Positions 1 to 45,739 of a stretch of 45,739 nucleotides of DNA are shown piece by piece. The notes below the pieces were generated by a model. The model made no database searches and had not been told where the DNA came from. It was given only the letters and a program-made list of their open reading frames with translations. The position numbers and the translations under genes are program-made. Position 1 is the first letter of the stretch, and the number at the start of each line of letters is the position of its first letter. The DNA is taken from the NCBI GenBank assembly GCA_947378235.1, contig CANCJE010000006.1, positions 1 to 45,739 of the forward strand, in the 5' to 3' direction. The DNA comes from Caulobacteraceae bacterium. GTDB lineage: Bacteria > Pseudomonadota > Alphaproteobacteria > Caulobacterales > Caulobacteraceae.

Positions 1-600
1 GGCGTCCACGGCATCCTCGTTCCCGGCGGCTTTGGTGAGCGGGGGGCCGAGGGCAAGATCCGTGCAGCCCAGTTCGCGCGTGAACGGTCGGTGCCCTATT
101 TCGGCATCTGTTTTGGCATGCAGATGGCGGTGATCGAGGCCGCGCGCAACGTCGCCGGCATTAAGGGCGCGTCCTCAACGGAATTTGGCCCGACTTCTGA
201 TCCGGTCGTGGGTCTGATGACCGAATGGGTGCAGGGCAACGAACGTCTACAGCGCCAAGAGGGCGATGATCTGGGCGGAACCATGCGTCTGGGAGCCTTT
301 GAAGCGGTATTGACCCCCGGATCGAAGGTTTGCGACATCTATGGCGGGCTTTCCATCCGCGAGCGCCACCGGCATCGCTATGAGGTCAATATCGCCTATC
401 GCTCGCAGATCGAGTCGGCGGGTCTGATGTTCACCGGCCTATCGCCCGATGGCGTCCTGCCCGAAATTGTCGAACGGCTGGACCATCCTTGGTTCGTCGG
501 CGTGCAATATCACCCCGAACTCAAATCCCGCCCCTTCGCCCCACACCCCCTCTTCGCCAGCTTCATCGGCGCCGCAAAGGTGCAGAGCCGGTTGGTTTGA
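1..600 (+). CDS. pyrG: CTP synthase, C-terminal glutaminase part (5' end outside window)
   Basis: CTP synthase makes CTP from UTP, ATP and glutamine in the cytoplasm. The frame is open from base 1, so only the last 199 residues are present. They form the class I glutamine amidotransferase domain. The oxyanion-strand motif VPGGFGERG is at partial residues 7-15. The nucleophile Cys37 sits in GICFGMQ (codon at 109-111), and the His171/Glu173 pair sits in YHPE near the end. The family usually has GICLGMQ, so Phe after the Cys is a mild variation. The synthetase domain lies upstream of the window. A gene start inside the window (GTG at 91) would cut through the glutaminase fold and is not credible. 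Confidence 0.97.
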
Positions 601-620
601 GGGGGGCTTTCTGACCTCAC

Positions 621-649
621 TTGAACTTGTCGGCGGTTTAGGGCATACA
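621..649 (+). promoter_or_regulatory. Possible sigma-70-like promoter for rpmF
   Basis: A TTGAAC hexamer at 621-626 is followed after 17 bases by CATACA at 644-649. The -35 box is a fair match and the -10 box a weak one. It lies about 80 bases before rpmF in the pyrG-rpmF gap, which holds no other recognisable element. This is inference from pattern only. Confidence 0.3.
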
Positions 650-729
650 CCGCCCCTCATTCGACGGAACAGGTTCGTGACCCGGCCCGACGACACCTTT
701 TTAGATGCTCCCGAGCAAGAGATTCAGAC

Positions 730-912
730 ATGGCTGTTCCTAAGCGTAAAATATCCCCCTCGCGCGCTGGCATGCGTCGTTCGCACCAGGGTTTGGGCGC
801 AAACTCCTACATCGAAGATAAAGAAACCGGCGAACTGCGCCGTCCTCACCATGTCGATCTGAAGACCGGCATGTATAAGGGCCGTCAGGTTCTGACCCCC
901 AAGGAAGACTAG
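730..912 (+). CDS. rpmF: 50S ribosomal protein bL32
   Basis: This is a 60-residue basic protein of the large ribosomal subunit. The N-terminus MAVPKRK followed by SPSR is the hallmark of bL32, and the C-terminal part ([13 protein letters not shown], then RQVLTPKED) matches the alphaproteobacterial form in length and order. The zinc-binding cysteines found in some bL32 proteins are absent, as is normal in this group. The ATG at 730 is preceded only by a weak purine stretch. The gene stands alone between pyrG and a strong terminator, so it is probably monocistronic. Confidence 0.93.
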
Positions 913-970
913 GGGCCTCGGGTCTCGGTTGGGCGATTGAGAGCGCCTGACTGCTGGACCGTTGCTGTTC

Positions 971-1010
971 AGGCGGCGCGTGAGGCCTTCCTCGCGCGCC
1001 GTCTTTATTT
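971..1010 (+). terminator. Rho-independent terminator after rpmF
   Basis: A 15-bp stem (971-985 with 990-1004, two G-U pairs) closes a CCTT tetraloop and is followed by a T-rich run (TTTATTTTAT). It separates rpmF from eno. Confidence 0.85.
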
Positions 1011-1024
1011 TATCCGCCCGCTGA

Positions 1025-2329
<1,305 letters not shown>

Positions 2330-2366
2330 GCGCCCTATAAAAACCCTTTATTAGCCATGTTCTATT

Positions 2367-2400
2367 AACCCTGACCGGCAAGACTGGTCAGGGTTTTTTA
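2367..2400 (+). terminator. Rho-independent terminator after eno
   Basis: A 12-bp stem (2367-2378 with 2384-2395, one G-U pair, arms AACCCTGACCGG and CTGGTCAGGGTT) has a five-base loop and ends in a run of six T. It lies between eno and the FtsB-like gene. Confidence 0.85.
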
Positions 2401-2419
2401 GGTCAAAGGGGATTCGCAC

Positions 2420-2722
2420 GTGTTGGCTCAGCTACGCTCCAATTGGCGGACCTTGGCCATCGCCTTTTTGATCTTCTATTTTGGATTTCATGCCCTTGCC
2501 GGTGATGGCGGGCTTTTGACCTGGTCCAAGCGCAACGAGATGATGGCCGCCCGTGCGGAAGAGTTGAAGCAACTAAAATCTCAACGGGCGGATATGGAGG
2601 CGCGTGCCCTTCTGTTACGCAATGAGAGCCTTTCTAAGGACCTGCTTGAGGAAAGGGCCCGATCTCTACTAGGGTTCTCGGACCCGAGGGATTATGTGGT
2701 TCGTATGGGACCGCAAGCCTGA
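2420..2722 (+). CDS. Septum formation initiator (FtsB/DivIC family) protein
   Basis: A small bitopic inner-membrane protein of 100 residues. It has a short cytoplasmic N-terminus, one membrane segment at about residues 12-27 (LAIAFLIFYFGFHALAG), then a coiled-coil region (about 38-75) rich in Glu, Lys, Arg and Leu, ending in the ERARSLLGFSDPRDYVV block typical of alphaproteobacterial FtsB-like proteins. FtsB partners FtsL and FtsQ in the divisome. GTG at 2420 is the chosen start, with an AAAGGGG ribosome site upstream. Location between eno and pdhA is common in alphaproteobacteria. The specific assignment to FtsB rests on architecture and context. Confidence 0.85.
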   Translation: MLAQLRSNWRTLAIAFLIFYFGFHALAGDGGLLTWSKRNEMMAARAEELKQLKSQRADMEARALLLRNESLSKDLLEERARSLLGFSDPRDYVVRMGPQA

Positions 2723-2784
2723 CTCCACGTTAGGCCTTAGGGTTCTAAACGAAGCGCCACTTAGGGGTGCTGTGGGAGTTGCCA

Positions 2785-3795
2785 ATGGCGCGAGCGCGCA
2801 AAAGCGTTGAGGTCGCAAAGACCGCCAACAGCCAAGAAGACCTGCTGAAGTTCTATCGTGACATGTTGCTCATGCGCCGCTTTGAAGAGCGCGCGGGGCA
2901 GCTCTATGGCATGGGACTGATCGGTGGGTTCTGCCACCTCTATATCGGGCAAGAGGCCATCGCGGTCGGCATGCAGTCGATCCAGATCAAGGGTGATCAG
3001 ATCATCACCGGCTATCGTGACCACGGCCACATGTTGGCGGCGGGGATGGACCCGCGCGAGGTCATGGCCGAGTTGACGGGACGCAGTGGCGGCTCCTCAC
3101 GCGGCAAAGGTGGCTCGATGCACATGTTCTCCATCGAGGCGGGCTTCTTTGGCGGGCACGGGATCGTCGGGGCTCAGGTGTCGCTGGGTACGGGTCTGGC
3201 CTTGGCCAACCAGTACAAGGCCAATGGCAATGTCGCCTTTGTCTATTTCGGCGATGGCGCGGCCAATCAGGGCCAGGTCTATGAGAGCTTCAACATGGCC
3301 TCGCTGTGGAAGCTGCCTGTGGTCTATGTGGTTGAAAATAATCAATATGCCATGGGGACCAGTATCGAGCGCTCCTCGTCCGAAACCCATCTTCATCGCC
3401 GGGGCGTGTCCTTCAACATTCCCGGTGAAGAGGTCGATGGCATGGATGTCGAGGCGGTTCGTGAGGCCGGTGCCCGCGCCGCCGCCCATGCCCGCGATGG
3501 CCATGGTCCCTATATTCTCGAAATGAAGACCTACCGTTATCGCGGCCACTCCATGTCCGATCCGGCTAAATATCGGACCAAGGAGGAGGTTGACGAGGTC
3601 AAGAAGACCCGCGATCCCATCGATCACCTGCGCGAGGTTCTGGACGCTAAGGGCTGGGCCGATGAGGCTGCCTATAAGGCCATCGATGCCGAGGTGAAGG
3701 CCATTGTCGCGGACGCCGCCGAATTTGCCCGTACCTCGCCCGAGCCTGATCCGGCAGAACTCTATACTGACGTTTATCTTGAGGCCGCCCAATGA
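2785..3795 (+). CDS. pdhA: Pyruvate dehydrogenase E1 component, alpha subunit
   Basis: E1 alpha pairs with E1 beta to decarboxylate pyruvate with thiamine diphosphate. The 336 residues include the family opening ([19 protein letters not shown]), the substrate channel region around [11 protein letters not shown], and the ThDP-binding GDGAANQG to [11 protein letters not shown] motif. The phosphorylation-loop-like stretch [16 protein letters not shown] is also present. ATG at 2785 is preferred because GGGAG lies six bases before it. A GTG at 2767 would add six residues but has no ribosome site. The stop overlaps the pdhB start by four bases (ATGA), implying translational coupling. Confidence 0.96.
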
Positions 3796-5138
3796 GCGTT
3801 GACATCCTCATGCCCGCCCTCTCTCCGACCATGGAGGAGGGCACCCTTGCCAAGTGGCACGTCAAGGTGGGCGATACCGTTAAGGCAGGCGACGTGATCG
3901 CCGAGATCGAGACCGACAAGGCGACCATGGAGGTCGAGGCTGTCGATGAGGGCGTCATAGAGGCCCTTTTGGTCGAGGCGGGCACCGAAGGGGTCAAGGT
4001 CAATAGCCTGATCGCGCGCCTATCGGGCCAGGGGGGGGCGAGCCCCTCCGCGCCTGAGCCGACCCCGCCCCCCAAGGCCGAACCGCGTGCGCTCAGTCCT
4101 TCACCGACGGCGCAGCCCGTTCTGGCGGACCCAGAGCTACCGGAGGGCACGACCTTCATCAAGCAGACCGTGCGCGATGCCCTGCGCGACGCCATGGCCG
4201 AAGAGATGCGCGCCGACGACCGGGTCTATCTGATGGGCGAAGAGGTGGCGCAATATCAGGGGGCCTATAAGGTCAGCCGCGACCTTCTGCAGGAATTTGG
4301 TCCGCGCCGGGTCATTGATACGCCAATCACCGAACATGGCTTTGCCGGTCTGGGCGTCGGCTCGGCCATGGCCGGACTGAAGCCCATTGTCGAGTTCATG
4401 ACCTGGAACTTCGCGATGCAGGCCATCGACCAGATCATCAATTCAGCCGCCAAGACGCTCTATATGTCCGGCGGCCAGATCAAGTCGTCGATCGTCTTCC
4501 GAGGCCCCAATGGTGCGGCCTCTCGCGTCGGGGCGCAGCACAGCCAAGACTATTCGGCCTGGTATGCCAATGTTCCTGGCCTAAAGGTGGTGGCCCCCTA
4601 TGACGCCGCCGATGCCAAGGGCCTGCTAAAGGCGGCGATCCGCGACCCCAATCCAGTCGTCTTTCTCGAGCACGAGATGATGTACGGAGTTGAGTTCGAT
4701 GTGCCCCAGATCGACGACCATATCGTGCCCATCGGCAAGGCCAAGGTGCGCCGTATCGGTCAGCACGTGACCATCACCGCCCATTCGCGCATGGTGGGCT
4801 TGGCCCTCAAGGCGGCGGACCTTCTGGCGCAAGAGGGGATCGAGGCCGAGGTGATCGACCTGCGCACCCTGCGGCCTCTGGATCACGCCACCATCGTTGA
4901 GAGCGTGCGCAAGACCAATCGTCTGGTCACCACCGAAGAGGGCTGGGGTCCGATGGGTGTTGGGGCGGAAATTATCGCCCGCGTCGTCGAGCATGGTTTC
5001 GACTATCTTGATGCACCTCCCATGCGGGTCTGTCAGGAAGATGTGCCCTTGCCCTATGCTGCCAATCTCGAAGCCTTGGCCCTGCCGAGCGTCGAAAAGA
5101 TCGTCCAGGCGGCCCGCGCCGTCTGTTATGTGAGCTAA
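3792..5138 (+). CDS. pdhB: Pyruvate dehydrogenase E1 component, beta subunit with N-terminal lipoyl domain
   Basis: This 448-residue subunit has two parts. Residues 1-79 are a biotinyl/lipoyl domain with the acceptor lysine K43 in ETDKATME. A Pro/Ala linker (about 80-115) follows, then the transketolase-like E1 beta core and C-terminal domain. A lipoylated E1 beta is a known feature of some alphaproteobacterial complexes. The core carries recognisable E1 beta segments such as [32 protein letters not shown] and [10 protein letters not shown]. It overlaps pdhA by four bases and is followed four bases later by pdhC. The lipoyl domain is nearly the same as that of pdhC, about nine differences in 79 residues. 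Confidence 0.96.
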
Positions 5139-5142
5139 GCCT

Positions 5143-6426
5143 ATGTCTATCGACATTTTGATGCCAGCCCTGTCTCCGACCATGGAGGAGGGCGTATTGG
5201 CCAAGTGGCATGTGGCGGTGGGTGACACCGTCAAGGCGGGTGACGTCATTGCCGAGATCGAGACCGACAAGGCGACCATGGAGGTTGAGGCTGTGGACGA
5301 GGGGGTGATTTCCGCCCTGCTGGTCGCGGCGGGGACTGAGGGGGTGAAGGTGAACACCGTCATTGCCCAGTTGGCGGGTGATGGTGAACGTGTCTCTGCA
5401 CCGCAACCCCCATCCCCGGATGCGCCGGGACTTCCCCCAAAGGGGGACGATCTGAACGCGTCAAATCCTCCCCCTCTGGGGGAGGGGGACCGCGAAGCGG
5501 TGGAGGGGGTTCGGCCCTCATCAGGCCGTATCGCCGCCTCACCCTTAGCCCGCCGCCTTGCCCGTGCGGCGGGTCTGGATCTGGCTACGATCAGCGGCAG
5601 TGGCCCCCATGGCCGGATCATCAAGCGCGATATTGACGCTCAGGCGGGGCGCAGGCCGGTCACGGCTCAAGCCGCGCCGACACAGGCCTCAACGCCGCGT
5701 CAGGTTCAGAGCTTGGAAGAGATGGGCATCGCGCCGGGATCCTATGATCTGATCCCGCTGGACGGCATGGGCAAGACCATCGCCCGTCGCATGACCGAGA
5801 GTTTCAGAGACATCCCGCACTTCCCCCTCTCCATAGACTTGGAACTGGACGCCCTGCTAAACGCCCGCACGCGGATCAATGCGGGTCTGGAGGCCTCAGG
5901 CGTCAAGGTCTCGGTCAATGACCTGATCATCCGCTGTGCGGCCTTGGCCCTCAAACGCGTGCCGATGGCCAATGCCAGCTATACGCCGCAGGGTATCGCG
6001 GTCCATCACCATGCCGATATTGCCGTGGCCGTGGCCATTGACGGGGGCCTGATCACCCCGATCATCCGCGCTGCCGAGACCAAGGGTCTGGCCCAGATCG
6101 CCACCGAGATGAAGGATCTGGCCGCCCGCGCCCGTGCGCGCAAACTAAAGCCCGAAGAGTTCCAAGGCGGCACCTTCTCGATCTCCAACCTCGGCATGTT
6201 CGGCATCAAGAGCTTCGCCTCGATCATCAACGAGCCTCAGGGCGCGATCCTGTCGGTCGGGGCGGGCGAGAAGCGAGCTGTGGTGCGGGGCGACCGCCTC
6301 GGCATCGCCACGGTGATGACCGTGACCATGACCTGTGACCACCGGGTTCTGAACGGGACTATCGGGGCGCAGTGGCTCAATGACTTCAAGGCATTGGTCG
6401 AAGACCCCCTGATGATGTTAGCTTAG
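5143..6426 (+). CDS. pdhC: Pyruvate dehydrogenase E2, dihydrolipoamide acetyltransferase
   Basis: E2 is the core of the pyruvate dehydrogenase complex and transfers the acetyl group to CoA. Order of parts in 427 residues: lipoyl domain 1-79 (K43), linker about 80-130, peripheral-subunit-binding domain about 130-168 ([15 protein letters not shown] to GRIIKRDI), then the catalytic domain to the end. Two oddities are visible. The linker contains about 36 residues encoded by a palindromic repeat (5404-5513). The active-site motif reads DHRVLNG, with His400 present but Asn where the family has Asp in DHRVxDG. Both readings are clear in the DNA. No E3 gene is in the window. Confidence 0.95.
5404..5513 (+). 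repeat. Palindromic repeat element inside the pdhC linker
   Basis: This stretch has the same order of blocks as the intergenic repeat at 41069-41150: CAACCCCC, GGGACTTCCCCCAAAGGGGGA, GATCT, AAATC, then a CCCTCT/GGG/GAGGG hairpin. It continues with GACCGCGAAGCGGTGG and GGAGGGGGT. It contains two inverted repeats (TCCCCCAAAGGGGGA; CCTCCCCCTCTGGGGGAGG). It is read in frame as residues 88-124 of PdhC, rich in Pro, Gly and acidic residues, without stops. Confidence 0.75.
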
Positions 6427-6458
6427 GCCAAAGCGCAGACTGATTTGGAGCACCGACC

Positions 6459-7565
6459 ATGAAAACCACCGCCGCCGTCGCCTTTCAGGCTGGCAAGCCC
6501 TTGGAAATTGTCACCCTCGACCTCGAAGGCCCCAAGGCCGGTGAAGTTCTGGTCGAGATCAAGGCCACGGGTGTCTGTCACACCGACGCCTACACCCTGT
6601 CGGGCAATGACCCTGAGGGTCTGTTCCCCGCCGTTCTGGGCCATGAGGGCGCAGGCGTGGTGCTCGAGGTTGGCCCCGGCGTGACTTCGCTGGTCCCCGG
6701 CGACCATGTCATCCCGCTCTACACCCCAGAATGCCGTAACTGTAAGTTCTGTCTGTCGGGCCGGACTAATCTTTGCCAAGCCATCCGCTCCACCCAAGGT
6801 AAGGGCCTGATGCCCGATGGCACCAGCCGCTTCTCCTATAAGGGCCAACAGGTCCTGCACTATATGGGCACCTCGACCTTCGCCAACCATACGGTCCTGC
6901 CTGAGATCGCTCTGGCCAAGATTCGCAAGGACGCGCCCTTCGAGAAGGTCTGTTATATCGGCTGCGGCGTCACAACCGGCGTTGGCGCGGTGATCAATAC
7001 GGCCAAGGTTCGCCCCGGCTCGAATGTCGCGGTTTTTGGTCTGGGCGGCATTGGCCTGAACGTGCTGCAAGGCGCGCGCATGGTCGGCGCGGACAAGATC
7101 ATCGGTGTGGACCTGAACCCCGAACGCGAAGCCATGGCCCGCAAGTTCGGCATGACCCACTTCATCAATCCCAAGGACACGCCCGACGTGGTGGCGGCGA
7201 TTGCCGAACTGACCGACGGCGGCGTTGACTATTCGTTTGAGTGCATCGGCAATGTCAATGTCATGCGCCAAGCCTTGGAATGCTGCCACAAGGGCTGGGG
7301 CGAAAGCGTCATCATCGGCGTCGCTGGCGCCGGTCAAGAAATTGCCACCCGTCCGTTCCAACTGGTCACGGGCCGCGTCTGGAAGGGCTCAGCCTTTGGC
7401 GGCGCTAAGGGCCGGACCGACGTTCCAAAGATCGTTGACTGGTATATGGACGGCAAGATCGCCATTGACGATCTGATCACCCACGTCATGCCTATCGAAG
7501 ACATCAATAAGGCCTTCGACCTGATGCATCACGGCGAATCGATCCGCACGGTCGTGACCTTCTAA
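6459..7565 (+). CDS. frmA: S-(hydroxymethyl)glutathione dehydrogenase / class III alcohol dehydrogenase
   Basis: This NAD-dependent zinc enzyme oxidises S-hydroxymethylglutathione, the adduct of formaldehyde and glutathione. The 368 residues match class III ADH length. Catalytic zinc residues are visible at Cys40, His62 and Cys169, and the structural zinc cysteines at 92, 95, 98 and 106 ([16 protein letters not shown]). The NAD fold motif GLGGIGLNV is followed by the acidic GVDLNP turn. ATG at 6459 follows GGAG. It is 32 bases behind pdhC and is followed by a hairpin. No S-formylglutathione hydrolase gene is adjacent, although formaldehyde released by the demethylating genes further along could be a substrate (inference). 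Confidence 0.95.
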
Positions 7566-7582
7566 GACCGATTGGCTTCAAA

Positions 7583-7604
7583 CCCTCCCCCAGCGCGGGG
7601 AGGG
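7583..7604. terminator. Hairpin between convergent frmA and SDR genes
   Basis: A perfect 8-bp G/C stem (CCCTCCCC with GGGGAGGG) encloses a six-base loop in the 40-base gap between the two converging genes. No T-run follows on either strand, so it may end transcription only weakly. Confidence 0.45.
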
Positions 7605-7605
7605 C

Positions 7606-8457
7606 CTAGCCCCGATAGCGACTGTTGAAGTTGGCCAGAGCGGCCATGATCTCTGTCTGATAGTCGGTAGCGACCTCGGTCTCATCGGGACCGTTGGTAA
7701 AGATGAAGAAGGCGTCAGCTTCAACCTGATCGGCGATACGCTCACCGGCCAGTTCTGACGTGATCCCCTTGGCCTTGGCCGTGGCGATCATGGCCTCGGC
7801 CACATCGGTGGGAACCTGACGTGGTCCGCCGAACCGCTCTTGGCGATGGGCCAGAGAGTTCCAAATATCGCTGACCACCACGCCCGGACAGATGACCCCG
7901 GCGCTGACATTGCTGCCCGCAAAGTCGCGGCGCATGCACAGGCTATAGCCCATCAAGGCATGTTTGGCCGAGGTATAGGGAGCCAATATGCCGCCGCGCT
8001 GGCTTTCGGGCAGACCTAGGGCATGTTCCGAGGCCGTATTGACGATCTTACAGGGCAGGCCGCTGGCCAGCATGGTCGGGGCAAAGGTGGAGACACCGGT
8101 AAAGGCTCCGGTCACATTGACCGCAAAGGACCAGTCCCACATGCGCCGGGGCGTGGTGTGGACCATGCCGCGCAGTCCAACGCCTGCATTGTTCAATAAC
8201 ATCTGCACCGGCTGGCCGAACAGGGTCGGGGCCATCTCGGCTAAGGCCGCCCAACTTGCGTCTTCGGTCACGTCGAGGGCAGCGCTGGCCGCCTCAAGGC
8301 CCTGATCGCGCAGGGCCTTGGCGGCTTCAGCGGCTCGGTCAGCCTGAATGTCGGCCAAGATGACCTTGGCCCCGCGACGGGCAAGGGCGCTGGCGATGCC
8401 GAGGCCGATGCCTGAGGCCGCGCCGGTGATGATCGCAACAGCGCCCTTGACCTGCAT
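7606..8457 (-). CDS. Short-chain dehydrogenase/reductase
   Basis: A 283-residue classical SDR. The NAD(P)-binding motif is TGAASGIG near residues 11-18, NNAG near residue 93 is present, and the catalytic Ser with YTSAKHA supplies the Tyr and Lys. Asp in LADIQADR after the second beta strand suggests NAD(H) preference. ATG at 8457 is chosen because an upstream extension would run into the neighbouring acyl-CoA dehydrogenase gene and has no family counterpart. It begins four bases after that gene and ends a four-gene minus-strand operon for acyl-CoA catabolism. A hydroxyacyl-type substrate is likely but not shown by the sequence. Confidence 0.85.
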   Translation of the reverse strand: MQVKGAVAIITGAASGIGLGIASALARRGAKVILADIQADRAAEAAKALRDQGLEAASAALDVTEDASWAALAEMAPTLFGQPVQMLLNNAGVGLRGMVHTTPRRMWDWSFAVNVTGAFTGVSTFAPTMLASGLPCKIVNTASEHALGLPESQRGGILAPYTSAKHALMGYSLCMRRDFAGSNVSAGVICPGVVVSDIWNSLAHRQERFGGPRQVPTDVAEAMIATAKAKGITSELAGERIADQVEADAFFIFTNGPDETEVATDYQTEIMAALANFNSRYRG

Positions 8458-8461
8458 GGCT

Positions 8462-9598
8462 CTAGAACCCGCCGAGCTTGGCGTAGCGGTCGCGGTGATA
8501 GGAGGAACCGCCGAAGGTGGCCTCGGCCACGCGGGCACGCTTCATATAGAGGCCGGCATCGTGAGCGTCGGTCATGCCGATCCCGCCATGCATCTGAACC
8601 ATCTCGTTGGAGGCCAGATGCAGCACGTCGCCTGCCTTGGCCTTGGCCAGAGAGGCCAGAGCGCGGATGTCGTTGGACTTTTCATCAATGGCGTCCAGCG
8701 CCGCCTGCACGCAGGAGCGGGCCAGTTCTAGATCGGTATAGAGCTTGGCGGCCCGGTGTTGCAGGGCTTGGAAGGTGCCGATGCCCTGTCCGAACTGGGT
8801 GCGGGTCTTCAGATAGTCGAGCGTGATCTCGAAGGCTTGGGTGGCGGTGCCGATCATTTCGGCGGCTAGACCGGCGCGGGCGCGGTCGAGGGTCTGTTCG
8901 AGGATGGCAAAGCCGCCATCGACAGGGCCCAGAACCGAATCGGCGGTAACTTCGACATGGCTCAGGGTCAGGTTCGCCACCGCGCGGCTATCGACCATGG
9001 TCAGGTTCTGGCGCGTCAGGCCCTTGGCTGAACCGTCGACGAGGAACAGGGTGATGCCCGCCTCATCGGATTTGGCACCGCTGGTGCGGGCCACGACGAT
9101 CAGAAGGTCAGCAGAGCCGCCATCGAGGACAAAGCTCTTGGTGCCGTTCAGCACATAGCCCGATCCGGACTTGGTCGCTGTCAGGGCGATGGTCGAGGGG
9201 TGGTGATGGGCTGTTTCGTCAACGGCCAGGGTGGCGACCATCTCGCCCGACGCAATCTTGGGCAGCCAAGCGGCCTGTTGGGCCTCACTGCCGCCGAGCA
9301 TCAAGGCGGTTGCGGCCGTCAGGGCCGTCGAGACCAGCGGTGAGGCGGTCAGGGTCCGGCCCGTCTCTTCCAGCACTAGACCCAGGCTGCGATAACCAAA
9401 ATCGGCGCCGCCATGGGCTTCGGGAATGATCACCCCTGCCCAGCCCATCTGGGCCATGTCGGTCCAGGCGGCGGCATCAAAGCCGGTCGCACTCTTGGTG
9501 TCGCGCAGCTTGCGCAGGGCGGTGACAGGGGATTTTTCTTGGGTCCAGTCGCGCGCAGCATCGCGCAGCATCACCTGTTCTTCGTTCAAGACAGCCAT
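8462..9598 (-). CDS. Acyl-CoA dehydrogenase family protein (possible non-catalytic partner subunit)
   Basis: A 378-residue member of the acyl-CoA dehydrogenase superfamily with alpha-helical, beta-barrel and second helical domains in the usual order. At the C-terminal helix, where many relatives read GGIGMTxEHD with a catalytic Glu, this protein reads GGIGMTDAHD, so the Glu is Ala (GCT codon near 8570). A second, different dehydrogenase lies two genes upstream in the same operon. That arrangement resembles the heteromeric alpha2-beta2 dehydrogenases known from steroid side-chain degradation, in which one subunit lacks the base. The start at 9598 follows a purine-rich AGAGAGAGA stretch; 18 further upstream codons look non-coding. 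Confidence 0.85.
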   Translation of the reverse strand: MAVLNEEQVMLRDAARDWTQEKSPVTALRKLRDTKSATGFDAAAWTDMAQMGWAGVIIPEAHGGADFGYRSLGLVLEETGRTLTASPLVSTALTAATALMLGGSEAQQAAWLPKIASGEMVATLAVDETAHHHPSTIALTATKSGSGYVLNGTKSFVLDGGSADLLIVVARTSGAKSDEAGITLFLVDGSAKGLTRQNLTMVDSRAVANLTLSHVEVTADSVLGPVDGGFAILEQTLDRARAGLAAEMIGTATQAFEITLDYLKTRTQFGQGIGTFQALQHRAAKLYTDLELARSCVQAALDAIDEKSNDIRALASLAKAKAGDVLHLASNEMVQMHGGIGMTDAHDAGLYMKRARVAEATFGGSSYHRDRYAKLGGF

Positions 9599-9624
9599 TG
9601 GGGTCTCTCTCTCTAATTTTTTCT

Positions 9625-10233
9625 TTAAAGGGTTTTGGGATTGGCTGCCCACGCAAGGGCCGCCTCTAAACGATCATTGCCCCAGAACAGCTCACCGTCG
9701 TCAGTGGTGAAGCTGGGGCTACCAAATAGTCCGCGTTCCATGGCCTGCGCCGTATTGGCCTTCAGTTCGGCCTTGATAGCGTCACTGCCCGCCGCGGCCA
9801 GCACCGTTTCAGGGTCCGCCCCAAGGCCGGTGATCAGGGATGTGACGACCTCTTGGTCCGAAATCTCCAGATCGTCAGCGAAATTGGCGCTGTAGACCGC
9901 CTTGGTGAAGGCACTGGCCCAGCCGGGAGTCTTGTCGGCCAGAACCACCCGTGCCGCCAAAAAGCCATTGCGGGGAAAGCGGCTGGGACTGCGCAAGGGC
10001 AGGTCCAGTTCGCCGCAGACCCTGGCCATGTCTCGCCACATATAGACCCCCTTGATGGGGACCACATTGAACGGGCTGTCGGTCATGCCTTGATGGGCGT
10101 GGAGCAGGGGCCCGAGTTGAAATGGGCGCCAGATTACGTCCACCCCTGCCGCCGCAGCCAAGGCTTCGATGCGATGGGCTGCGGGGTAGGAATAGGTCGA
10201 GGCAAACTCAAACCAGAAGGTTAGGCTCGGCAT
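9625..10233 (-). CDS. DsbA-family 2-hydroxychromene-2-carboxylate isomerase-like protein
   Basis: A 202-residue protein of the GST-kappa / HCCA isomerase type within the thioredoxin-like fold. The N-terminus FWFEFASTYSYPAAHRIE carries the Ser in the position used by HCCA isomerases, without a CxxC pair, so this is not an oxidoreductase of the DsbA kind. Conserved segments WRPFQLGPLL, RFPRNGF and the C-terminal GLFGSPSF with GNDRL are visible. Members act on aromatic degradation products using glutathione, but many are of unknown substrate. Located between two acyl-CoA dehydrogenase genes with short gaps (26 and 3 bases), it is probably co-transcribed with them. Confidence 0.85.
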   Translation of the reverse strand: MPSLTFWFEFASTYSYPAAHRIEALAAAAGVDVIWRPFQLGPLLHAHQGMTDSPFNVVPIKGVYMWRDMARVCGELDLPLRSPSRFPRNGFLAARVVLADKTPGWASAFTKAVYSANFADDLEISDQEVVTSLITGLGADPETVLAAAGSDAIKAELKANTAQAMERGLFGSPSFTTDDGELFWGNDRLEAALAWAANPKTL

Positions 10234-10236
10234 GGC

Positions 10237-11424
10237 TTACTGGTGATCCAACAGACCAAGGACGCGCTTGGCGACGACATTAAGGTTGATCTCGGACGTG
10301 CCGCCCTCGATGGAGTTGCCCTTGGAGCGCAGCCAGCCGCGCGTCTCGATCAGCTCACGCTTGGTGAAGCCTTCGCCTTCCCAGCCCAGTCCCTGATGGC
10401 CCATAGATTCCACCAGAAGCTCGTACTTGTCTTGGTTCAGCTTGGCCGCCGCATATTTGATGATCGAGGTGGCGGGGCTGATGGTGCCGCCGGCCTTGGA
10501 CTCTGCCTCAACCCGACGAACGGTCAGGGCAAAGGCCTTGGCGTCCATCTTATGGCCAGCGATGCGGGCGCGCAGGTCGGCATCGGCGATCTTGCCGTCG
10601 ACTTCGCCGACATGGCTGAGGGCCACCCGTTCCAGTTCCAGACCCGCCGCGCCGCCAAAGCCGCTGGAGGAGATGTTCTGACGCTCATATTGCAGCAGGC
10701 GTTTGGCGATTTCCCAGCCGCCATTGAGCTTACCAACCAGCTGCGCCTTGGGGACCTTCACATCTGTGAAGAAGGTTTCGCAGAAGGGAGACTCGCCGCT
10801 GATCAGCTTGATCGGACGCGGCTCGACGCCCGGGGTGGTCATGTCGAACAGCAGGAACGAGATGCCCTCGTGCTTAACCGTCGTGTCGGTGCGCACCAGA
10901 CAGAAGATCCAGTCGGCTTGGTCGGCATAGGAGGTCCAGACCTTCTGGCCGTTGACCAGATAGTGGTCGCCCTTGTCCTCGGCGCGGGTTTGCAGCGAGG
11001 CCAGATCGGACCCTGCGCCGGGCTCTGAATAGCCTTGGCACCAACGGATCTCACCGGTGACGATCTTGGGCAGGTGGGTCAGCTTCTGCTCTTCGGTAGC
11101 ATATTCCAACAGAACCGGGCCAAGCATCCAAAGTCCGAAGGAGAACAGGGGCGGGCGGGCCTTGATACGGGCCATTTCCTGTTCCAGCACCTTGGCTTCA
11201 CCGCGCGACAGTCCGCCGCCGCCATAGGCCTTGGGCCAGGTTGGAGCGGTCCAACCCTTGGCCGCCATCCGGTCGAGCCAGAGCTTGCTATCGGGATTTT
11301 TGAAGGTCCCCTTACGACCCGCCCAAGGGGTTTCCTCGCCCGGCATGGGGGTGCGCATGGATTGGGGGCAATTGGCTTCAAGCCAAGCACGGGTCTCGGC
11401 GCGGAAATCGTCAAGTTCGGCCAT
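10237..11424 (-). CDS. Acyl-CoA dehydrogenase
   Basis: This 395-residue acyl-CoA dehydrogenase heads the minus-strand operon. FAD-contact and substrate motifs visible are WCQGYSEPGAGSDLASL, the YLVNGQKVWTSYA strand, and the C-terminal GGTSEI signature. The long loop and lengthy N-terminus are typical of the larger partner in two-subunit acyl-CoA dehydrogenases. ATG at 11424 is chosen because GAGGA precedes it by about eight bases, whereas an ATG 15 bases further out overlaps that ribosome site. Desaturation of an acyl-CoA thioester, passing electrons to ETF, is the expected role. The acyl chain is unknown. Confidence 0.9.
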   Translation of the reverse strand: MAELDDFRAETRAWLEANCPQSMRTPMPGEETPWAGRKGTFKNPDSKLWLDRMAAKGWTAPTWPKAYGGGGLSRGEAKVLEQEMARIKARPPLFSFGLWMLGPVLLEYATEEQKLTHLPKIVTGEIRWCQGYSEPGAGSDLASLQTRAEDKGDHYLVNGQKVWTSYADQADWIFCLVRTDTTVKHEGISFLLFDMTTPGVEPRPIKLISGESPFCETFFTDVKVPKAQLVGKLNGGWEIAKRLLQYERQNISSSGFGGAAGLELERVALSHVGEVDGKIADADLRARIAGHKMDAKAFALTVRRVEAESKAGGTISPATSIIKYAAAKLNQDKYELLVESMGHQGLGWEGEGFTKRELIETRGWLRSKGNSIEGGTSEINLNVVAKRVLGLLDHQ

Positions 11425-11576
11425 GATGGGTTTCCTCATAGGGTCTGGATTTGTCCGGACCTTATCAAGGGCGCGGGCCGGAGCAAGCCCTTTGAAAACA
11501 TTGTTTTGCCTTGTTTCCGTCGCAAAATCACCGAAGCCATCAAACTGTTGCGAAATTTACTATATAAGCCCCGCTG

Positions 11577-13256
11577 ATGGGCCTTTCTGGAAGTCGTATG
11601 CGCTGGGCGCAAGATATCAAACCGGGCATTTTGGCCTTAGCGCCAACCTTAGCCGCAATCGCAGCCTTGGCTGCAGGCCTGATGCTGCTTGCCTCTGGGG
11701 CAACGCCCTCTCAGCCGGAACGGCTTCGGCACCTGATTGAGTTCGCGCCCCTGTCGCTGGTCGAAATCAGTCACTTTTTGTCTAGCATTTTGGGCCTGGT
11801 CTTGGTCCTGTTGGCCTTCGGTCTGCGCCGCCGTCTCGATGCGGCTTGGGCAGCGACCATTGGGCTGGTGACCCTCAGCGCGATCTTGGCACTCTTGAAG
11901 GGGTTCAATTGGGAAGAAAGCGTCGCTCTAGGCCTGATCGGCATATTCCTTCTGCCTTTACACGAAGCCTTCCCGCGCAAGGCCCGTCTGACGCGGGTGG
12001 AGATCACACCAGGCTGGATGCTGTCGGCCATGGCGGCCATCGCCGGCACCGTGTCCTTGGGCCTGTGGTCTTTCCATAATGTCGACTATTCGGACGAGCT
12101 CTGGTGGCGCGTGATGGCAGACAATGATGTGAGCCGCTCACTGCGCGCGTCGGCGGGCGTGGCCATCCTGTTCATGGTGATCGGAATTTGGCGGCTGCTG
12201 TCGACACCCGCAACGCCGCCCGTCGTGGGGGATGATGATCCGACCTTCGAGCGGGTCCGTGCTATCTTGGCCAGTTCGGAGGGTGCGCCTCCGGAAGCCA
12301 ATCTCGCCCTGCTTGGCGACAAGCGGTTCCTGTTCTCGCAGTCGGGTGAAACCTTCTTGATGTTCGGTGTACGTGGCCGGTCCTGGATCGCGCTCGGTCC
12401 GCCGGTGGGGCGCCGGGAAGAGCGGATGGAACTGCTCTGGCGGTTTAGAGAGCTGGCCGATGCCCACGCCGCTCGCCCCGCCCTCTACGGTATTGGCCCC
12501 GATATTCTGCCCGAGGCGGTGGAGCTGGGCCTATCAATTCAAAAGACCGGCGAGTCAGCGGCCGTGCCTTTGGACAGTTTCAGTCTCAAGGGTCGAAAAC
12601 GTGAGGTTCTGCGCCGCAATTGGCGCAAGGCCGGAGAGGTGGGGGCACTGTTTGAGGTGGTTCCGGCCCAGGCTGTCCCCGCTATTCTTGACGAGCTTGA
12701 AGCCATTTCCGATGCGTGGCTTGAGCACCATGCAGGCGGCGACAAGGCCTTCTCAATGGGCGGGTTCATTCGGCGCTATGTGGCTGAATTTCCCTGTGCT
12801 CTGGTCAGGGTTGAAGGCCAGATTGTCGCCTTCGCGACCATCTGGACCACACCGGATCGCACGACCTTTTCGATGGATCTGATGCGCTATTCCGATGACG
12901 CGCCCAAGAACGTCATGGACTATCTGTTTGTCGAACTGCTGCACTGGGGCGTGGGACAGGGCTATGTGGCCTTTGAATTTGGCGTCGCGCCCTTGGCCGG
13001 TTTGGAAGACCGACCGCTGGCCCCGATCATGTCTCGCGTGGGACGGCTCCTGTTCGAGCGTGGCGAGGAAATCTACAATTTCCGGGGCGTGAGGCGTTAC
13101 AAGGACAAGTATGATCCGATCTGGGAGCCGCGCTATGTCGCTGCGCCCCATAAATGGGCCATTCCGATCCTGCTGGCCGATGCCAGCATGCTGGCGTCAG
13201 GGGGCATGGCGGGCCTTGCCAAGCGGCCCAAGCGCCCGGATGAGCCGACCGTCTAG
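11577..13256 (+). CDS. MprF-type phosphatidylglycerol lysyltransferase-like protein without flippase half
   Basis: A 559-residue inner-membrane protein. Six hydrophobic segments fall in roughly the first 215 residues, followed by a cytoplasmic GNAT-like DUF2156 domain. Synthase-domain motifs are clear: LLGDKRFLFSQSGETFLMFG, GRSWIALGPPVG, LKGRKREVLRRNWRKAG, and the C-terminal YNFRGVRRYKDKYDPIWEPRY. MprF moves an amino acid from aminoacyl-tRNA to phosphatidylglycerol, giving resistance to cationic peptides. Full-length MprF is about 840 residues with 14 membrane spans; here the N-terminal flippase half is absent. Which amino acid is transferred cannot be read from sequence. Start ATG 11577; ATG 11598 is an alternative. 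Confidence 0.88.
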   Translation: MGLSGSRMRWAQDIKPGILALAPTLAAIAALAAGLMLLASGATPSQPERLRHLIEFAPLSLVEISHFLSSILGLVLVLLAFGLRRRLDAAWAATIGLVTLSAILALLKGFNWEESVALGLIGIFLLPLHEAFPRKARLTRVEITPGWMLSAMAAIAGTVSLGLWSFHNVDYSDELWWRVMADNDVSRSLRASAGVAILFMVIGIWRLLSTPATPPVVGDDDPTFERVRAILASSEGAPPEANLALLGDKRFLFSQSGETFLMFGVRGRSWIALGPPVGRREERMELLWRFRELADAHAARPALYGIGPDILPEAVELGLSIQKTGESAAVPLDSFSLKGRKREVLRRNWRKAGEVGALFEVVPAQAVPAILDELEAISDAWLEHHAGGDKAFSMGGFIRRYVAEFPCALVRVEGQIVAFATIWTTPDRTTFSMDLMRYSDDAPKNVMDYLFVELLHWGVGQGYVAFEFGVAPLAGLEDRPLAPIMSRVGRLLFERGEEIYNFRGVRRYKDKYDPIWEPRYVAAPHKWAIPILLADASMLASGGMAGLAKRPKRPDEPTV

Positions 13257-13465
13257 CGCCGATTATTGCCCGTCTCGATCCCATGAAGGTTGGCCAGATG
13301 GACCACCATCATCAGTAGGGCCGCCGCACTTAAGAGCATCAGGAACCGATAGGGGATCAGTCTGGGCCCCTTGACGAAATTCGGCGGTAGTGCCCCGCGC
13401 CAGCCAAAAAATGCGGTTAAGAGGGCGGCGATTGCGCCAATCACCAAGGTGGTCGTCTGATCCAT
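13253..13465 (-). CDS. Small two-span membrane protein, conserved hypothetical
   Basis: A 70-residue protein starting MDQTTTLVIG, with a hydrophobic segment at about residues 6-24 and another at about 41-60, joined by a loop carrying PPNFVKGPRLIP. Similar small proteins with a PRxxP loop followed by RFLMLLSA are, as far as I recall, common in Caulobacterales; no function is known. Its stop overlaps that of the convergent MprF-like gene by four bases. ATG at 13465 is chosen as it leads directly into the hydrophobic segment; an alternative start seven codons upstream is possible. Confidence 0.65.
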   Translation of the reverse strand: MDQTTTLVIGAIAALLTAFFGWRGALPPNFVKGPRLIPYRFLMLLSAAALLMMVVHLANLHGIETGNNRR

Positions 13466-13524
13466 AGGCCTTGAATGGCGACCCAAAGGGCTCTGCGCAA
13501 GGCCTACCAGATCAGTTTGCGCCT

Positions 13525-13571
13525 TTAAATCGTGTTTAATTCATTGCGGCCTTTGGTTAATGGTTCGTTTA
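13525..13571 (+). promoter_or_regulatory. Two CtrA-type binding boxes before the SEL1 gene
   Basis: A perfect TTAA-N7-TTAA lies at 13525-13539, and a one-mismatch TTAA-N7-TTTA at 13557-13571. This matches the full consensus of the CtrA cell-cycle regulator of Caulobacter and relatives. A GANTC site (CcrM methylation) is at 13618-13622, just before the gene. The boxes sit 54-100 bases before the chosen ATG. Confidence 0.5.
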
Positions 13572-13624
13572 CACCCTATGAAACGGGCGTTAGCGTAAGA
13601 GCCAATAGGTGGAGACCGAATCGG

Positions 13625-15739
13625 ATGGCCTTGGGGGAACCTTGGAGCGTGGATGGGCAAGAGCCCAAGACCCAAGAGACAGCAGAGCGTCCTGCTGTTC
13701 GCTTGGTACCGTCACCCTTTGACCGGCTCGCATCCTTGAACCCTCACGACGCGCAAACGGCTCAATTGGTTGAGGCGGTGCTGGCGCGCCTGAATGAGCG
13801 GCTTGATCGGACCGAGGCGACGACCGCTGAAGCCATCCGGGGGCTGCAGGAGGCCTTTGATCGCCTAGCAAGCTCCAGTGACTCCGGCCGGGGAGATCGT
13901 CATAGCGTTGAACACCGGTTCGAGGCTCTGGCGCGTGATCTGCATGAGCAGGTCGAGGATGTTCGCAGCGACCTGGTTCAAAGCCTGAAATCCAGTACCG
14001 ACAATCGGTTCTCGCAGGTTGCCAAGGCCCTAGAGGCTATGGGCCTACATATGGTGTCGGCCGAACGGCGTTCCTCTGCGGCGCTTGAGCAGGTCAGCGG
14101 TGAAGTGGCACGCCTCGGTGGGGCCATGGATCAGCGGCTTGGACGCTATGAGATCGTCCAGTCTGACGGGCTCGAACGGCTGAGTGCCGAGATCGATCGA
14201 ATTGCCGAACGGTTGTCGGAGCGCATTACCAGTTCGGAGCGTCGCGCGTCCCAAGCCATAACAGAGGCCAAGGACGAATTTTCCCTCCTGTCCAGCAGCA
14301 TGGCTGAGCGCACCTATCAGGCCACTACGGACCTATCCGACCGTATTCGTCAGAGCGAAGAGCGCACGGCCCGACTGTTGGAAGAGGCCCGCGCCAAACT
14401 TGATCAACGGATTGTGCCGCCTGCGCCTGTGGTGGCCGAGGCTGAAGCGCAAGTGGAGCCTCAGCCTGTCAGGGCTGGGGTCGAAACCCGTCCCTCTGAA
14501 CCTGTCTTGATCAATCCGTTCATGACCATGGATGAGGTCGAGGCAGAGGCAGTATGGGATCTAGGTGACGCGACCTCTGTGTCTATCCCTAGCCTTGACG
14601 ACGACTCGGATATCGAAACCGACGAGGACGAAGGCGCGAGCTTCTTCTCAAGCGGTCTTGCGGCCGAATTGGCGGCAAAGATCAATGGTCTTCAGGCTGA
14701 GCGTTCCGGTGATCTGTCCGCCGATATGGACGACGAGGTTGATAATGATCTGTCTGATGTTCCGGCGGCAGAGGCTGATCTAGACCTCTCGTCGGTAGCC
14801 TATCAACCGACCAGCGCCAGATCATGGTCGGGGGTTGAGGCTGATCGCAACGTCCTGTTCGCGCCGTCCCGACCGACGGGCCGGGCCGCCCGTCGGCAAA
14901 GGTCCCAGCCTCCGCGCAAGGCCATTGTCGCCAGCTTAGCGGTTGTTTCGGTCGGGGTCGCGATTGCGGGTTTGGCCGTCATTGGGTCTGGCCATCAAAA
15001 TCTGTCCCCCACTCAGGCCTTTCAGGCGGCCATCGCTACGCTCAAGGGGGAACGGAAAGGGTCCGGACCGATCGCCGATGCCACCCAAATGGCGCAGACC
15101 GCAGCGCCGGTGCAGCCGCCAGCGCCGCGCGCCGCGGTCGCGGTTCTCAGCCCCACCTTGACCAACAGTGATGCCGGTGCGCCGATTGAATCGGTCACTC
15201 AATCAAAGTCGGTGATCTCCTCAAAGGACTATGCCGCCCTATTGACGCGTCTGTCCGCCAGCGATGGCAGCGGATTGCCCAAGCTCAAGCGCCTCGCCGA
15301 ACAGGGCTATGCCCCCGCTCAGAACGATTTGGGTAAGCTGTTCGAGGCCGGCGATCTTGGTCTGACCAAGGACTTTTCATCGGCCCGCCTTTGGACCGAA
15401 CGCGCTGCAAAGTCCGGTGTGGTTGAGGCGATGCATCGGATGGGGCTCTATCATTATTATGGTCAAGGGGGCGCTCAGAACCCTGTCCTTGCGGCCCAAT
15501 GGTTCCGCCGAGCTGCTGAGCGCGGCATGCTCGACAGCCAATATAATCTGGCTCAACTCTATGAGACCGGTCTCGGCGTCACGGCCAACAGCACTGAGGC
15601 CTATCGATGGTACCTGATCGCCGCGCAATCGGGTGATCAAGAGGCGCTCAAGAAGGTCGCCGTCTTGAAGGCGCTCGTGGCCTCCGATGGGCGGGCTGAA
15701 ATTGAGCGACAGGCCCGGGCCTTTAAGGCACGATCCTGA
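13625..15739 (+). CDS. PodJ-like SEL1-repeat, coiled-coil transmembrane protein
   Basis: A 704-residue protein. It opens with PWSVDGQEPKTQETAE, like the PWSVKGIDP-type N-terminus of alphaproteobacterial polar localization factors. A Glu/Arg-rich coiled-coil region follows at about 40-270, then an acidic linker, one membrane segment at about 436-456, a Pro/Ala stretch, and at least three SEL1 repeats at about 540-690. That order is that of PodJ, a polarity scaffold with cytoplasmic coiled coils and periplasmic SEL1 repeats, but PodJ's C-terminal peptidoglycan-binding domain is missing and this protein is shorter. ATG 13625 is chosen over GTG 13532, which falls inside a regulatory box. Orthology to PodJ is inference. 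Confidence 0.75.
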   Translation: MALGEPWSVDGQEPKTQETAERPAVRLVPSPFDRLASLNPHDAQTAQLVEAVLARLNERLDRTEATTAEAIRGLQEAFDRLASSSDSGRGDRHSVEHRFEALARDLHEQVEDVRSDLVQSLKSSTDNRFSQVAKALEAMGLHMVSAERRSSAALEQVSGEVARLGGAMDQRLGRYEIVQSDGLERLSAEIDRIAERLSERITSSERRASQAITEAKDEFSLLSSSMAERTYQATTDLSDRIRQSEERTARLLEEARAKLDQRIVPPAPVVAEAEAQVEPQPVRAGVETRPSEPVLINPFMTMDEVEAEAVWDLGDATSVSIPSLDDDSDIETDEDEGASFFSSGLAAELAAKINGLQAERSGDLSADMDDEVDNDLSDVPAAEADLDLSSVAYQPTSARSWSGVEADRNVLFAPSRPTGRAARRQRSQPPRKAIVASLAVVSVGVAIAGLAVIGSGHQNLSPTQAFQAAIATLKGERKGSGPIADATQMAQTAAPVQPPAPRAAVAVLSPTLTNSDAGAPIESVTQSKSVISSKDYAALLTRLSASDGSGLPKLKRLAEQGYAPAQNDLGKLFEAGDLGLTKDFSSARLWTERAAKSGVVEAMHRMGLYHYYGQGGAQNPVLAAQWFRRAAERGMLDSQYNLAQLYETGLGVTANSTEAYRWYLIAAQSGDQEALKKVAVLKALVASDGRAEIERQARAFKARS

Positions 15740-15764
15740 TCAGGGCCAAGTCGGCGGTTACACG

Positions 15765-15794
15765 TTGATCTTCAAACCCTTATTGGCCTAGACT
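15765..15794 (+). promoter_or_regulatory. Possible promoter of the TSUP operon
   Basis: TTGATC at 15765-15770 and TAGACT at 15789-15794 are 18 bases apart, about 40 bases before the TSUP gene. Pattern match only. Confidence 0.28.
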
Positions 15795-15836
15795 CCGGTA
15801 CGACCTGACCGTGAAACGTGAGCGAGGCCCGGCCCT

Positions 15837-16760
15837 TTGGATGTCTATCTGCCCATAGCCGAGGTGTCGGTAAATGCGCCGCTGTTGATCGGGCTGGGCA
15901 TGGTCGTGGGTTTCATTTCCGGCCTGTTTGGCATTGGCGGCGGCTTTCTGATGGCCCCCGTCCTAGTCTTTATGGGAATTCCCCCTGCCGTGGCTGTCGC
16001 CAGCCAAGCCAATCACGTGGTTGCCTCTTCGGCGTCGAGCGTCTTTGCCTATGGCCGAAAGCGCGCGGTGGACTTTCGCATGGGCGCGGTCTTGGCCGCT
16101 GGCGGTGCGGTGGGATCCCTTATTGGCGTTGAGATTTTCCGGATGCTGCGCCTGATGGGGCAGGGCGATCTTGTCGTGTCCCTGTCCTATCTGATCTTTC
16201 TGGGGGTGATCGGCGGGCTGATGTTGACCGAGTCGCTGGGCTCCTTGCTGCGCCGCCGCCGAGGCGAGCCGCCGGAGGTGGTCAAGGACCGTCGTCCAGC
16301 TTGGCTCTATGGGCTGCCCCTAAAGATGAAGTTCCCGCGCTCGCGGCTCTATATCAGCGTCATTCCTCCGGTTCTGATCGGGGTCTTTGTCGGTATACTT
16401 TCCGCTGTCATGGGCGTGGGCGGCGGCTTCGTGCTCGTGCCCGCTATGGTCTATCTGTTGCGCATGCCAGCAGGGGTCGTGGTGGGAACCAGCCTCTTTC
16501 AGATCATCATTACCACCTCCCTCGTCACCATCCTTCAGGCCGGGCGCAATCAGACGGTCGATCTGATGTTGGCGACCTTGCTGCTGTTTGGCGGCGTCAT
16601 TGGCGCGCAGTTGGGGGCGAGGGCCTCTGCCCGGTTCCGCGCGGAAGAACTGCGGGTCGTGCTCGCAGTCATCGTCTTGCTGGTCGGCTTGCAGATGGGA
16701 CTGGGCGTGTTCGTCACGCCGGCCGATCCGTTTGTGCTCGCCCCGGGAATGGGGGGCTGA
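15837..16760 (+). CDS. TSUP family (TauE/SafE) membrane transporter
   Basis: A 307-residue polytopic protein with two homologous halves, each beginning with the Gly-rich motif of the family: GFISGLFGIGGGFLMAPVL near residue 22 and GILSAVMGVGGGFVLVPAM near residue 185. About eight membrane segments are apparent. TSUP proteins export sulfite, sulfoacetate or other sulfur or organic anions, and the substrate here is unknown. The start is uncertain: TTG at 15837 is taken since no ATG or GTG is available in frame before the first membrane span. It is followed with a one-base overlap (TGATG) by a TIGR02186-type gene, a pairing seen in other alphaproteobacteria. Confidence 0.88.
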   Translation: MDVYLPIAEVSVNAPLLIGLGMVVGFISGLFGIGGGFLMAPVLVFMGIPPAVAVASQANHVVASSASSVFAYGRKRAVDFRMGAVLAAGGAVGSLIGVEIFRMLRLMGQGDLVVSLSYLIFLGVIGGLMLTESLGSLLRRRRGEPPEVVKDRRPAWLYGLPLKMKFPRSRLYISVIPPVLIGVFVGILSAVMGVGGGFVLVPAMVYLLRMPAGVVVGTSLFQIIITTSLVTILQAGRNQTVDLMLATLLLFGGVIGAQLGARASARFRAEELRVVLAVIVLLVGLQMGLGVFVTPADPFVLAPGMGG

Positions 16761-17527
16761 TGGTATTCGACCTTCCCGCTCCGCCGGTCGCAGTCGCGAG
16801 CGTTTCTGCCGCCTTGACCACAACCAAGGTCGAGGTCACCTCGGACTATCACGGCCAGAAGATCGTGCTCTATGGCGCGGTGTTCAACCTGACGGATCGG
16901 CCTGCCGACGTGGTCGTCGTGGTTCGAGGTCCCGACCAGCCGGTTCGGATTGCCCGCAAGGTTCAGGTCACGGGTCTCTGGCTCAACAGCCGCCCGGTCG
17001 TGTTCCAAGGGGCACCAGGCTTCTACACGGTGGCGAGCAGTCGCCCGCTGAGCGAGATCGCAGACTATGGCACCCTTCGGCGTCTGGCGATCGGCGTCGA
17101 TCACCTCGCCTTCAACACGCCTGCCGATGGGGTCGTGGAAACCCGGTTTGGCGTTAAGGACCTGGTGGTCAGCCGCTTGGGCAGTGACTATCTGGACTAT
17201 CGGCGCGCGGTGGTTCGGATCAAGCACGCCGCCGGGCTCTATGATCAAAATGAACGCGGCGTGACCTATGTCGACAAGGGCCTGTTTCGCGCCGAAATTG
17301 ACCTGCCCACCTCTGCTCCAATTGGCCGCTATCAGGCCGAGATCCATCTGTTCCAAGAGGGCCGCGAGGTTCAGGTTCGCCAGCGTCCCCTCGAGGTCCG
17401 CAAGGTTGGCATAGAGCGCACCATCTATCTGTTCGCCCATCAGCGCCCTTGGGCCTATGGATTTTTGGCGGTTTTGCTTGCCATCGGCAGCGGCTATGGT
17501 GCCTCTGTGATCTTCCGCAGGAGTTGA
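16760..17527 (+). CDS. TIGR02186 family membrane-anchored protein
   Basis: A 255-residue protein with a mostly beta-strand extracytoplasmic body and a single C-terminal membrane segment (about 228-248, YGFLAVLLAIGSGYGASVIF) ending in Arg-Arg-Ser. The order of segments (VTSDYHGQKIVLYGAVFN, VVVVVRGP, WLNSRPVVF, then GLYDQNERGVTYVDKGLFRA) fits the family usually encoded next to TSUP transporters. Its role is unknown; a periplasmic partner of the transporter is an inference from linkage. The N-terminus overlaps the transporter stop by one base, indicating co-translation. A cleavable signal sequence is not obvious: the first 20 residues are only mildly hydrophobic. Confidence 0.8.
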   Translation: MVFDLPAPPVAVASVSAALTTTKVEVTSDYHGQKIVLYGAVFNLTDRPADVVVVVRGPDQPVRIARKVQVTGLWLNSRPVVFQGAPGFYTVASSRPLSEIADYGTLRRLAIGVDHLAFNTPADGVVETRFGVKDLVVSRLGSDYLDYRRAVVRIKHAAGLYDQNERGVTYVDKGLFRAEIDLPTSAPIGRYQAEIHLFQEGREVQVRQRPLEVRKVGIERTIYLFAHQRPWAYGFLAVLLAIGSGYGASVIFRRS

Positions 17528-17533
17528 GCCCTC

Positions 17534-17986
17534 ATGCCCGCTAGAGAAAAACCGGCCATAGCGGCCTGGGTGCTAGGCCTTGGCGGCACCTTGCCCTTCA
17601 TTGGCACGGCGGTCGGATATTGCGCGGGACCCGGAAATCTGCGCGGTCCGATGGGTTTGGCCATGCTGACCTATGCCGCTGTCATCCTATCGTTCTTGGG
17701 GGGTGCGCGTTGGGGGATGGAGTGCATCCGTCACTATCCGCCGCGTGCCAAGGCGCTAACCCTTGCGGTCTTGCCCAGCTTGGCGGCTTGGGGGCTGTTG
17801 GTTGGCGCGATCTGGATGCCCCTCTCTTGGCAATTGGGTGGGCTGATTGCCGTTTTTTTGGCCCAGTGGCTTTGGGATACGGGATCGGCCGAGACGCCCC
17901 ATTGGTACGCGCCCCTGCGCACAACCTTGACCGTGGTCGCCGGGGTCTCGATGGCCTTTGTCTTTGAACAGTCTATGCGGGGCTAA
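17534..17986 (+). CDS. DUF3429 domain membrane protein
   Basis: A 150-residue protein with four to five hydrophobic segments. The motif ILSFLGGARWGMEC near residues 54-67 is characteristic of the DUF3429 family, as is the tail with YAPLRTTLTVVAGVSM. No biochemical role is known. It follows the TIGR02186 gene by six bases and converges on pdeM, with three bases between their stops, so it ends the TSUP operon. Confidence 0.82.
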   Translation: MPAREKPAIAAWVLGLGGTLPFIGTAVGYCAGPGNLRGPMGLAMLTYAAVILSFLGGARWGMECIRHYPPRAKALTLAVLPSLAAWGLLVGAIWMPLSWQLGGLIAVFLAQWLWDTGSAETPHWYAPLRTTLTVVAGVSMAFVFEQSMRG

Positions 17987-17989
17987 GCC

Positions 17990-18709
17990 CTATCGATCCG
18001 CGACCAGTCGGGTCCAGCCGATCAGGTGGACCAAATCCTTGCCCAAGGCCGCCGCTATGGGGGGCTTGGCAAAGAGGGGGCTAATGGCGGCATCGCGCAG
18101 ATTCAATCCTCCGGTATAGGCCCCAAAGGCCGGTAGGATCAGCCTTTGCCCATCGGTGGCAAAACAGCGCCGCCGGACACTGCGTCCTTTCCCCACCACC
18201 TTGGCACAGGGATGAAGGTGCCCGGCCACCTCGCCCTGCTGCGGCGCGGGCAGGGGTTCGTGGCGCAGGATCAACGTGCCGATCGTGATCTCATCGAGGG
18301 TCTGGCCGGGAAGATGACGCGGGCCGTCGGCATCGTGGTTTCCTATGATCCAGAGCAACTCTAGCCCGCGCGAAAGCTGATCAATCTGATCGATATCGGT
18401 CGAGGCAAGCCGCGCCTCGGCCTGACCATCATGCAGACTATCCCCCAGCAGGATCAGCCGTTGCGGCGTGAGGGCGTCAACCTCGGCTTGGAGGCGTCGT
18501 AAGGTCTCGGCCGTGTCATAGGGTGGCAGCATCTGGCCGCGTGCCGCATAGGCCGAACCCTTTTCGAGGTGCAGATCCGCCACCACCAAGGTTTGATGCT
18601 GTTCAAGCCAAAGGGCACCGGAGGGACGAAGGACCACCGCTTCTCCGTTCACCCCTAGCCTGACCGATCCACAGGCCATTCTCACCGGCGCCTTGTCCCC
18701 TGAGGTCAC
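17990..18709 (-). CDS. pdeM: Ligase-associated DNA damage response endonuclease PdeM
   Basis: A 239-residue calcineurin-like metallophosphoesterase. Metal-site motifs are visible in order: VVADLHLEKG, LLGDSLHD, WIIGNHD, and GHLHP near the C-terminus. The PdeM group is usually encoded with an Lhr-type helicase, and with a ligase and an MBL exonuclease in fuller versions. Here only the helicase is adjacent, overlapping by four bases on the minus strand. The family is associated with DNA repair by context, and activity as an endonuclease is the family annotation, not seen here. The start at 18709 lies inside the helicase stop codon region, consistent with coupling. Confidence 0.9.
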   Translation of the reverse strand: MTSGDKAPVRMACGSVRLGVNGEAVVLRPSGALWLEQHQTLVVADLHLEKGSAYAARGQMLPPYDTAETLRRLQAEVDALTPQRLILLGDSLHDGQAEARLASTDIDQIDQLSRGLELLWIIGNHDADGPRHLPGQTLDEITIGTLILRHEPLPAPQQGEVAGHLHPCAKVVGKGRSVRRRCFATDGQRLILPAFGAYTGGLNLRDAAISPLFAKPPIAAALGKDLVHLIGWTRLVADR

Positions 18710-21162
18710 GAGAGGGCCTCGCTGATCAGGTCGAAGGCGGCCTCTTCGAGGATCGCTTCTTGCGCGGCACCCGAAATGGCCTCGCGGCCAATCTCCATCA
18801 TCACCGGCACGGCAAAGGGCGAGACCTTGGGCAGACTGATCCCCTGCACCTTTCCAACGATCCGCTGTAGGAAATCGCCCAGCCTGCGAATATCCAACAT
18901 CCCCACAGCCGCATCGGCGCGCGCGCAGCGCAGCAACAGATGGTTGGGCTGGTGTTTGCGCAGGACGTCATAGATCAGGTCGCTGGAGAAGGTGACTTGG
19001 CGGCCTGACTTCTCCGCCCCCGTAAACCGTCGCTCGATCAGGCCGGAGATCAGGGCGCAGTGGCGGAACATCCGCTTGAGCATCACACTCTCATCCAGCC
19101 ACGCCTCAAGATCATCGCCGAGCATGTCTTGTTGGAACAGCTCATCGAGGTCCAGACCGCCCATAGGCTTCATGGCCCAGATACAGAGGACATAGTCGTT
19201 ACAGACAAAGCCCAGAGGCGCGACGCCCAGTCGGTCCAGCCGCCGGGTCAGCAACATGGCCAAGGTGGTATGGGCCAGGCGACCCTCAAAGGGATAACAG
19301 ACCAGATAGTGCTTGCCGCCGCGCGGGAAGGTTTCGACCAGAAGCCCATCGGCGGCGGGAATGGCCGAATGGGTCGCTTGCGCCCCAAGCCATTCTTGCA
19401 CGTCGCCGGGAAGCTGCTGCCAGTGGTCGCGGTCCATGATCATATCGCGGACACGCTCGGCCAGATGGCTGGACATGGAGAACTTGGTACCGCCCCAACT
19501 GGGGATCTTCGGTTCCTTGTCGGCAGAGCGGGTGACGCGAGCATCCATGCCGCTGACCCCTTCAAAGCGCCAGACCTCACCGCCAAATAGGAAGGTGTCG
19601 CCGGGGGTCAGTTGTTCAAAATACCATTCCTCGGCCTCACCGATCTTTCGCCCGCCGCCGTGGCGACCGGATGAAACGCGGATGTTCAAGGTTGCTCCGG
19701 CCACGATGGCGCCGACATTGAGCCGGTGACGCTGAGCGGTTTGCGGATTTCGCACGCGCCACAATCCGTCTTGCCCGATCACGATACGGCGAAACTGGTC
19801 ATAGGTGCGCAGGGCATAGCCGCCGTTCGACACGAAGGACAGGACATCATCGAAATCCTGCTGGCTCATATCCTCGTAAGGGGCAGCCGACCTTGCCTCG
19901 GCGAAGAGGGCCTCGCTGGACAGGGGCTCACCGCAGCAGGCCCCCATCAGATGTTGTGCCAAAACATCCAAGGCCCCGGAGCGGGACGGGTCCCCGTCCA
20001 AGGCTCCCGCCGCCACCGCCTCGAGGGCGGCCTGACATTCCAGCATTTCAAACCGGTTGGCCGGAACCAGCAGGGCGCGCGAGGGTTCATCCAGCCGGTG
20101 GTTTGAGCGGCCAATCCTCTGAACCAACCGGGACGATCCCTTGGGCGCGGCCAGTTGAATGACTAGATCGACCGCCCCCCAGTCTATGCCAAGATCCAGC
20201 GTAGAGGTGCAGACCACAGCCCGCAGCTCTCCCCTGGCCATCGCGGCCTCGACCTTGCGCCTCTGTTCAGGGGCCAGAGCACCATGGTGCAGGGCGATGG
20301 GCAGATTGTCTTCGTTCAGTCGCCAAAGCTCCTGAAAGGCAAATTCTGACTGCCAGCGGGTATTGACGAAGACCAGGGCCGTTCGCGCGGTCTTCAGGGT
20401 CTCATAGACCTCGGCCATCGCGTGCTGGGCGCTGTGACCGGCCCAAGGCACCCGCTGATCGGAGAGCAGAACCTCGATGCGCGGTGGGGCACCGGGCGTG
20501 CCCAGCACCAGATCGGCGACCTCCGGCCTTGGCGCAATCCAGCGGCGCAAGCGGTCTGGGTCTTCCACCGTCGCCGACAGACCGACCCGGCGCATGGCGG
20601 GGGCAAAACTTTGCAGCCGCGCCAAGCCAAGGCAAAGCAGGTCGCCGCGCTTGGAGCCGTGCAAGGCATGGACCTCGTCGATGATCACGGTCTTGAGGTT
20701 GGCAAAATAGGCCCTCGCCCCGTCCCAAGCGCAGAACAGGGCGAGCTGTTCGGGGGTGGTCAGCAGGATGTCCGGTGGATTGGCCTTTTGCCTCTGACGC
20801 TTGGACAGGTTGGTATCGCCGGTGCGCGATTCGACGCGGATGGGCAGACCCATCTCCTCAATCGGGGCCATGAGGTTGCGCGCCACATCTACGGCCAAGG
20901 CCTTCAAGGGCGAAATATAGAGGGTATGGATTCCCTCAGGCCTTTCGGAGGCCGGGGTTTGGCTCAGGTCAATCAGGCTGGGCAGGAAGCCTGCCAAGGT
21001 CTTGCCGCCGCCGGTCGGGGCGATCAGCAGCACATGGCGGCCGGCCTGCGCCCTTTGCACCATCGCGATCTGATGGTCGCGCGCCGCCCAGCCCTTGGAC
21101 GCAAACCAGTCTTGAAACGGGCTTGGCAGGGTCGGGGGCAAAGACGGCGCGGGGCGCTCCAT
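18706..21162 (-). CDS. Ligase-associated DEXH-box helicase (Lhr type)
   Basis: An 818-residue superfamily 2 ATPase. Motif I is APTGGGKT near residue 50, motif II DEVH in IIDEVHALHGSKRGD, motif III GLSATVEDP, and motif VI RIGRSNHR. The C-terminal half contains the winged-helix and Lhr-specific regions (GDTFLFGGEVWRFEGVSG, and the LRCARAD stretch). Bacterial proteins of this length encoded with PdeM are the lhr-type repair helicases linked to a DNA ligase. No ligase gene is present in this window. It has its own start at 21162 and is divergent from nothing close; the gap to the thioesterase gene is 68 bases on the same strand. Confidence 0.93.
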   Translation of the reverse strand: MERPAPSLPPTLPSPFQDWFASKGWAARDHQIAMVQRAQAGRHVLLIAPTGGGKTLAGFLPSLIDLSQTPASERPEGIHTLYISPLKALAVDVARNLMAPIEEMGLPIRVESRTGDTNLSKRQRQKANPPDILLTTPEQLALFCAWDGARAYFANLKTVIIDEVHALHGSKRGDLLCLGLARLQSFAPAMRRVGLSATVEDPDRLRRWIAPRPEVADLVLGTPGAPPRIEVLLSDQRVPWAGHSAQHAMAEVYETLKTARTALVFVNTRWQSEFAFQELWRLNEDNLPIALHHGALAPEQRRKVEAAMARGELRAVVCTSTLDLGIDWGAVDLVIQLAAPKGSSRLVQRIGRSNHRLDEPSRALLVPANRFEMLECQAALEAVAAGALDGDPSRSGALDVLAQHLMGACCGEPLSSEALFAEARSAAPYEDMSQQDFDDVLSFVSNGGYALRTYDQFRRIVIGQDGLWRVRNPQTAQRHRLNVGAIVAGATLNIRVSSGRHGGGRKIGEAEEWYFEQLTPGDTFLFGGEVWRFEGVSGMDARVTRSADKEPKIPSWGGTKFSMSSHLAERVRDMIMDRDHWQQLPGDVQEWLGAQATHSAIPAADGLLVETFPRGGKHYLVCYPFEGRLAHTTLAMLLTRRLDRLGVAPLGFVCNDYVLCIWAMKPMGGLDLDELFQQDMLGDDLEAWLDESVMLKRMFRHCALISGLIERRFTGAEKSGRQVTFSSDLIYDVLRKHQPNHLLLRCARADAAVGMLDIRRLGDFLQRIVGKVQGISLPKVSPFAVPVMMEIGREAISGAAQEAILEEAAFDLISEALS

Positions 21163-21230
21163 GGGACGGGCTATACCTGCAGGCAGTAAGGGACGATCAG
21201 ACCGTCTCTATAGCAGCTTTGCGCCCGACC

Positions 21231-21695
21231 TTAGGCCTTTGTCGGCAGGTCGAAAATCAGCAGGCTGGAGGTGGCGCTGGCATAGAGGTTCCCGACGGCG
21301 TCCGTCACCTTGCCTTCGGCAAAGGCGGCGCGGCGGCCCATGGTGATGACGACACCCTCGGCGGTGATCGGGCCAGTCTTGGTGGTCATGGCCCTGTGAT
21401 AGCTGACCTTAAGCTCGAGCGTCGTATAGCCTTGGCCCGGCTTGAGCTTGGAATGGACCGCGCAGGCGAGCGCAGAATCCAGCATGGTTGCCGCATAGCC
21501 GCCATGGACCGTGCCGATAGGATTATAGACATCCTCCGTCGGGGTGCCGCCGAACACGACCTTGCCCTCTTCGACCGAGACGGCGGTAAAGCCCAGCGTC
21601 GCGCCGATGCCGCGCCGGGGTCCGCTGCCTTGGAAGGCGGCTTGAAGCTGCTCGAGGCCGGACATTTCTGCGAAGCTTTTGGGTTCAGTGGTCAT
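21231..21695 (-). CDS. PaaI-type hotdog-fold thioesterase
   Basis: A 154-residue acyl-CoA thioesterase of the hotdog fold. The family motif VHGGYAATMLDSALACAV lies at about residues 65-82, where the Gly-rich turn and the Asp contribute to the active site. Such enzymes hydrolyse aryl- or medium-chain acyl-CoA. ATG at 21695 is chosen: it overlaps the upstream tetR end by 11 bases and leads to a family-like N-terminus; 18 codons further upstream lie within tetR. The TetR gene directly before it is its likely regulator. Confidence 0.88.
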   Translation of the reverse strand: MTTEPKSFAEMSGLEQLQAAFQGSGPRRGIGATLGFTAVSVEEGKVVFGGTPTEDVYNPIGTVHGGYAATMLDSALACAVHSKLKPGQGYTTLELKVSYHRAMTTKTGPITAEGVVITMGRRAAFAEGKVTDAVGNLYASATSSLLIFDLPTKA

Positions 21696-22299
21696 GATAG
21701 GGGCTTTCAGGGTTAGGGATCGCCAGTCCGGCGCGGGCGCGCAGGGCAAGGCGGGACTGTTCTAAAAGACGAAGAGATAGGGCCTCATCCTCGACGGCGC
21801 GTGAAAGGGCCAGGGCTCCGGCCAGTTCTGCGACAAGGGATGAGGCCAGCGCCATCGGGTCTCTTGTGGCGTCAGGGAGATAGCTGGCCATCAAGCGCAC
21901 CATGCCACGCACGCCCGTATCAAAGGCTGGCCGGGCCAGGGCAGGCAGTTGGGCGGACTGTCCGAGAAGGCAGGCGACGGGGCAGCCTCGGTCGGGTCGG
22001 TCGCGGTGGTCGGCGGTCAGGTAGCTATCAATGAAGGCCCCAAGGGCCGCTGGACCAGAGCGATCTTCGATGGCCCGGTGCCTTTGGGTCGCGGCATCTT
22101 CGAACATGGTTTTGACGGCGGCGGCGATCAGGGCGTCTTTGGAGGCGAAATGGGCATAGAAGCCGCCATGGGTCAGGCCGACCTCCTGCATCAGGGCCGC
22201 GACCCCGACCCCTTGCGGGCCATGGGTTCGGATCTGGGCCGCTGCGGCCTTGAGAACCCGGTTTCGGGTCTGAAGTTTCTGGTCACTGGAATAGCGCAC
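21685..22299 (-). CDS. TetR family transcriptional regulator
   Basis: A 204-residue repressor with an N-terminal helix-turn-helix (about residues 10-57: NRVLKAAAAQIRTHGPQGVG, LMQEVGLTHGGFYAHFASKDALI) and an all-helical ligand-binding domain. The C-terminus matches the TetR group with VACLLGQSAQLP and a Cys (Cys108) near the ligand pocket. The start is GTG at 22299 because no ATG is in frame. A perfect 14-bp palindrome lies 20 bases upstream and is the likely operator. The thioesterase overlaps the 3' end, forming a two-gene operon that is probably autoregulated. Confidence 0.9.
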   Translation of the reverse strand: MRYSSDQKLQTRNRVLKAAAAQIRTHGPQGVGVAALMQEVGLTHGGFYAHFASKDALIAAAVKTMFEDAATQRHRAIEDRSGPAALGAFIDSYLTADHRDRPDRGCPVACLLGQSAQLPALARPAFDTGVRGMVRLMASYLPDATRDPMALASSLVAELAGALALSRAVEDEALSLRLLEQSRLALRARAGLAIPNPESPYHDH

Positions 22300-22319
22300 G
22301 GGCCGCCCTTGGGCTTCAT

Positions 22320-22333
22320 ATGATGATCATCAT
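22320..22333. promoter_or_regulatory. Perfect 14-bp palindrome, likely TetR operator
   Basis: ATGATGATCATCAT is a perfect palindrome between the divergent tetR-thioesterase operon and the RNA methyltransferase gene. Size and position fit a TetR dimer operator. Confidence 0.5.
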
Positions 22334-22424
22334 GTAAGGCGATGCGGCACTTAAGGCAAGCCAAGGCTCCGGCCATCCCTTTGCATTGGTGCGACGAGGG
22401 GTTAAGCCGACAGGATCACTGTCC

Positions 22425-23240
22425 TTGAGACCCCCTTTGCCCGACATCATCCCCATCACCGATCCAGACGATCCGCGCATTGCCGCCTATCGCGCCGTCA
22501 AGGAGCGCGATCTGGTGGGGCGTGAGGGCCTGTTCATCGCCGAGGGTGAGGTGGTCGTCCGGGTTCTGGCGCGCACGCCGCGACATCAGATGTTGTCCCT
22601 GCTGCTGGCCGAACGCCAAGTCGCGCGGCTAGGTGATCTCTTGGTAGACTTGCCCGATGGGTTGCCGGTCTATCAGGCTGCCCAAGCGGTGATGGATCAG
22701 ATTGTCGGCTTTCCGATCCATCGCGGCATATTGGGCCTTGGCCGCCGCTCGGCTCTCACCGATGGCGCGGCGCTGTTGAAGGATATGAAACCCAACGCCT
22801 TGGTGGTGGGCTTAAGCGGCCTATCGAACCATGACAATGTCGGCGGGATTTTTCGCAATGCGGCGGCCTTTGGCGTCGATGCGGTGGTGCTTGACAGTGA
22901 CTGCTGTGATCCGCTCTATCGCAAGGCCATTCGGGTGTCTGTTGGCGGAGGCTTGCTGGTGCCCTTTGTTCAGCTTGCCCCTGGTGTGGATATGGTCGAG
23001 CTGTTCGCGGCGGAAGGCTTTGAAACCCTGTCTCTTAGCCCATCGGGGCAGGTGGAACTGGCCGACTGCCTCCGCCCGAAACGCTGCGCCGTGCTTTTCG
23101 GGGCCGAGGGACCGGGACTATCGGCCTCGGTGCTGGCGCGGACCCGAACTGTGCGCCTGACCATGGCGGGGGGCTTTGACTCGCTGAATGTGGCGACCAC
23201 CAGCGGCATTGTGCTGCATCACCTAACCCGCAAGGCCTGA
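22425..23240 (+). CDS. TrmH/SpoU family RNA 2'-O-methyltransferase
   Basis: A knotted (SPOUT) SAM-dependent RNA methyltransferase of about 271 residues. SPOUT motifs are visible: motif 1 GLSNHDNVGGIFRNAAAFG (Asn and Arg conserved), motif 2 CAVLFGAEGPGLS, motif 3 SLNVATTSGIVLH. The N-terminal part (about 1-90) is the substrate-binding region. The target, tRNA or rRNA, cannot be told from sequence. The start is doubtful: TTG at 22425 with AGGA nine bases upstream gives a family-like N-terminus (IPITDPDDPRI); a GTG at 22389 would add 12 residues. It is divergent from the TetR gene. Confidence 0.85.
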   Translation: MRPPLPDIIPITDPDDPRIAAYRAVKERDLVGREGLFIAEGEVVVRVLARTPRHQMLSLLLAERQVARLGDLLVDLPDGLPVYQAAQAVMDQIVGFPIHRGILGLGRRSALTDGAALLKDMKPNALVVGLSGLSNHDNVGGIFRNAAAFGVDAVVLDSDCCDPLYRKAIRVSVGGGLLVPFVQLAPGVDMVELFAAEGFETLSLSPSGQVELADCLRPKRCAVLFGAEGPGLSASVLARTRTVRLTMAGGFDSLNVATTSGIVLHHLTRKA

Positions 23241-23261
23241 TGATCTAGGCTCCAGACAAGA

Positions 23262-23295
23262 CTTAGGCCGGTTAGCTTTCGCCAACCGGCCTAAG
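23262..23295. terminator. Bidirectional hairpin between TrmH and cold-shock genes
   Basis: A perfect 12-bp stem (CTTAGGCCGGTT with AACCGGCCTAAG) with a ten-base loop lies between the two convergent genes. The following sequences (AATTTC on +, TCTTGT on -) are only modestly T-rich. Confidence 0.6.
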
Positions 23296-23351
23296 AATTT
23301 CGTCAGAACCGAACGCGCCAGACCAAAGGTCAGTCGCGGCCAGTTATGGCT

Positions 23352-23561
23352 TTAGACAGCTTGCAGCTGGCCAGCAGACATCTTGCCGCTACGCTGATCC
23401 TTTTCGAGGACGTAGCTGATGCTTTGGCCTTCGTTCAGCGTACCCAAGCCAGCGCGTTCAACGGCCGAAATGTGCACGAAAACGTCGTTGCCGCCGTCGT
23501 TAGGTTGGATAAAGCCGAAGCCCTTTTGGCTGTTAAACCACTTCACGGTCCCGATGGACAT
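23352..23561 (-). CDS. Cold-shock domain protein (CspA family)
   Basis: A 69-residue single-stranded nucleic acid binding protein. RNP1 (KGFGFI) and RNP2 (VFVHIS) motifs of the OB fold are present in order, and the N-terminus [10 protein letters not shown] is standard. ATG at 23561 is selected because upstream codons have no counterpart in the family. The 219-base gap to the next gene leaves a long 5' untranslated region, as usual for cold-shock genes controlled through mRNA structure; I found no clear promoter in it. Confidence 0.95.
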
Positions 23562-23780
23562 AATAGAAACCTTTACGGCATAGAGTGACGTAGCGGCAAA
23601 GTTTGCGGCCACGATCAGAATTCGGCGGGGGTCAGGAGTTCAAGTCCGGCGCTCGATCCAGATCGAGCAGAGGAGAGCAACCGAACCATTTCGATATTCG
23701 ACGTTCGGAGGGTCTCATCTAACTGCCCAATTGGCAAGGGAAATCGCTCTTGACCTGATTCGCCGCACCAATCCCTGACG

Positions 23781-25094
23781 TTAGGGCATCGGCGCGGCGT
23801 GGCGAAGTTCAAGTCCACGCGCGTGGCGGCGTTGGAATCCCTTCCAGACCGTGACCCCGTTTGTGGCGGTGCTGTAGGCCCCGTAGGGTGCCTTTGGATC
23901 ATAGGCCCAGACCCCGTCATCGGACGCGATTGTCGCGACATTGAGATAGCTGTCGAGGTCACTCTTGCCGATCAAAGCCCTGTTCAGGAATGCCGTAATG
24001 AAATGCAGATTGATGGCGTTGATCCGGTCGGTCCGCCAGATCGGGTCGGCAAACCAGTCCTGGTCCCACATTTGGCTTGTCATCTCGTCCGGCACGGGAT
24101 TGAGACCGACCGAATGGCCCGCCTCATGGAAGGTCAGCAAATAACGATCCGAATTGACCGCGCCGCCAAAGATCGCCTTGGCGCCGGTTGTATAGTCCAC
24201 CGTCTGGTCATGGTCGCCCGCAATAAGCAGCATGGGGGCCTCGATGTTGGCCAGACCCTCTGCGTTCCAAGCCCCCATCGAGCCTCCGGCCGGGGCCATG
24301 GCCACGATCGCCTTGACGCCAGCGACCTTGCTCAAGGCCTCATCGGGACCGCCCTTGGCAATCTTGGCGACCTCTAGGCCCGGACCGCCGCCGAATTTGA
24401 TGGTTGGCCCATTGGCATCGAGCGAGGCCCCGCCTGCCGTCACCACGCCATAGCCGCCCATTGAATAGCCGATCAGGGCAATCTTGGTCGGATCGATCTG
24501 TTCACCCAGCAAGGCCGGAAGTGTGCGGGCGACATAGCCAATATCGAGCGGACGGCGCAGGAAGGGCGCAGACCGGACCACGGCGCTGGACCGGTCTGGG
24601 TCAGGGTCTTGATGATAGATGGCCGCAACCACATAGCCCTTAGAGGCGAGGTTTTCGGTGAGCCAGGTCATGCCAATCGGCGTGTTGCTATAGCCATGAG
24701 ACACAATGACCAACGGACGGCCTGCGCCTTCCGGCTTGGCGTTCTTGATCGCGAGGCCGGGAACGGTGAAGGCGGCGGCGGGGCGCGGCGGCTCCCCCCG
24801 AAATTCAGAGCGATAGGTGATGGGCTTGGCAGTCTTCGACCTGGTCGCCGGATACCAGATATCGATCCGTAAGGTGCGATCGGTCTTGGGAATGGCACCG
24901 GTCTTGGCGTCAAACAGTTCCAGATTGGCCTGCTGCGGCTGGATCAGGGTCAGGCTCCTATAGCCAACCGCGTGGGGACCCAACGCCGCCAGTTCTGGCG
25001 CATCTACGCCCGGACGACTGGGCGGCGAGGCCGCGAACACTGCCGATGAGGCAAGGGACAGGATGATGGCCAGGGGCAGGAAGGGACGCGTCAT
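23781..25094 (-). CDS. Secreted alpha/beta-hydrolase (dienelactone hydrolase / PAF-acetylhydrolase-like)
   Basis: A 437-residue hydrolase with a signal peptide (MTRPFLPLAIILSLASSAVFAA). The nucleophile elbow is GYSMGG, the acid lies in LLIAGDHDQTV and the histidine in HEAGHSVG. The SHGYSN segment supplies the oxyanion region. The N-terminal beta-rich part with RIDIWYP resembles PAF-acetylhydrolase-type enzymes. It is probably periplasmic or exported. The substrate is unknown. The start at 25094 has GAGG six bases upstream; ATG four codons earlier is also possible. It is divergent from the aldehyde dehydrogenase operon, with a 290-base gap between them. Confidence 0.88.
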   Translation of the reverse strand: MTRPFLPLAIILSLASSAVFAASPPSRPGVDAPELAALGPHAVGYRSLTLIQPQQANLELFDAKTGAIPKTDRTLRIDIWYPATRSKTAKPITYRSEFRGEPPRPAAAFTVPGLAIKNAKPEGAGRPLVIVSHGYSNTPIGMTWLTENLASKGYVVAAIYHQDPDPDRSSAVVRSAPFLRRPLDIGYVARTLPALLGEQIDPTKIALIGYSMGGYGVVTAGGASLDANGPTIKFGGGPGLEVAKIAKGGPDEALSKVAGVKAIVAMAPAGGSMGAWNAEGLANIEAPMLLIAGDHDQTVDYTTGAKAIFGGAVNSDRYLLTFHEAGHSVGLNPVPDEMTSQMWDQDWFADPIWRTDRINAINLHFITAFLNRALIGKSDLDSYLNVATIASDDGVWAYDPKAPYGAYSTATNGVTVWKGFQRRHARGLELRHAAPMP

Positions 25095-25386
25095 CCGGGA
25101 CCTCATTGTCTAGGGTGTTGAGCCTGCCGAGCAGGCCGTTGAGCCGTTCAAGATCTTAGCCTTATGCCAGTCAATGGGGCCTTTGTCATATCGAACGGAA
25201 AGATAGAAAAATCAGGGGTTTCTGTTGACGTGAGCGCATTATCGCCCCGTGCATCTCGCAAAAAAGCGCTGCATCGAAAAATGTTATGACTCGAGATCGG
25301 TTTGCGCCGTGGAATTTGACCGGCTCTGGCCTATCGTCGAAGCCTATCCTCCATGAACCAGACGTCGCGGACCTAAAGGACCAACC

Positions 25387-26817
25387 ATGACCCTTCTGAA
25401 ATCCTATATTGACGGTCGTTGGGTGTTGCCGGTCAGCGGTCAGGGCCGGATGGACGTGATCAATCCCGCAACCGAAGACACAGTTGCCGAGATCGCCATC
25501 TGTGAAGCCGACGATGTGGATCTGGCGGTCATGGCCGCACGCCGTGCCTTTGCCGATTTTGGCCTGACCTCCTATGCCGAGCGCAAGGTGCTGCTTCAAA
25601 AGCTGATCGCCATTTTCGAGCGGCGTTATGACGAGATGGTCAAGGCCATCACGACCGAGATGGGGGCTCCCATTGATCTGTCGCACAGCAGTCAAGCCGC
25701 CTGCGGTCCCGGCCATCTGGATGCCACCTTGCAAGCCGCTGATGCGCTGGATTGGGAGCGCAAGATGGGCTCTAGCGCCAATCTGATCCTAGAGCCGGTC
25801 GGGGTCTGCGTCCTGATCACGCCGTGGAACTGGCCGATCAATCAGTTGGCCGCAAAGATTGGCCCGGCCCTGACCGCTGGCTGCACCATCGTGCTCAAGC
25901 CCAGTGAGGTCTCGCCCCTGTCACCGCAGCTCTTTGCCGAATTTATCGACGAGGCAGGCTTCCCCGCTGGCGTGTTCAACATGGTTCACGGCACGGGGGC
26001 CTCGGTCGGCAATGATCTGACCAGCCACCCCGAGGTGGACATGGTCTCCTTCACCGGCTCGACCAAGGCCGGAATCATGGTCGCCAAGTCCGCCGCCGAT
26101 ACGGTCAAGCGCGTGTCGCAAGAGCTGGGCGGCAAGTCTCCCAACATCATCTTTGCCGACAGCGACCTAGAGGCAGCCGTCGAGCGCGGCGTGCGCCACT
26201 GTTTCAACAATAGCGGCCAGTCCTGCAACGCCCCGACCCGAATGCTGGTCGAGGCCTCGGTCTATGAGCGTGTCGTTCAGATCGCCGCCAAGGTCGCGGC
26301 GACCGTGACACTCGGTGATCCCATGCAGCCTGGCCCCCATCTGGGTCCCGTGGTCAGCAAGGTCCAGTTCGACAAGATCCAGCACCTGATCCAGGTCGGC
26401 ATCGACGAGGGCGCGCGGGTTGTTGCGGGCGGTGTGGGCAAGCCCGCTGGGTTCGAGCGCGGCTACTATGTCAAGCCAACGATCTTTGCTGATGTCACCA
26501 ACCAGATGACCATTGCCCGCGAAGAGGTCTTTGGCCCAGTCCTGTGCCTTATCCCCTTTGCCGATGTGGACGAGGCCATCGCCATCGCCAATGACACACC
26601 CTATGGCCTCGCGGCCTATGTCCAGTGCGCCGACAAGGACAAGGCCCGCTATGTCGCGCGCCGTATCCGGGCCGGCAGCGTCCATCTAAATGGTGCGGGC
26701 CAAGACTATTGCTCGCCCTTTGGCGGCTTTAAACAGTCTGGTAATGGCCGCGAGTGGGGCGAATTCGGCCTTCACGACTTTATCGAATATAAGTCCGTCA
26801 ACGGCTTCTACGCTTAA
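25387..26817 (+). CDS. NAD(P)-dependent aldehyde dehydrogenase
   Basis: A 476-residue aldehyde dehydrogenase. Catalytic Cys280 lies in NNSGQSCNAPTRM and the general base Glu246 in QELGGKSPN. The Rossmann motif FTGSTKAG and the C-terminal FGPVLCL and GGFKQSGNGRE segments are in place. It is first in an operon with an enolase-superfamily enzyme (11 bases later) and a GMC oxidoreductase. A GMC enzyme that oxidises an alcohol to an aldehyde, followed by this enzyme, makes chemical sense. The aldehyde is not identifiable. The start has AAGGA eight bases upstream. Confidence 0.93.
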   Translation: MTLLKSYIDGRWVLPVSGQGRMDVINPATEDTVAEIAICEADDVDLAVMAARRAFADFGLTSYAERKVLLQKLIAIFERRYDEMVKAITTEMGAPIDLSHSSQAACGPGHLDATLQAADALDWERKMGSSANLILEPVGVCVLITPWNWPINQLAAKIGPALTAGCTIVLKPSEVSPLSPQLFAEFIDEAGFPAGVFNMVHGTGASVGNDLTSHPEVDMVSFTGSTKAGIMVAKSAADTVKRVSQELGGKSPNIIFADSDLEAAVERGVRHCFNNSGQSCNAPTRMLVEASVYERVVQIAAKVAATVTLGDPMQPGPHLGPVVSKVQFDKIQHLIQVGIDEGARVVAGGVGKPAGFERGYYVKPTIFADVTNQMTIAREEVFGPVLCLIPFADVDEAIAIANDTPYGLAAYVQCADKDKARYVARRIRAGSVHLNGAGQDYCSPFGGFKQSGNGREWGEFGLHDFIEYKSVNGFYA

Positions 26818-26828
26818 GGCTCGCCCCG

Positions 26829-28016
26829 ATGAAACTGACCGATATCAAGACCTTCGTGGTCGGCAATCCTCCGCCCCATTTCGGCGGGCGCTATTTTGTC
26901 TTTGTGAAGTTGACCACGGACAGCAATGTCTCAGGCATTGGCGAGGCCTATTGCGTGCCCTTTAGCCCGCACCTAGTGGCCAAGATGATCGAGGATGTGT
27001 TTGATCGCTATGTGCGCGGTCAGGACCCGCATGATATCGAGGTCATGTGGCGGCGGATCTATTCCAGCGGCTTTACCCAGCACTCAGACCTATCCTTGAT
27101 GGGGGTGCTCAGCGCCCTCGAGATGGCCTGCTGGGACATTATCGGCAAGGAGGCCGACAAGCCGGTCTATAAGCTGCTCGGCGGTCAGGTCCATCAGCGC
27201 CTTCGCTCCTACACCTATATTTACCCCCGTCCGGGCGATAAGACCGACGTCTATCATGACCCCGATCTGGCCGCGGAACGGGCAGCGGAATATCTGGATA
27301 TGGGCTTTACGGCCCTGAAATTCGATCCGGCAGGTCCCTATACGGCCTTTGATGGCCGCCAACTGTCGCTTGAGGCGCTGGACCTGTCCGAGCGCTTCGC
27401 CAATCAACTACGCGAGGCGGTCGGCACAAAAGCAGACCTGCTGTTCGGCACCCACGGCCAGATGACCGCCTCCAGCGCCATTCGCTTGGCCAAGCGTCTC
27501 GAAGCCTCTGATCCCCTCTGGCTGGAAGAGCCTGTGCCACCTGATGCGCCCGATGAGATGGCCAAGGTGGCGCGCGCGACCTCAATCCCCATTGCGACGG
27601 GCGAGCGGCTCAGCACCAAATATGACTTCCACCGCCTGTTGCAGGCCGGTGCCGCCTCGATCTTGCAGATGAATCTCGGCCGGGTCGGGGGCATTTTGGA
27701 AGCCAAGAAGATCGCCGGTATGGCCGAGGTCTATCACGCCCAGATCGCGCCGCACCTCTATTGCGGGCCCGTGGTCGGGGCCGCCAACATTCAGATCGGT
27801 GCCTGCTCACCCAATTTCCTGATCTTGGAAAGCATCGAGACCTGGGGCGGCTTCCATAGCGAGATCCTGATGAAGCCGGTGCAGTGGGAAGACGGCTTCG
27901 TGATCCCCTCATCCGAACCGGGCTTGGGGGTCGAGCTGAACGAGGCGGTGGCACTGGCCAATCCCTATACGGGTTCGATGCTGCACCTCGAAATGACCCA
28001 GCACCCGGTCTTGTGA
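26829..28016 (+). CDS. Mandelate racemase / muconate lactonizing enzyme family (enolase superfamily) protein
   Basis: A 395-residue enolase-superfamily protein with an N-terminal capping domain (about 1-125) and a TIM barrel. Candidate catalytic residues are the Lys164-Phe-Asp166 pair, Glu233/Glu234 in LEEP, Glu259 in TGER and His309 in APHLYCG. The first metal ligand position, usually Asp as in the DFHGR of galactonate dehydratase, reads GTHG (207-210), and the third-strand DLGRVGG Asp is Asn282. So this is not a textbook acid-sugar dehydratase. It overlaps the GMC gene by one base. Dehydration or epimerisation of an acid substrate is the likely role, not proven. Confidence 0.85.
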   Translation: MKLTDIKTFVVGNPPPHFGGRYFVFVKLTTDSNVSGIGEAYCVPFSPHLVAKMIEDVFDRYVRGQDPHDIEVMWRRIYSSGFTQHSDLSLMGVLSALEMACWDIIGKEADKPVYKLLGGQVHQRLRSYTYIYPRPGDKTDVYHDPDLAAERAAEYLDMGFTALKFDPAGPYTAFDGRQLSLEALDLSERFANQLREAVGTKADLLFGTHGQMTASSAIRLAKRLEASDPLWLEEPVPPDAPDEMAKVARATSIPIATGERLSTKYDFHRLLQAGAASILQMNLGRVGGILEAKKIAGMAEVYHAQIAPHLYCGPVVGAANIQIGACSPNFLILESIETWGGFHSEILMKPVQWEDGFVIPSSEPGLGVELNEAVALANPYTGSMLHLEMTQHPVL

Positions 28017-29635
28017 TGGACAGTTTTGATTATGTGATCGTCGGCGCGGGCACGGCGGGCAGTGTCGTGGCCAATCGTCTGTCTGCGGACGGCAAGTCCA
28101 CTGTGCTGGTGCTCGAAGCGGGCGGGTCGGACCGGACGGTCTGGATCCAGTTGCCCATCGGCTATGGCCGCACCTTCTTCGACCGCTCGATCAACTGGAT
28201 GTATGACACCGAGGCCGAACCCAATCTCGGCGGACGGGTCAGCTATTGGCCGCGCGGCAAGGTCATTGGCGGGTCTGGCTCGATCAATGCCATGGTCTAT
28301 GTCCGGGGCCAGCCGCACGATTTTGACCAGTGGCAGGCCATGGGCAATCCCGGCTGGGGCTGGGACGATGTCTTGCCCTTTTTCCGCAAGTCCGAAGACC
28401 ACGACCATGGGGCTAGCCCCTATCACGGCGCGGGCGGACCGATCCATGTCACCGACATCACAAGCCGCGCCCATCCCCTGTGCCAAGACTTCATCAAGAC
28501 GGGCCAGGCCCTCGGCTTTGCCCATACGGACGATTTCAACGGCCCCTCGCCAGAGGGTGTCGGCATCTATCAGATCAATACCGACAGGGGCCTGCGCGCC
28601 TCCAGCGCCAACGCCTTCCTGCGCCCGGCCTTGAAGCGCTCCAACCTCGCCCTGCGCACCAAGGCTCAGGTCACGCGCATCCTGTTCGAAGGCCAGAAGG
28701 CCACGGGCGTGGAATATCAGCGCGGCGGCAAGACGTTGCAGGTCAAGGCGCGGCGTGAGGTGATCCTCTGCGGCGGTTCGATCAATTCGCCGCAGCTTCT
28801 GCAACTGTCTGGCGTTGGCGAGGCGGCGCACCTAGCCTCCTTGGGCATCTCACCCGTCCTGAATGCCCCCGCCGTGGGGCGCAATATGCAAGACCATCTG
28901 GCGGTGTCCTATTTCTACAAATCGCGCCGCCCGACCCTGAATGATGAGCTGGGTCCCCTGCTGGGCAAGGTCAAGGCGGGTCTTCACTATCTGTGGAACC
29001 GGGGCGGTCCCCTGTCGATGAGCGTCAACCAGGGCGGCGGCTTTGTGCGCAGCGACCCCGATCAGCCCTTTCCCAACCTTCAGCTCTATTTCAGTCCGGT
29101 CAGCTATACCAAGACCCCGCTGTCCGAGCGCAAGCTGATGAATCCGGACCCGTTTTCGGCTTTTCTTCTGTCGTTCAATGCCTGCAAGCCGACCAGCCGA
29201 GGATCATTGAAGATCGTCTCTGCCGATCCCTTGGCCTATCCCTCGATCCAGCCCAACTATCTGTCCACGGACAAAGACATCCAAGAGGCCATCGTCGGCA
29301 ATCGCTTGCTGCGCACCCTCGCATCGACCAAGCCCTTGGCCGATATCATCACCGAGGAACTGGTGCCTGGATCGCATCTTCAGACCGACGAAGAGCTGCT
29401 GGAGGATTTTCGCCAGCGCGCCGACACGGTCTATCATCCGGTTGGAACCTGCATGATGGGGTCTGATCCGGCCCTGTCGGTGGTCGATGCCCGGCTTCGG
29501 GTCCATGGGATCAAGGGCCTTAGGGTCATTGATGCCTCGATCTTCCCGACCGTGACCTCAGGCAATACCAATGCCCCGACGGTGATGGTGGCGGAGAAGG
29601 GCGCGGCGATGGTGCTGGAGGATCGCGGCCAGTAA
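28016..29635 (+). CDS. GMC family FAD-dependent oxidoreductase (choline-dehydrogenase-like)
   Basis: A 539-residue flavoprotein. The N-terminal dinucleotide motif is DYVIVGAGTAGSV with the acidic residue in LVLEAGG. GMC signature 1 is visible in GKVIGGSGSINAMVYVRG, and the second signature lies in GSINSPQLLQLSGVG. The C-terminal catalytic His is in YHPVGTCMMG with Asn in TSGNTNAPTVM. ATG at 28016 shares a base with the upstream stop codon (TGATG). Choline-type alcohol oxidation is one possibility; related proteins take many primary alcohols. It is the last gene of the operon, before the LysR gene. Confidence 0.93.
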   Translation: MDSFDYVIVGAGTAGSVVANRLSADGKSTVLVLEAGGSDRTVWIQLPIGYGRTFFDRSINWMYDTEAEPNLGGRVSYWPRGKVIGGSGSINAMVYVRGQPHDFDQWQAMGNPGWGWDDVLPFFRKSEDHDHGASPYHGAGGPIHVTDITSRAHPLCQDFIKTGQALGFAHTDDFNGPSPEGVGIYQINTDRGLRASSANAFLRPALKRSNLALRTKAQVTRILFEGQKATGVEYQRGGKTLQVKARREVILCGGSINSPQLLQLSGVGEAAHLASLGISPVLNAPAVGRNMQDHLAVSYFYKSRRPTLNDELGPLLGKVKAGLHYLWNRGGPLSMSVNQGGGFVRSDPDQPFPNLQLYFSPVSYTKTPLSERKLMNPDPFSAFLLSFNACKPTSRGSLKIVSADPLAYPSIQPNYLSTDKDIQEAIVGNRLLRTLASTKPLADIITEELVPGSHLQTDEELLEDFRQRADTVYHPVGTCMMGSDPALSVVDARLRVHGIKGLRVIDASIFPTVTSGNTNAPTVMVAEKGAAMVLEDRGQ

Positions 29636-29726
29636 CCCCCGCTCAACCGGTCAATTTTTTCTACCAATTGGCCAGTCTGCTGTTAAGCTTCAGGTCTCTG
29701 GGCCAGCGGAACAGCGGTAGTTGGGC

Positions 29727-30659
29727 GTGCAAAGCAAATTTGATCTTCGAAAACTGCCGCCGCTTAAGTCCCTGCGCGGATTTGAGGCCGCGACCCGTCA
29801 TCAGAGCATCCGCGAGGCGGCCGAAGAGCTTTGCCTGACCCATCCGGCCGTCAGCCATCAGGTGCAACTGATCGAAGAGGCTCTTGGTGTGACCCTGTTC
29901 GTGCAAGAAGGCCGACGGATCGTCTCGACCGAGGAGGGGAGGGCCCTCTACCCCTACGTCCGCGCGGCGTTTGAATCCCTCATTGCTGGGGTCGAAGCTG
30001 CCCGTCGTCATTCGATCGACAAGCCCTTACGGGTCCAGACCTATGTGACGGCCTCAATCCGCTGGCTGGCCAAGCGCGCGCCGCAATTTTTGCAAGACCA
30101 TCCTGATATCAAGCTGATCCTCAGCACCTGTGCGGTGGAGTGGGAATTTGATGATGTCCATGCCGATGTGGGCCTTGTCTATTGCGAGACAGTACCAGAC
30201 CCCCGGCATTTCCATTGGACGCCCCTGTTTGAATATGGCCTCTATCCCGTCTGCAGCCCTCAAATGGCCGCGCAGTTGGGGCCGAACCCCAAGGTCGCCG
30301 ACCTGCTCAAGCGACCTCTGGTGACCATCAATACCGAGGTTCAAAACTGGCACACCTGGTTTGAATCGGCCGGCGTCACCTTCAATCCTGACTCGCAGTT
30401 TATGGTGGTTGATACCCTCGCTGTGGCCCTTGAACTGGCCTTGGACAATGAGGCCATCGCCCTGGTCAATGGCCCCTTCGTGACCCAAGATCTCGCCTCG
30501 GGCCGACTGGTGCGGCCCGTCTCCCACAAGGCCATCTGTCCCGGCGAATGGGGGCTGATCTGCCGCCGCGACATGAAGGAAAATTACCGGATCAAGACCT
30601 TTGTCGACTGGGTTGCCCAGAATGCGGCTGAGGCTGAGCAGCTTTTGAAGGTGGGGTAG
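29727..30659 (+). CDS. LysR family transcriptional regulator (GcvA-like)
   Basis: A 310-residue LysR regulator. The winged helix-turn-helix lies at about residues 20-70 (LRGFEAATRHQSIREAAEELCLTHPAVSHQVQLIEEALG), followed by a linker helix and the periplasmic-binding-protein-like effector domain. The PPLKSLRGFEAA opening is typical of the GcvA group. GTG at 29727 is taken; TTG at 29721 is also in frame. It follows the GMC gene by 91 bases in the same direction and probably regulates that operon. An 8-bp palindrome CCAATTGG at 29665-29672 may be part of its own control region. Confidence 0.9.
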   Translation: MQSKFDLRKLPPLKSLRGFEAATRHQSIREAAEELCLTHPAVSHQVQLIEEALGVTLFVQEGRRIVSTEEGRALYPYVRAAFESLIAGVEAARRHSIDKPLRVQTYVTASIRWLAKRAPQFLQDHPDIKLILSTCAVEWEFDDVHADVGLVYCETVPDPRHFHWTPLFEYGLYPVCSPQMAAQLGPNPKVADLLKRPLVTINTEVQNWHTWFESAGVTFNPDSQFMVVDTLAVALELALDNEAIALVNGPFVTQDLASGRLVRPVSHKAICPGEWGLICRRDMKENYRIKTFVDWVAQNAAEAEQLLKVG

Positions 30660-30700
30660 ATCCCCCTACCCCAACCCTCTCCCTGAGGAATTCCACCCAA

Positions 30701-30788
30701 CCGCGTTCCCCGCGAAGGCGGGGACCCAGATCCATTCACGCAGCTTGGAAGCGGTCCCGCTGGATCCCCGCCTTCGCGGGGAACGCGG
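30701..30788. repeat. Long GC-rich inverted repeat
   Basis: Two 24-base arms (30701-30724 and 30765-30788) are perfect inverted complements, with four further pairs inside after one mismatch. The 40-base centre (30725-30764) is low in symmetry. It lies between the convergent LysR and aldehyde dehydrogenase genes. Repeats of the CCCCGCGAAGGCGGGG type are, as far as I recall, widespread in Caulobacterales. Confidence 0.8.
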
Positions 30789-30807
30789 CGAAGGGGAGTA
30801 GGGGGCA

Positions 30808-30898
30808 TCCTCGTCCTTCGACAGGCTCAGGATGAGGATGAATGGAAAAGCGAGGGTCTCTCACTCTTCCTCATGCTGAGCCTGTCGAAGCACGAGGA
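30808..30898. repeat. Inverted pair of CTTCGACAGGCTCAG repeats
   Basis: A 31-base copy at 30808-30838 and an inverted copy at 30868-30898 differ at two positions and can fold on each other. A longer identical copy of the first (37 bases, 30806-30842) occurs at 43174-43210 in the ilvBN operon. Confidence 0.8.
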
Positions 30899-30909
30899 AG
30901 AAACATCCC

Positions 30910-32409
30910 TTAAGCGATATTGATCCAAGCCGCCTTGGACTGCATATAGCCGGATAGACATTCCATCGACTTGTCGCGGGTATTGCCCGACTGTTTGTAG
31001 CCACCGAAGGGCTGGGTCATGTCGCCGTCGCCGAAGCAGTTGACCCAGACGACGCCCGCTTCAATGGCCTTGATCATGCGGTGGGCGCGGCCGAGGTCTG
31101 AGGTCCAGACGCTGGCGGCGAGGCCATAGATGGAATCATTGGCCATCTGCAGCGCCTCAGCCTCCGTCTCAAAGGACAGGAGCGAAGCCACGGGGCCGAA
31201 TATCTCTTCCTTGGCGATGGTCATGCCGGACGTGACGCCGGTAAAGAGGGTCGGGTTAACATAGGCCCCATCGGGCAGGCTTTCGACCTCGGTGCCGCCA
31301 AAGGCCAGTTGGGCCCCGTCTTCCTTGCCCTTTTCGATCCATCCCAGAACATCACGCTGCTGGGCGCGGGAAACCATGGGGCCGAGCGTGGTGCTAGGGT
31401 CCATCGGATCGCCTGCCAAATAGAGCTCGACTGAGCGCTTGGTGAAGCGAGCGATGAACGCGTCATGGATGTCAGCATGGACCAGCAGGCGTGAGCCTGC
31501 GTTACAGACCTGTCCGGCATTGTCGAAAATGCCTCGGATCGCGCCGTCGACGGCGGCGTCTAGATCGGCCAGATCAGGCATGAAGATCTGCGGGCTCTTG
31601 CCGCCGGTCTCGAGGCTGACGCGCTTGAGGTTGGACTGACCGGCATAGATCATCAACTGCTTGCCCACGGCGGTGGAGCCGGTGAAGCTGATCTTGGCCA
31701 CGTCTTGATGCAGGGCCAGCGCCTTCCCAGCCTCTTGACCCCGACCATTGACGACGTTGAACACGCCGTCAGGGCCGCCCGCCTCGACAAAGAGCTGCGC
31801 CAGTTTCAGGCAGCTCAAGGGGGCCTGCTGAGCGGGTTTAAGGACCACGCAGTTGCCCGCAGCCAAAGCGGGCGCGATCTTCCAGGTCGCCATCAGGAGC
31901 GGATAGTTCCAAGACGAGATCGCCCCGACGACGCCCAAGGGCTCGCGGGCAATGATCTGGACCGCCTCGTGCGGCGAGTTGGTGACCGTCCCGGCCACCT
32001 TATCGATCGCCTCGCCGAAATAGCGGATGGTCACGACCGTTTCCGGAACGTCGATATTGAGACTGTCGCTGACCGGCTTGCCCATGGACAGACATTCCAA
32101 GAGCGCCAGATCGACGGCGTTTTCCTCGACCAGATCGGCAAAGCGGCTGAACACCGCCATGCGTGCGCGCGGCGACATGTGCCGCCAGCGGCCATCATCC
32201 CACGCGGCCTTGGCCGAGGCGACGGCTCGGTCAATATCGCTGTCATTGCCGCAAGAGACCTCAGCCAGGGTCTGGCCATTGGCTGGATCAAGGGCGGTGA
32301 AAATGGCTCCATCGGTCGCCGGAGCAAAGGCCCCGTCGATAAATAGGCCGGTCTCAATCTTTAGAGCCTTGGCCCGCGCCTTCCAGGCCGAATGGTCAAG
32401 AGGGATCAT
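30910..32409 (-). CDS. Aldehyde dehydrogenase family protein (PuuC/betaine-aldehyde-type)
   Basis: A 499-residue aldehyde dehydrogenase. The catalytic Cys302 is in NAGQVCNAGS and Glu267 in SLETGGKSPQ. The NAD-site SFTGSTAVGK and the proline-rich WNYPLLMATWKIAPALAAGN are standard for the gamma-glutamyl-aminobutyraldehyde and betaine-aldehyde group. ATG at 32409 is chosen because AAGGA lies about nine bases upstream; a TTG two codons earlier is also in frame. It sits on the minus strand 46 bases after a beta-hydroxyacid dehydrogenase gene, likely co-transcribed. Substrate class is inferred from similarity only. Confidence 0.92.
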   Translation of the reverse strand: MIPLDHSAWKARAKALKIETGLFIDGAFAPATDGAIFTALDPANGQTLAEVSCGNDSDIDRAVASAKAAWDDGRWRHMSPRARMAVFSRFADLVEENAVDLALLECLSMGKPVSDSLNIDVPETVVTIRYFGEAIDKVAGTVTNSPHEAVQIIAREPLGVVGAISSWNYPLLMATWKIAPALAAGNCVVLKPAQQAPLSCLKLAQLFVEAGGPDGVFNVVNGRGQEAGKALALHQDVAKISFTGSTAVGKQLMIYAGQSNLKRVSLETGGKSPQIFMPDLADLDAAVDGAIRGIFDNAGQVCNAGSRLLVHADIHDAFIARFTKRSVELYLAGDPMDPSTTLGPMVSRAQQRDVLGWIEKGKEDGAQLAFGGTEVESLPDGAYVNPTLFTGVTSGMTIAKEEIFGPVASLLSFETEAEALQMANDSIYGLAASVWTSDLGRAHRMIKAIEAGVVWVNCFGDGDMTQPFGGYKQSGNTRDKSMECLSGYMQSKAAWINIA

Positions 32410-32455
32410 GGGCAAGGGTCCTTGCGATAGGGAATGGCGCGGAAGGTCGTTCCGC

Positions 32456-33409
32456 TTAGCGCTTTGCGATCACTTCGTAGCCGGGTTCTTCTGGCTCGTC
32501 GTCGGTCATCTCGGCCGGGAAGCCTTGACCCAGAACCTTAACGCCGCAAGGCTCTTCATAGCGGCGAATGACGTTGGGCGAGAATTCGCGCTGGCCGTAA
32601 CGCTCGGCGCTGTCCTTAAAGATGTTCAAGACCAGAGGCGACAGTTCCAGCGGCACATTATGGTCTTGCGCCAGTTGGTCGAACAGGCCGACATCCTTGA
32701 TCACCAGATCCATGGTGAAGCTGATATCGCGGCTGCCGTTCAAAATGACTTGAGACTCGGTTTCGTGCACGAAGCTGTTGCCCGAGGAGATGCGGATGGC
32801 CTCATAGGCGGTGTTCATGTCCAGACCCACGACCTTACAGGTGGTCAGGGCTTCGGCCAGGGCCACCAGGTGTGCGGTGCACAGATAGTTGGTGACGACC
32901 TTCAGGCGCGAGGCGGTGCCCAGCTCGCCCGTGTGCAGGATGCGGCGGCCCATGGTGGTCAGGACCGGCAGGACATATTCAAAGGCTTCGCGCTTGCCGC
33001 CCGCAAAGATGGCGATATTGCCCGTGTCGGCGCGGTGACAGCCGCCAGAAACCGGGCTGTCCATGATCATGGCACCCTTGGCCTCGACCAGCTTGCCCAG
33101 ACGCAGGACCTCTTCGTAGTCGGTGGTGCTCATCTCCAGCCAGACCATGCCGGGGCGCAGGGCCTGGAGGAAACCATCCTCGGCCTCGACCACATGGGCC
33201 GTGGCGGCTGGCGACGGCAAGCAGGTGATGATCATATCGACCTGCTCGGCCATTTCCTTGGGCGAGGCGGCGGTCTTGGCCCCCTTGGCGACAAATTCAG
33301 CCATCAGATCTGGGTTCAGATCGCGCACCGTCACATCGTGACCATTGCGCAGAAGGCTACCCGCCAGCTTGCCGCCGACATTTCCCAGTCCGATAAAGCC
33401 GATTTTCAT
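32456..33409 (-). CDS. NAD(P)-dependent beta-hydroxyacid dehydrogenase (3-hydroxyisobutyrate dehydrogenase family)
   Basis: A 317-residue dehydrogenase. The N-terminal Rossmann motif is GFIGLGNVGGKLA, the substrate-site motif is DSPVSGG near residues 117-123, and the catalytic Lys170 with Asn174 is in RLKVVTNYL. These define the beta-hydroxyacid dehydrogenase family (3-hydroxyisobutyrate, tartronate semialdehyde, 6-phosphogluconate). ATG at 33409 is chosen because it begins the Rossmann strand; about 40 upstream residues are without family likeness. The extended acidic C-terminus (EMTDDEPEEPGYEV) is unusual. It precedes the aldehyde dehydrogenase and is divergent from the next gene. Confidence 0.9.
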   Translation of the reverse strand: MKIGFIGLGNVGGKLAGSLLRNGHDVTVRDLNPDLMAEFVAKGAKTAASPKEMAEQVDMIITCLPSPAATAHVVEAEDGFLQALRPGMVWLEMSTTDYEEVLRLGKLVEAKGAMIMDSPVSGGCHRADTGNIAIFAGGKREAFEYVLPVLTTMGRRILHTGELGTASRLKVVTNYLCTAHLVALAEALTTCKVVGLDMNTAYEAIRISSGNSFVHETESQVILNGSRDISFTMDLVIKDVGLFDQLAQDHNVPLELSPLVLNIFKDSAERYGQREFSPNVIRRYEEPCGVKVLGQGFPAEMTDDEPEEPGYEVIAKR

Positions 33410-33654
33410 TGGAATTTCATGACCATAGTTGAGGCGTTGATCCGGTTCGAGACAGTCTGTTTCGAACAGCGAGGCGCGGGCATCAGACCCACGATGAAGG
33501 TCGGTTTTGAGAGGCCCAGCACAAGCAAACAATTGAAAATTTTAGGGGGAATGCAAAATTTTTTTGGCAAAGGGACGGGATTTCCAAGGGACGGTGAGCA
33601 GCCTATCAAGGTTGGGTCGGGCAATCATGGTTTTGGCCCGTCGGAGCGCTCTGA

Positions 33655-34719
33655 ATGTCTGGAAAAACCGAACTGCCGACATTGATGGCTGCCATGGTTT
33701 TGACCGGTCATGGGGGCTATGACCAACTCAGCTATCGCACAGATTTTCCCCGGCCCTCCCCCTCGGTCGGTGAGGTGCTGATCAGGGTCGGTGCGGCGGC
33801 GATCAACAATACGGACATCAACACCCGCATCGGCTGGTATGCGGATAGCGCCGCTGATGACGGCAGCGTCATCGATGGCAGTTGGACGGGCGAGGCCTTG
33901 GGCTTTCCGCGCATTCAAGGCGCGGATGTCTGCGGACATGTGGTGGCGGTCGGCCAAGGGGTGGACCCTGGCCGTCTCGGCGAGCGGGTTCTCGTGCAGG
34001 CCTGCCTCGTTTCCCTGCGCCAAGGCCTGTTGGATGTCTGGCTGGGATCAGAGCGCGACGGCGGCTTTGCGCAATATGTCTCAGTCCCGTCAGCCGATGC
34101 CCACAGGATCAACAGCGGCCTAAGCGATGCTGAACTGGCGAGCTTTCCCTGCTCCTATGCGACGGCCGAGAACCTTCTGACGCGCAGCGACGTCAAGGCG
34201 GGCGAGCGGGTCCTGATCACGGGGGCCACGGGCGGGGTCGGGTCGGCGGCGGTGCAGTTGGCCAAGCGTCGAGGGGCTGAGGTGCTGGCTGTGGTCTCGC
34301 CGCAAAAGATCGAAGACTGCGCGGTCCTGGGTGCCCACCGTCTCATCTCGCGTGATCAGTCACTCAGAGAGGCCGTCGGCGACAATACCATCGATGTCGT
34401 TATCGATGTGGTTGGCGGCGAGGGTTGGTCTGATCTTCTGGAGGTCCTGAAGCCGCGCGGTCGCTATGCGGGCTCTGGAGCCATAGCCGGGCCTATGGTC
34501 CAACTGGACCTTCGCAAACTCTATCTGAAGGACCTGACCTTTTTTGGCTGCACGGCCCAAGAGGAGGGCGTGTTCGAAGCCCTGATTGGCTATATCGAGC
34601 GCGGCGAGATCAAACCGCTCTTGGCCCAGACCTATCCCCTGGCCGACCTTGTCCAAGCCCAGAAGGATTTTTTGACCAAGCGGCACATTGGCAAGCTGGT
34701 GGTCATTCCACCGAGCTAA
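33655..34719 (+). CDS. Quinone oxidoreductase-like / alcohol dehydrogenase superfamily (MDR) protein
   Basis: A 354-residue medium-chain dehydrogenase. The GroES-like N-terminal domain is followed by the nucleotide motif ITGATGGVGSAAVQLAKRRGAEVLAV. No zinc ligands are evident: the structural Cys cluster is missing, as in quinone oxidoreductases, which reduce quinones or enones with NADPH. ATG at 33655 has GGAG about ten bases upstream. A 245-base gap separates it from the minus-strand dehydrogenase gene. Its role in the surrounding catabolic set is unknown; clearing of reactive enals is a common guess. Confidence 0.88.
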   Translation: MSGKTELPTLMAAMVLTGHGGYDQLSYRTDFPRPSPSVGEVLIRVGAAAINNTDINTRIGWYADSAADDGSVIDGSWTGEALGFPRIQGADVCGHVVAVGQGVDPGRLGERVLVQACLVSLRQGLLDVWLGSERDGGFAQYVSVPSADAHRINSGLSDAELASFPCSYATAENLLTRSDVKAGERVLITGATGGVGSAAVQLAKRRGAEVLAVVSPQKIEDCAVLGAHRLISRDQSLREAVGDNTIDVVIDVVGGEGWSDLLEVLKPRGRYAGSGAIAGPMVQLDLRKLYLKDLTFFGCTAQEEGVFEALIGYIERGEIKPLLAQTYPLADLVQAQKDFLTKRHIGKLVVIPPS

Positions 34720-34735
34720 GACCCAACCCGCTAAA

Positions 34736-35668
34736 TCAGGGCTCGCGGCTGACCTTGGCGGGCTCGGCACTGTTGGCAAAGCGGCTGATGATCCAAGTCC
34801 GGAACAGGGCCACGGCGGGATCGGCCAGATCTTCGGGATGGAATTTCAGATAGTAGCCAAAGCCGTCTTCGAGCGCCGTATCAAACGGTGCCACGAGCCG
34901 CCCATCGGCCAATTCGTCAGCAAACATGTCCACGTCCGCCAAGGCCACGCCTTCGCCGGAAATGGCATATTTCACGGCAGAGATGGCGGTGTCGAAGGCC
35001 AGACCCCGGTCGGTATCGGCAACAATGCCGCACTGGCGCATATAGATCGACCAGAGCATGCCGCGCGGCTCGCTCTCCAACTTCACATGCAAGAGCTCAT
35101 TATCGGCCAAAAACTGGTCGATCGACTTTCCCGCGTGCTTTTCAGCCAATTCGGGTGAACAGACCGGTGTGACGCGGACCAGCCACAGAAGGTCCGAGAC
35201 CTTGTCATCGACGTTCTGGCGATCATAGACGACGGCCATATCCAGATCCTGCGCGGGAAGGCCGGTGACGTGGGACGAAGAGACATCGATCAGAATGTCT
35301 GGAAATTCTCGCCGAAAATCACGCAGCAGCGGCAGGCCCATCTGATGCAGCAGAGACGGCGGCATATGGATGCGCAGGGTGCGGACATTGCGGTTGCTGT
35401 CGCGAATGGTGTTGAGCGACTGTTCCAGCCGATCAAACGACTTGCGCACCACAGGCAAGAGCGCCGCGCCCGCCTCGGTCAGGACCAAGCGCTGAGGGCG
35501 GCGCTCAAATAGCTGTTTTCCGAGCAGGTCTTCCAGACCGATCACGTGCCGACTGAGCGCGCTTTGCGAGACGTGCAGGGCCTGCGCCCCCGCAGTAAAG
35601 CTGAGGTGCTGACCGACCGCATCAAAGGCTCGAAGGGCGTTAAGGGGAAGCCATCGGCGGTTGATCAC
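34736..35668 (-). CDS. LysR family transcriptional regulator (GcvA-like), divergent from the Rieske operon
   Basis: A 310-residue LysR regulator with the helix-turn-helix at about residues 8-60 (LNALRAFDAVGQHLSFTAGA, LHVSQSALSRHVIGLEDLLG) and the effector domain following. It is a paralogue type of the LysR gene at 29727 with different ligand-domain sequence. It converges on the MDR gene, with 16 bases between stops, and diverges from the Rieske gene with 162 bases between. That divergent layout is the typical one for LysR control of the neighbouring operon. Confidence 0.92.
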   Translation of the reverse strand: MINRRWLPLNALRAFDAVGQHLSFTAGAQALHVSQSALSRHVIGLEDLLGKQLFERRPQRLVLTEAGAALLPVVRKSFDRLEQSLNTIRDSNRNVRTLRIHMPPSLLHQMGLPLLRDFRREFPDILIDVSSSHVTGLPAQDLDMAVVYDRQNVDDKVSDLLWLVRVTPVCSPELAEKHAGKSIDQFLADNELLHVKLESEPRGMLWSIYMRQCGIVADTDRGLAFDTAISAVKYAISGEGVALADVDMFADELADGRLVAPFDTALEDGFGYYLKFHPEDLADPAVALFRTWIISRFANSAEPAKVSREP

Positions 35669-35773
35669 TCGTCAGACCTTTCAAAGCCATCGCAGAAAAA
35701 TGCACCACACGGCCATTCTCATCTGAGGTCAAGCGTCGCAGCGGTCAAAACGATATAGGCATATGAGGAAATA

Positions 35774-35807
35774 AGATTGCCCAGCCCCCCGCGCGACGTG
35801 GCAATCT
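35774..35807. promoter_or_regulatory. Inverted repeat upstream of Rieske gene, possible operator
   Basis: AGATTGCC at 35774-35781 is mirrored by GGCAATCT at 35800-35807, with 18 bases between. It ends 13 bases before the AGGAGG ribosome site of the Rieske gene. It may be a regulator site or an RNA hairpin in the leader. Confidence 0.45.
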
Positions 35808-35830
35808 AAGGCCCTGACCTAGGAGGCCTC

Positions 35831-37039
35831 ATGTTGGACTTGGGAAAAATTTCGGCCCTGTTCGCGCAGCGCAAGCCGGGCTACGCCCTGCCTCAAGCGC
35901 TCTATAACGATCCGGATGTCTTTGAGTTCGATATGCTGGCCATCTATGGCCAGTCTTGGCTGGTGGTCGGGTTGGAATGCGAACTGCCGAAGGCCGGGGC
36001 CACCTTGGCTATGAATATTGGTCCTTGGCCAATCGTCGTGGTGCGGGGCCGCGATGGGACCTTGAGGGCCTTCCACAATTCCTGCCGCCACCGCGGTGCG
36101 CAGATCTGCAAGACTGGCCACAGCTCATCACCGCGCCTCGTCTGCCCCTATCACAAATGGACCTATGAACTGACGGGTGAGTTGGTCAGTGCGCCGCGGA
36201 TGGCTGAAGATTTCGAGATGAACGACCATGGCCTGACACCCATCGCCATCGAGGTCCTCGAAGGTGCGGTCCATATCTGTCTGTCGGACAATCCCCCTGC
36301 GTTTGATGAGTACCGCGCTAAGGCTGGCCCGCTCATGGCACCCCATGACTTCGCCAATGCCAAGCTGGCCCATGAAAGCGTCTTGGTCGAGATGGCCAAC
36401 TGGAAGCTGGTCATGGAAAATGCGCGTGAGTGCTATCACTGCCTGACCGGTCACCCTGAACTGTCGGCCAGCTTCCCGACCGGGACCACGGCCTATTTCG
36501 ACTATGACGATAAGGCGGCGCTTGAGGCCTATAATGCCAAGATGGAATCGATGGGTCTTCCCGTCGGTCCGGTCGAGGGTGACTGGTGGCAAGCCATGCG
36601 CTTCCCGCTCAATCCGGGCTTTGTGACCATGTCGGCCGACGGCAAGCCGCTGGTGAACAGGACCATGGGCAAGGTTGGCGATGGCGATGTTGGTTCCATG
36701 CGTTGGGCGCTTGAACCCCATAGTTTCTGTCACACCCTCGGTGATTTCACCTTCATCTTCAGCGCCCTTCCCGTAGCCCCCAACGAGACCCATGTGGTCG
36801 CCAAATGGTATGTCTCCAAGGATGCGGTTGAAGGGGTCGACTATACGGCTGAGGGCCTGAGCGACATCTGGAACAAGACCAATATCCAAGACCGCGATCT
36901 GGCCGAGAACAATCAAAAGGGCGTCAATTCCATCGGTTACAAACCTGGCCCCTATTCGCCTGAGGCCGAAGTTTTGGTGTTGCGGATCATCGACTGGTAT
37001 TGCGCCAAGGCTAAGGCCTATATCGACGCAAATAGCTGA
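35831..37039 (+). CDS. Rieske non-heme iron oxygenase, alpha subunit (betaine demethylase-like)
   Basis: A 402-residue aromatic-ring-hydroxylating-type oxygenase. The Rieske [2Fe-2S] site has C85-x-H87 (CRHRG) and C105-x2-H108 (CPYHKWTY). The mononuclear iron ligands His203 and His208 lie in ECYHCLTGHPE with bridging Glu200, and the tail has the third carboxylate region (QDRDLAENNQKGVNS). The latter motif is shared with glycine-betaine and stachydrine monooxygenases, which oxidatively N-demethylate. The usual reductase partner is not encoded nearby. It is first in a four-gene operon and preceded by a perfect AGGAGG ribosome site. Substrate inferred, not shown. Confidence 0.9.
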   Translation: MLDLGKISALFAQRKPGYALPQALYNDPDVFEFDMLAIYGQSWLVVGLECELPKAGATLAMNIGPWPIVVVRGRDGTLRAFHNSCRHRGAQICKTGHSSSPRLVCPYHKWTYELTGELVSAPRMAEDFEMNDHGLTPIAIEVLEGAVHICLSDNPPAFDEYRAKAGPLMAPHDFANAKLAHESVLVEMANWKLVMENARECYHCLTGHPELSASFPTGTTAYFDYDDKAALEAYNAKMESMGLPVGPVEGDWWQAMRFPLNPGFVTMSADGKPLVNRTMGKVGDGDVGSMRWALEPHSFCHTLGDFTFIFSALPVAPNETHVVAKWYVSKDAVEGVDYTAEGLSDIWNKTNIQDRDLAENNQKGVNSIGYKPGPYSPEAEVLVLRIIDWYCAKAKAYIDANS

Positions 37040-37056
37040 CGGGCGGAACCGAACCC

Positions 37057-38313
37057 ATGACCACTGATCCCACGGGTCTGCATCTCGAAACCTTGGCCAT
37101 TGGCTATGGCTATGACCCGGCTCAGCATCAGGGCTCGGCCAAGCCGCCGCTGTTTTTGACCTCGACCTTCGTCTATCCCAGCGCCCAGATCGCCAAGGAT
37201 GCCCATCGGGTGTTCTTCAATGGTCCGGTCGATGGCGAGCCGGCGGGGGCCTATATCTATTCGCGCCTCAACCATCCCAATCTGGACATGGTCGAAAAGC
37301 GGTTGGCGGTGCTCGATGGTGCCGAGGACTGCGCGGCCTTTTCCAGCGGCATGGCGGCGCTGAGCACGACCTTGATGACCTTGCTGCGTCCCGGCGACAG
37401 CATGGTCTATAGCCGCCCGATCTATAGCGGCACCGATGGTCTGATGAACGGTCACCTGACCGACTATGGCATCAAGCCCTTTGGCATTACCGATGCGGTT
37501 GACCGCGCCAACGTGCAGGCCGCTGTCGATCTGGCCCTCAAGGCTGGTCCCCTGACGGTTATGATGATCGAAAGCCCTGCCAATCCGACGGCGGCAACGG
37601 CAGATATTGCCATGATCCGCGCTATTGCCGATGAGGTTGGGGTCAAGACCGGGCTTCGGCCCATCCTGGTCGTGGATAATACCTTCCTTGGCCCCCTGCT
37701 GCAGTCACCGCTCAAGCACGGCGCCGACCTGACCATGACCTCCCTGACCAAATATTGCGGCGGTCATAGCGATCTTTTGGCTGGGTCGGTCAGTGGCGAT
37801 GCTGCCTTGGTCCGGCGCTTGAAGCAGCGGCGCACGACTTTTGGCTGCCATCTTGATCCCCATACAAGCTGGCTGATGTTGCGCTCGCTAGAGACCTTGG
37901 CCCTGCGGACCGAGCGGTCCTGTTCCAACGCTGCTGCCATCGCCCAGTTCTTGGTCGATCATCCCAAGGTCCGCGCTGTGACCTACCTAGGATTCCTGCC
38001 CGAAGGCTCGCCCGCTCGCGCCGTCTATGAGCGCCAGTGCAAGGGCGCAGGCTCGACCTTCTCGTTCAAGATCAAGGGCGGCGAGGCCGAAGCCTTCCGC
38101 ATGCTCGACCGGGTGCGTCTGGCCAAGATGGCCGTCAGTCTTGGCGGGGCCGAGACCCTGATCTGCCATTCGGCGACCACCACCCACTATGCTGTGCCCC
38201 AGGCCCAGCGCGAAGAGGTGGGTATTGATGACGGCACCATCCGTATTTCGGTGGGCCTTGAACATATTGATGATCTGATCGCAGATCTTTCTCAGGCTCT
38301 GGAGGCCGTATGA
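37057..38313 (+). CDS. PLP-dependent cystathionine gamma-synthase/lyase family protein
   Basis: A 418-residue fold-type I PLP enzyme. The PLP lysine is Lys232 in TSLTKYCGGHSDLLAG, Asp207 supports the pyridine ring (VVDNTF), and Tyr/Arg in YSRLNHPN (68-74) are the usual phosphate-cup residues of the tetramer. The family carries out gamma-elimination or gamma-replacement on thio-amino acids. Its place between a Rieske oxygenase and a flavin oxidase operon is unusual; it may act on a sulfur-bearing amino-acid derivative (inference). The end overlaps the next gene by four bases. Confidence 0.9.
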   Translation: MTTDPTGLHLETLAIGYGYDPAQHQGSAKPPLFLTSTFVYPSAQIAKDAHRVFFNGPVDGEPAGAYIYSRLNHPNLDMVEKRLAVLDGAEDCAAFSSGMAALSTTLMTLLRPGDSMVYSRPIYSGTDGLMNGHLTDYGIKPFGITDAVDRANVQAAVDLALKAGPLTVMMIESPANPTAATADIAMIRAIADEVGVKTGLRPILVVDNTFLGPLLQSPLKHGADLTMTSLTKYCGGHSDLLAGSVSGDAALVRRLKQRRTTFGCHLDPHTSWLMLRSLETLALRTERSCSNAAAIAQFLVDHPKVRAVTYLGFLPEGSPARAVYERQCKGAGSTFSFKIKGGEAEAFRMLDRVRLAKMAVSLGGAETLICHSATTTHYAVPQAQREEVGIDDGTIRISVGLEHIDDLIADLSQALEAV

Positions 38314-39902
38314 CCGACGCCAAACTCGTCGATCGCTATTCGATCACAAACCGCTTCCCGGCGGCGTCACAGAAGGCGGATGTCGTGGTGATCGGCGCGG
38401 GCCCTTCCGGCGTCGCGGCCGCTATCGCAGCAGCCAAGGGCGGGGCCAGCGTCCTGCTGGTCGATGAAAATCCTGTGTCGGCTTCGTTGATGGGCTTGGA
38501 CACACCGCTCTATTTCGGTGGCCGCATGACCCGTGCCGTCGATAATAAGGCCCGGATGATTGAGCAGGTCTTCGCCTCTGATCCGCAGCTCGAAGCCGCC
38601 TTTGAGGCTGGCGTTGAGGTGGCCTTGGGCGTCTACGCTTGGGGCGCCTTCCAGAATGGTCCCGGCATCGCCGCCATGCCCGAGGCCGCTGTAGGCCTTG
38701 CCGACGAAGAACGCTCCTGGATGGTGGCCTACAAGCAACTGATCCTTGCCACGGGGTCACGCGACCTCAGTCTGTCTTTCCAAGGCTGGGACCAGCCCGG
38801 CGTCATGGGGGCCAATGGCCTCCATGCCTTGATCAAACGCTATGACGCCTTTGCGGGCACCGAGGTCCTGATTCTGGGTTCCGGCGATCTGGCCCTCAAT
38901 ATCGCCCTGATGGTGGTCGAGGCCGGGCTCAAGGTTGCGGCCTTGATCGAGGTGCGTGATCAGGTGCAGGGCGATGCGGCCCTTGCCGACAAGGTGCGCG
39001 GCCACGGGATCGAGATCCTGACCGGCCATGTCATCGTCTCGGCCAGCGGCGGTGCCGATGGTGTCGAGCGCGCGACGGTGGTGCCGGTGGCGGGGGGCGA
39101 TAGCCGCACCTTCACCTGCGACACCATCTGTCAGGCGATTGGTCTGGTTCCGGCCATCGAACTGTTCAATGTTCTGGGCGGCAAGCTGTCGGTCCGCACC
39201 GACCTTGGCGGCCATGTGCCCCAGCGCACCGGCTTGGTCAGCACGGGTCTGGCCAATGTCCTTGTGGCCGGAGATTGCGCCGGTCTGAGTACTGTCGATG
39301 CCGCCGCCCATGGCGAGGCTGCCGCGGCTGTGGCGCTCGCCGCCCTTGCCGGTCAACCTCTCGCCGATGAGGCTCCTGCCGCTGCGACCAGTCTCGACGC
39401 CCACGCCTATCACGCCGACTGGATGGCCGCCCTGATGAAGGTCGGTGACGATTCCATCGTGGTTTGCCAGTGCGAAGAGGTCACGCGCGGTGACCTGACC
39501 GCCGTGCGCCAACCTCGCTATCTTGGCCCACCCTCTGAGGTCGCCGCCAAGCGCGATATTAAGAGCCTCGCGGCGGATGGCCCGCTCAATCAAGACCAGT
39601 TCAAGCGCCTGACCCGCGCCTGTATGGGCCAGTGCCAAGCGCGCCGCTGCCGTGAGCAGGTGGCCCTGATCCTCGCCCAATCGTCAAATGTGCCCGTGGC
39701 CAAGGTGCCGCTCGCGGGCTATCGCGCGCCCGTCCGGCCCCTGCCCATGAGTGTGCTGGCGGCCCATGACGAGCCCTATGATATGACCTCGAACTGGGAT
39801 GTCTGGTTCGGTATTGCCAGCCAGTGGGTTCCCTATAACGACATCGGCACCGAGCGCGAGGCCATGCACCTCGAAATGCTCACCGACAGCCAGCACATCT
39901 AG
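38310..39902 (+). CDS. HcnB/OoxA-like FAD-dependent dehydrogenase subunit with BFD-type [2Fe-2S] cluster
   Basis: A 530-residue flavoprotein. The N-terminal FAD motif is VVVIGAGPSGVAAA with LVDENP, and a second nucleotide fold (VLILGSGDLALNIALM) follows. A C-terminal BFD-like 2Fe-2S site has Cys386-x-Cys388 and Cys442-x4-Cys447 (CQARRC). The gap between the pairs (53 residues) is longer than the roughly 30-35 typical of that domain. HcnB, opine oxidase and D-hydroxyproline dehydrogenase alpha subunits share this plan and act with an HcnC-like beta subunit, encoded next. The small HcnA ferredoxin is not found. The ATG overlaps the upstream stop by four bases. Confidence 0.87.
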   Translation: MTDAKLVDRYSITNRFPAASQKADVVVIGAGPSGVAAAIAAAKGGASVLLVDENPVSASLMGLDTPLYFGGRMTRAVDNKARMIEQVFASDPQLEAAFEAGVEVALGVYAWGAFQNGPGIAAMPEAAVGLADEERSWMVAYKQLILATGSRDLSLSFQGWDQPGVMGANGLHALIKRYDAFAGTEVLILGSGDLALNIALMVVEAGLKVAALIEVRDQVQGDAALADKVRGHGIEILTGHVIVSASGGADGVERATVVPVAGGDSRTFTCDTICQAIGLVPAIELFNVLGGKLSVRTDLGGHVPQRTGLVSTGLANVLVAGDCAGLSTVDAAAHGEAAAAVALAALAGQPLADEAPAAATSLDAHAYHADWMAALMKVGDDSIVVCQCEEVTRGDLTAVRQPRYLGPPSEVAAKRDIKSLAADGPLNQDQFKRLTRACMGQCQARRCREQVALILAQSSNVPVAKVPLAGYRAPVRPLPMSVLAAHDEPYDMTSNWDVWFGIASQWVPYNDIGTEREAMHLEMLTDSQHI

Positions 39903-39914
39903 GACCGAGCGATC

Positions 39915-41060
39915 ATGAGCACGCAAAAGGGCGCAACAGTCATTGTTGTTGGTGGGGGTGTCAGTGGCCTGAGCGCAGCCTGGTGGCTGGCCCGGTCGGG
40001 CGTTGATGTCTTGGTTCTGGACAAGGGCATTGTCGGGTGGGAAGCCTCGGGTCGCAATGGCGGCGGGGCCTCGCATTTCCAAAGTCCGCTCTTTGCCGAA
40101 GAGCAGCGTCTATGGCCGATGATGGACGAGATGCTCGGCTATTCGACCGAATATCAGCGTGGCAAGCTGGTGCTGGCCACGACCGAGGGGCAGCTAAAGC
40201 ACTATCGCTATATGGCTGAGACCTTCTGCGAGAATGGTTCACCGGCCCATGAGATCGACCTGCACGAGATCCGCGAGCGGGTCCCGATGAGCGGCGACAA
40301 CATCCTTGGCGGCGTGCATCTGACCATTGCCGGTCAGGCCAACCCTCAGCGCACGGTACAGGCCTATGCTTGGGCTCTGCAGGATTTAGGCGGTCGCATC
40401 CTTCAACACACGCCCGTCCTGCGACTGGTCAGTGAAGGCAGCAAGGTCATCGGCGTCGAGACCAAGGACGGCATCTTGGGCTGCGACAGTGTCGTTGTGG
40501 CGGCGGGTCCGCAGAGTGCGATCCTGCTTGCGGGCGTGGGGATCAACCTGCCCATCGCCTCGGCACGGGCGGAGATGATCGTCACCGAGCCTGCCCCGAT
40601 GATGGGCATTGGCGCGGTGGACGGTAACGGTCTCTATGGCCGTCAGACCAAGCGCGGCAACCTCGCCTATGGCGGTGGCCCTCATGAGTGGCTGGATGTC
40701 GGACCCATGGGTCCGTCGGTGCGTCCCGGCTCGCCCTTGGTACGCAATCTGACAAAGCGCCTGCTCGGCCTGTTCAGTAAGGCTGGAAATTTGCGGGTGA
40801 TCCGCAGTTGGGCCGGGGTTATTGAGAACACGCCAGATGGCCGTCCCGTCATCGACCGGATCGACAATGTGACCCTGATCACCATGTCCAGCGTTGGCTT
40901 TGGTCTTTCGCCTGCCAGTGGCCATGCGGTGCGTGATCTGGTCATGGACGGCAAATGCTCGTTCGCCGACCTTGAACTGCTCAAGCTCAGCCGCTTTGAC
41001 GGCCTGTCCCCCAACTGGCGCGCCGAAAAGGGCTGGCTGTCACACGCCGAGCCGGTATAG
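39915..41060 (+). CDS. HcnC/DadA-like FAD-binding oxidoreductase
   Basis: A 381-residue D-amino-acid-oxidase fold (DAO family) flavoprotein. The FAD motif VIVVGGGVSGLSAAWWLA is at residues 9-26, followed by VLDKGIVGWEASGRNGGG, and the C-terminal RSWAGVIENTPDGRPVIDRI and the GFGLSPASG segments match the family. With the preceding gene it is the likely beta subunit of a heteromeric amino-acid or amine dehydrogenase. ATG at 39915 has AGGA about nine bases upstream. It is the last gene of the operon before the repeat and ssrA region. Confidence 0.9.
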   Translation: MSTQKGATVIVVGGGVSGLSAAWWLARSGVDVLVLDKGIVGWEASGRNGGGASHFQSPLFAEEQRLWPMMDEMLGYSTEYQRGKLVLATTEGQLKHYRYMAETFCENGSPAHEIDLHEIRERVPMSGDNILGGVHLTIAGQANPQRTVQAYAWALQDLGGRILQHTPVLRLVSEGSKVIGVETKDGILGCDSVVVAAGPQSAILLAGVGINLPIASARAEMIVTEPAPMMGIGAVDGNGLYGRQTKRGNLAYGGGPHEWLDVGPMGPSVRPGSPLVRNLTKRLLGLFSKAGNLRVIRSWAGVIENTPDGRPVIDRIDNVTLITMSSVGFGLSPASGHAVRDLVMDGKCSFADLELLKLSRFDGLSPNWRAEKGWLSHAEPV

Positions 41061-41068
41061 GCGGACAA

Positions 41069-41150
41069 CCCCCTACCCCCGCTTCGCGGGGACTTCCCCC
41101 AAAGGGGGAAGATCTAAGAACAAGAAATCTTCCCTCTTTGGGTGAGGGCC
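41069..41150. repeat. Palindromic repeat matching the pdhC insert
   Basis: It contains CCCCGCTTCGCGGGG and the inverted repeat CTTCCCCCAAAGGGGGAAG, followed by GATCT, AAATC and a CCCTCTTTGGGTGAGGG fold. The same blocks in the same order occur at 5404-5513. It lies just after the HcnC-like gene and before ssrA on the opposite strand. Confidence 0.75.
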
Positions 41151-41221
41151 TTGTTTTCTCTCCCGCGAACCAAGCAAGAATCGAGGGGAGCCTTCGCAAG
41201 GGGGATGAGGTGAGGGGATTG

Positions 41222-41538
41222 CTGTTGCCAGGCTCCCCTCGGGCCCCGCCTAACGCTGCTAAGACGTTAGGGCTTTAGGTCGAAATTCGTGGCACCGCAT
41301 TACGCAGCGAGACGGATCTCTTGAGCGAAGTTATCGTTCGCATTTAGATTAAGGCCCGATACCGGTGAGCCCACCCGAGAGAAAGCACTAACGTCTTTAC
41401 ACGTCTGTCGATGCTGATCGGCCCCAAACAGCCCGTCGATACACGGGGTAGGAATTGGTGGAGCCGCCGGGAATCGCACCCGGGTCCAGTCCGTTTATTG
41501 CACGCGCCTTTATCTCCATAGTCCGACCGTCGCCGAAC
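41222..41538 (-). ncRNA. ssrA: Transfer-messenger RNA, circularly permuted two-piece
   Basis: tmRNA rescues stalled ribosomes. Read on the minus strand, the acceptor piece runs first and ends CTCCACCA (3' end at 41456), with a T-arm of 5 bp (CCGGG/CCCGG around a TGCGATT loop). A 30-base spacer follows, then the coding piece starts GGGGCCG at 41425, which pairs with CGGCTCC of the acceptor end. The tag reading frame is 41300-41341: A-N-D-N-F-A-Q-E-I-R-L-A-A then TAA. The conserved UGGCAACAG end is near 41222. Both outer ends are approximate. Permuted tmRNA is a feature of alphaproteobacteria. Confidence 0.9.
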
Positions 41539-41544
41539 AGGATC

Positions 41545-41573
41545 AATATAGGCCCTCTGACGCGCTAGCGGAA
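41545..41573 (-). promoter_or_regulatory. Likely ssrA promoter
   Basis: On the minus strand TTCCGC (41568-41573) and TATATT (41545-41550) are 17 bases apart. It lies directly after the purC stop and just before the tmRNA acceptor piece. The -10 is good and the -35 weak. Confidence 0.45.
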
Positions 41574-41578
41574 GGGGT

Positions 41579-42505
41579 TCACTGAAAGGCTTTGAGATCC
41601 AGCGCCTTGCCGGTGAGTAATTGATAGACGGCGAGGTAGCGCTGGCTGGTGGCGGTGATCACACTGTCAGGCAAGGGCGGGGGCGGGGCCTCGCCGTTCC
41701 AGCGCCCAGCGGCCCGTTCAGCATCCAGATAGTCGCGCAAGGGCTGCTTGTCGAAGCTCGGCTGGCCTTGGCCGGGCTGATACTGATCCGCGGGCCAGAA
41801 ACGCGAACTGTCAGGAGTCATGACCTCGTCGATCAGCCAAAGACCGCCTTCTGCATCTTGGCCAAATTCGAACTTGGTATCGGCAATGATAATGCCGCGT
41901 TCCTCAGCCTTGGCGCGGCCGAACTCATAGACCGTACGGCTCAGGGCCTCGAGTTGTCCGGCAAGGTCACTGCCAAGACGGGCATGCAGGTCGGCAACGC
42001 CGATATTCTCATCATGGCCGCTTTCGGCCTTGGTGGCGGGGCTGAACAGGGCAGGATCCAGCCGGTCGCTTTCGCTAAGGTCCAAAGGCAGGGCTTCACC
42101 CGCCAGTGTGCCCGTGGCCTTGTAATCTTTCCAAGCTGAGCCCGAAATATAGCCGCGCATGACACATTCGAAGGGCACGACCTTGGTGCGCTTGCACAGC
42201 ATGGCCCGGCCAAGGATCGCGCTGCGATGCGAAGCCAGAGCCGGGATCGCGGCGATGATTTCGTCTGTGTCCGCACTGATCAGATGATGGCGGGTGACGC
42301 TGGCCAGTTGGTCAAACCACCAGACGCTCAGTTGGGTCAGGACCAGACCCTTGAAGGGCACAGGCTCGTCCATCACCACGTCAAAGGCGCTGATCCGATC
42401 AGACGCAACGAGCAAAAGACGCTCCGCATCGACCTCGTAGACATCACGCACCTTGCCGCGCGCCAAAAGGGTCAGGGGCAGGGTGCTGAAGGTCATTGCC
42501 GTCAT
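41579..42505 (-). CDS. purC: Phosphoribosylaminoimidazole-succinocarboxamide synthase (SAICAR synthase)
   Basis: A 308-residue purine biosynthesis enzyme joining CAIR and aspartate with ATP. Visible family motifs are [12 protein letters not shown] (the P-loop-like nucleotide start), [12 protein letters not shown], the substrate segment [28 protein letters not shown], and the metal/substrate-binding [13 protein letters not shown]. The length exceeds the 240-residue E. coli type and fits the larger form. Start ATG 42505; ATG 42496 is a close alternative. It is 36 bases after ilvN on the same strand and may be read from the ilv promoter as well. Confidence 0.96.
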
Positions 42506-42541
42506 AGGGGGGTGCTCACGCTTTGGGACCGAGAGGTTCGG

Positions 42542-43102
42542 TTACATGGCCTCATTGCCACGGGTGATCGACAGGACCCCCGTGCGAGACACTTCAACCA
42601 GACCCAGAGGGCGCAACTGTTCGATGAAGCGGTCATTTTCGCTGGAGTCGCCAGTCACTTCGAAGATGAAACTCTCATCGGTGCTGTCGACAACCTTGGC
42701 CTCGAAGCCTTTGGAGATGCGCAGGGCCTCATCGCGGTCCGCGCCCCGGCCGCTGACCTTGACCAGAGCCAGTTCACGCTCGACGCCTAAGGGATCACGG
42801 CTGACATCCTGTACTTCCAAGGTCGCGACCATCTTTTCGAGTTGGGCGCGAATCTGGGCGAGCGTCTCGACCGTGCCGGAGGTGACGATGGTGATGCGCG
42901 AGGTGTGGGCCCGCCGGTCAGTCTCTGCAACCGTCAGGCTCTCAATATTATAGCCCCGGGCTGCGAACAGGCCGACCACGCGGTGCAGGACACCGGGCTC
43001 ATTGGCGACGATCACCGCAAAGGTGGCGCGCTGTTCGGCGACATCCAGATGATCAAGAAAATAGGCGGAGCCGGGTTGGTCAGCGGACATAGGCGTTCTC
43101 AT
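42542..43102 (-). CDS. ilvN: Acetolactate synthase, small regulatory subunit
   Basis: A 186-residue regulatory subunit of acetohydroxyacid synthase. The N-terminal ACT domain opens with TFAVIVANEPGVLHRVVGLFAARGYNIESLTV, a family signature involved in valine feedback, and the C-terminal part contains ELALVKVSG and FIFEVTGDSSENDRFIEQLRPLG. It stimulates and feedback-regulates IlvB. ATG at 43102 is used; ATG at 43090 is an alternative. The 111-base gap to ilvB carries a hairpin-forming repeat. Confidence 0.95.
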   Translation of the reverse strand: MRTPMSADQPGSAYFLDHLDVAEQRATFAVIVANEPGVLHRVVGLFAARGYNIESLTVAETDRRAHTSRITIVTSGTVETLAQIRAQLEKMVATLEVQDVSRDPLGVERELALVKVSGRGADRDEALRISKGFEAKVVDSTDESFIFEVTGDSSENDRFIEQLRPLGLVEVSRTGVLSITRGNEAM

Positions 43103-43173
43103 TTCCGTTCAGTGCGTCTTCCGATATCCAACCGGACGGTGGAAGCAGATTATTTCGTTCATAGGGCCACCCC

Positions 43174-43210
43174 CATCCTCGTCCTTCGACAGGCTCAGGA
43201 TGAGGATGAA
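43174..43210. repeat. CTTCGACAGGCTCAG repeat inside the ilvBN operon
   Basis: Thirty-seven bases are identical to 30806-30842. The copy is an imperfect hairpin (about 12 bp, CATCCTCGTCCT with AGGATGAGGATG) that would be in the ilvBN mRNA, between the two reading frames. Confidence 0.75.
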
Positions 43211-43213
43211 AGG

Positions 43214-45025
43214 CTAGACCAGACCCCGGCCCTTGGCGTCGATGGCGGTGTTCATATCCACACCCATATCAGCCAAGATCATTTCATTGTGCGCCTTGCC
43301 CGATGGGATCATGGGGAAGCAGTTTTCGAGCTTGGTCACGCGGCAATCGAAAATCACGGGGTGGGGACTGTCGATCATCTCGATGATCTTGGCGTCCAAC
43401 TCCTGAGGCGTCGAGGCGCGGATGCCGACCGCGCCATAGGCTTCGGCCAGTTTAACAAAGTCGGGTAGGCTTTCGGAATAGGACTGGCTGTAGCGCTCGC
43501 CATGCAGCAGTTGCTGCCATTGGCGCACCATGCCCATCCACTCGTTATTGAGGATAAAAATCTTGATCGGCAGCCGGTACTGAATGGCCGTCGAGATCTC
43601 CTGCATGGTCATCTGGATCGAGGCCTCACCGGCAATGTCGATGACCAGCGAGCCCGGATGGGCCAGCTGCACGCCCACGGCGGCGGGTAGGCCATAGCCC
43701 ATGGTCCCCAAGCCGCCGGAGGTCATCCAGCGGTTCGGCTCTTCAAAGCGGTAATATTGCGCGGCCCACATCTGGTGCTGGCCGACCTCGGTGGTGATAT
43801 AGGCATCCCGGTCCTTGGTCAGGGCATAGAGCCGCTCGATGGCATATTGCGGTTTGATCTCATTGTCCGAGGGGCGATAGGCCAAGCAGTTGCGGGCGCG
43901 CCAGGCGTCGATCTGGGCCCACCAACTGGACTGGGCCTCAGCATTGGGCGTGTAACCCTTGGCTTTCCACAGGGTGATCATGTCGCGCATGACCGACCCG
44001 ACATCCCCGACAATGCCAATATCGACGCGGACCGTCTTATTGATCGAAGAGGGGTCAATATCGACATGGATCTTTTTCGAGCCCGGCGAGAAGGCATCCA
44101 GACGTCCGGTCACCCGGTCATCAAAGCGCGAGCCGAGCGCGATCATCACGTCGCAATCATGCATGGCATTGTTGGCTTCAAAGGTGCCGTGCATGCCGAG
44201 CATGCCCAGCCACTGAGGGTCAGCGGCGGGGAAGGAGCCTAGGCCCATCAGGGTTGAGGTAATGGGCGCGCCGGTCAGGGCCACAAGCTCGCGCAGGAGT
44301 TCGCTGGCCTCAGGTCCTGAATTGATCACGCCGCCGCCCGTATAGAAGACCGGCCTCTTGGCCTTGGCGATCAGCTCGACCGCGTCGGCAATGCGCTGTG
44401 CATCGCCCTTGGTCTGAGGGTTATAGGCATGGCCAAAGACCAGTTCGTCGGGACCGTAATAGTCAGCGGTGCCGAACTGAACATCCTTAGGGATGTCGAT
44501 GACCACAGGGCCGGGGCGACCACTGGTGGCGATATGGAAGGCCTCGTGCAGGATGGCGGGCAGGTCGGCGGTACGTTTCACCAGATAGTTATGCTTGGTG
44601 CAGGAGCGGGTAATGCCAACCGTGTCGCACTCTTGGAAGGCGTCTGAGCCGATCAGGTGGGTCGGCACCTGCCCGGTAATGACCACCAGAGGAATAGAAT
44701 CCATCAGGGCATCGACAATGCCGGTCACAGCATTGGTCGCGCCGGGCCCCGAGGTGACCAGCACAACGCCGGGCTTGCCCGACGAGCGCGCATAGCCTTC
44801 GGCGGCATGGGTTGCGCCCTGTTCATGACGGACCAGAACATGCTGCAGGCGCGGCTCGTGGAACAGCGCGTCATAGATCGGCAAGATCGCGCCGCCCGGA
44901 TAGCCGAACAGGGTATCTACGCCTTGGTCGACAAGGGCGCGGACGACCATTTCGGCGCCGGTCATGGCGCGAGATGGCGCTGCAGCGGCAGCATCGGTCG
45001 GGGTCAGGGTTGCGGCTTTGGTCAT
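43214..45025 (-). CDS. ilvB: Acetolactate synthase, large catalytic subunit
   Basis: A 603-residue ThDP enzyme that makes acetolactate or acetohydroxybutyrate for Val, Leu and Ile synthesis. N-terminal region [15 protein letters not shown] and the catalytic Glu in [16 protein letters not shown] are visible, as is the FAD region. The ThDP motif is GDVGSVMRD upstream and [13 protein letters not shown] to NNEWMGM downstream (the usual GDGS is GEAS here). No clear ribosome site precedes the ATG at 45025: the upstream sequence is pyrimidine-rich. A leader peptide and terminator lie 47-155 bases upstream, consistent with attenuation. Confidence 0.96.
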
Positions 45026-45071
45026 GGGATCACACGAAAGAGGAGGAGGCGGAATTTACAGAGGTTTGGTC

Positions 45072-45095
45072 AAAGAAAAAGGCCCTCGAGGGGCC
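45072..45095 (-). terminator. Attenuator terminator upstream of ilvB
   Basis: On the minus strand GGCCC, a five-base loop CTCGA and GGGCC form a 5-bp stem (6 with G-U) followed by TTTTTCTTT. It lies between the leader peptide and ilvB. Its 3' arm CGAGGGC can instead pair with GCCCTCG in the leader reading frame. Confidence 0.7.
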
Positions 45096-45132
45096 CATTG
45101 TATACGCGACCGTCGACGGCTTGATCAGAGGA

Positions 45133-45180
45133 TCAAACCGAGGGCGGCCGCTTGCTAAGTACGTTCGCGTTTGCGAGCAC
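45133..45180 (-). CDS. ilvBN leader peptide (attenuator)
   Basis: A 15-codon reading frame on the minus strand, GTG to TGA: M-L-A-N-A-N-V-L-S-K-R-P-P-S-V. It contains Leu and Val codons (2, 7, 8, 15). A ribosome site GGAG at 45188-45191 is seven bases before the GTG. The stop overlaps a hairpin TTGATC-CTCT-GATCAA (45121-45136). Codons 12-14 (CCG CCC TCG) complement the terminator 3' arm. In Caulobacter crescentus ilvBN is known to be controlled by attenuation. This is a prediction; no protein is expected to accumulate. Confidence 0.65.
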   Translation of the reverse strand: MLANANVLSKRPPSV

Positions 45181-45207
45181 GAGTTTTCTCCGAAACTACA
45201 GATTAAA

Positions 45208-45236
45208 GTGATGCCACGCTACGTGCCGGGGGTCAA
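45208..45236 (-). promoter_or_regulatory. Candidate ilvBN promoter
   Basis: TTGACC at 45231-45236 and CATCAC at 45208-45213 are 17 bases apart on the minus strand. The -35 overlaps the last codons of miaA; the -10 is poor. It would start the leader transcript about 20 bases before the leader peptide. Confidence 0.35.
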
Positions 45237-45739
45237 GGCGGCTATTTGCGCAAAAAACTGCCTCATGGCGGCATCGGGGCTGACAGCCGATAACCTCATC
45301 CAGCCGGGGGTTTGATTGCGAAACCAGGTCAGTTGCCGCTTGGCATAGCGCCGGGTCTCACGTTGAGCCGCTTCGAGCGCCTCGGGAAGGCTGATCTCCC
45401 CGCGAAGATGGGCCGCCAGCTCGCGATATCCAACCGCCTTGAGCGCGGGAAGTTTGGCATCCAGACCCCGCGCGGCGAGGGCGGCGACCTCGTCCAGCAC
45501 ACCGGCCTCGACCATCGAGACCAGCCGGGCGTCGCAGCGGTCATAGAGTAGGGCTCGGTCGGTCTCCAGCACCACGCCCGTCCAGTCCTGCCCGGCCAGC
45601 GCGGAGGTCGTGTCGGCCTGCCAGTCGCTTAAGGACCGGCCGCTGGTCTCGAACACGCTTAGGGCGCGGATCAGACGCTGGCGATCACCCTGTTCGATCC
45701 TTGCTTCAGCGGCAGGGTCATGGGCTGCCAGAGCCATTC
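45219..45739 (-). CDS. miaA: tRNA dimethylallyltransferase, C-terminal part (start outside window)
   Basis: MiaA adds the dimethylallyl group to A37 of tRNAs reading UNN codons. The last 173 residues are present. Visible family segments are [23 protein letters not shown], the [14 protein letters not shown] helix, [16 protein letters not shown], and [18 protein letters not shown], which are diagnostic of MiaA C-terminal halves. The N-terminal P-loop part lies beyond base 45739. Its stop is 39 bases before the ilvBN leader-peptide GTG, so ilvBN could also be transcribed through miaA. Confidence 0.95.

Follow-up and report, generated by a model that had tools for sequence, protein, structure and literature searches.

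Attenuation of ilvBN has been described in Caulobacter crescentus, and the passage on it in PMC4117421, which cites Tarleton, Malakooti and Ely (1994), gives the leader tandem Ile/Val codons. The legend of Figure 6 in that paper names the attenuated operon as ilvIH and the leader as 'ivlL', where the text has ilvBN. The system was also named in an earlier reading of the present DNA (hereafter the original prediction). The locus studied here lies in the window (the whole stretch of DNA analysed, 45,739 nucleotides, from a draft genome of 211 contigs) and concerns the same operon in the same bacterial order. The Caulobacter relatives, including Caulobacter sp. Root655 (L035), carried the element at the same position before ilvBN with a homologous leader and hairpin. 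Their leaders were of the VRNTMIVLMERPFTA type, with the same large hairpin (P1) and terminator as the window, whose own leader has no Ile and reads N-V-L where the Caulobacter type reads I-V-L. Because the Caulobacter records carry the same element, that of the window was assigned to the known Caulobacter system and not to a new one. In sum, we consider it probable (about 0.85) that the region controls ilvBN as a ribosome-mediated transcription attenuator, an orthologue of the one in C. crescentus, with P1 as the protecting hairpin.

The ilvBN, ilvGMEDA, leu and trp attenuators of E. coli resemble the present one in combining a leader peptide bearing control codons, a protecting hairpin and an intrinsic terminator. 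In E. coli trp, segment 2 is covered once the ribosome has reached the stop codon. In contrast, the stop codon here is located on the 5' side or in the loop of P1, or before P1, and the 3' arm of the hairpin foot is left uncovered. The window also differs from the E. coli attenuators in that no strong antiterminator is visible. In addition, Corynebacterium, an unrelated lineage, has an ilvBNC leader in which a short frame is translated and attenuation takes place before ilvB (PMC10272879, PMC11857589).

The coordinates of the features are listed in Table 1. The upstream gene is miaA, of which the 3' part lies within the window and the rest is cut off by the window end. Downstream, ilvN is followed by purC, and a two-piece (permuted) alphaproteobacterial tmRNA gene was found beyond purC (41211-41577, minus strand, 224.5 bits). 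The GGAG site, the GTG frame with Leu/Val codons at positions 2, 7, 8 and 15 (CTC, GTA, CTT and GTT), and the GC hairpin with its T-run before ilvB were all present where the original prediction had placed them. All 107 distinct relatives had a TTGAC box 5' of the leader, and in about 98 of them the distance from the box to the leader start codon was 55-57 nt; judged by this conservation, it is likely the leader promoter. A sigma-70 consensus scan of the window leader region gave no promoter match, because the -10 diverges from the consensus.

Table 1. Features of the ilvBN leader and the genes that it precedes (window coordinates)
Feature	Position	Strand	Evidence
TTGACC, -35-like, predicted leader promoter, overlapping the last miaA codons	45231..45236	-	TTGAC in relatives
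Ribosome site (Shine-Dalgarno) GGAG, 7 nt 5' of the leader GTG	45188..45191	-	GGAG or similar in most relatives
Leader peptide frame MLANANVLSKRPPSV followed by stop; 15 residues, GTG start at 45180, TGA 45135-45133	45133..45180	-	conserved frame
Control codons GTA (Val7) and CTT (Leu8)	45157..45162	-	codon conservation and GTA-foot spacing
P1 foot, 5' arm GCGGCCG (segment 1), within the leader frame	45145..45151	-	helix 1, 98.4% of cells paired
GCCCTCG, leader segment of the original prediction; present, not a conserved partner	45139..45145	-	pairing columns, match frequency
P1 upper stem and loop (CGGTTTGATC / CTCT / GATCAAGCCG)	45117..45140	-	helix 2, 9/9 pairs changed on both sides, 90% of cells paired
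P1 foot, 3' arm CGGTCGC (segment 2), candidate antiterminator strand	45106..45112	-	GGUCGC nearly invariant
Intrinsic terminator: stem GGGCCC/GGGCCT (segments 3, 4), loop CTCGA, T-run	45076..45096	-	helix 3, 96.7% of cells paired in relatives
ilvB, acetolactate synthase large subunit, regulated gene	43214..45025	-	NCBIfam NF006581 (PRK09107.1), 1124 bits, above cut-off
ilvN, acetolactate synthase small subunit, regulated gene	42542..43102	-	NCBIfam NF008864 (PRK11895.1), 195 bits, above cut-off

About 104 distinct elements kept the leader frame and its [IL]-V-[LIV] core, and the leaders of distinct relatives were 9-19 residues long and followed the pattern VRxxx-[IL]-V-[LIV]-xx-RP. An in-frame GTA was found in 104/104 leaders, a frequency biased somewhat upward by the inclusion of GTA in the search model, and most leaders also had CTT or CTC as a control codon. 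With the ilvB genes of 24 relatives as the codon-usage reference, GTA made up 79% of the leader Val codons against 2% in ilvB, and CTT/CTC made up 90% of the leader Leu codons against 18%. Attenuation theory links codon choice of this kind to those tRNA isoacceptors that respond most sensitively to starvation (PMC1183508). Moreover, the distance from GTA to the P1 foot was 11-12 nt in nearly all relatives. A short frame, a ribosome site and end-product codons are thus found together, and their conservation across the family along with the terminator supports the predicted ribosome-mediated attenuation of ilvBN. In six relatives (L165, L176, L200, L210, L217 and L223), the leader stop comes directly after a core of the I-V-L-T type and before the P1 foot, where a ribosome at the stop is only 1-3 codons past the control codons.

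P1 (45151-45106, minus strand), absent from the original prediction, lies between the control codons and the terminator and dominated the minimum-energy fold; in the window, the leader stop codon sits in its upper 5' strand. The upstream regions of IlvB relatives were gathered and examined, and a covariance model of P1 and the terminator was built from 15 sequences. Across 96 aligned elements (91 distinct), 94.4% of the P1 and terminator cells were paired and 14 pairs had changes on both sides, in an alignment that was fitted to the covariance model and leans toward the modelled structure. None of 500 shuffles reached either figure, helices slid as controls were paired in 27-47% of cells, and a MAFFT alignment of the 15 sequences gave the same picture. 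For P1, 134 double-change cells were counted compared with 34.5 in shuffles, and none of 500 shuffles scored as high. The upper stem varied freely by compensation, whereas the foot GCGRCC:GGUCGC, although paired in 98.4% of cells, was nearly invariant in sequence. The foot sequence was kept across differing reading frames (97, 7 and 2 leaders), which indicates a constraint at the RNA level. Since the foot begins 11-12 nt past GTA, a ribosome stalled there would keep it open. The covariation and the spacing point to a protecting hairpin that overlaps the frame and could be opened by a stalled ribosome.

An intrinsic terminator is located between the leader frame and the first structural gene, with stem arms at 45096-45091 and 45085-45080 (minus strand), followed by TTTTTCTTT. 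A terminator scan gave 1 site against 0.6 expected in shuffles and is weak alone, so the terminator call was based on conservation. The whole leader folded at -55.6 kcal/mol compared with -39 ± 3.9 kcal/mol for shuffles (z -4.23). When folded at full length, the leader paired its Shine-Dalgarno region GGAGAAAA (45184-45191) with the terminator T-run and the next bases (45074-45080); this pairing is probably incidental.

The covariance model matched in 183 of 299 family genomes and in 13 of 22 genera. The 13 element-bearing genera were those whose IlvB in the relatives sample was at least about 70% identical; the other 9 had a distant IlvB or none. IlvB proteins 72-74% identical to that of the window were also found in two records labelled as other phyla or classes, Lysobacter sp. 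CAU 1642 (L069) and a Mucilaginibacter MAG (L107), which may reflect transfer, mislabelling or contamination. The element was single-copy in its own genome. A second element there was considered and rejected, as the sole other model match was the antisense of the first.

The following sequence of events is proposed, built on P1 and the terminator, which are established by covariation and conservation. Transcription would begin near the end of miaA, as the conserved TTGAC box suggests, and a ribosome would translate the 15-codon leader, whose frame, ribosome site and codons are conserved. With ample Val, Leu and Ile, the ribosome would pass the control codons, terminate and leave; P1 would then form and sequester its own 3' arm, and the terminator would stop transcription. 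The state giving termination would be release from the stop codon, not a ribosome parked on it. When charged tRNA-Val or tRNA-Leu is scarce, the ribosome would stall at GTA CTT with either codon in the A site. The 5' foot arm of P1, which lies 11 nt downstream, would be covered by the leading edge of the ribosome, a geometry that is conserved. The freed GGUCGC is predicted by the model to engage the 5' arm of the terminator (the 2:3 helix), upon which the polymerase would read into ilvBN.

The capability of the freed arm to act as an antiterminator was studied in the folding model. With the P1 5' arm masked and the terminator 3' arm not yet made, the P1 3' arm paired with the terminator 5' arm at a mean of 0.50 in 102 relatives, compared with 0.00 without a ribosome. 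The candidate 2:3 helix, typically GGUC:GGCC of about 4 bp, was present in 95% of cells and invariant. Its median energy was -3.3 kcal/mol against -11.4 kcal/mol for the terminator, and no covariation was found in it among the aligned elements. In 85/91 sequences, GGUC can pair just as well with the GGCC in the 3' arm of the terminator. In an unbiased search for further shared helices, only GGUC against either terminator GGCC recurred as a candidate switch, and since GGUC fits both, the search cannot separate 2:3 from 2:4. Under equilibrium folding, whatever the ribosome state, the terminator won in almost all species. This measure therefore cannot decide a kinetic switch, and it was rejected as a criterion of antitermination. 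As an antiterminator, a helix between the freed 3' arm of P1 and the 5' arm of the terminator is a better candidate than the GCCCTCG pairing discussed below. The sensing half of the switch is well supported; because the 2:3 helix is weak and without covariation, the antitermination half is one that we infer.

It is possible, though doubtful, that there is no true antiterminator. The stalled ribosome would then open the foot, and the loss of P1, either as a pause hairpin holding the polymerase or as a support stacked by the terminator, would lower termination. The foot and its spacing are conserved while the candidate antiterminators are weak and vary from one family to another, and in most relatives only 6-10 nt separate the end of P1 from the terminator, all of which would fit. 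However, readthrough in the well-studied amino acid attenuators depends on alternative pairing.

The original prediction placed the switch elsewhere: a ribosome stalled at codons 7-8 would leave GCCCTCG free to pair with the terminator 3' arm, and a ribosome at the stop would mask it and let the terminator form. GCCCTCG (45145-45139) and CGAGGGC (45088-45082) are indeed perfectly complementary in the window, but the match is not conserved in relatives. The segment spans the last foot base, the internal loop and the first upper-stem bases of P1. Among 102 elements, a match of at least 7 bases occurred only in 3 near-identical sequences of the same genus (L001/L003/L004-like), and such a match arises in about 1% of shuffled leader segments. 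In the 91 distinct sequences, 68.4% of the pairing cells were paired compared with 68.2% in shuffled columns, with no compensatory excess. Folding of the leader and its alignment with relatives bore out the frame, P1 and the terminator as conserved, with P1 covarying, but gave no covariation for the 7-base pairing.

In the folding simulations, the pairing overcame the terminator only at an exact position of the ribosome edge and only in the sequences that carry the match. The equilibrium fold of the window lost the terminator when the distance from the G of GTA to the ribosome edge was exactly 16-17 nt, but the terminator returned in the model when the first free base was 1-2 nt to either side. 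In the 89%-identical congeners L006/L007, the pairing failed and the terminator stood at 0.88-0.92. With the ribosome at the window TGA, the freed P1 3' side paired with the terminator, whose probability was 0.01-0.15, so the stop-codon state did not restore it in the model. Furthermore, the stop codon precedes the P1 foot in 7 of 106 leaders, and therefore masking of GCCCTCG at the stop is not the general device. This switch is very unlikely. The original prediction was partly supported: attenuation was the right reading in general, and the particular pairing was not upheld. Most likely, the switch acts through the large conserved P1.

The leader follows miaA directly in the window, and it could be a plain miaA terminator beside a chance frame, with ilvB driven by another promoter. 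This is highly improbable, as frame, P1, terminator and ilvB stay together in several relatives that have no conserved miaA end upstream of the leader, and the codon bias and covariation require translation and folding. A metabolite riboswitch or T-box would likewise be a structured, conserved leader with a terminator, but it is scarcely credible, since Rfam searches at gathering and permissive thresholds gave nothing relevant on the leader (no family at threshold, none below E 1, and no membership of a curated riboswitch or leader family) and conservation follows the translated frame, the rare Val/Leu codons and the fixed codon-hairpin distance.

Similar leaders were seen further afield. In Hyphomicrobiales and in sister families of the order to which the window belongs, ilvB/ilvI leaders had Ile/Leu/Val codons, often with GTA, a long hairpin and a terminator of the AGGCCC type or similar; the sequences of the hairpin foot differ from that of the window, and the likeness in Hyphomicrobiales was judged by inspection. 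Eleven Hyphomicrobiales records (L040, L046, L053, L059, L063, L072, L075, L078, L085, L091 and L109) showed a GCGC-rich hairpin foot in the same layout. The sister families that share this layout gave no convincing sign that the freed foot arm pairs with segment 3. A speculative and rather improbable extension is that a sub-design of attenuation is widespread in alphaproteobacteria, in which the outcome depends on the foot of a long hairpin that overlaps the leader frame: either a stalled ribosome holds it open, or it closes once the ribosome has been released at the stop codon. A ribosome still on the stop codon would have no protecting role, and a strong conventional antiterminator would be unneeded.

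The known Caulobacter ilvBN attenuator is thereby shown to be a conserved, family-wide RNA element that no Rfam model matches. The proposed switch, which was based on a lineage-specific 7-base match, is corrected, and a genetic result from a single species becomes a testable structural model. Its geometry can be measured: the distance from an invariant rare Val codon to the foot of the hairpin, which covaries, is 11-12 nt.
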